This document shows positions 1-64,000 of a stretch of DNA of 64,000 bases, one piece after another. A program made the position numbers and the translations under genes. The notes under the pieces are model-generated. The model did not search any database. It saw only the letters and a list, made by a program, of their open reading frames with translations, and was not told where the DNA came from. The DNA comes from a bacterium (lineage in GTDB: Bacteria; Desulfobacterota; Desulfocorpusculales; Desulfocorpusculum), in contig JBBFLE010000003.1 in the NCBI GenBank assembly GCA_037481695.1, forward strand, positions 124,001-188,000, written 5' to 3'. Numbering within the stretch: the stretch's first letter is position 1; each line of letters begins with the position of its first letter.

Positions 1-1
1 T

Positions 2-43
2 GGCATTCTGAGTGAGGCGCTGTGCAACCCCAATAGACCATAA
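2..43 (+). CDS. 3' end of an upstream gene (partial, unidentified)
   Basis: Frame 2 is open from the window edge to a TAA at 41-43, giving thirteen residues that end in a Pro. It stops 20 bases before the GTG of the E2 gene. The close spacing and shared strand suggest the previous gene of a 2-oxoacid dehydrogenase operon, where E1 is usual, but too little is visible to identify it. Confidence 0.3.
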   Translation, partial: GILSEALCNPNRP

Positions 44-63
44 GCCCAAGAGGGAGGTGTGAG

Positions 64-1284
64 GTGGCCCTGGAGTTCAGGCTCCCGGATCTGGGGGAAG
101 GACTTACCGAAGGCGAGATAATCAAATGGCTGGTCATGCCCGGCCAGGAGGTGAAAGAAGGGCAACCCTTTGTTCAGGTGGAGACGGACAAGGCCCTGGT
201 GGAGATTCCGGCTCCGCGCTCCGGGGTGGTTTTGGCCCTGCTGGCCCAAGAGGGGGAAAGGGTGCAGGTGGGAAGAGTCATAGCTGTATTCGGGGAGCCA
301 GGGGAGAGTTTTGTCCCCAAGAAGGAGCAGGCTCCTGCCAGACCTCTGTCCGTGGGAGTTGTGGGCACCCTGGAAGAAGCCCCCGAGGAGGAGCCTCAGG
401 AGACTCCTTTGGAGCAGGAAACGGCCGCCCTTCCAGGAGTGAGAAAACTGGCCCAAGAGCTGGGTGTGGCCCTGGAGACTCTCAAGGGTACAGGCCCCCG
501 GGGTAGGATCACCGAGGAGGATGTCAGAAAGGCGGCTGAGGCCAAGGCCAAGCCCAAGGCGGTTCGCAAATACGACATGTATGGGTACCTGGAGCGTGTA
601 CCCTTTAGGGGCATGAGAAGAACCATAGCTCAGGCCATGGTCCGTTCTGTGCAAAGCACGGCCCAGGTTACAGCCACTGAGCAAGCAGATGCCACCAGGC
701 TTCTTGCCCTCAGAGACACTGTTAGGCAGGAGGCGGCCAGACAGGGGGTGCACCTCACGGTGCTGGCCCTTTTGGTGAAGGCTGCTGCACGGGCACTACA
801 GGAACATCCATATCTGAATGCAACCCTGGACGAGCAGGCACAGGAGATATTGCTTAAGAAATACTATAACATCGGCATTGCCGTGGACACCCCCGAGGGC
901 CTCATGGTACCTGTTCTGAAGGGTGTTCCTGAGAAGAGCCTGATTCAGATAGCCAGGGAGATGGCCGAGCTGGCCGAGAAGGCCAGGTCCAGGACAATTG
1001 ACCTGGCTGATCTCCAAGGCGGTACCTTCACCATAACCAATTATGGGGCTGTGGGTGGTATTTTTGGAACTCCCATCATCCGATATCCAGAGGTGGCAAT
1101 CCTGGGGGTGGGCAGGATATTGGAAGTACCGGTCGTAAAGGATGCAACCATCCAGGCCAGGCCCCTTGTCCCCCTGTCTCTTTCCTTTGACCACAGGGTG
1201 GTGGACGGTGCAGAGGCAGCCCGTTTCCTAAGAACACTGATCCGTTTCATAGAGGAGCCTGAGTTGCTCCTGCTGGGTCTTTGA
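64..1284 (+). CDS. 2-oxoacid dehydrogenase dihydrolipoamide acyltransferase (E2)
   Basis: This is the E2 core of a pyruvate or branched-chain 2-oxoacid dehydrogenase complex, which moves an acyl group from the lipoyl arm to CoA. The 406-residue protein has one N-terminal lipoyl domain (residues 1-75, lipoyl lysine in ETDKA at about K43), an Ala/Pro/Glu-rich linker, an E3-binding domain (about 123-158, with KLAQELG and GRITEEDV) and a C-terminal catalytic domain ending with the DHRVVDG active-site motif near residue 376. The start is GTG at 64, preceded by GGGAGG. Length and domain order are normal. A single lipoyl domain fits branched-chain or acetoin-type E2 as well as pyruvate E2, so the substrate is left open. 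E1 genes would be expected just upstream of the window. Confidence 0.93.
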   Translation: MALEFRLPDLGEGLTEGEIIKWLVMPGQEVKEGQPFVQVETDKALVEIPAPRSGVVLALLAQEGERVQVGRVIAVFGEPGESFVPKKEQAPARPLSVGVVGTLEEAPEEEPQETPLEQETAALPGVRKLAQELGVALETLKGTGPRGRITEEDVRKAAEAKAKPKAVRKYDMYGYLERVPFRGMRRTIAQAMVRSVQSTAQVTATEQADATRLLALRDTVRQEAARQGVHLTVLALLVKAAARALQEHPYLNATLDEQAQEILLKKYYNIGIAVDTPEGLMVPVLKGVPEKSLIQIAREMAELAEKARSRTIDLADLQGGTFTITNYGAVGGIFGTPIIRYPEVAILGVGRILEVPVVKDATIQARPLVPLSLSFDHRVVDGAEAARFLRTLIRFIEEPELLLLGL

Positions 1285-1478
1285 GAAAGGGGCCCAAGGT
1301 GCAAAGGGGCTTACTTGCCCGGGTTTCACAAAAGCGCAAGTGCCCGGTTGCTGCCATGGCCTTGATGGCACAAGCTCCTTGATGCTAGATGCCATGGGCC
1401 GGTGGGCTGATCCTTTGTGTGCCTTGGTGGCCTGGGCTTGGGGTTCTTGAGTCTGGGACCCAGCCCAAGAGGCCTTAC

Positions 1479-2630
1479 TCAATAAAAGGCCTGAATACCT
1501 GTGAGGTGCTCTCCCAAGAGCAAGGTGTGAATGGTTTCTGTGCCTTCTAGGGTAGCCAGGGCCTCCAGATCGCACAGGTGCCTTATCACATGATGGTCTG
1601 CCAGAATTCCCCTTGCTCCCAATATGTCCCTGGACATACGCGCTATTTTCATGGCCTCCCGCACGTTGTTGAGTTTAAGAAGAGAGATCTGGGGATGGAG
1701 CTGCAGACCCTGATCCATGAGTCTGCCCACCCTCAGGCTAAGCAACTGGGCCTTGGTGATCTCAACGGCCATTCTCACAAGCTTTTCCTGCACCAACTGG
1801 TAAGAGGCCACAGGACGGTCGAAGACCTGCCTTCGCAAGGCAAAGGAATGGGCGGCCTCGTAACAGGCCAGAGCTGAACCCAGGGCGCCGCAGGCCACCC
1901 CGTAACGGGCTGAGTTGAGGCATCTTAGAACAGACTTCAAACCCCTGGCATGGGGAAGCATGCACTCTTGCGGTACAAGACAGTCGTCCATTGTCAGAAG
2001 GGCCGTGGGGGAGGTTCTATAGGAGAACTTGCGGCGGATGGCACTGACGGCCAACCCAGGGGTAGAGGTCTCCACCAGAAATCCCCTTATCTCTTCTCCC
2101 AGTTTTGCCCATATGAGAGCCACATGAGCCAGGGTGCCGTTGGTGATCCACATCTTGGTGCCATTGAGCACAAAGGAGTTTCCCCTGGGTTGGGCCCTGC
2201 TGGTCATGGCCGAGGGGTTGGATCCAGCCTCTGGCTCAGAGAGGGCAAAGCATCCCAGGGCCTCCCCCGTGGCCAACAAAGGAAGCCACTTCTCTTTCTG
2301 CTCAGGTGATCCATACCAAGATATGGGTTCCATGACAAGGGAATTCTGCACCGAGAACATGGCCCTGAGGCCGCTGTCACAACGGCCAAGCTCCTGGCAT
2401 ACAAGGCCGTAAAGGGTGTGAGAAATCCTCTTGCACCCATAGCCTTCTACCAGTACCCCGAAGAGTCCCAAATGGGCCATGCGCGGTATCAGTTGCACGG
2501 GAAAGGCACCTTTGTCGAAATACTCTGCTGCCAGAGCCATGCATTCCCTCTCCACAAACTCTCGCACCCTGTCTCTGTAGCGCCTTTCCTCCTCTTGGAG
2601 GAGATCCTCCACCCGGCAAAGATCCAACAT
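1479..2630 (-). CDS. acyl-CoA dehydrogenase, glutaryl-CoA dehydrogenase-like
   Basis: This is a flavin acyl-CoA dehydrogenase of 383 residues, the usual length. It shows the family FAD/substrate signatures (FALSEPEAGSNP, NGTKMWITNG). The C-terminal region LEGTETIH...GIQAF closely resembles glutaryl-CoA dehydrogenases, with the catalytic base expected at about E362. The segment DSGLRAMFSVQNSLVM near residue 89 carries the Arg that binds the distal carboxylate in human glutaryl-CoA dehydrogenase (R94). This supports a dicarboxyl-CoA substrate: oxidation of glutaryl-CoA to glutaconyl-CoA, or on to crotonyl-CoA. Some Desulfobacterota enzymes do not decarboxylate, and that cannot be told here. The gene is monocistronic and convergent with the E2 gene. 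The ATG at 2630 has a GGGGG ribosome site. Confidence 0.85.
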   Translation of the reverse strand: MLDLCRVEDLLQEEERRYRDRVREFVERECMALAAEYFDKGAFPVQLIPRMAHLGLFGVLVEGYGCKRISHTLYGLVCQELGRCDSGLRAMFSVQNSLVMEPISWYGSPEQKEKWLPLLATGEALGCFALSEPEAGSNPSAMTSRAQPRGNSFVLNGTKMWITNGTLAHVALIWAKLGEEIRGFLVETSTPGLAVSAIRRKFSYRTSPTALLTMDDCLVPQECMLPHARGLKSVLRCLNSARYGVACGALGSALACYEAAHSFALRRQVFDRPVASYQLVQEKLVRMAVEITKAQLLSLRVGRLMDQGLQLHPQISLLKLNNVREAMKIARMSRDILGARGILADHHVIRHLCDLEALATLEGTETIHTLLLGEHLTGIQAFY

Positions 2631-2729
2631 CAGAGCCCCCTGTTGGCAAGAAATGTCTCAGCCCTCATCACAGGGCCAAAGCACCATAGACCGAGCAGAT
2701 GATTCTTTGGGAGGATAATTGAAGGAGGG

Positions 2730-2752
2730 GGGGCGATCAGCATGATCGCCCC
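2730..2752. other. perfect 10-bp inverted repeat upstream of the GCDH-like gene
   Basis: GGGGCGATCA and its exact complement flank a 3-base loop. It lies between the end of the PilZ gene and the start of the dehydrogenase gene, both on the minus strand. There is no T-run, so it could be an operator or leader hairpin for the dehydrogenase as easily as a terminator for the PilZ gene. Confidence 0.5.
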
Positions 2753-2884
2753 GGGGGAAAGGACATCGCACTTGGCCCATGCGCCCCTTTTGGGAGTAGC
2801 CCCGGTCTGGCGGTCTGTGCGATGTTGGGCGTGTTGGTCTTTCCGGGACTCCATCCCTTTGGGCCACCGCCGACCATGAAGCGG

Positions 2885-3295
2885 CTAAGTATTTAAAATG
2901 GAACCACGCAAATATCTCTGAGCTTTTTCCTCCATGGAAAGGAAGCAAGCCCCTACTTGGTAAAAGCCACCATGAAGGGGCCTTTGATACACCACCCGGG
3001 CCTTGGTCTCCACCAGATGCTCCTCCACGGCCATGAAAAGATGCAGTGTTTCTCCACCAGCAAGGGGCCTGTGTATCAGAATGCTGGCCCCTCCTTCGCT
3101 CAGATCAACGGTCTTGGCCATGCCCATGTCCAAAGGTTCTTGATTCTGGTCCAGCCAGGAGTAGGCCAAGAGCCTTTCTGCCGGACAACGTGGCCATCTT
3201 CTTCGTTCTGATGGAGGTGATGAAAGAAAATCGCCTCGGGTTTGTTCCTGGCCCCGTGAAGCGGATTTTTTTCCCTGCCCCAACCCTTTAGCCAT
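2885..3295 (-). CDS. PilZ domain protein (cyclic-di-GMP receptor)
   Basis: This is a 136-residue stand-alone PilZ domain. Both halves of the c-di-GMP site are visible: an RxxxR motif in ERRRWPR (about residues 32-36) and DLSEGG (64-69), matching the D/NxSxxG consensus. About 28 charged, disordered residues precede the domain. PilZ proteins bind cyclic-di-GMP and act on motility, polysaccharide export or gene expression; there is no partner domain here to indicate which. The gene stands alone, with an unusually AT-rich stretch (3340-3480) upstream that probably holds its promoter. Confidence 0.85.
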   Translation of the reverse strand: MAKGLGQGKKSASRGQEQTRGDFLSSPPSERRRWPRCPAERLLAYSWLDQNQEPLDMGMAKTVDLSEGGASILIHRPLAGGETLHLFMAVEEHLVETKARVVYQRPLHGGFYQVGACFLSMEEKAQRYLRGSILNT

Positions 3296-3501
3296 CGGCC
3301 GGCACCCCCTGCCCGGAATAAGAGCTTCAAATCTCTCTTCGGCGGCCTGGCATGTTTAATTAAAGGATCTGGGCAGGCAAGTCAAGTAAAATTTATATTA
3401 ATTTAGCATAAGAATGCATATTTTAACAACTTTATTTGGGAGCACATACAACATATAGGATCAAAATATAGCTAGTGCCCAGATATTGGGTCTACTCTCA
3501 C

Positions 3502-4983
3502 TTATTTTTCTTGCCTCATCTGTGCCTTCTGGAGCTTTCCGCTATAGTCTAGAAAAACCGTCTTGAGCTCCGTGAACTCCTCTATGGCCGTTGGCCCGGC
3601 CTCCCTGGTGCCATTGCCGCTTTGCTTCACGCCACCAAAAGGCAACTGGACTTCTGCCCCTATGGTGGGGGCATTCACGTACGTGATTCCCGTTTCCAGG
3701 TCCTCTATGGCCCTGAAGGCAAGATTGATGTCCCTGGTATAGATGGAAGAGGATAGTCCGTAATCCACTTGATTGGCCACGCTTACGGCCTCATGGTAAT
3801 CCTTGACCCTTATGAGGCTCAGCACTGGCCCAAAGATTTCCTCTGTGGCTATTCTCATGTGGGCCTTGGCCTCAAAAACCGTTGGATAGATGAAATGGCC
3901 CATGTCCAAGGGGTTCTCCAGGGCCTTGGCACCGCCGCAAAGGAGTCTGGCCCCCTCCTGATGTGCCAAATGAATGTACCCAAGGATCTTTCTCTCCTGG
4001 TCAGGACCTGAGACAGGACCCATCTGAACCGATTCATCCAGGGGGTGGCCCATCCTTAGTTTCTGGATGTGCCCCAGGAGTTTCTCCAGCAATACCTCAC
4101 ATATTTCCTCCTGAACTATGAGTCTGCTGGTGGAAGTGCACCTTTGGCCGGCTGTGCCAAAGGCCCCAAAAAGAATGCCTTGCACAGCCAGATCCAGATC
4201 CGCATCCTTGAGGACGATGACAGGGTTCTTCCCCCCCAGTTCTAGCCCCACCCGCTTGAGTCGCCGGGCCGCTCTCTGATAAACATCCTCTCCCGCGGCC
4301 ACTCCACCAGTAAAGGAGATGCCTCTGATGGCCGGGTGTTCCACCAGCGCCCTTCCCACCTCCGAGGAATCTCCCACCACCAGATTCAAGACCCCCGGCG
4401 GGATTCCAGCCTCCTCCAGGATCTCCACCAGGCGAACTCCACAAAGGGGAGTCAGTGAGGCTGGTTTGAAAACAACGCAGTTCCCCGAAACCAAGGCTGC
4501 ACCAAGCTTCCAGACCGGCACGGCCACAGGAAAGTTCCAGGGTGTGATACATCCCACCACACCCACGGGCTGTCTGAGTGTCATACAGATCTTGTCCGGA
4601 AGCTCTGAAGGAACCGTGTGTCCCAAGAGCCTCCTTCCCTCCCCCGCCACATACTCCAGGAAATCCACGGCCTCCTGTACTTCCCCTCTGGCCTCGGCCA
4701 GAATCTTGCCCATCTCAAGACTTATGGTGGAGGCCATCGCCTCCTTGCGCTCTCTCAGAAGAGAGGCAGCCTTCAAGAGCAACTCCCCCCTTCTGGGGGC
4801 AGGGGTCTTCTTCCAGGAAGGTAAAGCTCTCAGGGCAGCCTCCACGGCCAAATCCACATCCGAGGCCGTGGCAGTCTCAAAGCGGGCCATGAGCTGGCCG
4901 TCCACAGGGCTTCTGCTCTCCAGTAGTCCGCCCTTGCCAGAGGCGATCCACTTCCCTCCTATGTAAAGGCCACACTCCTCCAT
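3502..4983 (-). CDS. NAD(P)-dependent aldehyde dehydrogenase
   Basis: This 493-residue aldehyde dehydrogenase has the full catalytic set: the cofactor segment TPWNFP (148-153), the general base in LELGG (E248), and the nucleophile in TAGQRCTS (C282). The C-terminal PFGGVKQSG oligomerisation/active-site motif is also present. It oxidises an aldehyde to the free acid. Similarity across the family does not fix the substrate; semialdehydes and aliphatic aldehydes are all possible. It lies 18 bases downstream of the small Cys-rich gene at 5002-5307, so the two are probably co-transcribed. The ATG at 4983 has AGGGG eight bases upstream. Confidence 0.9.
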   Translation of the reverse strand: MEECGLYIGGKWIASGKGGLLESRSPVDGQLMARFETATASDVDLAVEAALRALPSWKKTPAPRRGELLLKAASLLRERKEAMASTISLEMGKILAEARGEVQEAVDFLEYVAGEGRRLLGHTVPSELPDKICMTLRQPVGVVGCITPWNFPVAVPVWKLGAALVSGNCVVFKPASLTPLCGVRLVEILEEAGIPPGVLNLVVGDSSEVGRALVEHPAIRGISFTGGVAAGEDVYQRAARRLKRVGLELGGKNPVIVLKDADLDLAVQGILFGAFGTAGQRCTSTSRLIVQEEICEVLLEKLLGHIQKLRMGHPLDESVQMGPVSGPDQERKILGYIHLAHQEGARLLCGGAKALENPLDMGHFIYPTVFEAKAHMRIATEEIFGPVLSLIRVKDYHEAVSVANQVDYGLSSSIYTRDINLAFRAIEDLETGITYVNAPTIGAEVQLPFGGVKQSGNGTREAGPTAIEEFTELKTVFLDYSGKLQKAQMRQEK

Positions 4984-5001
4984 CTATCCCCTGCCGAAGC
5001 C

Positions 5002-5307
5002 TCAGAAGCCTTGCGCCATGGCCCTGTGGTTTTCTTGCTGGATGCGCTCCCCGTACTCACAGGCTCTTGCGGAGGCCAGGCTCGCGCCAACTGGGCAATT
5101 CTTGCACAGGTACAAGCCTTTCTTTACCCTGTAACGGAAAAAATCCACCAGCATCATGTCCTCATAGGTTTCTTCCTGAGAGGCCAGGTAACGCCTCATG
5201 CAAGCCCTCTTGGTAAGAAGCAATGCGCCGGGCTGATTGGGGCAAACCATCATGCGCTCGTGGTGCTCATTCATCCACCGGTCAACGGCCGTTGCTGCGG
5301 CTCTCAT
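5002..5307 (-). CDS. small Cys-rich protein of unknown function
   Basis: This 101-residue protein was not recognised. Its start is set at the ATG at 5307 because a GGAGG sits just upstream; an in-frame start 24 bases further out lacks one. It has a VCPNQPG...RAC pair (about residues 22 and 37), then CKNC with a further Cys (RAC) about 12 residues later. The spacing suggests a metal site, zinc or an Fe-S cluster, rather than secreted disulfides, since there is no signal peptide. The rest is Arg/Met-rich and probably helical. It precedes the aldehyde dehydrogenase gene by 18 bases, so a role linked to that enzyme or its regulation is possible but only inferred. Confidence 0.6.
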   Translation of the reverse strand: MRAAATAVDRWMNEHHERMMVCPNQPGALLLTKRACMRRYLASQEETYEDMMLVDFFRYRVKKGLYLCKNCPVGASLASARACEYGERIQQENHRAMAQGF

Positions 5308-5563
5308 CTTTAGACCTCCTTTTTCAGGCAAGCAGGACTCTATTTTCCATTGAGCCTAAAAGGAGTCTACCTTTCTTACACTCCAGGTAAATGGGTAGGT
5401 AACTCCATTTTGGATGGGCATCTCACCCCATAAGCCCCGTGGAAAGACCCCACATAAAACCCCAAAGGAGCTGGCAAGACCCCATTTTTTGGGGGGAGGC
5501 CCCCATTGTGACCTTGTCATGTGTGGGCTAAGCTTCAAGAAAATTTGAGAGGTGGAAATAAAC

Positions 5564-6070
5564 ATGAGAAAGATGGTTACTGTGCTGGCGGCCTTGGCGA
5601 TTTTTGTGGGGGTTGCAAACCTCATGGCCCAGCAGGACGTGGAGCAGCACCAATCCTGCCCCTTTTGCGGCATGGACAGGGCCAAATTCGCCCACAGCCG
5701 CATGCTGGTCAAGTATGAGGATGGGAGCTCTGTGGGTACCTGCAGCATTCATTGCATGGCAGTGGAGCTATCCTTGAGCCTGGACAAGACACCCCTGGAG
5801 ATCCTCGTGGGGGACTACGAGACAAAAGAACTCATAGATGCTGAAAAAGCCTTTTGGGTCATGGGAGGGGATGTGCAAGGTGTCATGACCCAGAGGGCCA
5901 AATGGGCCTTCAAAGAAAAGCAAAGGGCTGAGGCCTTCATAAAGGCTCATGGCGGAGAACTGGTGGATTTGGACCGGGTCATGCGCGCCTCTTACGAAGA
6001 CATGTACGAGGACACCAAGAAGATACGCGAGAGACGAAAGGCCAAGCGCACCCAGCACAAGTCCCACTGA
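5564..6070 (+). CDS. NosL-like periplasmic copper-binding protein
   Basis: The family takes its name from NosL, a Cu(I)-binding accessory of nitrous oxide reductase; homologues are widespread without nosZ. The 168-residue protein starts at ATG 5564, behind GAGAGGTGG; the in-frame GTG 12 bases upstream is less well placed. It begins with a signal peptide ending near ANLMAQ. The CPFCGM motif with the downstream phrase DYETKELIDAEKAFWVMGGDV is characteristic of NosL. A second Cys pair with His (CSIHC) follows the first motif. The C-terminus is basic. It stands next to the CusBA/multicopper-oxidase region, so delivery or buffering of copper for that region is a reasonable inference. No nosZ is visible. 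Confidence 0.75.
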   Translation: MRKMVTVLAALAIFVGVANLMAQQDVEQHQSCPFCGMDRAKFAHSRMLVKYEDGSSVGTCSIHCMAVELSLSLDKTPLEILVGDYETKELIDAEKAFWVMGGDVQGVMTQRAKWAFKEKQRAEAFIKAHGGELVDLDRVMRASYEDMYEDTKKIRERRKAKRTQHKSH

Positions 6071-6203
6071 AAAAGCCGCCTTGTCCCTGTTTCTTGGAAT
6101 AAACGCAAGACCGGATCAGGGCTCCTGAGTGTTCAAGCAGCTGGGAAGCATTCCATTTGAAGCCTTTTTGGGACAAGAAAAAGGCTTGACACTCAAGGAG
6201 TCC

Positions 6204-6671
6204 TCAGGGTCTTGGCCTCTGGCCTGGACTCTCAGAGGCCTTGGGCTCTCTACAGCGTTCTTTCCCAAGGCTGTGGAGAGTCCTCACGTTCCTGACAACC
6301 TTCGGAGTAAGACCAGCTTGTTCTGCAAAGCCCTCCGGGCACTCCTTCTTGAGCTCTTCGAATTTTCTAGTGAAGCTCAAGGCCTGCTCCTGGGATGAAC
6401 ACGAATCCCCCTGTATGGAAAACTCCCGAGCCTTGATGAAATGCTCCTTGATCTGCCGGGCCTTGGCCTCACAGCTCTTTTTTTGCTCTTCATCTTTCCA
6501 CTTCAGGCCTTGGCCTGATTCACCTGACTTTACTTTTTGAGCTGATTGTTTTGCCGGGGAAGACCGGATTTGATCTTGTTGAGCCTGTGCCCATCCCTGT
6601 GGAACCAGGACCCCCATAAAAACACAAATCCCCCAAAGGACAACTGCCCGAGTCCTGTCTTGCCAATTCAT
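6204..6671 (-). CDS. exported protein of unknown function
   Basis: This 155-residue protein has a clear signal peptide (hydrophobic VVLWGICVFMGVLVPQG, cleavage near AQA). The mature part is hydrophilic, Lys/Glu/Gln-rich and likely helical, with four Cys residues (two in the phrase GDSCSSQ...ELKKEC). No family was recognised. The ATG at 6671 has AGGAAGG seven bases upstream; the longer in-frame extension runs into the intergenic repeat and is unlikely. It lies downstream of cusA on the same strand but separated by about 190 bases containing that repeat, so co-transcription is uncertain. It converges with the NosL-like gene. Confidence 0.6.
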   Translation of the reverse strand: MNWQDRTRAVVLWGICVFMGVLVPQGWAQAQQDQIRSSPAKQSAQKVKSGESGQGLKWKDEEQKKSCEAKARQIKEHFIKAREFSIQGDSCSSQEQALSFTRKFEELKKECPEGFAEQAGLTPKVVRNVRTLHSLGKERCREPKASESPGQRPRP

Positions 6672-6692
6672 CCTAAAGCCTTCCTTTCTCTG

Positions 6693-6850
6693 CCTGGCCT
6701 GCACCATTTCCCCAGGGTGGTGACTTGGGAGGCTAGCCCCAGGTACATTTACCTGTCTTCAACCCCACAGCAACGAAGCACCCCCTTGGGAAAGCCAGGC
6801 TGCATTTGAGCATGAATCGTTTTATCCCAGGATATGGCCAAGTTGGCCCA
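6693..6850 (+). repeat. degenerate intergenic repeat, copy 1
   Basis: This sequence aligns in the same order with 27539-27710: CCTGGCC near the start, ATTTCCCCAGG, GGTACATTT in the middle, then CCCTTGGGAAA, CAGGCTGCAT, GAGCATGA, CAGGATAT and TTGGCC toward the end. Identity is patchy, so it is an old, diverged element. It occupies nearly all of the gap between cusA and the downstream exported protein. Confidence 0.65.
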
Positions 6851-6860
6851 CCTTGGTCCC

Positions 6861-9800
6861 CTATTCCTTAACAATGCGGGCCAGTTTTTTCTCTTGGAAC
6901 CAGCAGTAAACCACGGGCACTATCAACATGGTAATCATCTCCACAGCCAGCCCCCCCACAGAAGGTATGGCCATGGGAAGTATCAGGTCCGCGCCTCTTC
7001 CCTTGGAGCTCAGCACCGGTAGAAGGGCCAACAATGTGGTGGCCATGGTCATCATGCAGGGCCTTATTCTGCGTCTGCCGGCTTCCAGCACCGCCTCCCT
7101 GACCTGGGGGATGCTGGTAGGACGTCTTGCTTCAAAGCTCTTGGTCAGGTACGTACCCATGACCACCCCGTCGTCCGAGGATACGCCGAACAATGCTATG
7201 AAACCAACCCATACAGCCACACTCAGATTCAGGGGGTGAACCTGGAAGATTTCCCTCATGGAGTTCCCCAGGAAGCTGAAATCCACAAACCAGGGCTGTG
7301 AATATAGCCAGATGAGAACAAACGCCCCGGCCCAGTTCACGAAGATGCAACAAAAAACAAGACTGCTCATGGCCAGGGATGAGAACTGAAGCTGCAGTAT
7401 CACCAGGATCACCATCAAGGCCAAAGGCACGACCAAAAGGAGTGTGTTCCAGGCCCTCACCTGGTTTTCATAGTTTCCGGTCATGGAAATGCTGACCCCT
7501 GTTGGAAGTACCAGGCCTCCGGTGTCCATCCTCCACCTGAGATAGTCCTGCACATGCTGGAACACGTCACCCTCTGCGAATCCGGCCTTTCTATCAAATA
7601 GCAGGTACCCCACCAGGAATGTATCTTCGCTTCGGATCATTTGAGGTCCAGGAGAGAATCTGATCTCGGCCATCTGGCCCAAAGGAACCTGGGCTCCCCC
7701 CAAGGTAGGGACCAGCACCCTCCCCAAGGCATCAGGATCATCCCTGAGTTCCCTCATGTATCTCAACCTGACAGGGTATCTTTCCCTCCCCTCCACCGTG
7801 CTTGTGACCTTGCGTCCTCCCACGGCCACATCCAGCACATCCAGGAGCTGCTGGAGGTCCACCCCGTACTGGGCCATGGCAGCACGATCGGGCCTGACTT
7901 CCAGATAGGGCACCCCCATGATGCGATCCGCTATCACGGAGCGGGAATCTACGGAGGGGACCTCCCTGACGGCCTGCTCCAATAGCCAACAAGCTTGCTC
8001 TATGCTGCCCAAATCCGGACCCTTCACCCTGATGCCCATGGATGCCCTTATGCCGCTTTGTAACATGACCATGCGGGCAGCTATGGGTTGGAGCTTGGGG
8101 GCCATGGTCACCCCAGGTACATCGGCTGCACGCACTATCTCGCCCCAGATGTCTTCGGTGTCTCTTATTCCGGGCCAGAACTGGCGGCCTGGGTTCAGCT
8201 CCGGGTCCAAAGGCGGTCTCCAGAGTCTGAAAGGTTTGCCACCTTTCTCGGCAATTAGATTTCCCCCCTCGTCCCTCACAAACCTTCCTCGCACCAGGTA
8301 GGGCAGGCCATCGGGAGCTGCCAGAGGCCGTCCTTCCAGGTCTCGCACCAGATCCAGTTCTTGCTTTTCATACCTGAAAGTCAAAATGTTCCCCCTGGCG
8401 TCTTTCAAGTGCTGGGGCTTGTACTGGATGAGGGTCTCCACCATGGAAAGAGGAGCCGGATCCAGAGCCGATTCGGCTCTGCCCAGCTTTCCCACCACCA
8501 GATCCACCTCTGGTATGGCCTTTATGCTGCGGTCCTGTAATTGGAGGATCTCCAAGAGTTCTGCCAGGGATGCGTGGGGCATGGCCGTAGGCATGTACAA
8601 AAATGAGCCTTCATCCAAAAAAGGCATGAATTCCTTGCCCACACCCGGGAATAGATGGGCCAAATAAGAAACAGGTCCCGTGCGCATGAGCCAAGATGGA
8701 ATCCACCCGAAAAGCCTTGGAAAACCCAGCCAGATGGTCAGACCCAGAATCACTATTGCCCCTGGAATACACAAGAAAGCAGCCTTGTGCTGCAGACACC
8801 AACTCAGAATCCAGGGGTACCACCTCTGGACCGAAACCACCAAGGCCAAGGCCCCACCCAAGAAGGCCAGAGCAAAAAGCAGGTTTCTCCCTATGCCTCC
8901 TTCTGGTCCCAAAGGAAGCCAATGAGAAGAAAGGAGCAACAGAAAACCTATGGCCAGGGCCCATCTGGCAGCCTGAGAACTCCAGGCCCTGGCCCCCCTG
9001 GAAACTCTCCCTTGAACAAGACCCCATGCCCCCAGAAGGACCATGGCCCCTCCCAGCCACGGGCTCCAAAGCAGAGCCACCAAGACTCCCATCCACGCAA
9101 GCCCCTCCAGGAAAAGATTGCTCTTGGCCCATCTCTCCAGCCTCTGGTGCAGAAGCAGCTTTGCTCCCACTGGGATGACGGTCACTGCCACCAGCATGGA
9201 TGCGGCCAGAACCATGGTCTTGGTCATGGCCAGGGGACGAAACAGTTTCCCCTCGGGCCCTGTCAGGGCAAAGATGGGCAGAAAGCTGACGATGGTGGCT
9301 GCCATGGCTGTCACCACCGCCCCTCCCACCTCTGAGGCTGCCTTCATGATGAGAGCCTTTCGGTCTTCTCCAGGCCCAGACGCCTCCAGATGGCGCAAGA
9401 TGTTTTCCGTGACTATGATCCCCATGTCCCCCAAGGTTCCTATGGCTATGGCTATGCCACTCAGGGCCACTATGTTGGCCTCAACCCCCAAAAGCTTCAT
9501 ACCCACAAAGCAAAGCAGCACTGCCAGAGGCAACACCGAGCAAACAAGCAGCGCACTTCTTAGGTGTCCCACCAGTGCCAGGATCACCACCATTACCACC
9601 AGGGCTTGCTGGAGCAAGGCATCATGGAGGGTCCAAAGGGTCTCCTTTATGAGATCTGTGCGATCATAAAAAGGCACTATTCTGACCTGGCTTAAGGTGC
9701 CGTCTGAAAGAGTCTTTCGTGGGAGAGACGGGGATATCTCCTCTATCTTGAGCCTCAGGTTTTTTATTACCCTGAGGGGGTTCTCACCGTGGCGCACCAC

Positions 9801-10739
9801 CACAACCCCGCCCACGACCTCAGCCCCTTCTTTGTCCAAAATACCCGAACGGGCGGCCGGCCCCAGAGTGACCTGACCCACATGACGCACCAGCAGAGGC
9901 ACCCCTTCATTTACCCTAATCAAGGCCTCGGCCAGCTCTCTTGGATCCTTCACAAACCCGAGCCCCCTCACCACGTAATCCACACGGTTCACCTCCATGG
10001 TGCGGGCCCCTATTTCCTGATTGGCCCTCTGAAGTGCAGCCACAACTTCCTCCAGGCTCACACCCCGGGCCCTCAGCAGAGCTGGATCCAAATCCACCTG
10101 GTATTCCTTAACAAAGCCTCCCACCGAGGCCACCTCGCTGACTCCCTCAGCAGACAGCAGTGAAAACCTCACCTGCCAGTCCTGGATGGAACGAAGTTCC
10201 TGAAGGTCCCAGCCCCCTGTTGGACGCCCTCCAGGGTCTCTACCCTCCAGGGTGTACCAAAAAACCTGCCCTAGAGCAGTGGCATCAGGCCCCAGGGTGG
10301 GCTGAACACCTTGGGGCAGTGTACCTGGAGCAAGACTGTTGAGCTTTTCCAAGACGCGGCTCCGGCACCAGTAGAAGTCGGCTCCGTCCTCGAAGATGAC
10401 ATAAACCATGGAAAAACCGAACATGGATGTACATCGAATGCTCTTGACCCTGGGCATGCCCAGGAGGGCGGATGTGAGGGGATATGAGACCTGGTTCTCC
10501 ACATCTTGGGGAGAGCGGCCCGGCCATTCGGTGAAAATGATCTGTTGATTCTCCCCCACATCAGGGATGGCATCCACAGGCACAGGAAAACGGGGCAGCC
10601 CGGCCAGCTCCCAGTCAAAGGGGGCGAAGCTCACCCCGAGCCCACAGGCCATTACCAGCACGGCCAGCACCACCCCCGGTCTTTCCAGGCACAGCCTGAT
10701 CAGACTCTGAATGGGCGAGCGTCCTGCGAGGTTCTCCAT
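6861..10739 (-). CDS. cusA: CusA/CzcA-type heavy-metal efflux RND pump
   Basis: This is the inner-membrane proton-driven pump of a tripartite heavy-metal (probably Cu/Ag) exporter. The N-terminal region has the heavy-metal RND signatures ENQVSYPLTSALLG and SMVYVIFEDGADFYW, then the TM4 proton-relay segment IAIGTLGDMGIIVTEN and the later PFLDEGSFLYMPTAMP. At 1292 residues it is about 250 longer than E. coli CusA. Extra material includes a block of about four added hydrophobic segments at residues 530-650, between the first transmembrane bundle and the usual TM7, and an enlarged second periplasmic part. The ATG at 10739 has GAGG nine bases upstream; a GTG directly before it is the alternative. 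It follows cusB by 11 bases. No outer-membrane CusC/TolC gene is present nearby. Confidence 0.93.
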   Translation of the reverse strand: MENLAGRSPIQSLIRLCLERPGVVLAVLVMACGLGVSFAPFDWELAGLPRFPVPVDAIPDVGENQQIIFTEWPGRSPQDVENQVSYPLTSALLGMPRVKSIRCTSMFGFSMVYVIFEDGADFYWCRSRVLEKLNSLAPGTLPQGVQPTLGPDATALGQVFWYTLEGRDPGGRPTGGWDLQELRSIQDWQVRFSLLSAEGVSEVASVGGFVKEYQVDLDPALLRARGVSLEEVVAALQRANQEIGARTMEVNRVDYVVRGLGFVKDPRELAEALIRVNEGVPLLVRHVGQVTLGPAARSGILDKEGAEVVGGVVVVRHGENPLRVIKNLRLKIEEISPSLPRKTLSDGTLSQVRIVPFYDRTDLIKETLWTLHDALLQQALVVMVVILALVGHLRSALLVCSVLPLAVLLCFVGMKLLGVEANIVALSGIAIAIGTLGDMGIIVTENILRHLEASGPGEDRKALIMKAASEVGGAVVTAMAATIVSFLPIFALTGPEGKLFRPLAMTKTMVLAASMLVAVTVIPVGAKLLLHQRLERWAKSNLFLEGLAWMGVLVALLWSPWLGGAMVLLGAWGLVQGRVSRGARAWSSQAARWALAIGFLLLLSSHWLPLGPEGGIGRNLLFALAFLGGALALVVSVQRWYPWILSWCLQHKAAFLCIPGAIVILGLTIWLGFPRLFGWIPSWLMRTGPVSYLAHLFPGVGKEFMPFLDEGSFLYMPTAMPHASLAELLEILQLQDRSIKAIPEVDLVVGKLGRAESALDPAPLSMVETLIQYKPQHLKDARGNILTFRYEKQELDLVRDLEGRPLAAPDGLPYLVRGRFVRDEGGNLIAEKGGKPFRLWRPPLDPELNPGRQFWPGIRDTEDIWGEIVRAADVPGVTMAPKLQPIAARMVMLQSGIRASMGIRVKGPDLGSIEQACWLLEQAVREVPSVDSRSVIADRIMGVPYLEVRPDRAAMAQYGVDLQQLLDVLDVAVGGRKVTSTVEGRERYPVRLRYMRELRDDPDALGRVLVPTLGGAQVPLGQMAEIRFSPGPQMIRSEDTFLVGYLLFDRKAGFAEGDVFQHVQDYLRWRMDTGGLVLPTGVSISMTGNYENQVRAWNTLLLVVPLALMVILVILQLQFSSLAMSSLVFCCIFVNWAGAFVLIWLYSQPWFVDFSFLGNSMREIFQVHPLNLSVAVWVGFIALFGVSSDDGVVMGTYLTKSFEARRPTSIPQVREAVLEAGRRRIRPCMMTMATTLLALLPVLSSKGRGADLILPMAIPSVGGLAVEMITMLIVPVVYCWFQEKKLARIVKE

Positions 10740-10750
10740 CACCTTTCACC

Positions 10751-12145
10751 TCAGCTATCTGGCTTCCTAGGAGATAGGTTCATCATGCTGGGCTTAGCCA
10801 GGATCTGGGAAGCACTGTCTATTTTGAAGGTGCCATTGGTAACTACCAGCTCCCCCTCCTCAAGCCCCTCTCTGACCACCACGTAATCACGCCCCTTGGG
10901 GCCCAAAACCACCTCCCTGGCCTCGTATGTCCATTCCTGGCCCGGCACGGCCACATAAACCAGTGCCCTTTTTCCGGTGATCAAGGCCGCAGAGGAAGGA
11001 ATGGCCAAGGGGGGCCGCCTTGAATCCTTTGCCAGGCTGGATCCGGTGGGATCCAAGTCCAATTCCGAGAACAAGGTGGCTCTGGCTATCATCTCGGGAC
11101 GAAGCCTGCCCGTGTCAGGCACTATGACCCCCACCGTGGTCGTACGGGTCTTGGGATTGAATATGGGATCTATGTAGGTTATCCGACCTCGAAACTTCTC
11201 CCCTGGAAAAGCCTCCACCTGGAACTCCACCTCCTGGCCGTTTCTTATCCAGGGCAGGTCCGCCTCGTAAGCATCCAGCCTCAACCATATGTACTTAGGA
11301 TCTGCTATGACCATGAGAATTGTTCCTGTGTTCACGTAAAGCCCTTCGGTGACATTCTGACGGATCACCACTCCGGCTCTGGGCGCGGTCAAGGTGGCTA
11401 TGCCTGTGGGCTCAGACCTCTGCTGCAATTCGTCTATGTCCCGTTTGGAGAGCCCCAGGATCCTGAGCTTGTGGCGGATGGCCGCCATCTTCCTGAGAGC
11501 CTCCTGTCTGGTTGCTTCATCTGTGGTCCCCCTGGCCTCCACCTCCCCCTTCCGGGCCACATGGGGAGTGCCCTCCCTGAAGGCCAGAAGACCCGGGATC
11601 ACCTGGGCCGCCTCGAAAAGCTGCTGTTCTGTGGCATAAAGCTCCGAGGAATAGAAATCCAGTAGAGGCTGTCCCCACCGCACCGAGACCCCAGCCCTCT
11701 CAACAAAGACCCTGTTGACCACACCTGGCATGTAAGCGCTCACATAGCTAAGGTGTGCCGGATCATAATCTATCTGACCAAAAAGGCGCAGCTCCTGCCT
11801 GACCGGCCTTCTCTCAACTGCTGTCACCTGGACCTGTGCCAGTCTGGCCGCTTCTCTGGAAAGCCTTACCGTACCCCTTGCCCCCTCCTCTCCTTGCGTT
11901 GCGCCAGAGACCCTCACCAGATCCATGCCGCACACCGGGCACTGTCCCGCCTTTTGGGTGGGAGCTATGTGCATCATGGGGCAGACGTAGAGCCCTTCTT
12001 CCCCGGGATGGGAATTCTGATGGGAGGAAGGCAGCTCCTTGGAGAGCAAAGCAGCCCCTTTTTCAGCAGCACGCAGTCCATAACCAGCTGCAAAAGCCAG
12101 GCACAGGGCAATGACCCATCTCAGGGATTTTCTCCGAAGGTTCAT
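10751..12145 (-). CDS. cusB: CusB-type periplasmic adaptor with heavy-metal-binding domain
   Basis: This is the membrane-fusion subunit linking the CusA pump to an outer-membrane channel. The start is ATG at 12145 with AGGAGG eight bases upstream. The 464-residue protein has an N-terminal membrane anchor (residues 9-26) and a small heavy-metal-binding domain with YVCPMMH and CPVCGMDL (Cys at about 55, 69 and 72). The adaptor body follows, with lipoyl/barrel-sandwich halves (RAGVVIRQNVTEG and TYIDPIFNPKTRTT regions) and a C-terminal membrane-proximal domain ending in GTFKIDSASQILAKPSMM. It is the usual partner of cusA, which follows 11 bases downstream. Confidence 0.92.
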   Translation of the reverse strand: MNLRRKSLRWVIALCLAFAAGYGLRAAEKGAALLSKELPSSHQNSHPGEEGLYVCPMMHIAPTQKAGQCPVCGMDLVRVSGATQGEEGARGTVRLSREAARLAQVQVTAVERRPVRQELRLFGQIDYDPAHLSYVSAYMPGVVNRVFVERAGVSVRWGQPLLDFYSSELYATEQQLFEAAQVIPGLLAFREGTPHVARKGEVEARGTTDEATRQEALRKMAAIRHKLRILGLSKRDIDELQQRSEPTGIATLTAPRAGVVIRQNVTEGLYVNTGTILMVIADPKYIWLRLDAYEADLPWIRNGQEVEFQVEAFPGEKFRGRITYIDPIFNPKTRTTTVGVIVPDTGRLRPEMIARATLFSELDLDPTGSSLAKDSRRPPLAIPSSAALITGKRALVYVAVPGQEWTYEAREVVLGPKGRDYVVVREGLEEGELVVTNGTFKIDSASQILAKPSMMNLSPRKPDS

Positions 12146-12167
12146 GGAATTGCACCTCCTGTTTTGC

Positions 12168-13166
12168 TCAGGAGCCCAGCTTGAAATCTGAAAATACCAT
12201 AGGATAAGAGGACACCATGGCAAAAAACAGATACCCTGCCAGGCTCACGGCAGCAAGCCTTCTTTCAATGATTGCAATCTTATTCTTCAGTGAAGGGGTA
12301 TCTCTGTACTGATCCAAGAGCCCCACCCCTAAACCGCAGATACCTGCCATGAGAAGGGGAATGTAAAGCAGGTAGCCTATGTAATTATATTCAGCCTGAA
12401 GAAGGCAAAAAGGACAGTGGTGGGTGGGCAGCTCATAAAAATAAACGGAGATGTAACTTACTGTCGAAACCAAGGACCAGAACAAGAGCAATCCGCTGAT
12501 AAAGGAAAAAAGCTTGGCCCCGGAATCCCTGAATATTACCTGAATGGACACCCTGACCAGGAGAGCCAGCAGAAGGAAAAACACAACCTTGGCCAGCGTG
12601 GGCGCAACACCCCCGAGATCCCCCCCCAGGCCTTGGGCATCAATGCCGAACAGGGCTCCACAGCAGGAGGTGATGAGGTGGGGTTCCATGTTCAGGAAAT
12701 AGGCGGTCTGCAGCAGAGCCTCCCATGTCAGGGTACCTGCTATCCAGCGCAATAGACGGTACTTGGGTACCAGCAGGGGATAGTCGGGAGCAGTTTGATC
12801 CGTGCGGTTGAGTATCAACCAAAGGCCGCAGAGGATGGAGTTGACCAGCTTGAGCAGAAGCACTGGATAGCCAAAAGAGTTCACATTGAGGGTTCCTGCA
12901 GCACACATGGCTCCAACGAAAAGCTCATGGAGCCTGTCCGCGGTGTGAACAAAAAGGAACAGAGAGAGTATCTGGGTGACCATGACAAAGGAAAGCAGGG
13001 TCGAAACCAGATAGGTGCGCCTTTCCAGCCGAAGCTGTAGTTCGCTTCCGCTTTTGAGATCCCAGTGGGCCATTATGTGTGTTCCAAGCCCAGCGGATGC
13101 CAGGGCCGTTGCTGCTGCCAGCAAGGAGCCTCCGGTCAGGGCCAAGACAGCCGCATCCAGGATCAT
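12168..13166 (-). CDS. polytopic membrane protein with CPFC motif, unknown function
   Basis: This 332-residue protein has roughly eight or nine hydrophobic segments. The most distinctive feature is a THHCPFCLL segment at about residues 248-256, at the end of a membrane helix, giving a CxxC pair next to two His. A second pair, CC, lies near residue 168 and a single Cys near 88. Such an arrangement suits a membrane thiol-redox protein (as in VKOR/DsbB-like systems) or Cu(I) binding, but no family was recognised. It overlaps the preceding lipoprotein-like gene by 4 bases and precedes cusB by 22, so it belongs to the copper operon. Confidence 0.7.
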   Translation of the reverse strand: MILDAAVLALTGGSLLAAATALASAGLGTHIMAHWDLKSGSELQLRLERRTYLVSTLLSFVMVTQILSLFLFVHTADRLHELFVGAMCAAGTLNVNSFGYPVLLLKLVNSILCGLWLILNRTDQTAPDYPLLVPKYRLLRWIAGTLTWEALLQTAYFLNMEPHLITSCCGALFGIDAQGLGGDLGGVAPTLAKVVFFLLLALLVRVSIQVIFRDSGAKLFSFISGLLLFWSLVSTVSYISVYFYELPTHHCPFCLLQAEYNYIGYLLYIPLLMAGICGLGVGLLDQYRDTPSLKNKIAIIERRLAAVSLAGYLFFAMVSSYPMVFSDFKLGS

Positions 13167-13612
13167 TTCACCTCCAACCCCTCCATCTTGCAGCCTCCCA
13201 CCTCCAGGCTGACCTTTTGGCCCACACCCACAATACCCCCTGAGTTCCTAAACAGGATGAAATATTCCCGCCCCAGCTCAGGCTTCCCTGCCCTCTGTCT
13301 GAGTCTTCCAAGCTTGCTTTGGGCCACTGTCAAGACCTTGCCCGTGGGCTCATGCACCAGATGGACCCCCACCGAGGGGTCCAAGAGAAAAGAAGCCCCC
13401 TGCGGATCCAGGACCTTGAATCTCAAATCCAGAAATCCTCCCGCTGCCGTAACCCTAATGCTTTGGATCTCAACCCCGCAGCCTCTGGGAAGCATCCCCT
13501 GCTCCCTGCTTCCTTCAAGGGCTGCGCACCCCCAAGCCAGTGCCAAGAAGATCATTGAAAAACACCCTAGCTTCCCTGGAATCTTTTGCCTTATCCCCGA
13601 GGGCTTTCCCAT
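13163..13612 (-). CDS. small exported (probably lipo-) protein of the copper operon
   Basis: The ATG at 13612 is chosen because AGGAGG lies nine bases upstream. The 149-residue product has a signal region whose end LALAWGCAAL resembles a lipobox, with Cys as the first mature residue. The mature part reads as a small beta-rich domain (LDLRFKVLDPQGASFLLDPS, EYFILFRNSGGIVGVG). It contains two further Cys residues, one near the lipid-anchor end and one in VGGCKMEG. No family was recognised. The stop overlaps the start of the membrane protein gene by 4 bases, suggesting translational coupling and a shared task. Confidence 0.65.
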   Translation of the reverse strand: MGKPSGIRQKIPGKLGCFSMIFLALAWGCAALEGSREQGMLPRGCGVEIQSIRVTAAGGFLDLRFKVLDPQGASFLLDPSVGVHLVHEPTGKVLTVAQSKLGRLRQRAGKPELGREYFILFRNSGGIVGVGQKVSLEVGGCKMEGLEVK

Positions 13613-13722
13613 TGCCACTGCCTCCTTTTGAAAAAGCATACTCTTCAAAGCGGCTTCTGCCCATAAAAAAAGAGGAGGGTACCTTGCCCTCCCCTCTTAA
13701 AGCTTGACGCTTCTGATGAGGC

Positions 13723-15357
13723 TCAGGGAGCCTTGTAAGGCACTGGCTTGGTATCCGAGCCTCCACCCGTGGAGACCACGGTGACCGTACCAGGCTTGCT
13801 GGCCACTGGACGGAACTTGCCCAGATAATCGTTCATGGCCGGCCTGTAAACCAAATCCCCGAATCCCACGGCAGTAAGGGTCACACTGCCTGCTGATGCA
13901 GTGCTTCGCGCAAATACCTTGAGGGTTCTCCTCAACCTGTTGTATCTGGTCTTGTATATGGTAACCGTCTCCGGCGGACCCACCTGGAGCTGGACAGATG
14001 CAGCAGGGCCCCAGCCCGTGGCATCCTGAGCTCTGGCCCAGACAGTGTGCAGCCCATTGGCCAGGCCCGAGACGTCCACCGTGGCCTGTATGAGTTCCTC
14101 TGCCGAATCAAAGGCCCCGTCTACCGCATTCATGGGGGTTGCATTGCCGGGCCCCGGATCCGTTGAGCCTATCCAGTACTCGGCCCCCTGGATGGGGGAG
14201 CAACCTGTTGCCACATCCGTGGCCAACCCGGACAAATTCACAGTAGAGGCTCCGGCCGTAGGATTGGGGGAGGCCGACAGGCCGGTGATCACCGGTGGTT
14301 GGGAATCCACACCAAGCCCACCCACCTGTAGTTTTGCTATGAGACCACCAGGGGTTGGTGCCCCTGCATTGGTCAGATGGACTCTTCCGTCATAAAAGGT
14401 TATGGAACCCTCTGCCGAGGGGTTCAGCCAAGCATCCACGGAGCGGCCTGCTGCCAGCTCCACTGAGTACTGCTCTTTGGGGAAGGGGTAGAGGTTTCCG
14501 TCCTCGGCTCTCAAGGTCAGGTAAGGCCCCAGAAAAACAGGCACAAAAGTCTGGTAACCTGCATTCAGGAACCTGAGAAGCACATCTTCTCCTGGGAGAA
14601 TCTCAGTGCAAGCGTTTATTCTTTCCTGAGCTGGATCAGGCCAGGCTTTACCATTTATGAGGAAGTACTTGGCCTTGTAGTCCCGAGTGTTCGATACAGC
14701 CTTGCCAGGGCCGAACTGGCCTGAGGCAATGGCACGGTTCATGGCCGGATCCAAGGCGCTGTACACCAGCAGGATCTCTCTGTCAAAGGTGGTGTCCGAA
14801 TCCGCGTAGGCTTGATCCTCATCAAAGTTTTTCACCACCGCCCCGTACAACCCCATCTGGACCTGTTGAGCAGGGTTGGTACCGCTCTGGTACAGGAAGG
14901 CCCCTTCCTTGAAGCTGCCCCAGGTGTAGGTGCCTGTCTGTCCAGGGGCTACCTCATGCACAAAGGAACGAACCCTTGCAGTGTAGTTACCGGCCGGCCT
15001 GCTTGGGCTCCAGGTGGTGGTCTCATGGGGCCAGTCGCTCCAGACTGGTCCTGTGTTATTGTCCGGAAGTTTTTGCCCTGGAATCACTAAGGACACAGGG
15101 ACTCCCAGAAGGTTTGTAAGATTAATGGTAAGCCCTTCACCGGGAGGAACCACCAGCCTGGGACCAGGCACTGTGACAGGTCCATTTCCCAGGGCAAAGC
15201 CCCAAACCGGCACCGTTTCCCCGTCAGGAAGGGTCATGGAGCCCACCTTGGCGGTAAGGGAATACTCCACTGCCCCTGCCCCTCCCACCCAGGCCAGAAG
15301 GAGGCCCAGGGCCAGGCACGCCCTCCCAAGCAGCATCGAGATGGTCCTGGATCGCAT
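13723..15357 (-). CDS. multicopper-oxidase-like exported protein without copper ligands (MCO-C)
   Basis: This 544-residue exported protein has two cupredoxin domains recognisably related to its two upstream neighbours (VPGPRLVVPPGEGLTINLTN, QVQMGLYGAVV, FLINGKAWPDP, EILPGEDVLLRFLNAG). At the places where copper His/Cys residues belong it has none: the HxH positions read VIPGQ and FVPVF, and the HSH/HCH position reads YQSGT. It is followed by an Ig-like domain (about 370-470) and a basic C-terminal domain. The ATG at 15357 has AAGGAGG eight bases upstream. It is probably a structural or assembly partner of the other two, not an oxidase itself. Confidence 0.8.
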   Translation of the reverse strand: MRSRTISMLLGRACLALGLLLAWVGGAGAVEYSLTAKVGSMTLPDGETVPVWGFALGNGPVTVPGPRLVVPPGEGLTINLTNLLGVPVSLVIPGQKLPDNNTGPVWSDWPHETTTWSPSRPAGNYTARVRSFVHEVAPGQTGTYTWGSFKEGAFLYQSGTNPAQQVQMGLYGAVVKNFDEDQAYADSDTTFDREILLVYSALDPAMNRAIASGQFGPGKAVSNTRDYKAKYFLINGKAWPDPAQERINACTEILPGEDVLLRFLNAGYQTFVPVFLGPYLTLRAEDGNLYPFPKEQYSVELAAGRSVDAWLNPSAEGSITFYDGRVHLTNAGAPTPGGLIAKLQVGGLGVDSQPPVITGLSASPNPTAGASTVNLSGLATDVATGCSPIQGAEYWIGSTDPGPGNATPMNAVDGAFDSAEELIQATVDVSGLANGLHTVWARAQDATGWGPAASVQLQVGPPETVTIYKTRYNRLRRTLKVFARSTASAGSVTLTAVGFGDLVYRPAMNDYLGKFRPVASKPGTVTVVSTGGGSDTKPVPYKAP

Positions 15358-15374
15358 TTCCCAAGCCTCCTTTC

Positions 15375-16721
15375 TCACTCCGCAGGTAATGGCACATTCC
15401 ATGGGACCACACCAAGCATGGTGATGAGCCCCCCTGGAAAGATGTTGTTGTTGCTAAGCTCTTTCTCCGTGTGTGAGTGCCACATGTAGAAGAAGCCTCC
15501 CCCCACGTTGAGCCCCGAGTGCTCTGGGGGCAGGGAACCTTCTCCCCCCATAAAGGGGCTCCCGCTATAAAACTGCCCGAATACCACGTCATCTCTGGAC
15601 GGCAGGATCACAGGAAAGTTCACACCATGATCCGCCAGGTACTCGTAGGGTGCCAAATCATCCCCAGGGGCGTGACCATATATGTCCCATCCCATGAGGG
15701 CCCCTGTCCATTGAAATATGGCATCCACTGTCTGGCCCGGGTTGACCACCACCGTATAACGCTCAAAGGAAAGGTCCGGGCCGTTTCCTCCCCCGCTGCT
15801 AAGAAGCCTTCCGTCTCTGGCAATGACCCTCACGTGGTTTCCGTGAAAATGAAGGGGATGGGGATCTCTTCCCAATGTCACGACTCTCAGAAGCAAGCGC
15901 TCCCCGGGATGCATTAGTGCCAGGGCATTGTAAGGTTGTGTGGGCAGCCAGGGCACCTGTGCATTGGCCAGTGTGTCTGGAAAATTCCGGCCATTCAAAA
16001 ACCAAACTGTTTGGAAAAACTCCGTTGTGTCCACCTTGTCCAGCTTACCCAGCTCCACCAGCCTGTGCACCCTGGGATCCATGTCCGTCATGAGAAGCAA
16101 GAACTCTCTGTCATAAGCCGTGTCCTCATGCTCATAGGCGAACTTGGTTCCCACACAGAGGCTTGAGTCTGGCCCCGTGTTATGACCATCGGGCACTGGA
16201 GGGCACTCGGAGTTGGGAGAAGGGCCAGAGGGCCTCACTATGATCACTCCCAGAAGCCCCATCTCCACCTGAAGATCCGGCCGGGTGCCGCTGTGGTACA
16301 CATAGGTTCCCGGGCTTGCAGCGGTGAAGGTATAGGTGACCGTGGTGGTGCCATCAGGCGGGGCCTCCCTGGTCAGGACCCCTTCAACACCCCCCGAACT
16401 ACTAACTTCATGGCCCGGAAAAACTATGGAAACGTTTCCCGCAGAAGCTGGAAGTGAATTCTTGAGGGTCACGGTGACCGTGTCCCCCTGGTTCAAGATC
16501 AGTGTAGGGCCTGGATACTGCATCCGGGCTCCGCTGCCTGGGGCATAGCCCCACATCAGCATGGAATCTCCGTCCCCCAGGGTAATCCTGTCCTGCTTGG
16601 CCACAAGCTCGAAGCTGGTGTCCTGGATCCCCAGGATCTTGGCCCAAGCCCCTGGTGCCCACAAGACGGCCCAGGCTGCCACCAGCACCAGAAGCATCCT
16701 CATCGGTTTCCTCTCTCCCAT
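15375..16721 (-). CDS. multicopper-oxidase-like exported protein lacking the type 1 Cys (MCO-B)
   Basis: This exported protein of 448 residues has two cupredoxin domains. Domain 2 keeps HPLHFHG (residues 288-294) and WHSH (414-417), which correspond to trinuclear-centre His pairs. The position that would be the type 1 Cys in HCH is Ser, and no His/Met follows. In domain 1 the first His pair is lost (SIVFPGHE) and YHSGT keeps one His. On its own it therefore lacks the electron-accepting type 1 copper. The ATG at 16721 has AAGGAGG six bases upstream; longer in-frame starts have none. It lies 17 bases before MCO-C and 42 after MCO-A. Confidence 0.85.
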   Translation of the reverse strand: MGERKPMRMLLVLVAAWAVLWAPGAWAKILGIQDTSFELVAKQDRITLGDGDSMLMWGYAPGSGARMQYPGPTLILNQGDTVTVTLKNSLPASAGNVSIVFPGHEVSSSGGVEGVLTREAPPDGTTTVTYTFTAASPGTYVYHSGTRPDLQVEMGLLGVIIVRPSGPSPNSECPPVPDGHNTGPDSSLCVGTKFAYEHEDTAYDREFLLLMTDMDPRVHRLVELGKLDKVDTTEFFQTVWFLNGRNFPDTLANAQVPWLPTQPYNALALMHPGERLLLRVVTLGRDPHPLHFHGNHVRVIARDGRLLSSGGGNGPDLSFERYTVVVNPGQTVDAIFQWTGALMGWDIYGHAPGDDLAPYEYLADHGVNFPVILPSRDDVVFGQFYSGSPFMGGEGSLPPEHSGLNVGGGFFYMWHSHTEKELSNNNIFPGGLITMLGVVPWNVPLPAE

Positions 16722-16763
16722 CTCTGGCCTCCTTGCATCAGCCTTCCCCATGGTTCAGACCCC

Positions 16764-17981
16764 TCATCCTGAAGCAGGGCAGATCACGATCTCGGTCATC
16801 ATGCCGCCCCGCTCCTCTGGGCCGTTTATGAGGTCATCCAGGTTTGTGGTGTAGAAGAAATAGGTGCCGGGACTCACATCCGAGGTATCTATGATCACGT
16901 CTGCAGCCTGGCCTCCACCTATGGTCAGGGAGCTGGTTTCATAGAAAAGGTCACGGCTTGCGTTCCTGAGCAGTTTGGCATCCAGCCCCACAATCCTCAT
17001 GGGAAGACCCAAGGCCCTCACGGTGAACAGATGCGTGGTGCTTATGTTGTGAATCCTCAGAAGTATCCTCTCCCCCTGGTTGGCCTGGATCCTGGAGTCC
17101 ATTGGCTGGGAAAGGTGATAGTTGTTCTCTGGGCTGGCTCCCAAAGGATTGGGATTGATGGAGTCAGGGTAGCCCCTTCCATTTATGAAGTGGTAGTCGT
17201 CGTCGAGTTCCGCGAAGGGCAGATTCTGAATGGCTATGTGCTGCTGGTGGAACCTAGAGTCAAAGCCTGCCAGCTGCAGGGCCTTGCTCACATGGTAACC
17301 TGTGGATCCATCCCCGTCGTTGTATGCAAAACCTACGAAAGGCGGATCCCCCGAGTTCTTCAGAGCAGTGTTCTGGTCTTGTCTTGGCAGAACATAGATA
17401 TGGGCTATCATGCCCATCTGCATGTGTTCCACCACCTCCACGTGGCAATGATAAAAGTAAGTGCCCTCTTTGCCTTGGGTGGAGTAGTAGTAGGGGAAGG
17501 TGGCCCCGATTCTCACCGTGGGGGCGCTTTCCGGAAGCCCGTCAAAGATGGATCCCGAGTTAGGTATGCCGTGCCAGTGCACAGAGTGGGTATCGAAAAG
17601 ATCAGGTCTGTTGATCATTCCCACGTTGGTCAGGTTCAGGTAAAGCTCCTGGCCTTCCCTGAGAACAATGGTGGGCCCAGGAACCTCAGCCACCACCTGC
17701 CTCTGGGCAAATACCTGATCGGGTGGAACCGTCTCGGGCACCTCCGAAAAACCGAAGGTATAGAGCACCGTCCCGTCGGCCATGGTGGCAAAACCATCAC
17801 CTGCGGTGATGTGCTTGCACACTATGTCATTGGCAGGGTTGCCATCTCCGTCCGCATCCACTCCGTCTGTGTCCTCAGGGCACTGAACCATCAGGTTAAG
17901 CTGCGCCTGGGCAGGCCAGGCAGCGGCAAAGATCCCCGTGAGGAGAAAAGCCGCTATCCCCAGTGCACTTCTTGGCTTCAT
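16764..17981 (-). CDS. multicopper-oxidase-like exported protein with an intact type 1 site (MCO-A)
   Basis: This exported 405-residue protein has a signal peptide ending near PAQAQ. Domain 1 has HSVHWHG (132-138) and YHCHVEVVEHMQMGM (177-191). These give the type 1 set (H132, C179, H186, M191) and four trinuclear-centre His. Domain 2 has lost the matching motifs (ISTTHLFTV and TYFFYTTN), so the protein alone carries only half of a trinuclear centre. An Asp-rich stretch near the N-terminus (DTDGVDADGDGNPAND) looks like a calcium-binding loop. It is the second gene of the operon, after the giant beta-helix gene. Confidence 0.87.
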   Translation of the reverse strand: MKPRSALGIAAFLLTGIFAAAWPAQAQLNLMVQCPEDTDGVDADGDGNPANDIVCKHITAGDGFATMADGTVLYTFGFSEVPETVPPDQVFAQRQVVAEVPGPTIVLREGQELYLNLTNVGMINRPDLFDTHSVHWHGIPNSGSIFDGLPESAPTVRIGATFPYYYSTQGKEGTYFYHCHVEVVEHMQMGMIAHIYVLPRQDQNTALKNSGDPPFVGFAYNDGDGSTGYHVSKALQLAGFDSRFHQQHIAIQNLPFAELDDDYHFINGRGYPDSINPNPLGASPENNYHLSQPMDSRIQANQGERILLRIHNISTTHLFTVRALGLPMRIVGLDAKLLRNASRDLFYETSSLTIGGGQAADVIIDTSDVSPGTYFFYTTNLDDLINGPEERGGMMTEIVICPASG

Positions 17982-18045
17982 GTTCTACCTCCTCGCCTTA
18001 AGGGCTCCTCCAAGGGGGGGCCCGAAAAGCCCCCTTTGGTTTGTC

Positions 18046-21000
18046 TCACGGATTGAATTGATCTGCCCCGGCGTCCAGAGGGGCGCTCCTGGGCCTGGTC
18101 TGACCGTCAAAATCGCTTCCTAGCTCTGTAAAATCTGGCGGTACAAAAGCAGCCTGTCCCACGCCATTGGCAGCACTCAGATGGTAATCCCCTGTCTGTT
18201 TGAGAGGCCTGAACACCACGCTGACAAAATTTCCTCCTTCTCCGCCGGCCCCTGCTGCAAAGAGCTCGTTGAAGTAAGGAGAGACCAGAGAAGGTGTCCC
18301 ACCTGTCAGGATGCAGTTTTGGCATGTAAGGGAGCCTGCTGTGCCTATCACCCCCAGATCCGAATATGAGGGATTGGAGGGATCAGGCAAGAGCCCGCCC
18401 AGGCCTCCGTTGGCAGAGCCGTCCCAGTAGAAGGAACGGTTCTGGAAAACTATGGAATCATGCATAAGCGGATCCGAAAACCCTGGGGAACCCAGCACGC
18501 CTGCCAGGGCTGCGCTGTGAGCCCTGGAGGCCACACCAGCCCCAGGCTGCGGGGTCGTAAGGTTGGGGTTCAGAGGATCCAAGAATGCAGCCCTGTTGGT
18601 GGCAGTGCTGTCATTGTGGGCGATGGTGTTATTGATGAGCCTTACCTTTATGGCATCTGCCAGGGACACGCCTCCTCCTGTGAGCTGGGCCACGTTGTTC
18701 ACTATAATGTTGTTGAATACGTTCACCCAGTACCATGCATCCGGGTTTGCGGGGTTTGCAGCCACATCCTGGCCGTTTACCTGGGCCAGGGCTATCCCTG
18801 CCCCGTCATGGCTGGCTGCATTACCCTGGATCAGATTTCCATTGATGGTCACAGAACCAGCTCCAGGGCTCAGTGCATTTCCTGCCACAGGATCCTCTCC
18901 TGCCACCAGCACTCCTCCTCCCTGGCCTCCCACGGTGCCCCTTATGGGCTTGTCGCCTGTGCTCACCTCATTGAAGATTATGGTGTTACGCTCTATGCGG
19001 CCACCGGGGCTCAAACCCACATGGGCCACTCCTGCTCCTTGCAAGCCGCTGAAATTGCCGCATATGAAGTTCTCCTCCACGGTGTAGTTGCCAGAGCCTG
19101 TGAAAAGGGCCAGACCACCGCCGCCATTGACCGAACCGTTTTGGTTGAGGTGGTTGTGGCTGATGATGAGGTTAATGTTGCTGGCATCTGCCAGGTCCCC
19201 GGTTCCAGGATCCACTGTGGAGAGCCACCCCACCCTTATGCCTCCGGCGAAATTGCCTGAGTTGGTGGCAATGCGGTTGTTGCTTATCTGGAGGCCGTCT
19301 GTGTAGCCGCTCACAAAGATTCCGCCCCCCACCAGGGATTGGGTTATGGTGAAGCCGTCTATGCGCCCACCAGTGAATGAGCCGTCGTTTTTGCCCAGTA
19401 CCGTGACACCCGCCCCCCTGTCCAGGAGAAAGTCGGTCCTCTGGCCTGGCACTAGACTCACCAGACCAAGACTCACCAGCTCATCCATCTTGGCCAGCCA
19501 GGCAGGCTCGTTGTCGGGCATGAACTGCAAGCCGTTTATCACCGTGGAGCCCTCTCCTGAGCCCTGCAGGGCCACAGGCTTCCACATGATCACATTCTCG
19601 GTATAAAGCCCTGGAGCAACCAGCACCAGGTCGCCTGGGTTGGCCGCATCCACAGCCCCTTGGATGGTGGCATGATCTCCAGGAACTCTCCGGATGCTCT
19701 GGCCAGGCAGGAGCCCCACTGTGAGGGTTAGCCCCACCTGGGAGCTAAGCCCGTTGTCACCCCTTTGGATGAGGAGCTGGTTGGGCCCAGAAGGTGCGCT
19801 GGCTGGAATCCTGGCCACAATTCGCTTGGCATTCCAGCGGATTATCTGCAGATCCACCCCTCCCAGAGTCACCTTGCCTCTTCTTGTACCAAAACCGAAA
19901 TCCCTGATTATGGTGGGCGGGTTTGTGGGCCCTGGCATGAGACTCGGATTGTAATCGGGGTTCTGCACAGTGACCGGCCCCACCGCATCTATCCTGATCC
20001 TGGCTCCTGCACCTGCTGCAAAGGCCCCTCCCCTTACCTGTTTTATCCGGGGTGTACCATTGGGCAGCTCACAGTCCAGCCTGTTCACAAAGGCGCCGGT
20101 GAAGGCACCTGTGGGGAGAAGAGGGGTGTCCAGATTTGTGGTTACACCCGGCCATGCATCAAAGGTGTAGCAGACCTTCCCATAAGACGGATTCACAAAG
20201 GGATCGGGTCTTGCCAGATCATCCCCAGGGTCATTCAGGCAGACCTGGACCATGCTGGGGGAGACCCCAGTGGGGATGGGAGCATTCATGGTGTAGGTGC
20301 CGGGCACCACCACATGGTACCCGCCCCACTGGTCCGAGTAGGTCTTGGTGAGAAACCTTCCGGCCCAGTCCCTTATTACAACAGGAATCCAGGCAGGAGA
20401 AAGCTTTTCTGCGAAATTGGGGTCATTGGGATTGAAGGTATTGGTCAGGTCATTGGTGATCATGCCGTGGAACTTGGCTGCCCTAGGCACATATGTGAAA
20501 AGGAAGAAGTCGGCCGCTGCGTTTCTGCCCGGCACCACATCCACAAGCTTCCTGTTGCAAAGCGGCCTGTCTGTATTGGCAATTTCAGAGCGTACAGCCA
20601 CTCCAGGAAAAAGGCTCAGCTCAGCTGGGACCCTGCGCAGAGGCCCCACACACGGAGGCAGCAAGGCCTTGGTGGAGGGCTTGTACCTGTCCCCGAAATC
20701 CACGTTCTTGTCCTCTTCCTTGGTCAGCTCAAACCCTTTGGGTGCGTCCACCTCCACAACCCATTGGCCTGTTGTCAGCGGTACTGGAGATTCGCCTGCC
20801 ACCACAGGCACTGGGTTTCCCTCAGAATCCAGCAGGGGATTTCCATTGGAATCCCTGCGAATACCCCCTGGGTAGAACTCTGTGAAAGCATAACCCCCGT
20901 CAAAGACCCCTGGCCTCACCTGGTTCCAAGTCCGCAGGAACTCGGCACAAGGATCTATGGCCCCTCCGAAGAGATCCTGAGGCGGGCTGGGATGCACACA

Positions 21001-22938
21001 CCCCTCTGGGATGTTCTTGTCCCAGCTGTCCGTAAGAGTGGTGTTCACGAGGGTCAGGGCTGTGGGCATCCCATCGGGGCCCACAGAGTCCACCCTGTAG
21101 AGGTTTACCCTCACATCCGGGATACCCGGCTCCCATGGGTCTCCAACACTTTCTCTGGGATCGTCGAAGGCCCGTGTGGTGTCATAAAAGACTATTCCTG
21201 AAATGCCACCGTTTTCATCACCCACATAGTCTCTTTTTCCCCAGTCCATTCTGTGGTTCTGATCAGCATAAACGATTAGGGCCTGGGTGATCACTTCCCC
21301 GGCATCTGTGCGGGAAAGATTGTTACCCGTATGCGGATTCACCTGGGCCTGGGGCTGAGGATTGCGCACGTTTTCCGATGGCATGTCCCACCCGGAATCC
21401 GCCGGAATCTCCCCTCCATCGTCCACAACCACCGTGAGACCAGTGGCCTTGTATCTTAGAAAATCCACCTCTGCCACGATCCATCGGAACCAGGGGAAGA
21501 TCTCCTTGAGTTCATAGCTGCCGTCTAAGCCTGTTGTGCTAGACTGGTAGATTCTTCCGTCCCTGAATCGCAGGTTTACTAGCTGATCCAAGACACCCTC
21601 TTCACCAGGATCCGGGAACCCATCCTCGTCTTCATCGTGAAAGATTTTTCCCTGGAGCCTTCCGAACCAGGCATTTACAAGCACATCCCCCATGTCCACA
21701 AGACCCCCGCTATCAGGCACTATCACGGTCTGGAAGCCGAAGATCTGGTCTATGGGAGTGTCCCATACCACCAGTTGGTAGGTTCCTGGAGGCACGTTGG
21801 CTATGGAAAACTCTCCTGTTTCAGGGTTGGCAGGGGCTGCATAAACACCTCTTCCTGCCAGGCCGCCCTCGAGGATATTCAGTCCCACCCAGGCCTCTGG
21901 CACAGGCGGACCTACGTTCAGATTGGCCGCAGGAGGCCTGGATTGATGCACGTTTCTTATGCTACCTGTGACCGTGCCCGTGGTTCCCCCTGGATTGGGG
22001 ATGGATGCCAGCTCATCAAAGGGCTGGTGCACAAAACCTATGAAGATGTGCCAGAAGGCCTGGCCGAACTCCACCAGGGCAGGAGGCTCGTCTGAACGCA
22101 CCCAGGCGTCCACCCCGGGAGTACCCTCAATGGTGGAGGTCTGAGTCCACACATTGGGGTCCGGAAAATCCAAAGGGCTTCCCTCCACCATCACGGTGGT
22201 GGGCCTCGGAACCGCACGGATGCCGTATTTGCCGGGAGCCAGGAACTTGATCACAGCTTCCCCGTTGGAGTCTGAATATATGCCGTTTCCCACCTCATCC
22301 ACCATGGGATTCCCATCTGCATCCAGCAGGTACTCCCCTGTAACAGGATCCCTTTGGTATGTTGTGCCCAGGGGATTGCCAAAGGCATCGAAGTAGACCT
22401 GCCCCAGCTGGTCGAATACCAAAATATGAAATCCGGGGATACCAGCCTCCTGCGCATCAGGGGCATTGTTGATGGGCCTGATGTCATGGAAGACCTTCAC
22501 CGTTATCTGTGCCGTGGGCAGGGGATGCTTTTGAACGGTCAGGGTCACCTTGTTGGTCCCTGGCACTCTCACAGCGGTGCCTGCCATGGAATAGCCTCCA
22601 TCTGGCAGCACAGACACGAAGTATCTCTTGCCCCTAGGCACACTGATGGAGGCTGAGCTTCCGCCTGTATGGCCGGCTTTGACCACCGGAGAATGGCTCC
22701 TGTAAACACTCAGCCGGACCGTCTCCTGCGGAGGCTGGTACACGCCCGGGCTTATGTCCCGGCTTGTGTCCTCTTCCACCAGCCAGCGGAAACCCTTGAC
22801 TGGATTGCCATCCTGATCCACCACCTTGACTTTGAAGGCCAAAGCCTGGGATGCAGCTAAGCTGCCCCCCAGAATCACCATGATCATGAGGAGCCTGCGA
22901 AGGATTCGCATAGGGCTTGGACCTGCTGGCTGGCGCAT
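18046..22938 (-). CDS. giant secreted protein: SdrD/carboxypeptidase-like repeats, TIG domain, beta-helix
   Basis: This 1630-residue exported protein starts at ATG 22938 with AGGAGGT seven bases upstream. The N-terminus is a signal sequence ending near QALAF. A series of Ig-like, prealbumin-type modules follows, including SdrD B-like units (GKIFHDEDEDGFPDPGEEG near 430; a second near 580). A central Cys-containing region spans about 760-950 and an IPT/TIG domain about 1010-1075. A right-handed parallel beta-helix starts at about 1085 with the NosD/pectate-lyase-like phrase TIQGAVDAANPGDLVLVAPG and runs to the C-terminus. No sorting motif is visible at the end. Such proteins act as adhesins or surface scaffolds. 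It heads the multicopper-oxidase/CusBA operon, 64 bases before MCO-A. Confidence 0.85.
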   Translation of the reverse strand: MRQPAGPSPMRILRRLLMIMVILGGSLAASQALAFKVKVVDQDGNPVKGFRWLVEEDTSRDISPGVYQPPQETVRLSVYRSHSPVVKAGHTGGSSASISVPRGKRYFVSVLPDGGYSMAGTAVRVPGTNKVTLTVQKHPLPTAQITVKVFHDIRPINNAPDAQEAGIPGFHILVFDQLGQVYFDAFGNPLGTTYQRDPVTGEYLLDADGNPMVDEVGNGIYSDSNGEAVIKFLAPGKYGIRAVPRPTTVMVEGSPLDFPDPNVWTQTSTIEGTPGVDAWVRSDEPPALVEFGQAFWHIFIGFVHQPFDELASIPNPGGTTGTVTGSIRNVHQSRPPAANLNVGPPVPEAWVGLNILEGGLAGRGVYAAPANPETGEFSIANVPPGTYQLVVWDTPIDQIFGFQTVIVPDSGGLVDMGDVLVNAWFGRLQGKIFHDEDEDGFPDPGEEGVLDQLVNLRFRDGRIYQSSTTGLDGSYELKEIFPWFRWIVAEVDFLRYKATGLTVVVDDGGEIPADSGWDMPSENVRNPQPQAQVNPHTGNNLSRTDAGEVITQALIVYADQNHRMDWGKRDYVGDENGGISGIVFYDTTRAFDDPRESVGDPWEPGIPDVRVNLYRVDSVGPDGMPTALTLVNTTLTDSWDKNIPEGCVHPSPPQDLFGGAIDPCAEFLRTWNQVRPGVFDGGYAFTEFYPGGIRRDSNGNPLLDSEGNPVPVVAGESPVPLTTGQWVVEVDAPKGFELTKEEDKNVDFGDRYKPSTKALLPPCVGPLRRVPAELSLFPGVAVRSEIANTDRPLCNRKLVDVVPGRNAAADFFLFTYVPRAAKFHGMITNDLTNTFNPNDPNFAEKLSPAWIPVVIRDWAGRFLTKTYSDQWGGYHVVVPGTYTMNAPIPTGVSPSMVQVCLNDPGDDLARPDPFVNPSYGKVCYTFDAWPGVTTNLDTPLLPTGAFTGAFVNRLDCELPNGTPRIKQVRGGAFAAGAGARIRIDAVGPVTVQNPDYNPSLMPGPTNPPTIIRDFGFGTRRGKVTLGGVDLQIIRWNAKRIVARIPASAPSGPNQLLIQRGDNGLSSQVGLTLTVGLLPGQSIRRVPGDHATIQGAVDAANPGDLVLVAPGLYTENVIMWKPVALQGSGEGSTVINGLQFMPDNEPAWLAKMDELVSLGLVSLVPGQRTDFLLDRGAGVTVLGKNDGSFTGGRIDGFTITQSLVGGGIFVSGYTDGLQISNNRIATNSGNFAGGIRVGWLSTVDPGTGDLADASNINLIISHNHLNQNGSVNGGGGLALFTGSGNYTVEENFICGNFSGLQGAGVAHVGLSPGGRIERNTIIFNEVSTGDKPIRGTVGGQGGGVLVAGEDPVAGNALSPGAGSVTINGNLIQGNAASHDGAGIALAQVNGQDVAANPANPDAWYWVNVFNNIIVNNVAQLTGGGVSLADAIKVRLINNTIAHNDSTATNRAAFLDPLNPNLTTPQPGAGVASRAHSAALAGVLGSPGFSDPLMHDSIVFQNRSFYWDGSANGGLGGLLPDPSNPSYSDLGVIGTAGSLTCQNCILTGGTPSLVSPYFNELFAAGAGGEGGNFVSVVFRPLKQTGDYHLSAANGVGQAAFVPPDFTELGSDFDGQTRPRSAPLDAGADQFNP

Positions 22939-23281
22939 CTCTCACACCTCCTGGGCGTCTGGAGCCCGCGCTGTGCTTCAAATGCGGGCTGCTCTGAGAT
23001 TACATGCTGACCACTCATCTGGGAGGGTCAGAGAACGGGTCTTCATTCCACAAGAAAATTTCGAGTAGAAAGCCAAAGAGGTCCTGGAAGTGGGGTGTAA
23101 CTGCCCCTCCCCAAGGCGGTTTGACCTGGCAAGTGAAGCGCAGAGACTCTTAGATGGAATCAAAATGGCTCGTCCCCCAATGCTCCGACATGATTTTGAA
23201 TTAAAACCCCCCCAACAAAGTGTTACAATGGGGAAAAATCTGTATTTTCTCCCTACAGTGTGGTAGGGAAAGACCTAGGGG
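22939..23281. other. intergenic region upstream of the copper operon
   Basis: These 343 bases lie between the lone receiver gene and the giant beta-helix gene, both on the minus strand. They should hold the promoter of the 16-kb operon, but no convincing -35/-10 pair or -24/-12 element was found on the minus strand. A hairpin (22963-22990) is in the presumed leader, and a run of seven C occurs near 23209. No ORF here looks real. Confidence 0.6.
22963..22990. promoter_or_regulatory. leader hairpin before the giant beta-helix gene
   Basis: AGCCCGC and its exact complement are separated by 14 bases, 25 bases upstream of the ATG at 22938. It would form a GC-rich stem in the 5' untranslated RNA. 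It could affect translation or RNA stability; it has no T-run to be a terminator. Confidence 0.35.
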
Positions 23282-23674
23282 TCATGGTGTGTGCTTTTCT
23301 TCCCAGTTGGAACACAGGTACTTCACAAGTTTCTCTATCTCGGACAGATCTGTCTTGTCTTTGCACATAAAAGAGCTAGCCCCCGACTTCTCGGCTGCTT
23401 CCCTGTACTCCGGAAGATCGTGGGGACCCACCATGACCACAGAGCAGCAGGGCCACATGGATTTGATTCTTCTGGAGAGATCCAGGCCGCTTCCCTCGGA
23501 AAACTGAATATCCACAAATGCCAAATCCACCTCCTGGGCCTCAAGCATCTGCGTGGCCTGATGGGGGCTCCAGGCTTCCTGAATCTGCATGCCTGGGAAC
23601 CTGGCACAAAGCACTGCCTTGAAGTTCTTTCTGAAAACCTGATTCTCTTCCACCAACAAGACTCTCAAACCCAC
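23282..23674 (-). CDS. single-domain response regulator (receiver only)
   Basis: The protein is a lone receiver (CheY-like) domain with acidic residues in LLVEEN, the phosphoacceptor in LAFVDIQ (about D55) and a Lys in FMCKDK. It has no output domain. The ORF is open further upstream to a TTG, but that extension overlaps the divergent gene and has no ribosome site. The GTG at 23674, just before the receiver fold (VGLRVLLVEEN), is the most sensible start, though it is weakly supported. It may be a phosphoacceptor from the nearby kinase or an atypical regulator; it lies directly upstream of the copper operon on the same strand. Confidence 0.65.
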   Translation of the reverse strand: MGLRVLLVEENQVFRKNFKAVLCARFPGMQIQEAWSPHQATQMLEAQEVDLAFVDIQFSEGSGLDLSRRIKSMWPCCSVVMVGPHDLPEYREAAEKSGASSFMCKDKTDLSEIEKLVKYLCSNWEEKHTP

Positions 23675-23868
23675 ATCCAGATAAGGGGAAGCTTCTCCCT
23701 GGGCATGAATACCGTTTTTTCTGAGTGCCACTTTGAGGCCAAAAAAGCTTGATGTGAATGGGGTGGATAATGTATATTTGGGTGCGCTCCTAGGTATTCG
23801 GGTACCCAAGAAGCAGCCTTTCTGGCTGGGGATGGGTAAAGTGACATTCGGCAAGAGAGAGGGGCTTG

Positions 23869-24531
23869 GTGGAGTCAAAGAAGGCTTCGGTGCTCATTGC
23901 AGAGGACCACACCATCTTGAGAGATGGGCTAAGGGCCCTTTTGTGTGCCTCTGAGGAATTTCAGGTGGTGGGAGAAGCCTCGGACGGCGCTCAGGCCATA
24001 AGAACGGCCGTTTCCTTGCAACCCCGACTGGTGCTTCTCGACATTTCCATGCCAGGGATGAACGGCCTCGAGGCCCTCAAGGAGATCAAAAGACAGTGTC
24101 CTGGAACCAAAGTAGTAGTTTTGACTGTGCACAGCGCCGAGGAATATGTGTTGGCTGCTCTCAAGGCCGGGGCCGATGGATATATTTTGAAGGATGCCAG
24201 TTCCACGGAACTGCTTTTGGCCCTCAAGAACATAATGGCCGGCAAACCCTATCTGAGCCCCGGCATAGCTGAGAAGGTCATAGGCGGGTATCTGGACGGA
24301 AGAAAAACGCTAAAGCCCCTGAGCGCCTGGGAGACCCTGACCGACAGGGAAAGACAGGTCCTGAAACTCATCGCAGAGGGTAAAACCAACAAGGAGATTG
24401 CCGACTACCTTTACATCAGCCCCAAGACCGTGGAGAAGCACAGGGCCAATCTCATGAGAAAATTGGATCTTCACAATGCCTCTGCTGTGACCGCCTTTGC
24501 CATAGAAAAGGGCCTGGTGGAAAAACTCTGA
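23869..24531 (+). CDS. NarL/FixJ-family response regulator
   Basis: This two-domain transcription factor has an N-terminal receiver (acidic AEDH, phosphoacceptor in LVLLDISMPG at about D58, Lys in YILKDAS) and a C-terminal LuxR-type helix-turn-helix (LTDRERQVLKLIAEGKTNKE, about 150-210). The 220-residue length is typical. The GTG at 23869 follows GAGAGAGGGG; a TTG three bases earlier is the alternative. The gene converges with the histidine kinase at 24559-27489, ending 27 bases from its stop, so the two probably form one two-component system. The target genes are not evident. Confidence 0.9.
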   Translation: MESKKASVLIAEDHTILRDGLRALLCASEEFQVVGEASDGAQAIRTAVSLQPRLVLLDISMPGMNGLEALKEIKRQCPGTKVVVLTVHSAEEYVLAALKAGADGYILKDASSTELLLALKNIMAGKPYLSPGIAEKVIGGYLDGRKTLKPLSAWETLTDRERQVLKLIAEGKTNKEIADYLYISPKTVEKHRANLMRKLDLHNASAVTAFAIEKGLVEKL

Positions 24532-24558
24532 GTTGCCAAGAAAAGCTCTCTGCTCTTG

Positions 24559-27489
24559 TCAACATGCCTCTATACTCACTTTTTTGCCCAGAGGCCACCT
24601 GCCCTCCACCTGGGTGCCTTTTCCTGGCTCTGATTTGATTGAGAAGCTCCCCCCCCCGGAAAGCTCCACCCTTTCCCTCATGCCCAGGATACCCATGCGC
24701 CCATGGTGGACACAGGCCTGCCCCATTGTGAGATCCATGTCCATCCCTTTTCCATTGTCTTCCACTCTGAAGCAAAGCTCCGAATCGCTTCCCCACAGGC
24801 TCACCTTCACCCGGTCGGCTCCGCTGTGTCTGGCCACGTTGTTCAAGGCCTCCTGAAGTACCCTAAAGATGACTATTTTCAAGGGACCGGGCACTTGATC
24901 CTCCTCCATCTCCAGTCTCTTTTCTATGCGGACTCCCCCATATACTTTTTCGAATTCCCTGCAGAACCATCCAATGGTGGCCACAAGCCCCAGATCGTCC
25001 AGAACCGCAGGCCTTAAATCCATCTGAATCCTCCTCACCTCTTCTATGGCCCCCTGCACCATGGCCACCACATCTTGAAGAATCGAAGAAGATTCATCCT
25101 CTCTGCCTGCCGGAAGTTCCAGCAGGGCCCTTTCTGTGGAGAACTTCACTGCGGCCAGGATCTGACCTATGCTGTCATGGATTTCCTGGGCCACCTGTTT
25201 CCTTTCATTTTCCTGGGCTGCCAGCACGGCCCCGGAGAGGTTCTTGAGCTCCTCTTGGGATCTCTTGAGCTTCTCCTCCACCTTCATTCTCCACTCGATC
25301 TCCTCCCGCAAGGCCTGGTTAGCCTGGGCCAGCTGGGCGGTCCTCTCCAGAACCTTTTCCTCCAGCTCCTCCTGGGCCCGCATGATGGCTGCCTCAGCCC
25401 TTTTTCTTTCCGTCACATCCCTGATGATGCCTGTAAAGAAGACCTCTCCTTGGGCTCTCCAGGAAGACAAAGAGAGCTCCACCGGAAACTCGCTTCCGTC
25501 CTGGCGCCTGGCAGTAAGCTCCACATGCTTTGGGAAAGACAAAGCCTGACCAAGGGAAACGGCCCTCAGCATGCCCTGGCGGTGGAGGTCCCGGAATCTC
25601 TCTGGAATTATGGTCTCCAGGCTCTGTCCCGTGATCTGGCTTCGGCTGTAACCAAACATCTTTTCGGCCGCCGGGTTCCACAATAGGATTAGGCCCCGAC
25701 TATCCACAGAGACTATGGCGTCCTGGGCTCTTTCCACCAAGGATCGGAGTCTTTCTTCGCTATGTTTCAAGGCCTCAAGGTTGCGGCTATTTTGAATGGC
25801 TATGGCCATCAATTCCCCGAAGGCCGCGGCCAAGGCCGCATCCTGCTCTGTGAAGCCCCCTGGCTTGTTGGCCAGACCCAAGAGCCCCACTACCTTACCC
25901 TCTATCAGGAGGGGGGCAAAAAGAATGCTTTTGAGCTCCTGATGCCCCTCAGGGAGCAGATGGGGGAAAGGAGTCCTTGTGAAATCGTTTTCTATGAGGG
26001 GAGCCCTGGAAAGCACTGCTTGGGCTCTCAAGCCCCTAAGGGGCATGGGAGTCTCGGGAGGCACGTTGCAGCTTTCTCCCCCTGCATCCAGAAAAAGCAC
26101 TTCCATCATGCCCTGTTCCCTGGAAAAAAGAGACACGTACCCGGCCTTGGCCCCCACAGTCAGTTTGCAGGAGTCGTAAAGCGCCCTGATGGTGGGGGTT
26201 GACTCGCCACCCTCCAGAACCCTCCTGGCTCCTTCCAGAAGGGCCGTCACCTCCCTCTCTCTTTGCCTGGCCTTGGAAAGAGCCCTCTCCAGTTTCAGCT
26301 CTGCCTGCCTTGTCTCTCTAAGTGCCTTTCTTAGAGCTTGCTCGGCCCTTCTCTGATCAGTTACATCTCTGGCCACTGTCAAAGCATAGAGCTCCCCCTT
26401 CAACTCCAGGACCTCTGCAGAAAGCTGTGCTATGCGAATCTCCCCGGATCGAAGCTGAAATCTGCATTCTCTTTCTCTGGCTGAGCCCTGGCGGGCAAGG
26501 GCCCCCATGAAGGCCATTCTCTCCCTGGGCTCCAGCCACAGATTCAGCTCTTCGCCGGTGCGGCCCAGGGCCTCTTGCCTGGAGTAACCACTGAGTTCCA
26601 GAAAGCTTTGATTGACTTCCCGGATGTGGCCGTCTGCCAGAGAGAAGATCACCATGGCCTCGGGATTGGCCCCGAAGGCAGTAGAAAAAAGGGCTTCGGA
26701 GGCCCTCAAGGCCTCTTCCCTGAGGGCCAGTTCCCGCAAGAGGATATCCTGGGGTCGCTCGATGCCTGTCTTGACCAGGGCCTGGAAGAGCCATGCAAAG
26801 AGGCCTATGGAGAAAAGATGCCCTATGAGATTCATCAGGCCGTAAACATCCGTATAGAGGGTGAAGCTCATTTCAGAGGCCACCCCCATCCCTAGGGCCC
26901 AGATCAGGCTCTTGAGCACTCCTGTTTCAAAACGTTCCCGGCCTCTCCAGATGAGAAACACGGAAATGCCCAGAAGCGCACATATTGCATATTCGGCCCA
27001 AATCTTAAAAGGAGTCAGCCCCCTGCCCTCTATGAAGCACGCCGGGAAAACAGGCACAAGCAAGATGGATGCCCCAAGAGCCAAAGCCCCAAGAGAGCTC
27101 GCGCAAAGCACAAGCCCCGGTGAGGGCCTTTTTTTCAAGAAAAGGCCCCCCAGGGCCAAGGAGCATGCAAGAAGCATTCGAGAGGCTATCCAAAGCTGAG
27201 TGGGCGGGTCTGCATTTAGGCCCTGGAAGACCCCCATGCCCTTGTAAGCCAGAGCATGGAGAAGCGTAAGGCCGGCCACAGGCAGCAGCGTAATACCCCA
27301 TATCAGGAAAAACCCGTTTTGTATCTTGGCCCTGGCAATCCAGACCACCACAAAACCGCAAACCGCGATCACAACCGTAGAAAGCTCTACCAGGATGTGA
27401 AAAAGAAGGTAATTCTTCTGGGCCAAGGCCAACAGAGATCCCATGACCACCAGCAAGAGCACCAGGGGACTAAGAGGGGATCGAAGCAT
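24559..27489 (-). CDS. NarX-type sensor histidine kinase with MASE3, PAS and GAF domains
   Basis: This is a membrane-bound sensor kinase of about 976 residues. The N-terminal 240 residues form a MASE3-like multi-helix sensor (FHILVELSTVVIA, ITLLPVAGLTLLHALAYKGM, PPTQLWIASRM). Then come a PAS domain, coiled coil, a GAF domain, a second PAS (FGYSRSQITGQSLETIIP), a coiled coil, HisKA_3 with the H-box EIHDSIGQILAAVKF, and a HATPase with VEDNGKGMD and GILGMRERV. The HisKA_3 type normally pairs with NarL-type regulators, as found next door. The ATG at 27489 is preferred because the longer ORF start lies inside the intergenic repeat; its ribosome site is weak. Confidence 0.9.
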   Translation of the reverse strand: MLRSPLSPLVLLLVVMGSLLALAQKNYLLFHILVELSTVVIAVCGFVVVWIARAKIQNGFFLIWGITLLPVAGLTLLHALAYKGMGVFQGLNADPPTQLWIASRMLLACSLALGGLFLKKRPSPGLVLCASSLGALALGASILLVPVFPACFIEGRGLTPFKIWAEYAICALLGISVFLIWRGRERFETGVLKSLIWALGMGVASEMSFTLYTDVYGLMNLIGHLFSIGLFAWLFQALVKTGIERPQDILLRELALREEALRASEALFSTAFGANPEAMVIFSLADGHIREVNQSFLELSGYSRQEALGRTGEELNLWLEPRERMAFMGALARQGSARERECRFQLRSGEIRIAQLSAEVLELKGELYALTVARDVTDQRRAEQALRKALRETRQAELKLERALSKARQREREVTALLEGARRVLEGGESTPTIRALYDSCKLTVGAKAGYVSLFSREQGMMEVLFLDAGGESCNVPPETPMPLRGLRAQAVLSRAPLIENDFTRTPFPHLLPEGHQELKSILFAPLLIEGKVVGLLGLANKPGGFTEQDAALAAAFGELMAIAIQNSRNLEALKHSEERLRSLVERAQDAIVSVDSRGLILLWNPAAEKMFGYSRSQITGQSLETIIPERFRDLHRQGMLRAVSLGQALSFPKHVELTARRQDGSEFPVELSLSSWRAQGEVFFTGIIRDVTERKRAEAAIMRAQEELEEKVLERTAQLAQANQALREEIEWRMKVEEKLKRSQEELKNLSGAVLAAQENERKQVAQEIHDSIGQILAAVKFSTERALLELPAGREDESSSILQDVVAMVQGAIEEVRRIQMDLRPAVLDDLGLVATIGWFCREFEKVYGGVRIEKRLEMEEDQVPGPLKIVIFRVLQEALNNVARHSGADRVKVSLWGSDSELCFRVEDNGKGMDMDLTMGQACVHHGRMGILGMRERVELSGGGSFSIKSEPGKGTQVEGRWPLGKKVSIEAC

Positions 27490-27538
27490 TTTTTTCCCTG
27501 CAGAAGGCAACCAAGCTATTGTTCTCTTAGAAAAAGGC

Positions 27539-27710
27539 CTGGCCCGGATCATTCCCCAGGATGGGTGAGGTTGTGGCTAAGCCCCCCCAACGCCGGTACA
27601 TTTTACCCAATCTGAGCCCCAAAGCGCTAAAGCACCCCATTGGGAAACCCAGGCTGCATGGAAGCATGAGTCAATTTGTCACAGGATATTCCTAAAATTG
27701 GCCACCATTT
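27539..27710 (+). repeat. degenerate intergenic repeat, copy 2
   Basis: This is the best-conserved copy. Its first half (CCTGGCCCGGATCATTCC, CAG, GGTGAG, TAAGCCC) matches copy 3 at 52478. Its second half (GGTACATTT, ACCCATTGGGAAACCC, AGGCTGCAT, AGCATGA, CAGGATAT, TTGGCCACC) matches copy 1 at 6693. It fills the gap between the kinase start and the tRNA-Ser gene. Confidence 0.65.
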
Positions 27711-27756
27711 TTCACTGATCATGAATTGCGGGCCAGGGGACAGAAAAAAAGATGCT

Positions 27757-27849
27757 TGGCGGAGGAGGTAGGATTCGAACCCACGGCCCCCCTCATCGGA
27801 GGACAACGGTTTTCAAGACCGCCGCCTTAGACCGCTCGGCCACTCCTCC
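27757..27849 (-). tRNA. tRNA-Ser (anticodon UGA)
   Basis: A complete class II tRNA lies on the minus strand. The 7-bp acceptor stem GGAGGAG/CTCCTCC is perfect. The anticodon loop CTTGAAA gives UGA, and a long variable arm is present, as expected for serine. The T-loop is GGTTCGAATCC. The discriminator is G and the CCA end is encoded (27757-27759). A run of seven T follows on the minus strand (27741-27747) and may end transcription. It lies 54 bases downstream of serS on the same strand. Confidence 0.96.
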
Positions 27850-27903
27850 GCTTGCAAGCCCCAAGATCCTCATTTGAGACACATCCCCCGGGTTGCCCCC
27901 AAC

Positions 27904-29220
<1,317 letters not shown>

Positions 29221-29222
29221 TT

Positions 29223-29252
29223 ATGGTAGCCCGAGCACTCCAGCAAGGTCAA
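29223..29252 (-). promoter_or_regulatory. putative sigma-70 promoter of serS
   Basis: On the minus strand, TTGACC (29252-29247) is separated by 18 bases from TACCAT (29228-29223), five and four matches to the consensus hexamers. The serS ATG is at 29190. An 8-bp palindrome around one central base (29251-29267) overlaps the -35 side and could be an operator. Confidence 0.4.
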
Positions 29253-29269
29253 GGAACCAGGTTCCTTAT

Positions 29270-29287
29270 GGGCATCTTTTGATGCCC
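29270..29287. terminator. hairpin between enoyl-CoA hydratase gene and serS
   Basis: GGGCATC and GATGCCC form a perfect 7-bp stem with a four-base loop, 20 bases after the stop of the enoyl-CoA hydratase gene. There is no T-run, so termination would be partial or Rho-assisted. Confidence 0.4.
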
Positions 29288-29306
29288 GGGTCTGATTCCC
29301 TGATCT

Positions 29307-30104
29307 TCATTTTGCAAAGCGCGGCTCCCTCTTGTTCATGAAGGCCTCGATGCCTTCCTGGAAATCCGGAGTCAGGGAGGCTTCGACTATGGCCCTTCGT
29401 TCCTCTTCCAATTGCCCTTCGAGGCAAAGCTCCCAGCTTGTGCGCAAGAGCCCCTTGAGGAGCCTGTACGCCACCTTCGGGCCTCGAGCCAGTTCCAAGG
29501 CCAAGTCCATGGCCTGCTCTGCCAGAGCTTCTGGGCTTACCACCCTGGAGACAAGTCCCCACTGAAGTGCTTCCTGGGCACTCAAGACCCTGTTCAAAAA
29601 CATGAGCTCCGCGGCCCTGGCCTGGCCCAGGAGCCTGGGGAGAAAATATGAAGAGCCTCCGTCCGGCACAAGCCCTATCCTTGTGTAAGCCTGGGTGAAA
29701 CGGGCAGATTCTGAAGCCAATCTTATGTCGCAGGCCATGGCCAGACTGAATCCAGCCCCTGCTGCCACGCCGTTTATGGCTGCCACCAGGGGTTTGGACA
29801 TGCGTCTCATCTCCACCACCGTGGCATGAAGGTGTCTTGTCAATCTTTGAAAGAGAACCGAGACTGGCTCTTTTGGGGACTCCATCCAGTGGTGCATCTC
29901 CTTGATGTCCCCCCCGGAGCAAAATGCCTTGCCCTCTCCTGTGAGGATCAGCACTTTCACCCCTGGATCCCTCCCGCAGGTCTCCATGGCCTGCTCCAGC
30001 TCTGCTGCCAACTCCAGATCATAGGAATTGAAGCTCTCTGGCCGGTTGAGGACAATGCGGGCCACCCCCTGTTCTTGCTCCACTAGCAGCTTGCTGTATG
30101 CCAT
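29307..30104 (-). CDS. enoyl-CoA hydratase/isomerase family protein
   Basis: This 265-residue crotonase-fold enzyme acts on acyl-CoA thioesters. The oxyanion-hole segments are clear: KAFCSGGDI (about 59-67) and NGVAAGAGFSLAMACD (about 113-128), with the region ARFTQAYTRIGLVPDGGSSYFLPRLLG typical of PaaG/isomerase-like members. At the second catalytic-Glu position there is Asp or Gly (VPDGGSS), as in many isomerase-type enzymes, so simple hydration is not certain. The gene lies between the YbaK-type gene (24 bases) and serS and probably shares the transcript with the former. Confidence 0.88.
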   Translation of the reverse strand: MAYSKLLVEQEQGVARIVLNRPESFNSYDLELAAELEQAMETCGRDPGVKVLILTGEGKAFCSGGDIKEMHHWMESPKEPVSVLFQRLTRHLHATVVEMRRMSKPLVAAINGVAAGAGFSLAMACDIRLASESARFTQAYTRIGLVPDGGSSYFLPRLLGQARAAELMFLNRVLSAQEALQWGLVSRVVSPEALAEQAMDLALELARGPKVAYRLLKGLLRTSWELCLEGQLEEERRAIVEASLTPDFQEGIEAFMNKREPRFAK

Positions 30105-30128
30105 TTACCTGCCTCCTTGCTGAGTTTG

Positions 30129-30620
30129 TCACCCCTCCTCTCTCAGATCCAAAGCCTGTCCCTGGGTAATATGCATGAGTTCCCGGGGATTCAACCTGAA
30201 AATGGACCTTGGGGTGCCTGCCGCAGCGTAGATCTCGCGGTGACACAGCAAATCTTGATCGATGAGAGTCCTGAGGGACTTAAGATGCCCCAGGGGAGGA
30301 ACTCCCCCTATGGCAAAGCCTGTAGCCTTTCTGACTCCTTCTGCATCCGCCCTTCTGATCTCCTGGCCTAGATGAACCCTTAGTTTCTCCACGCTTACCC
30401 TGTTGGCCCCCGAGGCAATCACCACAATAGCCTCTTCCCCGCAAAGGAAGACCAGGGACTTGGCTATCTGGGCCACGCTCACCCCAAGGGCCGAGGCAGC
30501 CTCCTGCGCAGTTCGTGTGCTGGAGGAAAGCTCCACCACCCTGTGCTCCATCCCGAAGGCCGAGAGGGCCTGCCTTACCCTTTCCAAGGACGAATCCCCT
30601 GTTGTTTCTTTCCGGCTCAC
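30129..30620 (-). CDS. YbaK/EbsC-family aminoacyl-tRNA deacylase
   Basis: The protein has 163 residues, the normal family length. These trans-editing enzymes hydrolyse mischarged aminoacyl-tRNAs (for example Cys-tRNA-Pro or Ala-tRNA-Pro). The conserved active-site Lys sits in AQIAKSLVFL, followed by VVIASGANRVSVEKL and the GFAIGGVPPLGH loop typical of the family. The start overlaps the stop of the TIM-barrel gene upstream by 4 bases, indicating translational coupling. Being close to serS is suggestive, but the specificity cannot be read from sequence. Confidence 0.88.
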   Translation of the reverse strand: MSRKETTGDSSLERVRQALSAFGMEHRVVELSSSTRTAQEAASALGVSVAQIAKSLVFLCGEEAIVVIASGANRVSVEKLRVHLGQEIRRADAEGVRKATGFAIGGVPPLGHLKSLRTLIDQDLLCHREIYAAAGTPRSIFRLNPRELMHITQGQALDLREEG

Positions 30621-31408
30621 CCCATTTCTCCCTGTATCTTCTTTTGTCGTATTTCCTCCAAGATGCCCAGGATTCGCCCCATGGATAGCCTTATTCCATC
30701 AAGGGGTACTTCCAAGGTTGCGGCTCCCTCATATCCAATTCCCACCAGTCTCTCCAGGATACTTCTGAAGTCTATTTTCCCCTCTCCCACAGGCAGATGG
30801 AGATCATCCCCCACGAGGTCCCCTCCCAGGTTGTCGTGAAGATGAACATGCAAGACCCTCTTGGGGAAAAGCTCCAGGAGTTCCAGGGCTCTGTTTCTCT
30901 TGCACATGAGTTCTCCGTGCCCCACATCCAAAGTCAACCCCAGCCCTGGGCTTTCGTCCATGGCGCACTTGAGATCCTGGCTGTCCTCGCTTAAGTTTTC
31001 CAAGGAGACCCTGATACCTCGGCTTTCTCCTTCCTTGACCATCCTGGCCAGGATCCTGGCCTTTTTTCTGACCACCTCTTCTGGTATGAATCTTCGGTCC
31101 ATCCAGAAATGGATGGTGAGGAGTCTTGCCCCAATTTCCAGGCAGTTGTCCATGAGTCTAAGGATCAGGTCCAGAAATGCTCCTCCCAGCTTATGTAGGT
31201 CCTTGGGATCACCTTCGTTGGGAGCATGCACCAGGTAACTAAGGCCCCATTGTTGAGCCATATCCTTGAGTTCTCCAGGCTTAGACATGGCCTCCTGCCC
31301 GTGGAGAAGATTTATCTCCACTGTCTTAAGGCCCGCCCTTGCCACGGCCTCCAATTCTTTGAAATTGTGGGCCCGGCCTGCCAGGATCAGCCCCTCCCTG
31401 CACTCCAT
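30617..31408 (-). CDS. sugar phosphate isomerase/epimerase-like TIM-barrel protein
   Basis: This is a xylose-isomerase-like TIM barrel (AP endonuclease family 2 fold) of 263 residues. Metal-binding positions are visible in order: TIHFWMD, VSLENLSED, LTLDVGHGE, HVHLHDN and TLEVPL. These enzymes isomerise or epimerise sugars or act on inositol; the substrate is unknown here. The start is ATG at 31408, with CGGAGG five bases upstream; the longer ORF start has none. Overlap with the YbaK-type gene suggests co-translation. Confidence 0.82.
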   Translation of the reverse strand: MECREGLILAGRAHNFKELEAVARAGLKTVEINLLHGQEAMSKPGELKDMAQQWGLSYLVHAPNEGDPKDLHKLGGAFLDLILRLMDNCLEIGARLLTIHFWMDRRFIPEEVVRKKARILARMVKEGESRGIRVSLENLSEDSQDLKCAMDESPGLGLTLDVGHGELMCKRNRALELLELFPKRVLHVHLHDNLGGDLVGDDLHLPVGEGKIDFRSILERLVGIGYEGAATLEVPLDGIRLSMGRILGILEEIRQKKIQGEMG

Positions 31409-31699
31409 TGTTGCCTCCGTAAGAGTCTGTCCCAAGACTTGGGAAGAAACTCCCCTTGGCCGGGAATCATCACTCTCAAGAATTTGGTTCTAGACCCTCT
31501 ACAAGAAAGATCTGCCCTGCCGTGGCCATGTTTGGCCTGTCAGCTTTCTTGCCCCTCAGGCTTAGCTATCACACGCCAAGCCCCAGGGCTTGTCAAGCCC
31601 GGAGCTTTGAGCCATGATGGGGCTGATCACCCAGAACGAGTTTGAAGGCGGCCTGGGAAGGAGTCCCCCGCCCGATACAGGAAAATCCAGGAGGGCGCC

Positions 31700-32335
31700 A
31701 TGCTCCTTAGCATCAACCCCAAGAACCCAGAAAAGCGAAAAATCAGGCAGGTGGCCCAGGAACTCCTGAAGGGAGCAGTCATAGCTTATCCCACGGACAC
31801 TGTGTATGGAGTAGGCTGCAGCATCCTGAACAAGGCGGCCATAGAACGGGTGTACGAACTCAAGGGAAAGGGTCGCAACAGGCTTCTTAGCATCATCTGC
31901 TCTGACCTCAAAGACATAAGCCACTACGCTCAGGTGTCCAACTATGCCTACAAGACCATGAAGAGACTGCTTCCTGGCCCCTACACATTCATTCTGCAGG
32001 CCACACGACTGGTGCCCAAGGTGATGCTCACCAAACGCAAGACCATAGGGATCCGCATACCTGACAATCCCATATGCCTGGCCTTGGTGAAGGAACTGGG
32101 TCATCCCATAATCACGGCCAGTGTGGCCAAGACAGACCAGGAGCTTTACTCTGATCCCCTGGAGATCCACGAGCGCCTCAAAGGCAAGGTGGAGCTGGTC
32201 CTGGACGGGGGCACCATAGTTGCTGAGCACTCCACTGTGGTGGACTTAACCGGTGATGTGCCGGAGATAGTTCGTTTGGGCAAAGGAGATGTGTCATACT
32301 TCACCATGGAAAAGGAGCAGGCTTCAGGGGAGTGA
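31700..32335 (+). CDS. YrdC/Sua5/YciO-family protein
   Basis: The family makes threonylcarbamoyl-AMP for tRNA t6A modification. This 211-residue protein has the YrdC core (AVIAYPTDTVYGVGCSI, ELKGKGRNRLLSIIC, LLPGPYTFIL, TIGIRIPDNP). Its closing motif ASVAK and the divergent KxR region resemble the YciO subgroup more than TsaC, so it may not be the essential t6A enzyme. The ATG at 31700 follows AGGAGG. It starts a plus-strand operon with the two unknown genes downstream. The 291 bases upstream, shared with the divergent TIM-barrel gene, show no clear promoter. Confidence 0.85.
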   Translation: MLLSINPKNPEKRKIRQVAQELLKGAVIAYPTDTVYGVGCSILNKAAIERVYELKGKGRNRLLSIICSDLKDISHYAQVSNYAYKTMKRLLPGPYTFILQATRLVPKVMLTKRKTIGIRIPDNPICLALVKELGHPIITASVAKTDQELYSDPLEIHERLKGKVELVLDGGTIVAEHSTVVDLTGDVPEIVRLGKGDVSYFTMEKEQASGE

Positions 32336-32391
32336 GGGTCCTGAGGCTGGCTCCCTGTTCATGGGTCCCTGGAGGACCAAGGAGGTGAGAC

Positions 32392-32658
32392 ATGCTCTTC
32401 ATGAACATCTGCACTTGGCCCATTGAGAACCAACGCAAGGTGGAGGAAAAATGGCGTAAGTGGAAGTGGCCCCCAGGCGTGGAAGTGCTCTTCGAGTTCA
32501 CGGACCTGCAGGGAGGCCGATCCTTCAACGTGATCAAGACCGACATGAAAGGACTCATTGCCACGCGCTCTGACTGGATTGACCTGGTTAAGTTCGAGAC
32601 CTTCCCCATTTACCCCATCGGAGTCTCCAAGCACCTGGCCAGGAAGTACTATGGGTGA
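32392..32658 (+). CDS. small DUF3303-like protein
   Basis: This 88-residue protein is rich in Trp/Lys (KVEEKWRKWKWPPGVEVLFE) and then has GGRSFNVIKTDMKGL and FETFPIYPIG. The pattern resembles the small DUF3303 family of ferredoxin-like-fold proteins of unknown function; the match is from memory, not a search. AGGAGG lies eight bases before the ATG. The next gene starts inside its last codons (8-base overlap), so the two proteins are probably made together. Confidence 0.65.
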   Translation: MLFMNICTWPIENQRKVEEKWRKWKWPPGVEVLFEFTDLQGGRSFNVIKTDMKGLIATRSDWIDLVKFETFPIYPIGVSKHLARKYYG

Positions 32659-33364
32659 TCTTTCCAAGCGAATGCCTTGCCATCCAGGACCTTCGCCCAC
32701 AGGAGGTCCTGGACTCAAAAAAACCACCTTGGCTCTTGTAGCCGGGGCAGGGTATTTCGGGGCCAGGGCCTGCAGGGTGCTCCAGGCCAGCCGCCCTCAC
32801 TGGAGGTTGCTGGTTGTGGACCTGGAACTCACCAGGCTTGGTCCCCTTGCCAGCGGGAACACAGAGGTGCGACAGGCAGACGCCTTGGAACTATTGGAGG
32901 AGATCATGGACAGGGGATCTGCCAAGTGGATAGTTCCAGCAGTTCCCTTCCACCTGGCCCACGCCTGGATAATGAGGACTCTCTCCAGGCACCGTGCTGT
33001 CAAGAAAGCGGAACTTCCTCAAGGACTTCCAGTGCCCAACCCGCTTATGGGCCCCACCGGGGATCTTTATACCAGCTATGCCACCTTCCGCTGCCCAGAA
33101 CACTGCACAGAGCCCAAGCAGACCTGTAGTGTCACAGGGCTTCCAAGGCCCGCCCCCCTCTATGATGTGATTTGCTCCCTGAAGGTTCCAGGCTATGAGG
33201 TAGCAGGCTTGAGGAGTAGACAGTTGGGCCCAGGTGTAGGCGGAATCTTGGCTAAGGATATGCTTTCCCTGAGAGGGAAAGTCATGGAAAAACCTGGCCG
33301 CTGGATACTCTATACAGCCTGCCGTTGCCATGGGGTATTAAGTGGACTCGAGGTGATGGCTTAG
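32651..33364 (+). CDS. Rossmann-like protein with a Cys/His cluster, unknown function
   Basis: The start is set at ATG 32651, overlapping the previous gene; the longer ORF reads through that gene in another frame. The 237-residue protein has a dinucleotide-binding phrase, LVAGAGYFGARACRVL (about 29-44), followed by LLVVDLE as the second strand. Near residues 148-159 it has CPEHC and a Cys seven residues later, and another CxC pair near the C-terminus (TACRC). This combination suggests a nucleotide-binding protein with a metal or Fe-S site. It was not recognised. It is probably co-expressed with the YrdC and DUF3303-like genes. Confidence 0.65.
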   Translation: MGDLSKRMPCHPGPSPTGGPGLKKTTLALVAGAGYFGARACRVLQASRPHWRLLVVDLELTRLGPLASGNTEVRQADALELLEEIMDRGSAKWIVPAVPFHLAHAWIMRTLSRHRAVKKAELPQGLPVPNPLMGPTGDLYTSYATFRCPEHCTEPKQTCSVTGLPRPAPLYDVICSLKVPGYEVAGLRSRQLGPGVGGILAKDMLSLRGKVMEKPGRWILYTACRCHGVLSGLEVMA

Positions 33365-33444
33365 ATATGCACCTTACGGGCACGCAAAGAGTGCCCCTCC
33401 AAAGAACCCATCAAACCCAACAAACCATCTTCAATTTTGTTTTG

Positions 33445-33464
33445 GGGGCGGACACCCCCGCCCC
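33445..33464. terminator. bidirectional terminator-like hairpin
   Basis: GGGGCGG and CCGCCCC flank a 6-base loop, with T-rich sequence on the left and TTT on the right. It lies between two convergent transcription units, the Rossmann-like gene and tctA, where a shared terminator is expected. Confidence 0.5.
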
Positions 33465-33498
33465 TTTGCTCTTCTCAACTGAAAGGCCTTTTTCAGGC

Positions 33499-35001
33499 TC
33501 AGGTTTCGGTCTCCAGTTTGACATTGCCCCGATAAATGAGCTTGGGGGCTACCATCACCGCCCCAGCCAGGCCGAAGAGCACCAAGGAGATAGGACTTTG
33601 GATCAGAGGCATCAAACTTCCCCCCGAGATCATCAGGGTCTGTCTTAGAGCCTGCTCCAACAGATCCCCCAGCACCAGCCCCAAGATCACAGGGGCCAGG
33701 GGATAGTCCAGCTTGCGCATGAAATAGCCCACCACACCAAGGATGGTTGCCAGAAAAAGATCCAGAGGGGCATTGTTCACGCTGTAAACCCCCACGAAAG
33801 AGACTGCCAGGACCATGGGAAAGAGCCAACGAGGAGGTGTATCCAGTATCCTGACCCAAAGGCCCACCAGTGGAAGGTTCAAAATGAGAAGCATGAGGTT
33901 ACCCACATACATGCTTCCGATTAGCCCCCAGGCCACATCAGGGTGTTTCTGGAAGAGGAAGGGGCTTGGCCTCACCCCGACCATGAGAAGCGCTCCATAG
34001 AGCACGGCCGTGACCGCCGAGGCCGGAAGCCCCAGGGTGAGAAGTGGAATGAGGGCCCCGCAGGCTGCGGAGTTGTTGGCAGATTCAGGGGCTGCCACGC
34101 CCCGGATCTCCCCTTTTCCGAAGTTCTCCGGGTTTCTGGAAAAGCGCTTCTCCACGGTGTAGGATAAGAAAGATGCTGTCACATGGGCTGCACCTGGCAG
34201 CACCCCTATGAAAAAACCCACAAAAGTGCCCCTCAGGATTGCTCCAAGGCTTTGAAGGAGGTCCTTGAGGGAAAGCCATATCCTGGAGAGCTCGGCCCTG
34301 TGATACTGGCCTGTCCTGAGTTCCTGGGCGCAGCTCAGGATCTCTGAGACAGCAAAGAGCCCTATGGCCACCACCACCACATCGAAGCCCTCCATGAGCT
34401 TGGGGATCCCGAAGGTGAAACGTATGAGCCCGGTGGGCAGGTCCGTGCCTACTGTTGCCAGCATGAGCCCCAGGATGGTGGAGATGAGCCCCTTGCGCAG
34501 GGATCTTCCTGAAAGGCTTGTGACCATGGAGAGCCCAAATACCATCAGGGCAAATGTCTCAGCAGGCCCAAATTTCAGCGCAGCCCTGGCCAGTGGAGGA
34601 CCTATGAGCATAAGCAGTCCCACCCCTATAGTGCCGGCCACAAAGGAGCCGATGGCCGCAATGGACAGAGCCGGACCCGCAAGTCCCTTTCTGGCCATCT
34701 GGTATCCATCCAGGGTCGTGACCACAGAGGCCGCCTCGCCCGGAACGTTGAGCAGTATGGAGGTGGTTGAGCCCCCGTACATGGCCCCATAGTAGATGCC
34801 TGCCAAAAGGATGATGGCCGATGCCGGCTCCTTGCCGTAAGTGAGCGGGATAAGGAGGGCCATTCCCCCAGCGGGCCCTATGCCAGGAAGCACCCCGATG
34901 AGGGTGCCCACCAGGCACCCGATGAAGGCATAAAGCAGATTCAGGGGCGAAAGAGCGATCTGCAGCCCATAGAGGAGGTGGCCCAGTGTCTCTCCGCTCA
35001 T
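33499..35001 (-). CDS. tctA: tripartite tricarboxylate transporter, large permease (TctA)
   Basis: This is the large membrane subunit of a TTT-family carboxylate importer, about 500 residues with roughly twelve membrane segments. The family signature GVLPGIGPAGGMALLIPLTY is near the N-terminus, followed by YYGAMYGGSTTSILLN and later the second glycine-rich repeat GVLPGAAHVTAS. The start is ATG at 35001; the longer ORF extends out of frame through tctB. It lies four bases from tctB and ends the 11-gene operon. Its presence with a TRAP transporter in the same operon is unusual. Confidence 0.93.
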   Translation of the reverse strand: MSGETLGHLLYGLQIALSPLNLLYAFIGCLVGTLIGVLPGIGPAGGMALLIPLTYGKEPASAIILLAGIYYGAMYGGSTTSILLNVPGEAASVVTTLDGYQMARKGLAGPALSIAAIGSFVAGTIGVGLLMLIGPPLARAALKFGPAETFALMVFGLSMVTSLSGRSLRKGLISTILGLMLATVGTDLPTGLIRFTFGIPKLMEGFDVVVVAIGLFAVSEILSCAQELRTGQYHRAELSRIWLSLKDLLQSLGAILRGTFVGFFIGVLPGAAHVTASFLSYTVEKRFSRNPENFGKGEIRGVAAPESANNSAACGALIPLLTLGLPASAVTAVLYGALLMVGVRPSPFLFQKHPDVAWGLIGSMYVGNLMLLILNLPLVGLWVRILDTPPRWLFPMVLAVSFVGVYSVNNAPLDLFLATILGVVGYFMRKLDYPLAPVILGLVLGDLLEQALRQTLMISGGSLMPLIQSPISLVLFGLAGAVMVAPKLIYRGNVKLETET

Positions 35002-35005
35002 GGAA

Positions 35006-35452
35006 TCACTCCCAGGGTTTGAGCAAAAGGCCCAGGGGAAGGGGGATGTCCAGAACCTTGGTAAAAAGAAGAAAAACCCCCAGGCTGAAGCCCACGGAAA
35101 GAAGGCCTCCAACCCACCAGGATCTCTCCCCCAACAATCTGGAGGCTGCCCCCAAAAAAAGAAATGTGGCAAGCGGGTAGCCCAGTCTCGGGATGGCGTA
35201 CCCGTATGCACCTAGAAGCAGAACCAGTCCTGCAGTGTGCAGGGAAATGCCCATGGCCCCACCCCCCGCTGCTGCAGGCCACACCAGCAGGGAAGCCCCA
35301 AGGAGGGCCATGAGTCCCCCCAGAAGAACAGGAAAAGCCCTGGGGCCCAGCGGATCTCCTATGGAGATCTCAGGAATGGCCAAGCTGCCCCAGAGGTATC
35401 CTGCTCCCAGCACCAGGACCAGGGCAGCTGCGGCTCTCTCTGCCCTGATCAT
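35006..35452 (-). CDS. tctB: tripartite tricarboxylate transporter, small permease (TctB)
   Basis: This 148-residue protein has four hydrophobic segments and the TctB-like phrase IGDPLGPRAFPVLLGGLMALLG. TctB is the small, poorly conserved membrane subunit that works with TctA. The start overlaps the end of tctC by 4 bases, and tctA follows after four bases, so stoichiometric translation is likely. Confidence 0.9.
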   Translation of the reverse strand: MIRAERAAAALVLVLGAGYLWGSLAIPEISIGDPLGPRAFPVLLGGLMALLGASLLVWPAAAGGGAMGISLHTAGLVLLLGAYGYAIPRLGYPLATFLFLGAASRLLGERSWWVGGLLSVGFSLGVFLLFTKVLDIPLPLGLLLKPWE

Positions 35453-36441
35453 TTTTGAACAAGCCCCAGTTCCATGGCCAAGGCCTCGTAACTGGCAAGC
35501 TCCTCGTCCAGGAACTTCTTGAGCTTGTCTCCGGTCAGGAAGAAATCCACCCAGGCTTGTTTCTCAAGCACTTCCTTCCATTGCTTGCTCTGGACCATCT
35601 TCCCCAGGGTTTCCTCCCAGTAGCGAAGCACATCTGGCTTGAGCTCTGGTGGCGCGTAAAAACCCCTCCAGTTGGGCGACACAACATTCAGACCCAGGTC
35701 CTTGGCCAGAGGGACCTTCTGGAAGATTCCCCCCAACTTCCTGTCAGCCAGAAGGGCCAGGGAACGGATGGTGCCCGACTCCTCGTGCCCGGCTATCTCT
35801 CCCGCCTCTCCTACAAAGGCCGTGGTGTGGCCCCCAAGAATTGCTCCAAGGGCGTCAGCCCCACCACCAAAGGCCACATATCTGACCTTGTCCACGGGGA
35901 TCCCGGCCGCCTTGGCCAGCATGGCTACTCTCATGTGATCCAGTCCCCCTGGAGGGGAGCTTCCAGCAAAGGTCAGCACTCCCGGCTGTTTTTTCCAATC
36001 ATCCAGAAGCTCCTGGAAGGACCCGTACTTGGAGTCCTTGCGGACCGCTATGACACCATAATCCACAAACAGGGCTGCAACCGGGGTCACGTCCTTGTAA
36101 GTGAAGGGGTTTTTCTTTATGGCCATCTGAGTGGTCAGCACTGCGGAGAAGGCTATGAGCACATGCTGGTCAGAACGACGGTTGCGCACGATGTCGGTCA
36201 TGGCCACAACCCCGAAACCTCCGGGTTTGTTCACAACGGTGATGGGCTGAGTCACAAGGCCTGCTTCCTTAAGCACCTTGGCAGACATGCGGCAGGTAAG
36301 GTCCCAGCCTCCCCCTGGGTTGGCCGGAGCTATGAACTCCACGGGTTTCTCGGGATAGGCCCCCCAAGCAGGCATCCCACAAAAAAGAATTGACAAGCAA
36401 GTGCATATCCCCACCCAAAGCCACGCTTTGCTTTTAGACAT
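35449..36441 (-). CDS. tctC: TctC/Bug-family periplasmic substrate-binding protein
   Basis: This 330-residue secreted binding protein has a signal peptide (residues 1-27, ending PAWGAYPEKP). Immediately after it comes the TctC/Bug phrase YPEKPVEFIAPANPGGGWD, which forms the carboxylate-binding loop. These proteins bind di- or tricarboxylates and other carboxylic acids and feed TctAB. The ATG at 36441 has GAGGAGGG upstream. It precedes tctB with a 4-base overlap. Confidence 0.93.
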   Translation of the reverse strand: MSKSKAWLWVGICTCLSILFCGMPAWGAYPEKPVEFIAPANPGGGWDLTCRMSAKVLKEAGLVTQPITVVNKPGGFGVVAMTDIVRNRRSDQHVLIAFSAVLTTQMAIKKNPFTYKDVTPVAALFVDYGVIAVRKDSKYGSFQELLDDWKKQPGVLTFAGSSPPGGLDHMRVAMLAKAAGIPVDKVRYVAFGGGADALGAILGGHTTAFVGEAGEIAGHEESGTIRSLALLADRKLGGIFQKVPLAKDLGLNVVSPNWRGFYAPPELKPDVLRYWEETLGKMVQSKQWKEVLEKQAWVDFFLTGDKLKKFLDEELASYEALAMELGLVQK

Positions 36442-36485
36442 TTTTCGGCCCTCCTCTCATGTCAGTTTTTGAAGCTGGGATTCTA

Positions 36486-37673
36486 TCAGCCGCAGGATAT
36501 GACTCCTTTGGCCAGGAGTCCCTCTATTTCCTCTTGGGTGAAACCCGCTTCCCTCAAGACCTCCACAGAGTGCTCTCCCACCCCAGGAGGCTCCCTTCTG
36601 AGGCCGAAATCATAATCATCTATGCGAAGGGGCAACTTGGGAAGCCTGGCTTTCTTGCCAGAAGGCAGCACTGTCTCCACCAGGCCGTCACCTTGCAACA
36701 ATTGCGGGTCATCCAGGAGCTGATCCGGCCTCCGGATGGGGGCGTAGGGGATGGAGGCCTTCTCGCTTCTCTCCACTATCTCGGATGTATCAAGTCTGGA
36801 GATCTCATGCTTTAGCCTGGGGATCAACCAGCTTCTCTCCCTGACCCTGTCGTTGTTGGTGCAAAGCCTCTGGTCAGCGGCCAGGTCCTCGAGGCCGAAT
36901 ACCTCGCAGAAACGCTGCCACTGCTGGTCGCTGGTTATTCCCAGGAATATCAACTCCCCTTCCCTGGTTGTAAACAGGTCATAGATACCCCAAGGCATCT
37001 GCCCCTCGGGCATGGGAGGGGGAGGCTCCCCCGTGATGGCGGCCATGGCCATGTGCTGGCCCACCAGGAAGGCCGTGGCCTCGAAAAGGGTGGCCCTCAC
37101 GAGCTGTCCTTTTCCTGTGCGGGTGCGTTGGTAAAGGGCAGTTATTATGCCCATGGCCCCGAACATGCCTCCCACTATGTCTATGACCGAGGTGCCGGCC
37201 CTAAGAGGTCTGCCCTTGGGCCCTGTCATGTAAGCCAGGCCTCCCATCATTTGCACCAAGTTGTCCAGACTAGGCCTTTTTTCATAGGGCCCTGGCATGA
37301 AGCCTTTCAAGGTGCAGTAAATCAAGCTGGGGTTAAGCTCTGCGCATTTCTGGTAAGGAAATCCTAGGCGCTCCATTGTACCTGGGCCGAAATTCTCAAG
37401 AAGCACATCAGCCTTTTGAATGAGCCTTCTTAGGACCTCTTTGCCTTCTTCCTGTTTGAGGTCCAGCGCCAGGCTTCTCTTGTTCCTGTTGAAATAGTGG
37501 AAGAACCCAACACCAAAGCCTTTGAGCCGGCGGGTATCATCCCCCTCTGGAGCTCTTTCCACCTTGATCACATCGGCCCCCATATCGGCCAAAATGAGCC
37601 CGCAGGTGGGCCCCAAAATGGCATGCCCCAGATCCAAGACCTTGATGTTGCGCAATGGAAGATCGCTTTCCAC
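36486..37673 (-). CDS. class III CoA-transferase (CaiB/BaiF family)
   Basis: This enzyme moves CoA between carboxylates, often using succinyl-CoA as donor. The 395-residue protein starts RNIKVLDLGHAILGPTCG, then has ADVIKVERAP and NKRSLALDLK. The segment PLRAGTSVIDIVGGMFGAMG contains the Asp expected to form the anhydride intermediate. It starts at GTG 37673, nine bases after AAGGAGG. Its place beside an HMG-CoA-lyase family gene is the arrangement expected for activating a hydroxy-dicarboxylate before CoA-ester cleavage. Succinyl-CoA:(R)-citramalate CoA-transferase belongs to this class, which is why that role is proposed. Confidence 0.9.
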   Translation of the reverse strand: MESDLPLRNIKVLDLGHAILGPTCGLILADMGADVIKVERAPEGDDTRRLKGFGVGFFHYFNRNKRSLALDLKQEEGKEVLRRLIQKADVLLENFGPGTMERLGFPYQKCAELNPSLIYCTLKGFMPGPYEKRPSLDNLVQMMGGLAYMTGPKGRPLRAGTSVIDIVGGMFGAMGIITALYQRTRTGKGQLVRATLFEATAFLVGQHMAMAAITGEPPPPMPEGQMPWGIYDLFTTREGELIFLGITSDQQWQRFCEVFGLEDLAADQRLCTNNDRVRERSWLIPRLKHEISRLDTSEIVERSEKASIPYAPIRRPDQLLDDPQLLQGDGLVETVLPSGKKARLPKLPLRIDDYDFGLRREPPGVGEHSVEVLREAGFTQEEIEGLLAKGVISCG

Positions 37674-37717
37674 CTCCTGTCACCTCCTTTCTCGCTGCTT
37701 AAGTGCTGACTCCTGGT

Positions 37718-38656
37718 TCAGGAATGGCACTTGATCCCGCAGAGTTTTTCTGCCAGCTTAGGATCCCTTGGTCCGCTTTTCATCACCTGCCCGGGCAGAA
37801 CCTTTCCCAAGATCCCCTCCAGGAGCTGGGCTGCCCGGATCAGCTCTACCAGATCCAGGCCTGTTTCCACACCCATGTCCTCCAGCATGAATACCACGTC
37901 TTCGGTGGCTAGATTACCCGCTGCCTGAGGCACGTTGGGACAGCCTCCTATACCGCCCAAAGCAGTGTCGAAAACCGTGATCCCTTCCTGCAGGGCTGCG
38001 TAGAGGTTGGCCATGGCCGTGCCACGATTGTTGTGCAGATGGATCCCGGCCTCCACATCCGGAAACCTCTCCTTGAAACTGGCAACCAGTCTCTTGACCC
38101 TGCTGGGCGTGGCCATGCCGGTAGTGTCTGCCAGCAGAATTCGGCTCACCCCTGCCTGAAGATAGCCTTGTGCGACCCCCATCACGTCCGCTTCGGGCAC
38201 GTCCCCCTGGTATGGACAGCCAAAAGACACGGAAATGGCCCCTGTCACAGGCACCCCGTGGGACTTGGCAAGAGCTGCCAGTGGCATCAGCTCCTCCAAC
38301 GACTGGTGGATGGTTCTTCTGATGTTTGCCATGTTATGGGGTTCGGAGGCCGATATGACAACCACCAACTCCTCGGCCCCGGCCTTTATGGCCAACTCCG
38401 CACCCTTTAGATTAGGCACAAGGGCAGCGTGACGGCAGGCTCCTCTGGGCACCAATTGCATCAGCTCTTGGGCATCTTGCATTTGAGGAATCGCCTTGGG
38501 ACTCACAAAGCTGGTGGTCTCCATCTCTTTTATTCCGGCCTGGATCAAAGCCTTGATCACATCCAGCTTCTTTTGGGTCGGCACAAAGTCAGGCCAGGAC
38601 TGGAATCCGTCCCTGGGCCCTACCTCCCTTATGGTTGCTTTCTTGGGAAGTTCCAT
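37718..38656 (-). CDS. HMG-CoA lyase family enzyme, candidate citramalyl-CoA lyase
   Basis: This 312-residue TIM-barrel lyase of the hydroxymethylglutaryl-CoA lyase family cleaves a 3-hydroxyacyl-CoA to acetyl-CoA plus a keto acid. Active-site residues are intact: VGPRDG (R15, D16), the metal-binding HLHNN, the catalytic Cys loop GIGGCPNVPQA, and GNLATEDVV. The ATG at 38656 has GAGAGGTG upstream; earlier in-frame starts do not. True HMG-CoA lyase would make acetoacetate. With a class III CoA-transferase and a LeuCD-like hydratase in the same operon, (R)-citramalyl-CoA (to acetyl-CoA and pyruvate) is at least as likely a substrate. Confidence 0.9.
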   Translation of the reverse strand: MELPKKATIREVGPRDGFQSWPDFVPTQKKLDVIKALIQAGIKEMETTSFVSPKAIPQMQDAQELMQLVPRGACRHAALVPNLKGAELAIKAGAEELVVVISASEPHNMANIRRTIHQSLEELMPLAALAKSHGVPVTGAISVSFGCPYQGDVPEADVMGVAQGYLQAGVSRILLADTTGMATPSRVKRLVASFKERFPDVEAGIHLHNNRGTAMANLYAALQEGITVFDTALGGIGGCPNVPQAAGNLATEDVVFMLEDMGVETGLDLVELIRAAQLLEGILGKVLPGQVMKSGPRDPKLAEKLCGIKCHS

Positions 38657-38715
38657 GCTCACCTCTCCCATCAGGCGCCCCAGCCAGGAGAAGCCTGGTT
38701 GGGGCGCCGGGTTTC

Positions 38716-39255
38716 TCATATCTGTTGCTCTGCCTTCTTGCCTTTTTCCTGTGTGTCTTTTATCTGCTCTGCACTGGATGCTGCTTTGGATGCTGCTATG
38801 CTGAAAAGAAAGTAAAGGGTCATGAGCCCGAAACCCAGGGGCAGGAAAAGGTAAGGGATTACCATGGGGGTTCCTAGGGAGGTAGACATGCGGTCATTGT
38901 GTTGGTAGGCTTGCCATGTCATCAAGGCCCCTTTCCAGGTCATGACCCCGCAGAAAAAAGCTCCGGCTGCGCCCCTCACCACGGCTGTGGGACGCTTGAA
39001 AAACACCGGCAACCGTTCTTGGAAAAAACCCACCCGGATATGGTTTCTTGCCTGAAGCACCTCGCATGCCGGAACCACGGCAAGGAGCGCCAGAAGAAAA
39101 GTGTTCACCTCCAAGGCCCAGCTTGTGGGCCTGGAGAAAATGTAACGCATGGCCACATCGTAGGTTATGCTCACTACCATGAAACCCATGGCCAGGGCTC
39201 CAAGCCCCCCAAGAGCAGAGATGATCTTTCTTACCATAGTGGCTGTTGCTGACAT
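38716..39255 (-). CDS. dctQ: TRAP transporter small permease (DctQ)
   Basis: This 179-residue protein has four membrane segments and the DctQ pattern ITYDVAMRYIFSRPTSWALEV near the N-terminus. It is the small membrane subunit of a TRAP carboxylate importer. The ATG at 39255 or the Met seven residues in are both possible starts. It is separated from dctP by about 200 bases with a hairpin, so its expression may be lower than that of the binding protein. Confidence 0.92.
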   Translation of the reverse strand: MSATATMVRKIISALGGLGALAMGFMVVSITYDVAMRYIFSRPTSWALEVNTFLLALLAVVPACEVLQARNHIRVGFFQERLPVFFKRPTAVVRGAAGAFFCGVMTWKGALMTWQAYQHNDRMSTSLGTPMVIPYLFLPLGFGLMTLYFLFSIAASKAASSAEQIKDTQEKGKKAEQQI

Positions 39256-39409
39256 TTTGCCGGCCCCTTCAGCCTGACGGATAATGTGGCTTAAGCATCT
39301 TCTGACATAAACAAATCTATGCTCAAATAGAGCCTGATTCTCCCTCTGGGGTCTGCCCGTGCCTACACTTGAAGGCAGCCTTCTTTTACCTTCATGAAGA
39401 GAACTCGAT

Positions 39410-39442
39410 GGCCTGGGTAGGCTCCCCGGGCCTTCCCAGGCC
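39410..39442. terminator. hairpin after dctP, probable mRNA stabiliser or attenuator
   Basis: GGCCTGGG and CCCAGGCC form a perfect 8-bp stem around a 17-base GC-rich loop. It lies 15 bases past the dctP stop, within the operon. There is no T-run. Such structures commonly protect the abundant binding-protein mRNA and limit read-through to the membrane subunits. Confidence 0.5.
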
Positions 39443-39456
39443 TGGTGTTCTTTCGG

Positions 39457-40503
39457 CTAAGCTTTGCCAAGGGTCAGGTCTATGGCCTTTTGTCCCACGG
39501 CCTCACCCACCTGTTTTTTCCACCAATCCCAAACAGGCTGGCTTTTCTTCCTGAAATCCTCTATCTCCTCTTTACTAGGCTCAAAAACCTGAATACCGGC
39601 CTGTTTTATCCTTGGCCAGTAAACCTCAGGGTAGAATTTCTTGTTGATCATGGGGGCACTGTTTTCTTCATACCATTTTCCAGCTTCCCAAAGAGCGTTC
39701 TTGGCATCCAATGGGAGTTTGTCCCAGAAGCTCTTCAAGAGGAAGATGGAAATGGTGAAACCAGTGACAGGAAGCTTGTAGCAGTGCTTTACCTGCTCGT
39801 ACAGCTTTCGGCCCATGACAGTACCGATGTTAGCAAGTGTTGCATCCACTGTGCCCCTTTGAACTGCCAGGTATAGCTCCGAAGAAGGAATCCTGGCTGC
39901 TGCGGCCCCATAGGGCTTTAAGGCCTCCTCAGCCTCGTAGCTCACTATCCTGCATCTCTTGCCCTTGAGATCGGCCAGGCTACTCACCTTCTGGGATCCG
40001 CTCCATATGTATTCCGGCTCCAATACAGCCCCTCCTGCGGTGAGCATGAAGGTGTTGTCCTTGGCCAGAGCATCGTTTATGAGCTTCCACAGAGCACCCT
40101 CCATGGCCAGGCGTTCACCATGTTGGTAGAGCTCGTCCACCAGACCAGGCAGCCCCGTTATTCCCAAGATGGGAAACGTCCTGGTGATGTAAGAGCTTGT
40201 GTGGAACATGACATGGATGGTCCCTGCCCTGAGAGCAGCTGTCTGGTCATCTGCCTTCACAAGAGTCCCAGAGTGGAAGAAGTCCACCTGGAGTGCCCCT
40301 GCGTGCTTCTCCTTAAGCCTGTCCACAAAACCCTGTATGGGCGGGAAAAGATCCTCATAAGCAGGGGTCAGATAGGTAACCGTGGTCAGTGTTGGCCCTG
40401 CAGCCCAGGCCTTGGGAAGGCGGATACCTCCTGTTCCGATGGCCAGGGCTCCTACACCCAATGCTGTTCCTTTTAAAAATCCCCTCCTGTTTGTCTTTGC
40501 CAT
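39457..40503 (-). CDS. dctP: TRAP transporter substrate-binding protein (DctP), Tat-exported
   Basis: This 348-residue periplasmic binding protein has a twin-arginine signal (NRRGFLKG at residues 5-12, then a mild hydrophobic stretch and AWA). The mature part has TRAP DctP features, including VQRGTVDATLANIGTVMGRKL, in which an Arg normally binds the ligand carboxylate. Tat export suggests folding before export. It is in the operon between dctM and dctQ; the unusual order M-P-Q is reading order on the minus strand. Confidence 0.93.
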   Translation of the reverse strand: MAKTNRRGFLKGTALGVGALAIGTGGIRLPKAWAAGPTLTTVTYLTPAYEDLFPPIQGFVDRLKEKHAGALQVDFFHSGTLVKADDQTAALRAGTIHVMFHTSSYITRTFPILGITGLPGLVDELYQHGERLAMEGALWKLINDALAKDNTFMLTAGGAVLEPEYIWSGSQKVSSLADLKGKRCRIVSYEAEEALKPYGAAAARIPSSELYLAVQRGTVDATLANIGTVMGRKLYEQVKHCYKLPVTGFTISIFLLKSFWDKLPLDAKNALWEAGKWYEENSAPMINKKFYPEVYWPRIKQAGIQVFEPSKEEIEDFRKKSQPVWDWWKKQVGEAVGQKAIDLTLGKA

Positions 40504-40536
40504 GCATACCTCCTCAAAGGCCTTCCGGCCGCGGGA

Positions 40537-41832
40537 TTACTTCACAAGGCTTGGTAGCCAAAGCCCCAAAGGCGGATAGAGTGTGAAAAAGACCAGACAG
40601 GCCAGCTCCACCAAGAGAAAAGGGATGCTGCTCTGCACTATTTCCTCCAGCTTGAGGCTGGGCACACAGCTCCTCAGTGTATAGAGATTCAAGCCCACAG
40701 GAGGGGTCACAACCGCCAGCTCCAGGTTTATAACCAGCACGATCCCGTACCAAAGGGGGTCGTAACCCAGGGCCTTGACAAGGGGCAGCAAGATGGGTGT
40801 GGTGACCACTATGAGGGATGCAGCATCCACGAACATACCCCCGAGGATCAGCAGGGCCTGCACGGCCAGAATCATGAACTCCCTGGGCAGGTTCCAGCCC
40901 AGCATGAACTGGGTGAGCTGTTGAGGAAGCCTCACCATGTTGAGGAAATCCCCGAAGATCTTGGCGCTACCCATTATGATCAGTATGGCTACGCTTATTC
41001 GCATGCTCTCAAGAAGTATTTGGAAGATCCTTCTGGGGGTCATGTTGCGGTAAACCACCCCTGCTATGAGAAAAGCCCCTGCAGCTCCCACTGCCGAGGC
41101 CTCTGTGGGCGTGGCTACCCCGAGATATATGGAGCCCAGGACCAGAAAGATGAGCACTCCCACATGCCAGACCTTTGCCAGGCTCTCCCATCTTTCCTTC
41201 CAATTGGCCGAAACCTCCTCTCTGGAAGGCGCCAAGCCCGGAGACACCATCACCCTTACCAAGATGTACAAGCTTAGGGCAGATGCCAGAAAAAGGCCGG
41301 GCAGAATCCCGCCTATGAAGAGCTTTGCCACCGACTCCCCTGTGATGGCGCTATAGATGATGAAGGGGACGCTTGGGGGAATGAGCATGGCCAAGGCCCC
41401 AGAGGAGACCACTGAGCCTGCTGCCAGCTTGACCGAGTAGCCTCTCTTGAGCATTTCAGGCACGGCCATGGATCCTATAGCTGCCACCCCAGCCACGCTC
41501 ACTCCACTTACGGCACCAAACACCGTGCAGGCCCCCACCGAGGCTATGGCCAGCCCTCCGGGCAGCCATGAGAGCCATTTGGAGGCCAGATGGAAGAGAT
41601 CTCCTCCTATGGGGGTTTTGGCCAGCACATGGCCCATGAGCACAAAAAGAGGCAATGCCAGAAGCTCGAAGGTGGTCACCTGACCGAAGAGGGATGTAGC
41701 CGCAAGGGCAAGGGCATCTGGCCCTCGGGCCAGCACCAGGCCTAGTGCCCCGCACGCCCCCAAGGCCACGAATATCTCCACTCCCAGGGCTATTAGAATC
41801 AGAAGGAGGAGGACCACCAGAGCTTCGATCAT
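40537..41832 (-). CDS. dctM: TRAP transporter large permease (DctM)
   Basis: This 431-residue protein with about twelve membrane segments is the sodium-coupled transporter subunit of the TRAP system. The signatures seen are LFVLMGHVLAKTPIGGDLF, GAVSGVSVAGVAAIGSMAVPEM and SGALAMLIPPSVPFIIYSAITG. It starts at ATG 41832, 25 bases after the leuD-like gene, and precedes dctP. Confidence 0.94.
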   Translation of the reverse strand: MIEALVVLLLLILIALGVEIFVALGACGALGLVLARGPDALALAATSLFGQVTTFELLALPLFVLMGHVLAKTPIGGDLFHLASKWLSWLPGGLAIASVGACTVFGAVSGVSVAGVAAIGSMAVPEMLKRGYSVKLAAGSVVSSGALAMLIPPSVPFIIYSAITGESVAKLFIGGILPGLFLASALSLYILVRVMVSPGLAPSREEVSANWKERWESLAKVWHVGVLIFLVLGSIYLGVATPTEASAVGAAGAFLIAGVVYRNMTPRRIFQILLESMRISVAILIIMGSAKIFGDFLNMVRLPQQLTQFMLGWNLPREFMILAVQALLILGGMFVDAASLIVVTTPILLPLVKALGYDPLWYGIVLVINLELAVVTPPVGLNLYTLRSCVPSLKLEEIVQSSIPFLLVELACLVFFTLYPPLGLWLPSLVK

Positions 41833-41857
41833 GCCTCACCGCCTCATGGATGTTTTT

Positions 41858-42355
41858 CTAAATCCCTCTTGTCAGCCTCTCCCTGGTGTAATCCACCAAG
41901 CCCCCTGCCCTGATGAGTTCTTGTATGAATTCCGGGTAGGGGCTTGCCTGGAAAAGGATTCCCTGAGTCCTGTTTCTTATCTTTCCAGATGTGGTATCGA
42001 TCTCCAGGATGTCCCCTTCTTGGGCGGCCCTAGCTGCCTCGGCACACTGGATGAGAGGCAGGGAGATATTGATACCGTTCCTGAAAAAGATACGAGCAAA
42101 ACTCTCGGCCACCACGCAGGCGATTCCTGCTCCTTTGATGGACCAGGGTGCTATTTCCCTGGAAGAACCACAACCGAAGTTCCTGCCTGCCACCAGTATG
42201 TCCCCGGGATTTACTCTCTTGGCAAAGTCCGGGTCCACAGTTTCCATGCAGTGCTTTCCCAGCTCTTTGGGATCTGTGAGCCCAGCCCACTTCACTGCTA
42301 TGATGGCGTCGGTGTCCACGTTGTGCCCTAGCTTGTGAACTCTGCCGCAGATCAT
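41858..42355 (-). CDS. 3-isopropylmalate dehydratase-like small subunit (LeuD family)
   Basis: This 165-residue swivelling subunit of an aconitase-family hydro-lyase starts at ATG 42355, overlapping the large-subunit stop by 4 bases; the longer ORF is out-of-frame read-through. Typical features are HNVDTDAIIAVKW, the substrate loop GRNFGCGSSREIAPW, and SFARIFFRNGINI. Leucine biosynthesis is unlikely because the genes sit in a catabolic/transport operon. The related enzymes in catabolism hydrate citraconate, dimethylmaleate or similar acids. Confidence 0.88.
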   Translation of the reverse strand: MICGRVHKLGHNVDTDAIIAVKWAGLTDPKELGKHCMETVDPDFAKRVNPGDILVAGRNFGCGSSREIAPWSIKGAGIACVVAESFARIFFRNGINISLPLIQCAEAARAAQEGDILEIDTTSGKIRNRTQGILFQASPYPEFIQELIRAGGLVDYTRERLTRGI

Positions 42356-43611
42356 TTGCTTGAGACCTCCTCTGGATGAGCTATGCAGCCCAAGACCGCA
42401 CTTGCGGCGGCCACGGCCGGGTTGGCCAGGAATATCTCCGCCTTGGGGCTGCCCATGCGGCCCAAGAAATTCCGGTTGGTGGTAGAGACACACCTCTCCC
42501 CAGGGGCCAGGACTCCCATGTGGCCTCCAGGACAGGGACCACATGTGGGAGGCCCAACAATGGCACCTGCCCTAGAGAAGATTGCCACCAAGCCCTCTTC
42601 CAGGGCATTCAGGTACACCTGTGGGCCTCCCGGAAGGATCAGACATCTCACCTCAGGATGTATCTTCTTGCCTTCCAACACCTGAGCAGCAAGGCGAAGA
42701 TCCCCTATGCGGCCATTGGTGCATGAGCCTATCACCACCTGGTCTATGGCAATGCCCTGAACAGAGCTCACATCCTTGACATTGGCAGGGGAGTGGGGAG
42801 TGGCCACCTGAGGTTCCAGGGTCGTTACATCCAGATCCACTGTCTTCTCACAGGCTGCCTTTGGATCCCAGGGAGGCACCCAGAAATGCCGTTTCACACG
42901 GGCTCTTAGATATTCAAGGGTCCTGGCATCCACCGGAAAGAGGCCTGCCTTGGCACCTGCCTCAACGGCCATGTTGGCCATGGTGAAGCGATGGTCCATG
43001 TCCAGAAATTGCAAGGTCTCTCCCGTAAATTCCATGGCCATGTATGTGGCCCCATCCACGCCCAGAAGACCTATGGTGTGCAAGATGAGATCTTTGCCCC
43101 CCACCCATTGATTGGGACGGCCGTGGTACACCAATCGAAGGGTCTCAGGCACCCTCATCCAGACTCTACCCGTGGCCATGGCAGCCGCTATGTCTGTGGA
43201 GCCCATGCCCGTGGCAAAGGCGCCCAGAGCCCCGTATGTGCAGGTATGGGAATCGCCTCCCACCACCACCTCTGCGGGGGCCACCAGCCCCTGCTCGGGC
43301 AAAAGCACGTGGCACACACCAGAGTGTCCCCCTTCGTAACACATGGCGCCCAGCTCCTTTGCAAAGCACCTGAGGGCCTGGACAGCCTCTGCTGATTCAA
43401 CTGTTCTGGCCGGGACAAAGTGATCCATGACGAACACTATCTTTCTTGGATCAAAGGCCCTCTTGGCTCCCATCCTGCGAAACTGCTCCATGCTGATGAG
43501 GCCCGTGGCATCTGTTGTCATAACAAGATCCACGGGCACATCCAGGAACTCCCCAGGGGCCACCTCCTGTGTTCCACAGCGGGCGGCCAATATGGTCTCT
43601 GCCAAAGTCAT
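42352..43611 (-). CDS. 3-isopropylmalate dehydratase-like large subunit (LeuC family)
   Basis: This 419-residue Fe-S subunit of a LeuCD/homoaconitase-type hydro-lyase carries the three cluster Cys in VIGSCTNGRIGDL and PTCGPCPGGHMG. HSGVCH and GDSHTCTYGALG complete the core. Together with the small subunit it should reversibly hydrate an unsaturated di- or tricarboxylate. The start is ATG at 43611, nine bases after AGGAG; the TTG six bases earlier is too close to the ribosome site. The gene directly follows gntR with a 2-base gap. Confidence 0.9.
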   Translation of the reverse strand: MTLAETILAARCGTQEVAPGEFLDVPVDLVMTTDATGLISMEQFRRMGAKRAFDPRKIVFVMDHFVPARTVESAEAVQALRCFAKELGAMCYEGGHSGVCHVLLPEQGLVAPAEVVVGGDSHTCTYGALGAFATGMGSTDIAAAMATGRVWMRVPETLRLVYHGRPNQWVGGKDLILHTIGLLGVDGATYMAMEFTGETLQFLDMDHRFTMANMAVEAGAKAGLFPVDARTLEYLRARVKRHFWVPPWDPKAACEKTVDLDVTTLEPQVATPHSPANVKDVSSVQGIAIDQVVIGSCTNGRIGDLRLAAQVLEGKKIHPEVRCLILPGGPQVYLNALEEGLVAIFSRAGAIVGPPTCGPCPGGHMGVLAPGERCVSTTNRNFLGRMGSPKAEIFLANPAVAAASAVLGCIAHPEEVSSK

Positions 43612-43613
43612 GC

Positions 43614-44363
43614 TCAAGCTCTCCTCTGCTCTATAGGAATGGTGGCCCTGTACACGTACCTGTCCCCCCGATAGTACATGTGGGTCACCTCCACAGGCCG
43701 GTCCTGGGAGGTGTAATAAACGTTTTCAACAAAAAAAAGGGGTGAGCCGAATTCCACTCCCAATATGGAAGATACGTCCATGTCGGCCACCGTGGCCTCC
43801 ACCCTCTGCTCCATACGCTTCAAGCGCAGATTTGTCTTCTCTTGGAAGACCTCCAGGAAACTTCTCTTTCTGAAGTCCCCGGCGCAAACCAGCTTGGCCA
43901 ACTCGGAAGGAGCGTAGTTTATGTAATAGGAAACTGGTTCTCCGCGGTGTTTTCTGACCCTCCTCATTCTCCAGACAGGCTCTCCTTCCTCCAGCCCCAG
44001 GATTCGAGCCACCTGCTCCGGGCACTCCACCAGGCCCACCTCCAGAACCTGGGCCTCAAGCCTCTGGAGGCGGCCAGAAACCGAGTCAAACCAGTCCCTG
44101 AAGTTTCCGCTGAGCTTTATGGGCAAACGCCCCCAATTGGAGGAGAGCACCCAGGTACCCGAGCCTCTCTTTCGGGCCACAAGCCCCTCTTTGACCAAAA
44201 GCTCCATGGCCTTTCTGATGGTTATCAGACTTACATTGAACTCCTTTGACAATTCCTTTTCAGAGGGTATCAACTCCCCGGGTCTGTAACGACGAGACTC
44301 GATCCTGGCCCTTATGGTTTCGGCCACTCTGAAATACATGGGAATGGGTTTATCCTGAGCCAA
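43614..44363 (-). CDS. GntR/HutC-family transcriptional regulator with UTRA domain
   Basis: This is a GntR-type winged helix (FRVAETIRARIESRRYRPGE, LIPSEKELSKEFNVS, ITIRKAMELLVKEGLV) followed by a UTRA ligand-binding domain. The long ORF starts upstream of the promoter, so the real start must be inside. TTG at 44363, with GAGGA upstream, gives the usual eight residues before PIPMYF; ATG 44339 is the alternative. It is the first gene of the operon and its promoter carries a palindrome, so it probably represses itself and the ten genes downstream until an acid or its CoA derivative binds. Confidence 0.88.
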   Translation of the reverse strand: MAQDKPIPMYFRVAETIRARIESRRYRPGELIPSEKELSKEFNVSLITIRKAMELLVKEGLVARKRGSGTWVLSSNWGRLPIKLSGNFRDWFDSVSGRLQRLEAQVLEVGLVECPEQVARILGLEEGEPVWRMRRVRKHRGEPVSYYINYAPSELAKLVCAGDFRKRSFLEVFQEKTNLRLKRMEQRVEATVADMDVSSILGVEFGSPLFFVENVYYTSQDRPVEVTHMYYRGDRYVYRATIPIEQRRA

Positions 44364-44394
44364 ATCTCTGAGTCCTCGGAGGCTTGAAAAAGTG

Positions 44395-44406
44395 GTATAC
44401 GTATAC
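44395..44406. promoter_or_regulatory. palindromic operator for the GntR-type regulator
   Basis: GTATACGTATAC is a perfect 12-bp palindrome that covers the -10 hexamer of the operon promoter. Its place, directly ahead of a gntR gene, is that expected for autorepression. Confidence 0.55.
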
Positions 44407-44428
44407 ATATATACTTTTTGGGTGTCAA
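44400..44428 (-). promoter_or_regulatory. sigma-70 promoter of the gntR-leuCD-TRAP-TTT operon
   Basis: On the minus strand TTGACA (44428-44423) is separated by exactly 17 bases from TATACG (44405-44400). The -35 is consensus and the -10 is four of six. Transcription would start near 44392, leaving a short leader to the TTG at 44363. Confidence 0.6.
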
Positions 44429-44992
44429 GAAAAATTTTTCCTGGTTTTGGCCTCATGAGTCCATAAGAGCGTTCAATGGAAGCGTATTGACACTGTGGCT
44501 TTGGTTTGATAGGTTTCAAGGGACTCCATATGGCAAAACAAAGGCCTTGTCAGGCCTGGTAATGGGTTTTCAAACAGGGGAGGCCACTTCCTTGGAGTTG
44601 AGTGGTTTGACTTTTGCGCTGGGCGTCTCCGTTCTGTCCCCGACGCCGGGCCGGCACCGACGTCGGGGAAAAAGATCTTTTGCCGGAAACTCCCTAGCGC
44701 ATTTTCCTACCTCTTGGAATTCGCCCTCTTGTATCAGGACCCTGTTCCCTTTCCCTTCTCTTGGCACATCTCCTTGGCATTGTAATTTTCTGACCCACAA
44801 AGCTTTCCCCTGGAAGCTGGGAACCGGGTTGGAAAATCTTTCTCTTTCTCTTCTTTGGGGACTGTCTTTGAATGATGGAGGTCAGGCCAGAGCCTGGTGG
44901 CCAGGGGGAAGAGAAGCCGGAGCTTGGGGGCCCACATTGAAACTTCCGCCCCGAGTGCTTTTACCGGGCCGGCATCATGGGGAGGCTTAGAC
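44429..44992. other. long intergenic region between the gntR operon and the mutase operon
   Basis: The divergent operons are separated by 629 bases in total. This part should contain the mutase promoter, but no convincing one was found. It includes a GC-rich inverted repeat (44638-44668), a short palindrome AAAAGATCTTTT just after it, and pyrimidine-rich stretches. A look for a B12 riboswitch (B12 box) found none. No ORF here looks real. Confidence 0.6.
44638..44668. other. GC-rich inverted repeat upstream of the mutase operon
   Basis: CCCCGACG and CGTCGGGG form a perfect 8-bp stem around a 15-base loop, which itself holds CCGG repeats. It lies 325 bases before the mutase ATG. It may be a regulator site or a leader structure. 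Confidence 0.4.
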
Positions 44993-46669
44993 ATGTTCAG
45001 TGAAAAGACCTTAGCGCAGGTTCAGGAGAGCAAGGAGACCTGGAGTAGGAAGGTGGAGGATCACCGTTGCGCCCATGGGGAGAGGAGGGATCGTTTCACC
45101 ACCATATCTGGCCAGGAGATCAGGGCGCTTTACACTCCCTTGGACATCCAGCAGCATGATTTTGCCCAGCACATAGGCTTCCCGGGACAATATCCGTACA
45201 CCCGAGGGGTGCAGCCCAACATGTACAGGGGACGGCTTTGGACCATGCGCATGTTTGCGGGAATGGGCACGGCCGAGGAGACCAACCAGAGGTTTCGCTA
45301 CCTTCTCTCCCAGGGTCAGACCGGGCTGAGCGTGGCCTTCGACATGCCCACCCTCATGGGCAGGGACTCTGATGACCCCTTGAGCCGGGGAGAAGTGGGC
45401 AAGTGTGGAGTGGCCATAGATTCCCTGGCTGACATGGAGGTGCTCTTGAAGCAGATCCCCCTGGACAAGGTCACCACCTCCATGACCATAAACCCTCCGG
45501 CATCCATACTACTGGCCATGTATATCGCCGTGGCCGAGAAACAAGGTGTCAGAAAAGACCAGATAGGCGGAACCATCCAAAATGACATGCTCAAGGAGTT
45601 CATAGCCCAGAAGACCTTCATGCTGCCCCTTCGTCCTTCCATGCGCATAATCGTGGACACTGTGGAATATTGCACCCGGGAGGTGCCCAAGTGGAACACC
45701 ATAAGCATCTCCGGGTACCACATCAGGGAGGCCGGGGCTACGGCCGTGCAAGAGCTGGCCTTTACCCTGGCAGATGGCATAGGCTACGTGGAGGCATGCC
45801 TGGAAAGAGGGCTTAAGGTGGACGAGTTCGCCCCAAGGCTCTCTTTCTTTTTCGACTCCCACATGGACTTCTTCGAGGAGATAGCCAAGTTCCGTGCGGC
45901 CCGCCGCATGTGGGCCAAGATCATGAAGGAGAGATTCGGAGCCAAGGATCCCCGCTCCATGATGCTTCGTTTTCATACCCAGACCGCAGGCTGTTCGCTC
46001 ACCGCACAGCAGCCTTACAACAACGTTGTGCGAACTACCCTGGAGGCCCTGGCAGCGGTGCTGGGGGGAACCCAGTCCCTGCATACCAACTCCCTGGACG
46101 AGGTTCTGGCCTTGCCCAGCCAGGAGGCTGCAACCATAGCCTTGAGGACCCAGCAGATCATAGCCGAAGAATCAGGGGTGGCCAACACCATAGATCCCCT
46201 GGCAGGCTCCTACTTCGTAGAGGCCCTCACCGATGAGATGGAGGAGAAGGCCTGGGCCTACATTCGAAAGATAGACGAGCTGGGAGGCATCGTGCGGGCC
46301 ATAGAACTGGGCTATCCCCAGAAAGAGATAGCCGAGGCTGCGTACACTTACCAGAGGGCAGTGGACTCTGGTGATCTGGTTGTGGTGGGAGTCAACAAGT
46401 ACGTGGGCGAGGAAGAATTGCCGGTGGAGATCCTGAGGATAGACGAGGCCAGGGAGCGAGCCCAGGTGGAACGTCTAAACAGGATCAAGAGGGAGCGTGA
46501 CAATTCACTGGTGCGAAAGCGGCTGGAGGAGCTGCGCATGGCCTCCCAGGACGGAGAGAACCTCATGCCCTACATCCTGGAGGCTGTAAAGGCCTATGCA
46601 ACTCTGCAGGAGATCTGTGACGTGTGGAGGCAGGTATTCGGCGAGTATAGGGATCCTGGTTATTTCTGA
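44993..46669 (+). CDS. B12-dependent acyl-CoA mutase, large subunit (isobutyryl-CoA-mutase-like)
   Basis: This is the catalytic TIM-barrel subunit of a coenzyme-B12 acyl-CoA mutase, 558 residues, without the B12 domain, which is the next gene. ATG 44993 has GGGGAGG seven bases upstream; the ORF's earlier start has none. The core is strongly conserved ([57 protein letters not shown]). Two substrate-determining positions differ from methylmalonyl-CoA mutase: in WTMRMFAG the residue is Phe (F88) rather than Tyr89, and in EFIAQKTF it is Gln (Q206) rather than Arg207. These are the residues reported for isobutyryl-CoA mutase. Automated annotation would likely say methylmalonyl-CoA mutase. Confidence 0.88.
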
Positions 46670-46680
46670 AGGAGGTCGGG

Positions 46681-47103
46681 ATGTCGCAGGAGCGGAAGGT
46701 TCGCATAATGGTGGCGAAACCTGGCCTGGATGGCCATGATCGGGGAGCAAAGGTCATAGCGCGCGGGTTCAGGGATGCTGGTTTCGAGGTCATTTACACG
46801 GGCCTTCACCAAACCCCCGAGCAAATAGTGAACGCTGCCATACAGGAGGATGTGGACGCCATAGGCCTCAGCTCTCTGGCCGGAGCCCACAACCGTCACT
46901 TTCTGGAGGTACTGGAGCTGCTTGAGCAGAAAGGCGCGGGGGACATAGCCGTGTTCGGAGGCGGTATCATCCCCAAGGAGGACATAGCAAAGCTCAAACA
47001 GGCTGGAGTCAAGGAGATCTTCACCCCGGGCACGCCAGTGGAGGAGACCGTGGAGTGGGTAAGGCAGAATATTAGGCCCAGGGGCAACAGACAAAAGGAC
47101 TGA
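46681..47103 (+). CDS. acyl-CoA mutase small subunit (cobalamin-binding)
   Basis: This 140-residue B12-binding domain has the base-off/His-on motif DGHDRG (D17, H19, G22), with the His replacing the dimethylbenzimidazole ligand of cobalamin. It continues with [13 protein letters not shown] and [12 protein letters not shown], both typical. It supplies the coenzyme to the large subunit encoded 11 bases upstream. Split mutases with this layout are usual for isobutyryl- and 2-hydroxyisobutyryl-CoA mutases and some methylmalonyl-CoA mutases. Confidence 0.93.
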
Positions 47104-47132
47104 CAAGGTAGAAAGGGGGAACAGGATCCGCC

Positions 47133-48302
47133 ATGGCGTTGTGCTTCGATCTCACCGAGGAACAGAACCTTATTCGCCAGGCAGTGCGGGAGTTCGCGGA
47201 AAACGAGATCGCACCCGTGGCCCGCGAGCTGGACGAGCGTGAGGAGTTCTCCCCTGAGCTCACGCGCAAGATGGCAGAGATGGGCCTCTTGGGCTGCTTC
47301 GTGTCCGAAAAGTACGGGGGATCCAACATAGGATATGTCTCTTACATAATAGCCGTGGAGGAACTGGCCAGGGTAGACGGCTCCCAAGCAGCCACCATTG
47401 CAGCAGGAAACTCCCTGGGCATAGGCCCCATCTATTACTACGGAAACGAGCAGCAGAAAGAATCCTGGCTTCCGAGGCTGTGCAAGGGGGAAATTCTGGC
47501 CGCCTTCGGCCTTACAGAACCCAATGCTGGTTCAGATGCCGGGGGCTCCCAGACCCATGCCGAGCTCCAGGGAGACCATTGGGTCATAAATGGGAGCAAG
47601 ATCTTCATCACCAATTCCGCCTGCGAAATGACCGGGGTGGTTGTGGTCCAGGCAGTAACTGGTGTGAGGCAGGACGGCAAGAGAGAGATCAGCTGTATTC
47701 TGGTGCCTTCAGGAGCCGAAGGTTTCAAGGCCGTTGCCATGAAGGGAAAGATGATGTGGAGGGCCTCCAACACCGGCCAGCTCTTCTTCGAGGACTGCCG
47801 GGTTCCGGCAGAAAACCTGCTGGGCCGGCGCGGAGACGGTTTTCATCAGATGCTGGCCACCCTGGATGGGGGGCGGCTCAGCATCGGGGCCATGGGCCTG
47901 GGAGGGGCCCAGGGAGCCTTTGAGATGGCCCTGAAATATGCTAACACCCGTGTGCAATTCGGAAGAACCATAGGCTCCTTTCAGGCCATTGCCTTCAAGC
48001 TGGCCAACATGGCAACCGAGATAGAGCTTGCCAGGAACCTGCTTTACAAGGCATGCTGGCTGAGGGAAAATGAAAGGCCGTTCGCCAAGGAAGCCGCCAT
48101 GGCCAAGCTTTACTGCTCAGAGGTCATGGGGCGGGTGGTGGATCAGGCCGTCCAGATCCACGGCGGTTACGGGCTCATGAAAGAATACAACATCGAGCGG
48201 TTTTACAGGGATCACAAGCTTCTGGAGATCGGCGAGGGCACCTCCGAGATCCAGCGAATAGTCATAGCCAGAAACATAGGCGTGCAGGGAAGAGCCATGT
48301 GA
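47133..48302 (+). CDS. acyl-CoA dehydrogenase (short-chain/butyryl-type)
   Basis: This 389-residue flavoprotein has the standard motifs: AAFGLTEPNAGSDAGG, VINGSKIFITN, the substrate/FAD segment RVQFGRTIGSFQ, and the C-terminal EIGEGTSEIQR with the catalytic Glu. It oxidises an acyl-CoA to the enoyl-CoA, passing electrons to ETF. The position directly after an isobutyryl-CoA-mutase-like pair fits oxidation of butyryl-CoA formed by the mutase, or of isobutyryl-CoA itself. ETF genes are not in the window. Confidence 0.92.
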   Translation: MALCFDLTEEQNLIRQAVREFAENEIAPVARELDEREEFSPELTRKMAEMGLLGCFVSEKYGGSNIGYVSYIIAVEELARVDGSQAATIAAGNSLGIGPIYYYGNEQQKESWLPRLCKGEILAAFGLTEPNAGSDAGGSQTHAELQGDHWVINGSKIFITNSACEMTGVVVVQAVTGVRQDGKREISCILVPSGAEGFKAVAMKGKMMWRASNTGQLFFEDCRVPAENLLGRRGDGFHQMLATLDGGRLSIGAMGLGGAQGAFEMALKYANTRVQFGRTIGSFQAIAFKLANMATEIELARNLLYKACWLRENERPFAKEAAMAKLYCSEVMGRVVDQAVQIHGGYGLMKEYNIERFYRDHKLLEIGEGTSEIQRIVIARNIGVQGRAM

Positions 48303-48326
48303 AATAGGGATCAGGGGGAGTGGAAA

Positions 48327-49007
48327 ATGGATGCAAAGACCAAGGGCAAGAAGTTGCGGGCCACAAAAAGGGTGAGAGCCCCAGAGCCCCACGACTATCT
48401 GACCGATCCCTCGATTCTGACCCCGGGTCTGAAGAAGGAGCCTCCTCCCAGAACCCTGGGCCAGCGCATAGGAAGCATCCGAAAGGAAAAGGGCTTATCC
48501 CTGGAGGATTTGGCCAGCCGCACAGGCATGGACATGGAGCTTTTATCCCGTATCGAGAGTGACCAGTACACTCCCCCCTTGGGAGAGCTGATCCGGCTGG
48601 GCAAGGCCCTTGAGACCAAGATGGGGGTTTTCATAGCGCCATCTGCCCCAGCCCCTTACACCATAGTGCGATCCCACCAGAGAAAGAAAATCGCCAGATT
48701 CGCCTCCGGCACCAAGAGGAAACATGGTTACGACTACGAGTCTCTGGCCCCGGAGAAGGGTGATCGGGCCATGGAGCCATTCTTGGTGACCCTCCATCCC
48801 ACGGATGTCCAGGAGATGTCCACGCATGACGGCCAGGAGTTCATTTACGTGCTGGAAGGGAGCATGGAGGCTCGCCTAGGTGACAAGGTGGAGATCCTAG
48901 AGGCAGGAGACGCCATCTATTACGACTCGACTCAGCCTCATCTGGTCAAGTGCCACGGCAAGGGTCCTACCAGAATTCTGGCTGTGCTCTACACGGAATC
49001 CCGATGA
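48327..49007 (+). CDS. XRE-family regulator with C-terminal cupin domain
   Basis: This 226-residue protein has a basic N-terminal tail, a helix-turn-helix (LGQRIGSIRKEKGLSLEDLA, about 44-100) and a C-terminal cupin (about 140-222, STHDGQEFIYVLEGSMEARL and DAIYYDSTQPH). Such regulators sense small metabolites through the cupin. It is embedded in the mutase operon: it follows the acyl-CoA dehydrogenase by 24 bases and overlaps the meaB start by 4 bases. It is therefore likely a regulator of this operon. Confidence 0.88.
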   Translation: MDAKTKGKKLRATKRVRAPEPHDYLTDPSILTPGLKKEPPPRTLGQRIGSIRKEKGLSLEDLASRTGMDMELLSRIESDQYTPPLGELIRLGKALETKMGVFIAPSAPAPYTIVRSHQRKKIARFASGTKRKHGYDYESLAPEKGDRAMEPFLVTLHPTDVQEMSTHDGQEFIYVLEGSMEARLGDKVEILEAGDAIYYDSTQPHLVKCHGKGPTRILAVLYTESR

Positions 49008-49957
49008 AAGAACCTGTTTTGGCAGAAGCCATCTTGAGGGGAGAGGTCCGGGCAGCGGCCCGGCTCATGCGCGACATAGACGATGAGATCCCATCGGCCA
49101 GGGAAGAGCTCAAGGCCTTATTTCCTCACACGGGCCGTGCGCACATAGTGGGGATAACAGGTTCGCCTGGCACCGGTAAATCCACCCTGGTAGACCACAT
49201 CATCCAGTCCTACAGGCAGCGCAACCAGACCGTGGGGGTCGTGGCAGTGGATCCCACCAGCCCTTTCACAGGAGGGGCCATACTGGGAGACAGGGTAAGG
49301 ATGCAGCGCCACAGCACAGACGACGGGGTATTCATCCGCAGCCTGGCCACCCGCGGCCACCTAGGGGGGCTCTCTCGCTCGACCCACGACATCGTGGATG
49401 TCATGGACGCCATGGGCAAGGATGTGGTGCTTGTGGAGACCGTTGGAGTGGGCCAAGACGAGGTGGAGATCGTTAGGCTGGCTCATACCAATGTGGTGGT
49501 GCTCATTCCAGGCATGGGCGACGAGATCCAGGCCATCAAGGCAGGTATACTGGAAGTGGGCGACATCTTCGTGGTGAACAAGGCCGACAGGGACGGGGCG
49601 GACAAGGCTGTGCGCGAGATAGAGATCATGATCGAGATGAACACCTACGGCCCGCAGGAGTGGAGGCCAGTGGTGATCAAGACCGAGGCCATTCACCACA
49701 GAGGTGTGGAGGAGCTCGTGGAGCAGATCCAGCGCCACAGGGAGTACCTGGGGGATCGCCTGTGGCAGGAGAGGCAAAAAAAGCGCACCCAGGCAAAGTT
49801 CATGGAAATACTTCGGGATTTGCTTTACCAGGAGGGGCTGGGCCGGCTGGAGAAAAACGGACTGTGGGAGTCTCTTTTGGAAGAGCTGGCCCAAAGAAAG
49901 ATAGACCCTTACAGCGCGGCCGAGATGGCCATGGCCGAGCTGCTTCGACCTATTTGA
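49004..49957 (+). CDS. meaB: MeaB-type GTPase, mutase chaperone
   Basis: This G-protein chaperone protects and reactivates B12-dependent acyl-CoA mutases and gates cofactor loading. The 317-residue protein starts at ATG 49004, overlapping the upstream stop. It has the P-loop GSPGTGKS (53-60), VVAVDPTSPFTGGAILGDR (family signature), VETVGVGQDEVE and the guanine motif NKAD. Its location with the mutase subunits is the usual one. Confidence 0.95.
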   Translation: MKEPVLAEAILRGEVRAAARLMRDIDDEIPSAREELKALFPHTGRAHIVGITGSPGTGKSTLVDHIIQSYRQRNQTVGVVAVDPTSPFTGGAILGDRVRMQRHSTDDGVFIRSLATRGHLGGLSRSTHDIVDVMDAMGKDVVLVETVGVGQDEVEIVRLAHTNVVVLIPGMGDEIQAIKAGILEVGDIFVVNKADRDGADKAVREIEIMIEMNTYGPQEWRPVVIKTEAIHHRGVEELVEQIQRHREYLGDRLWQERQKKRTQAKFMEILRDLLYQEGLGRLEKNGLWESLLEELAQRKIDPYSAAEMAMAELLRPI

Positions 49958-49996
49958 GCTGGGACAGGTTGTTCCGGCTAGCCTGGGAGGCGGGCA

Positions 49997-51175
49997 ATGC
50001 AAGAGGTGGTCATAGTTTCGGCCGTGAGAACCGCCATAGGGGCTTTCCAGGGCTCCTTGAGCGGGCTCGGGGCAACTCAACTGGGAGGGATCGTCATCAA
50101 GGAGGCCATTGCGAGGGCTGGAATCGAACCCCAGCAGGTGGACGAGGTGATAATGGGTCAGGTCCTGCCCCACGGATACGGACAGAACCCTGCCAGGCAG
50201 GCGGCCATCAAAGCAGGGCTTCCATGGGAGGTTGGGTGTACAACCATAAACAAGGTGTGTGGATCAGGGCTCAAAGCAGTGATGATGGCCACCCAGGCCA
50301 TCCTCTGTGGAGACGCTCAGGTGGTGGTGGCAGGGGGCATGGAGAGCATGAGCCGTGCCCCTTACATGCTGGATAGGGCTCGGGCAGGGTACCGCATGGG
50401 ACATGGTACGGTTCAAGACGCCATGATCCATGACGGCCTGTGGGACCATGTAAACGACTTCCACATGGGCATAAGCAATGACCTCTGCTCCCAAAAATAC
50501 GGGGTGAGCCGGCAGGATCAGGATCTATACGCGGCCGAATCCTACAGGAGGGCCCTGGAGGCCATCTCTCAGGGCCGATTCAAAGAGCAGATAGTACCGG
50601 TGGAGGTGCCCAGACCCAAGGGTCCCCCCCTTATCTTCGCTATTGACGAGTGTCCCAGACCCACGGATTATCAGACCCTTGCAGCCATGAGGCCAGCTTT
50701 CCAGAAGGAGGGTTTCGCCACAGCAGGAAACTCTTCCATCATCAGCGATGGTGCAGCGGCCGTTGTGGTGATGTCCCGAAAAAAGGCCGTGGAACTGGGG
50801 GTCCAGCCCCTGGTCAAAGTGGGCGCCCAAGGTGCGGCAGGCCTGGACATGAAGTATGTGCTGGTGGCGCCCATACTGTCCATCCCCAAGGTGGCGGCCA
50901 AGGAGGGTATCTCACCCAAGGACGTGGACCTGCACGAGATAAACGAGGCATTTTCTGGCTCCACGGTGGCGGTCCTAAGGCAGCTGGGTCTGGACCCAGA
51001 GCGAGTGAACATCTACGGTGGAGCAGTTGCACTGGGACATCCCATAGGGGCAAGCGGTGCCCGAATCCTCACCACCCTCATTTACGCCATGAGAGACCGT
51101 GGGGCAAAAACCGGCATGGCTACACTGTGTCTGGGAGGAGGGGAGGCGGTTTCGCTCTTGGTGCATGCAGTTTGA
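49997..51175 (+). CDS. acetyl-CoA acetyltransferase (thiolase), copy 1
   Basis: This 392-residue biosynthetic-type thiolase has all catalytic residues: the acyl-accepting Cys in NKVCGSGLKA (C88), the NEAF segment, the His in [10 protein letters not shown], and the second Cys in TLCLGGGE. It condenses two acetyl-CoA or cleaves acetoacetyl-CoA. It follows meaB by 39 bases and fits the last step of butyryl-CoA oxidation. A close paralogue follows directly. Confidence 0.94.
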   Translation: MQEVVIVSAVRTAIGAFQGSLSGLGATQLGGIVIKEAIARAGIEPQQVDEVIMGQVLPHGYGQNPARQAAIKAGLPWEVGCTTINKVCGSGLKAVMMATQAILCGDAQVVVAGGMESMSRAPYMLDRARAGYRMGHGTVQDAMIHDGLWDHVNDFHMGISNDLCSQKYGVSRQDQDLYAAESYRRALEAISQGRFKEQIVPVEVPRPKGPPLIFAIDECPRPTDYQTLAAMRPAFQKEGFATAGNSSIISDGAAAVVVMSRKKAVELGVQPLVKVGAQGAAGLDMKYVLVAPILSIPKVAAKEGISPKDVDLHEINEAFSGSTVAVLRQLGLDPERVNIYGGAVALGHPIGASGARILTTLIYAMRDRGAKTGMATLCLGGGEAVSLLVHAV

Positions 51176-51216
51176 AAAAAGGCCAAGCCCATATTAGCCG
51201 TGCAAGGAGGTAGCAG

Positions 51217-52395
51217 ATGTCAGAGGTTGTTATCGTCAGCGCTGTTCGCACCGCCATAGGCAGCTTCGGCGGAACTCTTAGGGAAGTGCCCGCTTCGCGC
51301 CTGGGCTCCATAGTGATAGCCGAGGCAGTGCGCAGGGCCGGCCTTTCCACAGGGGATGTGGAAGAGGTCATAATGGGAAATGTGCTCCAAGCAGGCCAGG
51401 GCCAGAACCCTGCCAGACAGGCAGCCATGGGAGCCGCAATACCCCAGGAGACCCCTTCTTTCACCGTGAACAAGGTGTGTGCATCAGGGCTAAAGGCTGT
51501 GATCCTGGCAGCCCAGGCCATAGCCCTGGGGGATGCCAAGGTGGTTGTGGCAGGGGGCATGGAAAACATGAGCATGACTCCTTACGCTGTTCCCAAGGCC
51601 CGATGGGGGGAGCGCATGGGTAATGACCAGTTCCTGGACCTGATGATCCATGACGGGCTTTGGGAGATTTTTCACGGTTACCACATGGGAGTGACCGCCG
51701 AAAACGTGGCCAAGAAATACAGCATAAGCCGGGAAGAGCAGGACCGATTCGGTCTGGCCAGCCAGCAGAAGGCCAAAAGCGCCATTGAGCAGGGGCGCTT
51801 CAAAGAGGAAGTGGTGCCGGTGGAGATTCCCCAGAAAAAGGGAGCTCCTTTGATTTTCGATACGGACGAGCACCCCAGGGATACCTCCATGGAAAAGCTG
51901 GCAGCCCTCAAACCAGCCTTTATTCCGGACGGAACGGTAACGGCCGGCAACGCCTCTGGCATAAATGACAGCGCTGCTGCCTTGGTGCTCATGTCCGCCG
52001 AAACGGCTAGGGCGAGGGGTCTTAAACCTCTGGCCAGAATTCGCTCCTATGCCTCTGCCGGGGTTGAGCCAGCTTTGATGGGCACAGGACCCATACCAGC
52101 TACCCGAAAGGCCTTGCAGAAGGCCTCCCTGGAAGTGAAGGACCTGGATGTCATAGAGCTAAACGAGGCCTTTGCATCCCAGTCCCTGGCTTGCATCAAG
52201 GAATTGGGCCTGGACATGGAAAAGGTGAATCCCAATGGAGGGGCCATAGCCCTGGGCCATCCCATAGGAGCCAGCGGCGCAAGGATTCTGGTCACCCTTC
52301 TATACGAGATGAGGCGAAGACAGGCCCGACTCGGCCTGGCCGCTCTGTGCATAGGTGGAGGCCAGGGCTGCGCCCTGATAGTGGAAAGCCCCTGA
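51217..52395 (+). CDS. acetyl-CoA acetyltransferase (thiolase), copy 2
   Basis: This 392-residue thiolase has [10 protein letters not shown] (C88), [17 protein letters not shown] and ALCIGGGQG, so it should be active. It is the same length as copy 1 and clearly paralogous, but diverged (for example [20 protein letters not shown] against VVPVEVP-type in copy 1). Retaining two implies different chain lengths or directions. AAGGAGG precedes the ATG. It ends the mutase operon. Confidence 0.94.
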
Positions 52396-52477
52396 CCTCT
52401 TAGCTGCTTTGATTCCCCGAGATCGGGAAAGACGAGCTGCAACAACAAGTTAGCCTGAATAAAATTAAGGGTGGGAA

Positions 52478-52687
52478 CCTGGCCCGGATCATTCCTCAGA
52501 ACCGGTGAGTTTGGGGGGCTTAGCCCTCAACCCACCGGTTCATGTACACATGTTCAAGCTTAGTTTCGGAAAGAACCCATAGGTACTTCGTGCCTTACTC
52601 AGTTCATCCGAGGAGACTGGAGGCTAGCCGACACTGTTCATTGGTAGTAAACAATGCCGCTAGCCAGTTCTCACCCATTGGGCATGA
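52478..52687 (+). repeat. degenerate intergenic repeat, copy 3 (rearranged)
   Basis: It shares with copy 2 the first block CCTGGCCCGGATCATTCC, CAG, GGTGAG and TAGCCC, then GGTTCATGTAC in place of GGTACATTT. The end block CACCCATTGGGCATGAG looks like copy 2 with an internal deletion. Between them lies about 120 bases unique to this copy, including a cruciform-forming repeat (52622-52665). It lies between convergent thiolase and traT-like genes. Confidence 0.55.
52622..52665. other. nested inverted repeat between convergent genes
   Basis: GGCTAGC and GCTAGCC form an outer 7-bp stem, with CATTG and CAATG as an inner 5-bp stem around an 8-base loop. It could serve as a terminator for the thiolase and traT-like genes, or be part of a mobile intergenic element. 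Confidence 0.45.
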
Positions 52688-52693
52688 GCAAAA

Positions 52694-53338
52694 TCAGAAT
52701 ACCCCCGAGATCTGTTGGGCTGCAAGCTGCACCAGGGTCGGGGCAGCCGCTTCTGTGGTCAGCCATATCTTGGTGGCCGAGGCTGCCACTCCGCAATCAT
52801 GTACCTTGGGACGGGCCAGGGTCCGCTCGGTGATTCTCACGTCTATGGCAATGATACAGGTCTTGGTGCGGGTGGCAATGTCAGCCCCCAAGCCCAAGGC
52901 CCCACCCACCAAAGCTCCTCCTGCGACCCCGGCTGCACTTCGGGCAATGGCAAGACCGGATAGAGCACCTACAGCAGCACCAGTGACCACTCCATCCTGG
53001 ATGATCCTGTCATTGTATTCCCCTATGTACCTGATGTTGTTCTGGATCATGTAGTCGGCCTGATTGGGGTTGGAGACTATCTCATAGCCCTTGCTCTGGA
53101 TCATGCCCACAAGCACCGGCTGGAAACCTCCCACCAGGTCCGGACGGTTGGTGGTGTGCTTGACCTCCACATACACCTTCTTGGGATGCTTGTTCAGAGG
53201 CTCCAGAAAAATGGAGCGATCCATCTTCACGTCTGTCTTCATCTCGCTATAGTCGATCACCCTCTCTGTGGCAGCACAGCCCACGAGGGCCACTGCCAAG
53301 AACAATCCCATGGCGGTTTTGACTAGCCCTTTTTTCAT
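52694..53338 (-). CDS. TraT-family outer-membrane lipoprotein
   Basis: The start is ATG 53338, with GGAGG upstream. The 214-residue protein has a lipoprotein signal with lipobox LVGC (C21) and then the TraT pattern: SIFLEP, KKVYVEVKHTTNRPD, LVGMIQSKGYEIVSNPNQAD, and a Gly/Ala-rich segment (VTGAAVGALSGLAIARSAAG). TraT on plasmids causes surface exclusion and serum resistance. Chromosomal homologues in free-living bacteria have no known task. No conjugation genes are near. Confidence 0.85.
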   Translation of the reverse strand: MKKGLVKTAMGLFLAVALVGCAATERVIDYSEMKTDVKMDRSIFLEPLNKHPKKVYVEVKHTTNRPDLVGGFQPVLVGMIQSKGYEIVSNPNQADYMIQNNIRYIGEYNDRIIQDGVVTGAAVGALSGLAIARSAAGVAGGALVGGALGLGADIATRTKTCIIAIDVRITERTLARPKVHDCGVAASATKIWLTTEAAAPTLVQLAAQQISGVF

Positions 53339-53408
53339 GACTCTCCTCCTGTATTTATTCCCTTTTGCGAAGGCCGCAGGCCCTTGGGGTGCTCCAGGGG
53401 TTAAGATC

Positions 53409-54098
53409 TCATGGCTTGGCAAGCACCACCAGGGCATCCACTGCCACCGGGCTCCTGCCCCTTATGATCATGGGGTTTACATCTACCTCCTGGATGTGCT
53501 CCTGCTCCATGCCCAGATCCCCCAGGGCCACGAGACTCTGAGCCAGTAACTCCCTGTCCACGGCCTCCATGCCCCTTATGGCCTCCAGGATCTTCTTGCC
53601 CTTGATCTCCTCCATCATTTCAAAGGCATCCCTTTTCTGGATGGGCGCCACCCTGAAGGAAACATCTCTTAGGATCTCCGTGAATATCCCACCCAAACCG
53701 AACATCACACAAGGCCCAAATTGGGGATCCCTTGTCATGCCTATGACCAGTTCCCTGGCTCCCTTTACCATTTCCTGTACCAGGTATTGGGCATCCATCC
53801 CCTGTGTGGCTTGGCTAAGCCTCCTAAAAGCTTCTTCCAGATCTCCCTGGTCCCTTATGCCCACCTCTATGAGACCCTTTTCTGTCTTGTGGGTCAGCTC
53901 ATGGGAACAGGCTTTGAGGACAACGGGATATCCTATTGCCTGGGCTGCCTTCTTGGCCCCTTCCAGGTCCTGCACCAGCTCTTCTTTGGTAACTGGAATT
54001 CCATATGATTTCAGGACCAGCTTGCTCTCATATTCCGAGAGGGCCTTCTGTCCCCTTTCTTGGGCCCTTTCCAGTATCTTTGCCACTTCATTTTTCAT
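53409..54098 (-). CDS. ADP-forming acyl-CoA synthetase beta subunit (ATP-grasp)
   Basis: This 229-residue ATP-grasp protein matches the beta subunit of ADP-forming acetyl-CoA synthetases: ESKLVLKSYGIPVTKE, GYPVVLKACSHELTHKTEKG, FGPCVMFGLGGIFTEIL and EVDVNPMII. With an alpha subunit the enzyme converts acyl-CoA, ADP and phosphate to acid plus ATP. No alpha gene is in the window. ATG 54098 has AAGGAGTGG upstream. An integron-type attC site ends three bases before that ribosome site, so the native upstream sequence seems interrupted. Confidence 0.9.
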   Translation of the reverse strand: MKNEVAKILERAQERGQKALSEYESKLVLKSYGIPVTKEELVQDLEGAKKAAQAIGYPVVLKACSHELTHKTEKGLIEVGIRDQGDLEEAFRRLSQATQGMDAQYLVQEMVKGARELVIGMTRDPQFGPCVMFGLGGIFTEILRDVSFRVAPIQKRDAFEMMEEIKGKKILEAIRGMEAVDRELLAQSLVALGDLGMEQEHIQEVDVNPMIIRGRSPVAVDALVVLAKP

Positions 54099-54116
54099 CT
54101 TATCTCCACTCCTTGG

Positions 54117-54220
54117 GCCTGACTCGCTCGCGTTGAGCGGCGGCCGACAAGCGTACCGAGGAGGGAACCGCAAGCAAGCGAAGCGCGCTTGCCGCCGTCT
54201 GCTCGAACGCGGGGTTAAAC
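54117..54220 (-). repeat. integron attC-like recombination site
   Basis: Read on the minus strand it starts with GTTTAAC (RYYYAAC consensus) and ends with GTCAGGC (GTTRRRY with one mismatch). The 35-base arms are imperfect inverted complements: CGCGTTCGAGC against CGCGTTGAGC, differing by one unpaired base as in the L-box of attC sites, and GGCAAGCG against the near-complement CGCTTGTCGG. The centre is GC-rich. The stop codon of the cassette ORF lies inside the first simple site, as is typical. The length (104 bases) is within the attC range. Confidence 0.75.
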
Positions 54221-54574
54221 TGCGGACGTTTCATTCACCGGACGCTTCTCGAAACTGAACTTGCATGCGACGCAAAACCACGTGTCGCCCCAGTCCTGGA
54301 GCCGGATTAACTTTGCGTTAGCGTCGTAGCAGTGCTGGCAGTACGGGCCATCGGCCGCGTTCCCATCGCGAAGCCAGTAGGTTCTCCCGTCGAACTCGAG
54401 CCGTTCCCTCGTTCGGAGAGCTTCTTCAAGACTTCGTACCCTGTCACGGAGCTCGATGTTCTGCTCCTGAAGCTCGAGCGCGGCCTCACGAAGGGCCATG
54501 ATCTGTTCCTGCGCCTCTACTGTGGCACCCTTCTTGATGAGATCGACGATGTCTTTGTAGGTTGGCAGCGCCAT
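54215..54574 (-). CDS. cassette-borne zinc-ribbon/coiled-coil protein, unknown function
   Basis: This 119-residue protein has an N-terminal helix (TYKDIVDLIKKGAT), a coiled coil (about 20-58, LELQEQNIELRDRVRSLEEA), then RTYWLRDG and a zinc ribbon with CQHC (79, 82) and CVAC (101, 104). Such small proteins occur scattered in many bacterial genomes. ATG 54574 has GGAGG eight bases upstream. The longer ORF upstream is out-of-frame read-through of the TPR gene. Base composition (many CG dinucleotides, CGC/CGT arginines) differs from the neighbours, which prefer AGG; this supports transfer. A nucleic-acid or protein-binding role is likely but unproven. Confidence 0.8.
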   Translation of the reverse strand: MALPTYKDIVDLIKKGATVEAQEQIMALREAALELQEQNIELRDRVRSLEEALRTRERLEFDGRTYWLRDGNAADGPYCQHCYDANAKLIRLQDWGDTWFCVACKFSFEKRPVNETSAV

Positions 54575-54603
54575 GAGTACGCCTCCGCAATCTAACCTGT
54601 TTT

Positions 54604-55338
54604 TTAGCGAAAATTTTCCTGATAAAGCTTCAAGGCCTTTTTCCTGTCCTCCCTGTCGCCTGGATCCGCAGGCTCGGGCATGCTGACACACCACTCCAGT
54701 TCCTTTCTGGCCAGCTCCTTCTCGTCCATGGCCAGATAGGTCTCCGCAAGAAAAACCCGGGTCAGGATGCTCTTGGGACCGTATTCCAGGGCCTTTTTCA
54801 GGTGCTCCACAGACTCCTTCTTGCTTCCTCCGGCAAACCAAGGCAGCTTGTAGGCCATTCTTCCCAGAATTCTGTAGGCGCCTCCGTGCATGAATCCAGG
54901 ATCCAACTGGATCACCTTGTTCATCTCCTCCTTGATGGGCTCCACCAGGGAAAGACTCTTGAGAACCCCTTTGGCTTCTCCGTATACTCCGTAGTTTACC
55001 CCCAGCCAATAGTGGCAAGGAGCACAGTCATCCTGGAGAAGCACTGCTTTCTTGCCGTACTCTATGCCCTTCTCCAAGGCAGCCAGCTTCTCATCTTCGG
55101 GACTGTGAGTGCCCAACCACCAGCAGGCCCTGGAGAGCCTCCACAAGGCTTCCACGCTTATGGGATCCTTCTCCAAGACCTTCTGGTACAAATCCATGCT
55201 CTCCTTGAGTTTCGCCAGGTCCCCTCTCTTGGGCCAAAGGGCATCTGCCCTCTCCAAGAGCTCCTGGGTCTCCTGTGCCCATGCACCACCTAACACTCCC
55301 AAGGCCAAAGCCAGGCCCAGCAATAGCTTGCGCATCAT
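54604..55338 (-). CDS. exported TPR protein, TRAP-associated TatT-like
   Basis: This 244-residue protein has a signal peptide (residues 1-21, ending AWAQ) and TPR-like helical repeats (LYQKVLEKDPISVEALWRLSR, then repeats around GKKAVLLQDDCAPCHYWLGV and LKKALEYGPKSILTRVFLAE). The order resembles TatT proteins, periplasmic TPR partners of TRAP binding proteins described in Treponema. A CAPC pair is present. TRAP genes are near (11-14 kb either side) but not adjacent, so the link is tentative. ATG 55338 follows GAGGAG. Confidence 0.7.
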   Translation of the reverse strand: MMRKLLLGLALALGVLGGAWAQETQELLERADALWPKRGDLAKLKESMDLYQKVLEKDPISVEALWRLSRACWWLGTHSPEDEKLAALEKGIEYGKKAVLLQDDCAPCHYWLGVNYGVYGEAKGVLKSLSLVEPIKEEMNKVIQLDPGFMHGGAYRILGRMAYKLPWFAGGSKKESVEHLKKALEYGPKSILTRVFLAETYLAMDEKELARKELEWCVSMPEPADPGDREDRKKALKLYQENFR

Positions 55339-55428
55339 GATTTCTCCTCTACTTCAATGGCCTTTACGGCTTGGGGATCTTGATCATTCTGTCCTTATAC
55401 AACAGGCCCGGCCATGCTGTCCACCCTC

Positions 55429-56325
55429 TCAAGACTTCAAGAATGCCTCACGGCCGAACTCTGGATCAGGATAGGTGTAAAATCCCTTGCCGGTCTTTAC
55501 CCCCAGATCTCCCTTTCGCACCATTTCCAGAAGAGCCTCAGGAGGCTTGTCTTTGGGATCCTGGGAATCCTCATAGTAGACCATCTCGATATCATAAACC
55601 ACATCCAGCCCCACTGCGTCCATGAGTCCGAAAGGACCCATGTCCATGCCTGTGAAGATCATCCATGCTCTGTCCACATCCCGGAAATCCACAAAGCCCC
55701 CTGCCCACATGTGCAGCGTCTCCCTCTTGACTGCCCTCCAAACCCGGTTAAAGCAAAACCCCAGAAGCTCCTTTTTCACTGTCAGGGGAATGCAGCCCAG
55801 GGAGCGCACCCACTCGATCCCATCCTGGAGAACCTCGGGCAGGGTTGTGCTTCCTCCCATGACGTCCACCATGTGCATTCCCAACAGAGGTTGGTAAAAG
55901 TGAAGGTTCAAGGAGCGCTCGGGCCTTCCACCTGCTTGCTCCAACCTGGACACAGGGATGGAGGAGCTGTTGGTGGCCAGTATGGCACTGGGTGGAGCTA
56001 ACCTTCCCAGCTCCCTCCAGATGCTTCTCTTGAGCTCCAGATCTTCCGGGACTGCTTCGATGACCAGATCCGCCCCTTCCAAGGCCTCCTGCATGCTGCA
56101 GGAGCAGACTATGGACTTACGGCAATCATCCCACTTCTCCAGGGGTACCAGGGGCGGCCTCTTGGAGGCCTCTGCCCTTGGGCGTACCCTATTCAAGGCT
56201 CTGTCCAGGGAGCCTTCCTGGGTGTCATAGCAGTGGACATGGTAGCCTGCGTGGGCGGCTGTCATGCAGATCTGAGTTCCCAGGGTTCCTGCACCTATCA
56301 CAGCCACTTTTCTGATCTGTTTCAT
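55429..56325 (-). CDS. 3-hydroxyacyl-CoA dehydrogenase
   Basis: This 298-residue NAD-dependent enzyme oxidises 3-hydroxyacyl-CoA to the 3-keto ester. The Rossmann motif VAVIGAGTLGTQI is near the start, and the catalytic region reads FYQPLLGMHMVDVMGG, followed by GFCFNRVWRAVKRE. The usual HFFNP is altered to HFYQP, so a somewhat different substrate is possible. ATG 56325 has GAGGAGG upstream; the ORF's earlier start lacks one. It would supply the step between enoyl-CoA hydratase and thiolase in this genome. Confidence 0.88.
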   Translation of the reverse strand: MKQIRKVAVIGAGTLGTQICMTAAHAGYHVHCYDTQEGSLDRALNRVRPRAEASKRPPLVPLEKWDDCRKSIVCSCSMQEALEGADLVIEAVPEDLELKRSIWRELGRLAPPSAILATNSSSIPVSRLEQAGGRPERSLNLHFYQPLLGMHMVDVMGGSTTLPEVLQDGIEWVRSLGCIPLTVKKELLGFCFNRVWRAVKRETLHMWAGGFVDFRDVDRAWMIFTGMDMGPFGLMDAVGLDVVYDIEMVYYEDSQDPKDKPPEALLEMVRKGDLGVKTGKGFYTYPDPEFGREAFLKS

Positions 56326-56601
56326 CTGAGTTCCTCCTCTTTGGGAATTGGGAGTTTCAAGCCTACTTCGGTTGCAGATTCCAGGCAAGGTACATCAGGC
56401 CCAATCAAAGGTAGTTCATGGCAGGCCTTTGAAATTTTTTGCTATCTTGGTCCCCAAATGTCTGCTATCTTATATGCCTCCATCAAATAGAGTGAATCTT
56501 GGCAGAAAATTGGTCTGGCTTGGATCGTAGGCAAAGCAAGAGAATACCCATGAAAAGGTCATGAGCATGACCAAACACACCAAAGGGAAGGAGGAGCCAA
56601 G

Positions 56602-57792
56602 ATGAAAAGATCCATTCGTTTGCTGGCTGCCTGGTTTTGGGTTCTTCTGCTTGTTGCCTCAAGTGCTTCTGCCCTGGATGAGATAGTTGAAAAAAAGGTC
56701 TTCGAATTACCCGAGTTTTCTTTGGTAAGTGGGCAGAAAATCCAGCAGGTCAAGATAGGCTATGAGACTTACGGAAAGATGGCGCCCACAGGAGACAACG
56801 TCATTTTGATATGCCATTTTTATTCGGGCAATTCCCACGCAGCAGGAAAGTATGCTCCCAATGACCCGGCCCCAGGCTACTGGGATGTGATCATAGGCCC
56901 CGGCAAGCCCTTGGACACGGACAAGTATTTCATAGTGAGCTCGGACACTCTTTGCAATCTTAACCCCAAGCATCCCAAGGTGATCACAACTGGACCCGCA
57001 TCCATCAATCCGGCCACCGGCAAGCCCTATGGCATGAGCTTTCCCATAGTCACCATCCAGGATTTCGTGAACCTCCAGTACAAGCTTTTGCAATCCCTTG
57101 GGGTTAAGAAGCTCAAGGCGGTCACAGGGGCCTCCATGGGAGGGCTCCAGAGCTTCCAGTGGATAGTCTCTTACCCGGATTTCGTGGAGAAGGCTATCCC
57201 TGTTATAGCCACCCCCAGGCTGCATGCCTGGCTCATGGGCTGGGGCAAGCTCTGGGCAGATCCCATAAAGCTGGATCCCAAGTGGAATGGCGGTGATTAC
57301 TATGGAAAGCCCGAACCCATGGAAGGGGTAACCTACTCTTTGATGCTCACAACCTTAAGCGCCCAGGGCTTCGAGTGGGCAGAGAAGAGCTTCGAGAGGA
57401 AGTGGGCCTCAGCTGAAAAAGACCCCTTCAAGGCCATGGAGAATGATTTCCTGATCCACGACTCCCTTCAAAAGGCCGGGGCTGCTAGGGCCCAGACCGC
57501 TGATGCCAACTCCATCCTCTATCTGAACAAGGCCTGCTCCCTCTTCGACATCGCCAACGGCTTCCCTTCATACGAGGAGGCTGTGAAAACCATAAAGGCC
57601 AAGGTCTTGATGATAGCAGCCAACAACGACCTGCTCTTCCCCCCCGAGCAGGTAAAAGAACATGTGGAGATATTCAAGAAGCTGGGCAAAGAGGTCTCCT
57701 ACTTCGAGCTCAAGAGCCCCAACGGTCATCTAGGCGGCCTGACCGCCATAACCCAGGCCTCGGAGCTCATAACCAAGTTCCTGGCCGAGTGA
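56602..57792 (+). CDS. exported alpha/beta hydrolase of the homoserine acetyltransferase (MetX) family
   Basis: This 396-residue protein follows the MetX fold: YETYGKMAPTGDNVILICH, YWDVIIGPGKPLDTDKYF, the nucleophile in VTGASMGGLQS (S178), the acid in AANNDLLFPPEQ, and His in PNGHLGG. It starts with a clear signal peptide (residues 4-24), so it acts outside the cytoplasm, where acetyl-CoA is unavailable. A hydrolase role (ester, lactone or amide) is thus more likely than methionine biosynthesis. AAGGAGGAG precedes the ATG. It is monocistronic. Confidence 0.85.
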   Translation: MKRSIRLLAAWFWVLLLVASSASALDEIVEKKVFELPEFSLVSGQKIQQVKIGYETYGKMAPTGDNVILICHFYSGNSHAAGKYAPNDPAPGYWDVIIGPGKPLDTDKYFIVSSDTLCNLNPKHPKVITTGPASINPATGKPYGMSFPIVTIQDFVNLQYKLLQSLGVKKLKAVTGASMGGLQSFQWIVSYPDFVEKAIPVIATPRLHAWLMGWGKLWADPIKLDPKWNGGDYYGKPEPMEGVTYSLMLTTLSAQGFEWAEKSFERKWASAEKDPFKAMENDFLIHDSLQKAGAARAQTADANSILYLNKACSLFDIANGFPSYEEAVKTIKAKVLMIAANNDLLFPPEQVKEHVEIFKKLGKEVSYFELKSPNGHLGGLTAITQASELITKFLAE

Positions 57793-57805
57793 TCCTGTTG
57801 CCCCT

Positions 57806-57855
57806 AACCAGAGGCCTGGATTGCCAAGCCTAAGTGGCAATACGGGCCTCTGGTT
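57806..57855. terminator. large hairpin between convergent genes
   Basis: AACCAGAGGCC and GGCCTCTGGTT form a perfect 11-bp stem, with a second stem ATTGCC/GGCAAT inside. It lies just after the MetX-like gene and before the end of the convergent sigma-54 activator gene. It lacks a T-run but is well placed to end both transcripts. Confidence 0.55.
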
Positions 57856-57997
57856 CAAGAAGTGGATCCAAGGCCTGGCCCAAAAACATGCTTCCCACCA
57901 CATTTGTTCACGGTTTTGTCCTTTTTGGGGACCTGGAGCAGGCCCGGCCATCCCCCAGGAGACAAAAGAAGCAGGCAAAGGAGCTGTATCCTTTTTG

Positions 57998-59407
57998 CTA
58001 CACCTTTTCTGCCTGATGGGTTTTGGTAAGGGGGATCCCGTGTTTTCTCATCTTCTTGTAGAGAAGCGTCCTGTGGATTCCCAGGATGCTGGCCGCCTTG
58101 GCCTTGTTTCCTCCGGATGACTCCAGGGCCTTGAGGATGGCCTCCTTCTCTGTGCGGGCCTTTAGCTGAGCCAGTGGAGGGCCCAGGGGTTCCATTGCCT
58201 TGGGATCCCTGCCTCTTACATGGAAGGGAAGATCTTCCAGGCCAATGGTTTCGGACTGCACGGCTGCAAAGGCCCTTTCCAGCACATTGGAGAGCTCCCT
58301 CACGTTTCCAGGCCAGCCATAGTCCAGCAGGGCCGCCTCAGCCCTGGGATCCAGGGCTGGTTGTTTCCTGCAGGAGTCTTCGGCCATGCGCCTGAGAATA
58401 TGACGGGCCAGGGCAAGGATGTCTTCCCTGCGATCCCTGAGGGGAGGGATGTGCAGCCTGATCACATTGAGACGATAAAACAGGTCCCTCCGAAATTTCC
58501 CCTCTGTGACCATGCTCTCCAGATCTTGGTTGGAGGCAGCTATGAGCCTGAAATCTGTACGTATGACAGATGTTCCTCCAACGCGCTCCAGCTCTTTTTC
58601 CTCCAGGACCCGAAGCAGCTTGGGCTGCATCTCCAAGGGTAGATCTCCTATCTCGTCCAGGAAGACCGAGCCGTGATGGGCCAGCTCCAGCTTGCCGGGC
58701 TTGCCCCCCGAGCGGGCTCCTGTGAAGGCTCCCCTCTCATAGCCAAAGAGTTCGGACTCGAAGAGGTCCCTGGGAATGGCCGAGCAGTTTATGCGCACAA
58801 AGGGATGAAGGCGCCTGGGGCTGGCATGGTGGATGGCGTGGGCAAAGAGCTCCTTTCCTGTTCCTGACTCTCCTGTTATCAGGACAGGAAGGCTGTGGGC
58901 CGCTGCTTTGAGGGCCTCCTGTTTGAGCTCTTTGACTGCCTTGCTCTCACCGGCTATGGAATCCAGGGTGTAGCGGCTGGAGCGCAGTGACAGGAGCTGG
59001 TCCTCGTAAAGCCTTACCTTGGACTCCAGGACAGAGAGCCTCCTGGCTAGCTTTTCCACATCCCGCACGTCCTTGAACATGACCTGGCCGAAAACAGCCA
59101 TCACCCTTCCGTCCTTCCATATGGGTATTCTCTGCACCACCATGCTCTGGCCTTTTATCTCGTGGCGATGGTTTATCTCGGGTATCCCGGTTTCTGCCAC
59201 AATATGCATCCTGCTGTTCTCAACCACCTCGGTGCAGTGTTTGCCCAGTTGCTCCTCTGCCCTTACCCCCAGGAAACGGGCGTAGGGAGTATTGAGCAGG
59301 ATGACCCGCCCCTTGGGGTCAGTGACAAGCACTCCATTGTGGATACTGTCCAGAACTAACCTGAGAAGCTCCAGCTCTTGAGCAGGCTCCATGGTGCAGA
59401 TGGCCAT
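57998..59407 (-). CDS. sigma-54-dependent transcriptional activator with PAS domain
   Basis: The product has a PAS sensor (about 10-115, ILLNTPYARFLGVRAEEQLG), a coiled linker, a AAA+ domain with Walker A GESGTGKE, the sigma-54 contact loop GAFTGA and Walker B FLDEIGD, and a C-terminal Fis-type helix-turn-helix (NKAKAASILGIHRTLLYKKM). ATG 59407 has GGAGG five bases upstream. It is divergent from the SDR gene, whose upstream region has a -24/-12 promoter and palindromic sites near this activator's own start. Control of that gene, triggered by a PAS-sensed signal, is the simplest reading. Confidence 0.93.
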   Translation of the reverse strand: MAICTMEPAQELELLRLVLDSIHNGVLVTDPKGRVILLNTPYARFLGVRAEEQLGKHCTEVVENSRMHIVAETGIPEINHRHEIKGQSMVVQRIPIWKDGRVMAVFGQVMFKDVRDVEKLARRLSVLESKVRLYEDQLLSLRSSRYTLDSIAGESKAVKELKQEALKAAAHSLPVLITGESGTGKELFAHAIHHASPRRLHPFVRINCSAIPRDLFESELFGYERGAFTGARSGGKPGKLELAHHGSVFLDEIGDLPLEMQPKLLRVLEEKELERVGGTSVIRTDFRLIAASNQDLESMVTEGKFRRDLFYRLNVIRLHIPPLRDRREDILALARHILRRMAEDSCRKQPALDPRAEAALLDYGWPGNVRELSNVLERAFAAVQSETIGLEDLPFHVRGRDPKAMEPLGPPLAQLKARTEKEAILKALESSGGNKAKAASILGIHRTLLYKKMRKHGIPLTKTHQAEKV

Positions 59408-59418
59408 GGTGCACCTCC

Positions 59419-59441
59419 GTATCCAGATGGATACATGTATC
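59419..59441. promoter_or_regulatory. probable upstream activating sites for the sigma-54 activator
   Basis: Two overlapping palindromes: GTATCC-AGAT-GGATAC (59419-59434) and GATACATGTATC (59430-59441). The repeated half-site is GTATC/GATAC. They lie about 120-145 bases upstream of the -24 element, the normal enhancer distance, and 12-34 bases from the activator start, so autoregulation is possible as well. Confidence 0.55.
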
Positions 59442-59562
59442 TTAAAAGCTACGGCTTCTTCCTTGTACACCAGGCCCTAAGCCTTGGCAAGGATGGGATC
59501 CTGCTCTTGTTAACCCTTTGATATCTCGATGATGCCTCGGCTTTGAAAAAAATTTTCGTTTC

Positions 59563-59579
59563 CTGGCCCGCTCCTTGCG
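59563..59579 (+). promoter_or_regulatory. sigma-54 (-24/-12) promoter of the SDR gene
   Basis: CTGGCCCGCTCCTTGCG matches the consensus TGGCAC-N5-TTGC with one change, and GG and GC are exactly 10 bases apart. Transcription would start near 59591, 27 bases before the SDR ATG. Confidence 0.7.
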
Positions 59580-59617
59580 TTAAGGCAAGAAAAATTCCTG
59601 CCCGCTCGGAGAAAAGA

Positions 59618-60457
59618 ATGGAAATTCGTGAGCCAGAGATCCGAAGGGAAGATGTGCTGGTGCTCCTGGATGAGGATTTCAATGGCAGAAACGTGTGCAT
59701 GGTCACCGGATGCGCAAGCGGAATAGGCAGGGCCACGGCAGTGGCCGCTTCGGCCAACGGGCTTCTTGTGGTGGGCCTGGATAATGACAAGAAAGGAGGT
59801 GAGAAGACCTGCGAGCTGGCCAAGAGCATGGGGGGGAACATGGTCTTTTTGCCAGCTGATTTGACTCTTGACCAGGACATGGAACAGGCTGTGCAGGAGG
59901 CTGCCTCCTTGGGCCAGATAAGGTATCTGGCCAACATAGCTGGGATCCAGCACATAGACCTCATCGAGAACTTCCCCATGGAAAAATACGACCTGATGCA
60001 CAAGATCATGCTTAGGGCTCCTTTCTATCTTTCCAAGCTTGTGATCCCTCACATGAAGAAAAGCCCAGATGGTAGAGGCGTCATCGGAAACATGGCTTCC
60101 ATCCATGCACACATCTGCACCAGCCACAAGCCCGTGTACAACATAGTGAAATTCGGTCTTAGGGGATTGACCCAGTCCATAGCCGCAGAGGGGGATGGAA
60201 AGATAAGGGCCTTTTCCGTGAGCACCGGTTTCGTGAGCACCCCTTTGGCCCTCAGACAGGTGCCAGCTCAGGCACTGCAGCGGGGCATAACCCAGCAAGA
60301 GGTGGTAAGAGACGTGATGATGGGCAAGAGCAGGGTAAAAGAGATGATGTCACCCATAGAGGTTGCAAATCTCTTTGTCTTTGGATTCTCTAGATACTCC
60401 AAGTACTTGGTGGGAGCGGACCTCCTTTTCGACGGTGGGGTGGTGCTAACGTATTGA
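59618..60457 (+). CDS. SDR oxidoreductase, 3-hydroxybutyrate dehydrogenase-like
   Basis: This 279-residue short-chain dehydrogenase has the cofactor motif TGCASGIGRA and the catalytic Ser (MASIHAH) and YNIVK. The C-terminal part (RQVPAQALQRGITQQEVVRD...DGGVVL) resembles D-3-hydroxybutyrate dehydrogenases. It probably interconverts 3-hydroxybutyrate and acetoacetate with NAD. The ATG at 59618 has GGAGA upstream and lies downstream of the sigma-54 promoter; the ORF's earlier start lies before that promoter and cannot be used from it. Confidence 0.85.
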   Translation: MEIREPEIRREDVLVLLDEDFNGRNVCMVTGCASGIGRATAVAASANGLLVVGLDNDKKGGEKTCELAKSMGGNMVFLPADLTLDQDMEQAVQEAASLGQIRYLANIAGIQHIDLIENFPMEKYDLMHKIMLRAPFYLSKLVIPHMKKSPDGRGVIGNMASIHAHICTSHKPVYNIVKFGLRGLTQSIAAEGDGKIRAFSVSTGFVSTPLALRQVPAQALQRGITQQEVVRDVMMGKSRVKEMMSPIEVANLFVFGFSRYSKYLVGADLLFDGGVVLTY

Positions 60458-60581
60458 GTGGCTGGGGTAGAAATGCAGGGCCTGGAGAGTCTGCCAACTC
60501 CATACTGCCAGCAGGCCTGATAACACAACCAAAGGTTTTTACAAATTTTTTCCAATTATTATAATATTTGAAATTTTTTGC

Positions 60582-60610
60582 TTGACATGCGGAAAATCCT
60601 GGTCTATAGA
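60582..60610 (+). promoter_or_regulatory. sigma-70 promoter of the FCD regulator-TRAP operon
   Basis: TTGACA (60582-60587) and TATAGA (60605-60610) are exactly 17 bases apart: the -35 is consensus and the -10 is five of six. An AT-rich stretch (60538-60580) directly upstream resembles an UP element. Confidence 0.7.
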
Positions 60611-60700
60611 TTTGGCGTCTTCCCAAGGCCTGGCATTAAACTCAGACAGATTACGGGGTCCATGGATTCTCTGACCATTTAGGTCCAGGAGGAGGACCGA

Positions 60701-61495
60701 ATGTTCCAATCGGCCAGGTCCAGCAAGGCATCAGAGCACATAGTAGAGCAGATCCGCAAGGCCATTTTCGAGGGAAGGCTGCGCCCAGGGGACAGGCTGC
60801 CTGCAGAGACCCAGCTCATGCAGTCATTCCAGGTGAGCAAGGCCACCTTGAGGGAGGCTTTGAGGGCCTTGGAGTTTCTGGGGTTCTTGGAGATCCGCAA
60901 GGGCGCCAACGGCGGGGCCTTTGTCACCAAAGTAGACGTTACTAAGGCCAGAGATCTTTTTCTGAATTTCCTTCATTTTCAGGATCTTTGCCTGGAAGAC
61001 CTCTCAGAGGTACGCCTGATTCTGGAGCCTTACGTTGCCGAGAAATCCGCCAGGCTCATCTCCCCAGAAGACTTGCACAGGCTCCAAGAGCTCAATGAGC
61101 AGTGCGAAAGCACTCTGGCTGGCCTATCCAGCTTTGACCTCAGGTGCAATGAGATAGAGTTCCATCGCATCATAGGAAGGGCCACAGGAAATCCCATCCT
61201 AAGCTTCATATTGGAGTTCGTGGAAAACCTCCTGGTGGACGCCAAGGAGGTGTTGCGCCCCGATCAGGAGTTCTCAAGGCGGGTGCTCACAGCCCATCAG
61301 CGGATAGTGGAGGCCATCTGCAACAAAGATGCACAGAGAGCCAGGGAGGAGATGGCCAGACATGTCAAGGAGGTGGAAAGGGATCTTTCAGACCTTCAAA
61401 GACAAAGAAAGGCGAACTCCCCCAAATCCCTTGAGAGACAATTCCTGGTCGAGCTGGTATCTGAGAAAGGAGGTGGTAGAACACAGAAAGCGTAG
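60701..61495 (+). CDS. GntR-family regulator with FCD domain
   Basis: This FadR-type regulator of 264 residues has the winged helix (VEQIRKAIFEGRLRPGDRLP, SKATLREALRALEFLG) and a C-terminal FCD ligand/metal-binding domain with EIEFHRIIGRATGNP and TAHQRIVEAI, including the usual metal-binding His. FCD regulators typically respond to carboxylic acids. It leads a TRAP operon, so it probably senses the transported acid. An AGGAGGA site lies before ATG 60701. Confidence 0.92.
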   Translation: MFQSARSSKASEHIVEQIRKAIFEGRLRPGDRLPAETQLMQSFQVSKATLREALRALEFLGFLEIRKGANGGAFVTKVDVTKARDLFLNFLHFQDLCLEDLSEVRLILEPYVAEKSARLISPEDLHRLQELNEQCESTLAGLSSFDLRCNEIEFHRIIGRATGNPILSFILEFVENLLVDAKEVLRPDQEFSRRVLTAHQRIVEAICNKDAQRAREEMARHVKEVERDLSDLQRQRKANSPKSLERQFLVELVSEKGGGRTQKA

Positions 61496-61552
61496 GCCGG
61501 ATGGTTCCAGAAATCGGATCAAACAAAGAGGGACGCAAGGAGGTGAGCGCCC

Positions 61553-62788
61553 ATGAAAAGAAGACTGAGGCTGTCGGTCTTGGGTTTGCTTCTGGCGGCA
61601 ATAGTTGCTCTGGTGGGAATGGCCGAACCCGTACAGGCTGCGGCCAAATGGAAGTACCAGAGCATATGGGTTCCTTCCATAACCCTTTGGAGACCCGACA
61701 AGTACTTCTGTGACCTCATGAACAATATGGCTGCCCCTGATTTGGAGATCCAATATTTTGCCGGGGGAACCCTAATCACCAAATCGGACGAGATATTCGA
61801 GGCGGTTCAGAAGGGGACCCTGGATGCGGCCACCGACTGGCCCAGTTACTGGGCTGGAAAGAACACGGCCTTTGACCTGGTTTCCTCTGTTCCTGTGTGG
61901 TTCAACCCGGGTGACTACATGGTGTGGATGTGGCAAGGAGGAGGCTTTGAGCTTACTCAAGAACTTTATGGCAAGTTCGGGATAGTTTACTTCCCCCATG
62001 CTTTGACAGGACCAGAGTCGGGCCAGAGATCCAACAAGCCCATTACCAAAGGGGATGATTACAAGGGCGTCAAGATGCGCCAGTGCGGCAGGAACCATGC
62101 CAAGATTCTCAACGACATAGGCGGTGCGGCCATCTTCATGCCAGGAGCGGAGATCTACCTGGCCCTCTCCAGAGGCACCATAGACGCGGCGGAGTTCTCA
62201 GTGCCGGAGGTGGACTGGTCCATGGGGCTTCATGAGGTGACCAAATACTGGGTGCTTCCGGGCTGGCACCAGCCTGGTCCCCTTTGGGGTGTAATGGTCA
62301 ACAAAAAATCCTTTGACTCCCTCCCCGACAAGATCAAGTTCATGTTCCAGCAGGCCGCCCAGGCCACAATGATGTGGTCCTGGACTTACTTCGAGTGGAC
62401 TTCCGGCGAGTACACCAGAAAGATGATGGACAAGGGCATCAAGGTGACCCGTCTGGACGACGCCACCTTGGACAAGCTCACAGAACTAGCTTACAACTAC
62501 CTTCTGGCCGATGCCGAGGCCAACCCAGACCACGCCAAGATTGCCTACTCCCAGGTGCGTTACCTAAAGAACATAGACATCTGGCGGACCATTCAGCAGC
62601 CATTTATGTTCGGGCGGACTCCCCCCAAACTGGACGATCTTTATGGAAAGCTGGAAGCCATAGCCAAGAAACACAATGTGTACGAGCCAGTGATCCAGCT
62701 GGAAAAACAGGTCAGGACGCGCATGGACAAACAGGAGTTCTGGAAGCCCGGCACCCCCTACGTGCAGAATCCCGTGATGCCCAAGTAG
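61553..62788 (+). CDS. dctP: TRAP transporter substrate-binding protein (DctP family)
   Basis: This 411-residue periplasmic protein has a signal peptide (to about residue 30, VQAAAKW). Its phrase KMRQCGRNHAKILNDIGGAAIFMPGAEIYLALSRGTIDAAEFS resembles the TakP-like subgroup that binds 2-oxo monocarboxylates; the Gln/Arg pattern is similar but the ligand is not established. GGAGG precedes the ATG. It is the most strongly expressed part of the operon to judge by the hairpin that follows. Confidence 0.92.
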   Translation: MKRRLRLSVLGLLLAAIVALVGMAEPVQAAAKWKYQSIWVPSITLWRPDKYFCDLMNNMAAPDLEIQYFAGGTLITKSDEIFEAVQKGTLDAATDWPSYWAGKNTAFDLVSSVPVWFNPGDYMVWMWQGGGFELTQELYGKFGIVYFPHALTGPESGQRSNKPITKGDDYKGVKMRQCGRNHAKILNDIGGAAIFMPGAEIYLALSRGTIDAAEFSVPEVDWSMGLHEVTKYWVLPGWHQPGPLWGVMVNKKSFDSLPDKIKFMFQQAAQATMMWSWTYFEWTSGEYTRKMMDKGIKVTRLDDATLDKLTELAYNYLLADAEANPDHAKIAYSQVRYLKNIDIWRTIQQPFMFGRTPPKLDDLYGKLEAIAKKHNVYEPVIQLEKQVRTRMDKQEFWKPGTPYVQNPVMPK

Positions 62789-62796
62789 AGCGGCTG

Positions 62797-62819
62797 GGAG
62801 GGACGGAACCCGTCCCTCC
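62797..62819. terminator. hairpin after the TRAP binding-protein gene
   Basis: GGAGGGACGG and CCGTCCCTCC form a perfect 10-bp stem with a 3-base loop, flanked by GCTGG/CCAGC. It is 8 bases after the dctP stop and ahead of dctQ. It parallels the hairpin at 39410 and probably sets the ratio of binding protein to permease. Confidence 0.55.
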
Positions 62820-62878
62820 TTTCCAGCCACAGGCGGCTGGGAACAAAGGATTTCAGGTTTCAGACGAGGAGGTCAAAG

Positions 62879-63391
62879 GTGGAAGGTTTGAGAAAGCTGG
62901 TCAGATTCCTGGACTCTGTTTCAGAGTGGTCGGGGCGCATCTTTGGATGGCTGGTCATGGTCATATGCGGGCTTTCGGTTTATGAGGTCATCACAAGAAG
63001 ATTTCTGGGAAAGCCCACCATATGGACCAACGAGGTCACAGGTTACATATTTTGCGCCGTAGTGCTTCTCTTGATGGGTTACACCCTTCTTTACAAAGGC
63101 CACGCCAACGTGGATCTCATCTACGAGCGGCTCTCCCCCAGGAGACAGGCCATTGTGGACATAATCACCTATGTGGTTTTCGTGGGGCTTTTCGTGGTGG
63201 TCTTTTTCGTTGATGCGGTGCGCTTTGCGGCCACATCCTGGGCAATGCTGGAGAGGTCTCCCAGCGCTCTAAACGCCTACGTTTTCCCAGCCAAGACCAT
63301 GTTACCTTTGGGAGCTTTTCTGCTTCTCCTGCAGGTCATATCCAATTTCATAAAAAGGGTTGTTTTTCTGGCTAAAGGAGTCTCGTTATGA
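62879..63391 (+). CDS. dctQ: TRAP transporter small permease (DctQ)
   Basis: This 170-residue protein has four membrane segments and the DctQ phrase YEVITRRFLGKPTIWTNEV. It starts at GTG 62879 with GAGGAGG seven bases upstream. Its stop overlaps the dctM start by 4 bases. Confidence 0.92.
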   Translation: MEGLRKLVRFLDSVSEWSGRIFGWLVMVICGLSVYEVITRRFLGKPTIWTNEVTGYIFCAVVLLLMGYTLLYKGHANVDLIYERLSPRRQAIVDIITYVVFVGLFVVVFFVDAVRFAATSWAMLERSPSALNAYVFPAKTMLPLGAFLLLLQVISNFIKRVVFLAKGVSL

Positions 63392-64000
63392 TCAGCCTTT
63401 CCCCTGAGCTGGCTACTATTTTGATGTTTTTGGGAATCATCGTGGGCCTGGCCCTTGGAACCCCGGTGGCTTTCATCCTAGGCGGGCTTGCCACCATCTT
63501 CGGGTTCATAGGCTGGGGACCTCAGGCCTGGTACATGTTCATGGGCAGGACCTTCGATTCATGCACCAACCAGATCCTGGTGGCCATACCCATGTTCATA
63601 CTCATGGCCTCCTTCTTGGGAAGATCAGGCATCTCAGAAGGTCTTTTCCGAAGCATGATGTACATGTTCGGGCCCATAAATGGAGCCATCGGACTTGCGG
63701 TCATCATCATGTGCGCAGTGGAGGCAGCCTGCACCGGCATCATAGGGGCCAGCGTGGTGAGCATGACCATCTTGGCCATGCCAGTGATGATGAAGCACGG
63801 GTACGACAAGCACTTGAGCACAGGTTCCATAGCTGCCGGAGGTGTTCTGAGCATCCTCATACCCCCCAGCATCATGCTCATCATGATGGCAGACCAGGCG
63901 GGGGTGTCGGTGGGTAAACTCTTTGCGGGCGCATTCATACCAGGCCTCATACTCACAAGCCTTTTCTTTGTGTACATTTTGGTCAGAACCCTCATAAACC
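63388..64000 (+). CDS. dctM: TRAP transporter large permease (DctM), cut by window end
   Basis: The first 204 codons of a TRAP large permease are seen; the gene continues beyond 64000. It starts at ATG 63388 (ATGA overlap with dctQ). The visible protein has the DctM features GTPVAFILGGLA, IPMFILMASFLGRSGISEG, GAVEAA-type glycine segments (GIIGASVVSMTI) and GVLSILIPPSIMLIMMADQAGVS. Confidence 0.92.
   Translation, partial: MISLSPELATILMFLGIIVGLALGTPVAFILGGLATIFGFIGWGPQAWYMFMGRTFDSCTNQILVAIPMFILMASFLGRSGISEGLFRSMMYMFGPINGAIGLAVIIMCAVEAACTGIIGASVVSMTILAMPVMMKHGYDKHLSTGSIAAGGVLSILIPPSIMLIMMADQAGVSVGKLFAGAFIPGLILTSLFFVYILVRTLIN

Follow-up and report, generated by a model that had tools for sequence, protein, structure and literature searches.

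The window, by which we mean the whole stretch of 64,000 nucleotides that was analysed, carries on its reverse strand a run of five genes in the order S, A, B, C and D (Table 1). The products of the three middle genes, MCO-A, MCO-B and MCO-C, contain two cupredoxin domains per chain, as judged from Pfam Cu-oxidase matches and from the strand pattern in the structure models described below. The original prediction had singled out MCO-A and MCO-B as a pair of multicopper-oxidase-like proteins; that pair is real, but the copper-free third subunit C and the fixed S-A-B-C-D operon had been missed.

Table 1. Genes, copper-ligand motifs and neighbouring features at the locus (window positions).
Feature	Position	Strand	Description
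NosL-family protein	5552..6070	+	near operon, context only, outside operon
CusA/CusB-like RND metal efflux genes	6861..12223	-	downstream, context only, outside operon
D	13163..13648	-	~160 aa, small conserved protein; last gene of conserved operon; possible lipoprotein in some members
MCO-C	13723..15402	-	559 aa; overlaps MCO-B 3' end by 28 bases; Pfam Cu-oxidase marginal
MCO-B	15375..16751	-	458 aa; secreted two-cupredoxin protein; likely start M11 at 16721; Pfam Cu-oxidase
MCO-B motif HSH	15471..15479	-	H425 and H427 trinuclear; S426 at type 1 Cys position
MCO-B motif HPLHFHG	15840..15860	-	H298 invariant; H301 and H303 trinuclear
MCO-A	16764..17981	-	405 aa; secreted two-cupredoxin protein; Pfam Cu-oxidase
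MCO-A motif HCHVEVVEHMQMGM	17409..17450	-	H178 and H180 trinuclear; C179, H186 and M191 type 1
MCO-A motif HSVHWHG	17568..17588	-	H132 type 1; H135 and H137 trinuclear
S	18046..22938	-	1630 aa, secreted; SdrD-like B domain, carboxypeptidase-regulatory-like, right-handed beta-helix/NosD-like; first operon gene

Domain 1 of MCO-A holds a complete type 1 set (H132, C179, H186, M191) together with the four His residues of a trinuclear half-site (H135, H137, H178, H180), and its domain 2 is without any ligand motif. This is the arrangement that had been predicted, and all eight ligands were invariant in 96 of 96 homologues. MCO-B, by its ligands, holds the other trinuclear half-site: its domain 1 is empty of copper ligands, and domain 2 contains H301, H303, H425 and H427 (numbering of the longest open reading frame). 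Among 96 homologues of MCO-B, the first two of these residues and H298 were invariant in all 94 that cover the site, and the last two in all 90. Homologue conservation therefore agrees with the prediction that MCO-B has no type 1 Cys and keeps four trinuclear His in domain 2. The numbers given then (291, 293, 415 and 417) pointed to the correct residues but are ten lower than in the longest open reading frame, as they would be with a start at M11; since M11 is invariant in the family, this start is probably right. The absence of the type 1 Cys was likewise seen correctly, but not that domain 2 of type C two-domain oxidases normally lacks this residue. Two further features of MCO-B are the invariance of H298, the first His of HPxHxHG, despite the absent type 1 Cys, and that of E429 and E431, at and after the HSH motif (window 15471-15860).

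MCO-C consists of two cupredoxin domains without copper ligands, followed by a variable C-terminal region. Across the 81 complete loci, no conserved His-X-His was present at the equivalent positions of MCO-A domain 2, MCO-B domain 1 or either MCO-C domain. Because the two retained half-sites are invariant and the other four half-sites are empty, we conclude that the complementary ligand pattern of A and B is maintained and does not reflect chance. No other Cu-oxidase_3 protein able to supply the missing half was found in the whole genome, in which A and B were the only matches. Pseudogenes were ruled out by the invariant ligands. We also ruled out one gene split by a frameshift or an assembly error, since the split is present in all loci and both A and B have an export-signal-like N-terminus in most of them.

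We then consider the distribution of the genes. With cut-offs of E < 1e-20 for MCO-A and E < 1e-15 for MCO-B, both proteins were found in the identical 16 of 395 genomes drawn from the phylum, and they were again found in identical genomes (7 of 266) in the class containing a Sulfuricella bin. The original prediction had named A genes lacking B as a finding that would refute it; no such gene turned up in either set or at any A locus examined, and this co-occurrence rules out a chance pairing. Moreover, MCO-B was encoded on the same strand as MCO-A and started at most 52 nt downstream of it in all 89 A loci checked. Barring contig ends or gene fusions, S came before A, C after B and D after C, and MCO-C was present wherever the locus extended far enough to include it.

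A scan of 84,980 species genomes yielded 296 MCO-A relatives, of which the best 80 were kept. According to their record titles, these best 80 of 296 come from Deltaproteobacteria/Thermodesulfobacteriota, Gammaproteobacteria sensu lato (among them Thiobacillus, Gallionellaceae, Rhodoferax, methanotrophs), Nitrospirae, Acidobacteria, Phycisphaerae, Verrucomicrobia/Lentisphaerae, Hydrogenedentes, Omnitrophota, Bacteroidales, Bdellovibrionales and Myxococcus. Single taxon assignments may be wrong, because many of the records are metagenome bins. The S-A-B-C-D operon was present in at least nine phyla, and its hosts comprise iron- and sulfur-oxidising, methanotrophic, sulfate-reducing and metal-resistant bacteria, among them the laboratory strain Cupriavidus metallidurans CH34. 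Some genomes carry the operon in two or more copies, for example G153 (loci L058 and L067).

Homologues of S stand alongside A and B in nearly all loci (L053-L148), and in a number of them S is joined to a neighbour. It was fused N-terminally to A in at least eight loci (L080, L088, L118, L127, L134, L142, L143 and L144), and L147 contains an S-A fusion as well, interrupted by the contig end. In four other loci, namely L126, L145 and those of Cupriavidus metallidurans CH34 (L149) and Paraburkholderia (L150), S was fused to C, giving the order A, B, C-S, D. That S fuses with two different partners suggests that S, A and C are all parts of one assembly. No A-B fusion was seen in the loci examined. 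The C-S fusion proteins measure about 2,440-2,744 aa, and the S-A fusion at L144:759-9275 runs on for ~700 residues beyond A without leaving the open frame, ahead of B.

Two-domain multicopper oxidases assemble as homotrimers, with each trinuclear centre built where domain 1 of a subunit meets domain 2 of its neighbour; in the type C enzymes the type 1 copper is bound in domain 1 (PMC13151041). MCO-A, and only MCO-A, has a type 1 site (His, Cys, His, Met), and as in type C this site lies in domain 1 and domain 2 lacks one. Its domain 1 aligned best with domain 1 of 2zwn and 3g5w, the closest solved relatives. The MCO-B profile aligned through its domain 2 with domain 2 of these same structures at the HxxHxHG and HxH...GG motifs; against 3g5w, HPLHTHG fell on HAIHTHG and WHSHTEKELTNNDIFPGG on IHDHVDTHTTNGDKPDGG. 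From these alignments it follows that A domain 1 and B domain 2 between them contain the ligand set for a single type C site. The resemblance extends to two cupredoxin domains per chain, the placement of the type 1 site, the motifs and, as predicted from the ligands, trinuclear His drawn from domain 1 of one chain and domain 2 of a neighbouring one. However, type C enzymes are homotrimers with three identical sites and with both trinuclear half-sites on each chain, whereas here the half-sites are encoded by different genes, A domain 1 being separate from B domain 2, and the third paralogue is empty, so that only one active site can form. We rate A/B/C as working like a type C two-domain oxidase, with the activity inferred, yet failing its defining feature of two half-sites per chain.

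The arrangement of the three proteins was addressed with AlphaFold models. At locus L060, A, B and C share a reading frame and were folded as a linked chain with the stops read through, which is a computational device only. The linked alignment was restricted to linked rows; single A, B or C rows put the B and C rows in the wrong place. The resulting A-B-C model (1155 residues) had a mean pLDDT of 85.5 and a pTM of 0.86, with low confidence mainly in the linkers, which are disordered. The linked A-B model of the window had a mean pLDDT of 79.7 and a pTM of 0.83, with low confidence in the loops around the B HSH motif. With pTM values this high, the position of the proteins relative to one another counts as a confident prediction; artificially linked chains do, of course, favour contact.

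In a fold search against the PDB, ceruloplasmin, factors V/VIII and MnxG matched the A-B-C model over its full length locally, with a TM of only about 0.2-0.28. The six-domain ring order D1 to D6 thus fails in this model: a ceruloplasmin-like order A, B, C around the ring should give a high TM. The only other order of a closed trimer, A to C to B, makes B domain 2 the neighbour of A domain 1. The Thermus three-domain laccase matched the A-B-C model over 776 columns with a TM of 0.68, compared with ~0.47 for contiguous matches to other laccases, and its match to the A-B-only model was weaker (TM 0.50). Such a span and fit would be expected from packing between an earlier domain 1 and a domain 2 that comes later in the chain, in the way that domain 3 of the laccase packs on its domain 1, although this is an inference from scores. 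The models consequently fit a ring in which A domain 1 and B domain 2 adjoin, a placement read from fold-search scores and not from His distances. Inter-protein covariation (mean-field DCA on 81 paired loci, effective number 76) speaks neither for nor against an interface between A domain 1 and B domain 2, because no domain pair stood out, this one included.

These models also bear on the place of C. Conceivably, A and B share the trinuclear centre in a heterodimer or other A/B assembly, and C stays outside the ring, for example as an anchor that acts through its variable C-terminal region. The lack of copper ligands in C, its position as the most divergent of the three proteins and the variability of that region are in keeping with such a role. 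Yet C is never missing from a locus of sufficient length, the A-B-C model scored above the A-B model (albeit for different species and alignments), and the known two-domain oxidases are trimers, and we consider a ring without C unlikely.

We regard it as likely, in the absence of biochemical data, that A, B and C form a heterotrimer with one trinuclear centre common to A domain 1 and B domain 2 and with the type 1 site in A. In this heterotrimer, three exported and paralogous two-domain cupredoxin proteins would assemble into a pseudo-hexamer of cupredoxin domains, for which a 1:1:1 stoichiometry is inferred. In the predicted ring A domain 1 would face B domain 2, and their eight His would bind one trinuclear copper cluster, copper loading again being an inference. 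The type 1 copper would be supplied by A. Electrons from the substrate would enter at this copper and pass through Cys179 to His178/His180, and O2 would presumably be reduced at the A/B interface. C would close the ring without binding copper, and S probably acts as the scaffold that keeps the complex outside the cytoplasm. Heme-copper oxidase-family genes in the genome make the use of O2 plausible. That A and B build a single oxidase with the trinuclear centre at their interface was the central proposal of the original prediction; it gains support from the co-occurrence and adjacency of the genes, from the type C alignments and from the linked-chain models, with activity remaining an inference.

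NosL and SCO1/SenC were among the neighbours of the operon in several loci, and the window itself has NosL and CusA/CusB-like efflux genes. These neighbours are compatible with copper supply or handling and do not identify the substrate, for which our leading guess, on weak contextual evidence, is a metal ion such as Cu(I) or Fe(II). The same copper genes, and the nature of S as a large surface-type protein, could be taken to mean that the trinuclear centre forms and binds copper in a complex for copper or metal storage or sensing instead of an O2-reducing oxidase. We deem this quite improbable, since all residues for the electron path from the type 1 to the trinuclear site are invariant. Hardly credible, finally, is the reading in which A works by itself as a blue copper protein with only a type 1 site, B carries a metal ion of its own, and the trinuclear His serve other metals without a shared centre: the type 1 site of A is indeed complete by itself and the trinuclear centre is without biochemical proof, but four extra His are invariant in each of A and B although neither half alone could form a trinuclear cluster, A and B strictly co-occur side by side, and they align with both halves of type C enzymes.

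The proposed A/B/C heterotrimer can be compared with other cupredoxin assemblies. Ceruloplasmin and hephaestin have six cupredoxin domains, one trinuclear centre and several degenerate sites (PMC3600357). The proposed A/B/C complex would share these three properties and has a local structural match with them, but theirs is a single chain and here the six domains are spread over three chains from separate genes, and the predicted ring order differs (TM 0.22). The nearest multisubunit case is the manganese oxidase complex MnxGE3F3 of Bacillus sp. PL-12, which is also encoded by an operon and in which MnxG is the sole oxidase chain (PMC5622069). MnxE and MnxF are small unrelated subunits, whereas A/B/C would divide the active site itself among subunits. 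MCO-B domain 1 resembles in sequence copper-containing nitrite reductase, a two-domain cupredoxin trimer with an inter-subunit copper site; that site is a mononuclear type 2 site, in contrast to the ligands found here, which are those of a trinuclear site. To our knowledge, the trinuclear site of known multicopper oxidases comes from a single chain or from identical chains. We found no description of the present system in the literature on heterotrimeric, split, heteromeric, SdrD-linked or NosL-linked multicopper oxidases, in a search that left subscription papers and preprints mostly outside its scope.

If the heterotrimer is confirmed, it would represent a new architecture: a trinuclear site that depends on two different proteins and has been kept across at least nine phyla. 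For the asymmetry of ceruloplasmin-like enzymes, it was proposed that a two-domain ancestor was triplicated and that sites were then lost (PMC3600357). The S-A-B-C-D operon looks like this stage of triplication and site loss with the genes still separate, and it bears in this way on the origin of asymmetric enzymes. We think it probable that A/B/C is a widespread obligate heterotrimeric oxidase, with a site from two gene products and a copper-free third, carried on a large exported scaffold, and that it forms a surviving, un-fused counterpart of the step from homotrimeric two-domain to single-chain six-domain enzymes (ceruloplasmin). When A or B is annotated alone, each will be called a degenerate oxidase and the enzyme will be missed.

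Two further proteins were observed around the operon. Between D and the RND genes, the window encodes a 332-aa membrane protein (12168-13166) that contains a CPFC motif, has no Pfam or NCBIfam match and lies near the operon in few relatives. Another protein, also without a Pfam match, combines a c-type haem motif with a periplasmic binding-protein-like region and recurred in 20 of the 89 flanks, for example at L099:19471-21228.

Follow-up and report, generated by a model that had tools for sequence, protein, structure and literature searches.

The window analysed here, a stretch of 64,000 nt from a Desulfocorpusculum genome, holds a small ORF that lies between two co-directed genes and is followed by an attC-like site. 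Is this ORF an integron cassette that settled outside of an array, and how could it have reached this place? We find it very likely that an integron integrase inserted one ordinary cassette at a secondary (attG-like) site, within a 32-nt gap between the two genes. Secondary-site insertion is an already known kind of event, of which the window is a clean natural case.

The cassette and its attC site

The lone cassette has 473 bp and is encoded on the minus strand (window 54595-54123), as are all features of the locus described below. It comprises the boundary G^TTAGAT, a ribosome-binding site, an ORF of 119 aa and an attC, and was delimited by the boundary common to two homologous loci of other genomes (L041 and L040) and by our attC models, R1 and R2. 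The left boundary GTTAGAT (54590..54596) agrees with the G^TTRRRY of cassette left ends, and homology with L041 and L040 starts there; the first letters of the cassette after G54596 are TTAGATTGCGGAGG. The ribosome-binding site GGAGG (54582..54586), conserved in L041 and L040, precedes the ORF (54215..54574, ATG at 54574, TAA ending at 54215), whose product has a helix and two conserved CxxC pairs. The stop codon sits within the R'' box GTTTAAC (54220-54214) of a 104-nt attC (54117..54220), whose other boxes are L'' (GTTCGAGC), L' (GCTCAAC) and an altered R' (GTCAGGC, 54123-54117). Pairing of L'' with L' leaves a single unpaired C in the 5' arm, like in the sites used for training. We prefer a left crossover at G54596^T54595 and a right one at G54123^T54122, the alternative for the latter being two bases earlier (G54125^A54124). 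The preliminary description had placed the ORF between GTTAGAT and a 104-base attC, with the stop codon inside the first simple site, and both coordinates and anatomy were correct. It had also pointed to a sharp difference in CG-dinucleotides, and indeed the observed/expected CpG ratio of the cassette (1.31) was reached by 0 of 1271 windows of 473 nt, which average 0.45.

The 3' box GTCAGGC is not a GTTRRRY, and the R' box is hence incomplete in situ; the host probably contributed its last six bases. A cassette that has entered a secondary site should look like this, since the target supplies that half of the box.

We used two models to study the attC. R1 is a covariance model of 13 sites, 11 from other genomes and two from contig C8 (L008) of this one. 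R2 is a model without the R' box, made from 17 sites, of which eight come from the source genome (two from L008, four from L115, one from L117 and one from L118). The attC of the window is absent from both training sets; L041 3257, L041 4202 and two rows of L088 were left out of the training alignments as shifted rows. Training sites were oriented by hand so that the 5' arm holds the extra base, and therefore both models favour that arrangement. The covariation score was 0.403 for R1, vs. 0.137 when shuffled (0/500), and 0.602 for R2, vs. 0.179 when shuffled.

The ORF is followed by a site with an R'' box, L''/L' arms and an unpaired base, and R2 matched this site (54220-54126) with 34.2 bits, at E-values, rough as all those of R1 and R2, of 5e-6 in the 64 kb and 3.2e-4 genome-wide. 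It was the best match in the window, where the runner-up had 7.9 bits. When the 3' box was included, the site (54220-54117) was also the best match of R1 in the window, with 17.8 bits and a rough E-value of 0.055 (17.7 bits and 3.5 genome-wide). This weak score of the full model counts against the insertion of a cassette. The addition of the R' box cost 16.4 bits at the window site; at four other untrained sites it changed the score by -1.5 (L041:3257), +5.5 (L041:4202), +5.0 (L041:5224) and -7.5 bits (L040:5840). The strong match of R2 and the costly R' box together indicate that the site is a good attC as far as the crossover, where the resemblance stops, and a low R1 score is what one expects if the DNA beyond the crossover belongs to the host. 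The attC of the preliminary description was therefore matched well with the 3' box left out and weakly with it. The altered R' box also hid the site from a regular-expression scan for attC that required strict ends; the scan picked it up only after the 3' ends were relaxed. Rfam gave no match at the attC at gathering thresholds.

Could the ORF have arrived by phage, transposon or homologous exchange, the hairpin being a chance GC-rich palindrome or a terminator? The arms of the attC are GC-rich, the single-strand folding of the attC strands was no better than that of shuffles (z of 0.39 and -0.18), the full model gave a rough E-value of only 0.055, and relatives of the protein include members of a phage protein family and proteins of viral contigs. 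Nevertheless, the match of R2 (rough E-value of 5e-6), a hairpin that starts at the stop codon in the manner of cassettes, and a left boundary identical to the one behind an attC in L041 all speak against this explanation, which we regard as very improbable.

Relatives of the cassette and of its host locus

The DNA homology with L041 (a Syntrophales MAG) and L040 (a Burkholderiaceae MAG) starts at TTAGATTG. Identity is 25% (L041) and 47% (L040) in the 60 nt before the boundary, vs. 82% for both in the 17 nt after it. The value of 47% upstream in L040 exceeds the expectation for unrelated DNA, is unexplained, and counts against an insertion. In L041, an attC ahead of the homologue (3257-3328, 72 nt, ending in GTTAGAT, 31.5 bits with R1) directly ends in the same GTTAGATTGCGGAGG, and behind the homologue is an attC-like site (3696-3751, 22.5 bits, rough E-value of 0.003), i.e., the relative occurs there as an array cassette. 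Four R1 matches of the L041 stretch exceed 30 bits, one of them being a training site. L040 has one weak attC match (21.1 bits) around 500 nt downstream of the homologue. Given these attC sites, the closest named relatives of the cassette stand in an integron context.

None of the Pfam and NCBIfam families matched the 119-aa protein, and PADLOC gave no match to the ORF below an E-value of 0.14. The protein is matched by one PHROG of unknown function (E 4.6e-10). Its predicted fold (mean pLDDT 85.9) has a long helix and, after it, a small strand-rich part, and the four cysteines of the two CxxC pairs are conserved in 12/12 aligned sequences. A fold search with this model found no match in the PDB at E 0.001 and one viral match (M4STA4); a plasmid search found no DNA match and one weak protein match. 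An accessory role in the binding of nucleic acids or proteins would be a guess. The gene evolves under purifying selection (dN 0.18 and a saturated dS of 2.65 vs. L041, dN 0.21 and dS 2.04 vs. L040).

The upstream neighbour is a TPR / TAtT-like gene (54604..55338), with orthologues in G001 and G002, and is thus present in the three genomes of the order that we examined. Between its stop codon (TAA 54606-54604) and the crossover lie 8 bases ending in G54596, which make up the left half of the host target (AAAACAGG, 54596..54603). On the other side, the attC runs directly into the right half of the target (TCAGGCCC.., 54099..54122), which includes the ribosome-binding site AAGGAG of the downstream neighbour, an ATP-grasp_5 gene of the acyl-CoA synthetase type (53409..54098, ATG at 54098). 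The placement of the cassette 8 bases past the TPR gene and immediately before the ribosome-binding site of the ATP-grasp gene, as in the preliminary description, was confirmed.

In both G001 and G002, the two other genomes of the order examined, the TPR gene adjoins the ATP-grasp gene without a cassette, which is the empty locus that the preliminary description had proposed to look for. The gap from stop to start, counted by hand, is 34 nt in G002 and 70 nt in G001, and becomes 32 nt here once the 473 bp are removed. The matched flanks of these two genomes are only 69-76% identical, too diverged to read the exact joint, which is therefore predicted and not observed. This distance, and the fact that only two genomes could be compared, count against the insertion.

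The empty locus weighs on the idea that no insertion took place, the ORF being a native and stable member of the operon where an attC came into being (cassette genesis). In keeping with this idea, the ORF is intact, shares the orientation of the neighbouring genes and is under purifying selection among its relatives. Yet, the ORF is missing from the operon in G001 as well as in G002, the protein is matched in just 11 of the 297 sampled genomes of the phylum, source genome included (the other ten matches are 27-39% identical, and eight are in one family), and the cassette is an outlier in CpG. We consider this origin to be extremely improbable.

Integrase remnant, arrays and leader repeats in the genome

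A search of the genome with TIGR02249, a profile that below its cut-off also matches in all 14 control genomes, gave six matches, none of them over the cut-off. Hence, we found no intact integron integrase at the locus or in the genome, and the integrase that the preliminary description suggested to look for is represented by a remnant on contig C8. This remnant corresponds to two of the six matches, neighbouring pieces at G000:C8:161723-162084 (L008:16724-17085, minus strand) that cover profile positions 251-313 and 2-57, positions 58-250 being missing. Within NCBIfam, the C-terminal piece had its best score with the integron integrase model (110.3 bits), ahead of PRK15417 integron integrase (85.7) and XerC (76.4). 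The other four matches, on C12, belong to two different tyrosine recombinases. Cassettes with attC adjoin the C8 remnant (five R1 matches of 23-54 bits, of which two are training sites), the first of them on the same strand as the remnant. Among the 99 genomes made up of the source and its relatives, 39 had an integrase match at 1e-60; it is absent in the source and in the two others of its family. The genome, given as 100 complete, is in 52 contigs, and an intact copy may be hidden in an assembly gap. The remnant with its cassettes and the further attC on other contigs make clear that this genome is not integron-free.

R1 identified 15 attC-like matches genome-wide at E-values (rough) up to 10: groups on C8 and C16, two matches on C2 with around 260 kb between them, single ones on C21 and on C1, and the one in the window. 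The C16 array has six matches (L115:1473-5338, minus strand) and includes HicA-like, OsmC-like and Fe-S protein genes. On C8, attC matches face opposite ways within one stretch (L008:12555-14087 on the plus strand, 14637-15909 on the minus strand), as if part of the array had been inverted or two arrays had met. Single attC lie behind gene pairs of the toxin-antitoxin type on C21 (L118:7222-7283, nucleotidyltransferase/HepT-like) and at C2:118676 (L117:6677-6736, DUF433/DUF5615). The match at C2:379028 was first taken as a lone cassette; near a contig end, with a type I modification-type gene on one side and another ORF on the other, it may belong to an array and was therefore not counted as lone. 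In a one-contig relative with an intact integrase (G039:C1, L131-L136), there were 23 attC at a rough E-value of 1e-3: two clusters near the integrase and, elsewhere, two pairs and six single sites, the latter being candidates for further lone insertions. A finer search added a second, weaker site to two of these six, and four remained single.

A leader repeat of around 220 bp occurs in at least five dispersed copies on four contigs, identified by sequence similarity: L118:6344-6564 (+), L115:6230-6005 (-), L115:518-291 (-), L008:12254-12476 (+) and G000:C35:5082-4877 (-). It precedes cassettes on C21 and C16 and an attC match on C8, and two further copies are on C16 and C35. The similarity between copies stops at the cassette crossover (..AAAGTAT^GTTAGCCC or ..AAAGTAC^GTTAGCCC on C21 and C16). 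The repeat is absent from the other 28 genomes searched, and C2:118676 has no copy. Judging from its sequence, it looks like a putative attI present in several copies without an integrase. Ends resembling those of insertion sequences (L117:5611-5833, L118:7818-7983, L008:17990-18315, L115:552-672) are repeated in many places of the genome, and some directly adjoin leader copies and cassettes; the leader copies have perhaps spread with them. A tentative extension, which we regard as possible though rather doubtful, is that this integrase-less genome has a set of attI dispersed over the chromosome, along with cassettes at leaderless sites like that of the window, and that this set would allow the capture and expression of single cassettes in many places. 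Dispersed copies of an attI-like leader are more unusual than the insertion in the window.

Since arrays and an integrase remnant are found on other contigs, integron decay has occurred in this genome, and the window cassette might be the last remnant of an integron or array that was once here and was reduced by deletion. Against this, there is no second attC in the window with R1 or R2 at E-values (rough) below 5, and nothing of the attI-like leader is found in the region 51000-58000. The gap without the cassette (32 nt) is moreover close to that of G002 (34 nt). A remnant array is thus quite improbable, and the secondary-site insertion, a cassette with neither attI nor second attC beside it, is the reading we retain. 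The preliminary description had mentioned CALINs, integrase-free clusters of cassettes, as known background. No integrase lies beside our locus; a CALIN, however, has at least two attC without integrase, also the default of IntegronFinder 2.0 in the passage of PMC9024848 that concerns it, and there is one attC in the 64-kb window. As presented in that passage, CALIN share with our locus the attC without integrase and differ by the number of attC.

A probable secondary-site insertion and its meaning

In the proposed reaction, the cassette was a free circle whose attC, folded as a single strand, recombined with AAAACAGG^TCAGGC in the host, so that the second half of R' would now be host DNA. The predicted gap without the cassette consists of AAAACAGG followed by TCAGGC or AGTCAGGC, and the predicted empty site reads ...TAAAAAACAGG|TCAGGCCCAAGGAG..; an AG between G and TCAGG would mean a 6-nt spacer. 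The R' of the free cassette would be GTTAGAT, which in a reading by hand pairs with R'' GTTTAAC at 7/7 positions, G-T counted. As for the enzyme, a visiting element may have brought it, or it may have been encoded by the host itself, in the integrase gene that is now broken on C8.

The target triplet is either GTC, at G54123 with an 8-nt spacer, or GAG, at G54125 with the usual 6-nt spacer. Neither is the GNT given for secondary sites of IntI1 in the relevant part of PMC10127599, which counts against a secondary site. We preferred GTC because one substitution makes it GTT, from which it may derive by a later point mutation. An 8-nt spacer is also found in one attC of the source genome (L008:15776).

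Insertions at secondary sites leave one recombination site and hamper excision, according to passages of PMC2426708 and PMC1382264. Excision should hardly be possible for a cassette that has just one attC and whose R' box is broken, and we read the insertion as old and the cassette as now probably immobile. The orientation shared with the neighbours and its own ribosome-binding site suggest that read-through of the operon could express it, and it is perhaps read as part of this operon. The attC match, the cassette-free relatives and the lack of an intact integrase among our findings thus support the view of the preliminary description that a cassette has spread outside an array.

In 2024, Loot et al. 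reportedly showed in Nature Microbiology that insertion at attG is a general property of IntI. As summarised in the part of PMC12901181 that cites Loot et al. 2024, such insertions join a cassette to the bacterial genome at a non-classical site, as here. In contrast to that work, the window holds one old natural product, at a putatively attG-like site. A known secondary-site cassette is aadB, reported by Recchia and Hall (1995) in RSF1010 (pIE723). According to the passages of PMC1382264 and PMC10127599 that cite this work, it resembles ours in having one cassette, one attC, no adjacent integrase and a target-derived 3' half. Unlike in pIE723, our case lies on the chromosome of an environmental lineage, in the gap of an operon, and has a gene of unknown function where pIE723 has one for resistance. 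The toxin-antitoxin cassette of Shewanella oneidensis is another natural chromosomal insertion outside an array in the account of PMC1382264, where this species keeps a functional integron; here, the sole integrase found is a remnant.

Well-bounded natural cases of cassettes settling in operons are needed to judge the input of integrons to the ordinary chromosome. Here, both ends, an array relative, two cassette-free relatives and a broken integrase can all be demonstrated together. Full attC models are weak on such sites because host DNA replaces one box, and the model without the R' box (rough E-value of 5e-6 here) suggests a route to the systematic counting of these insertions. The broken integrase and the intact frame of the cassette fit a cassette that has become a host gene.
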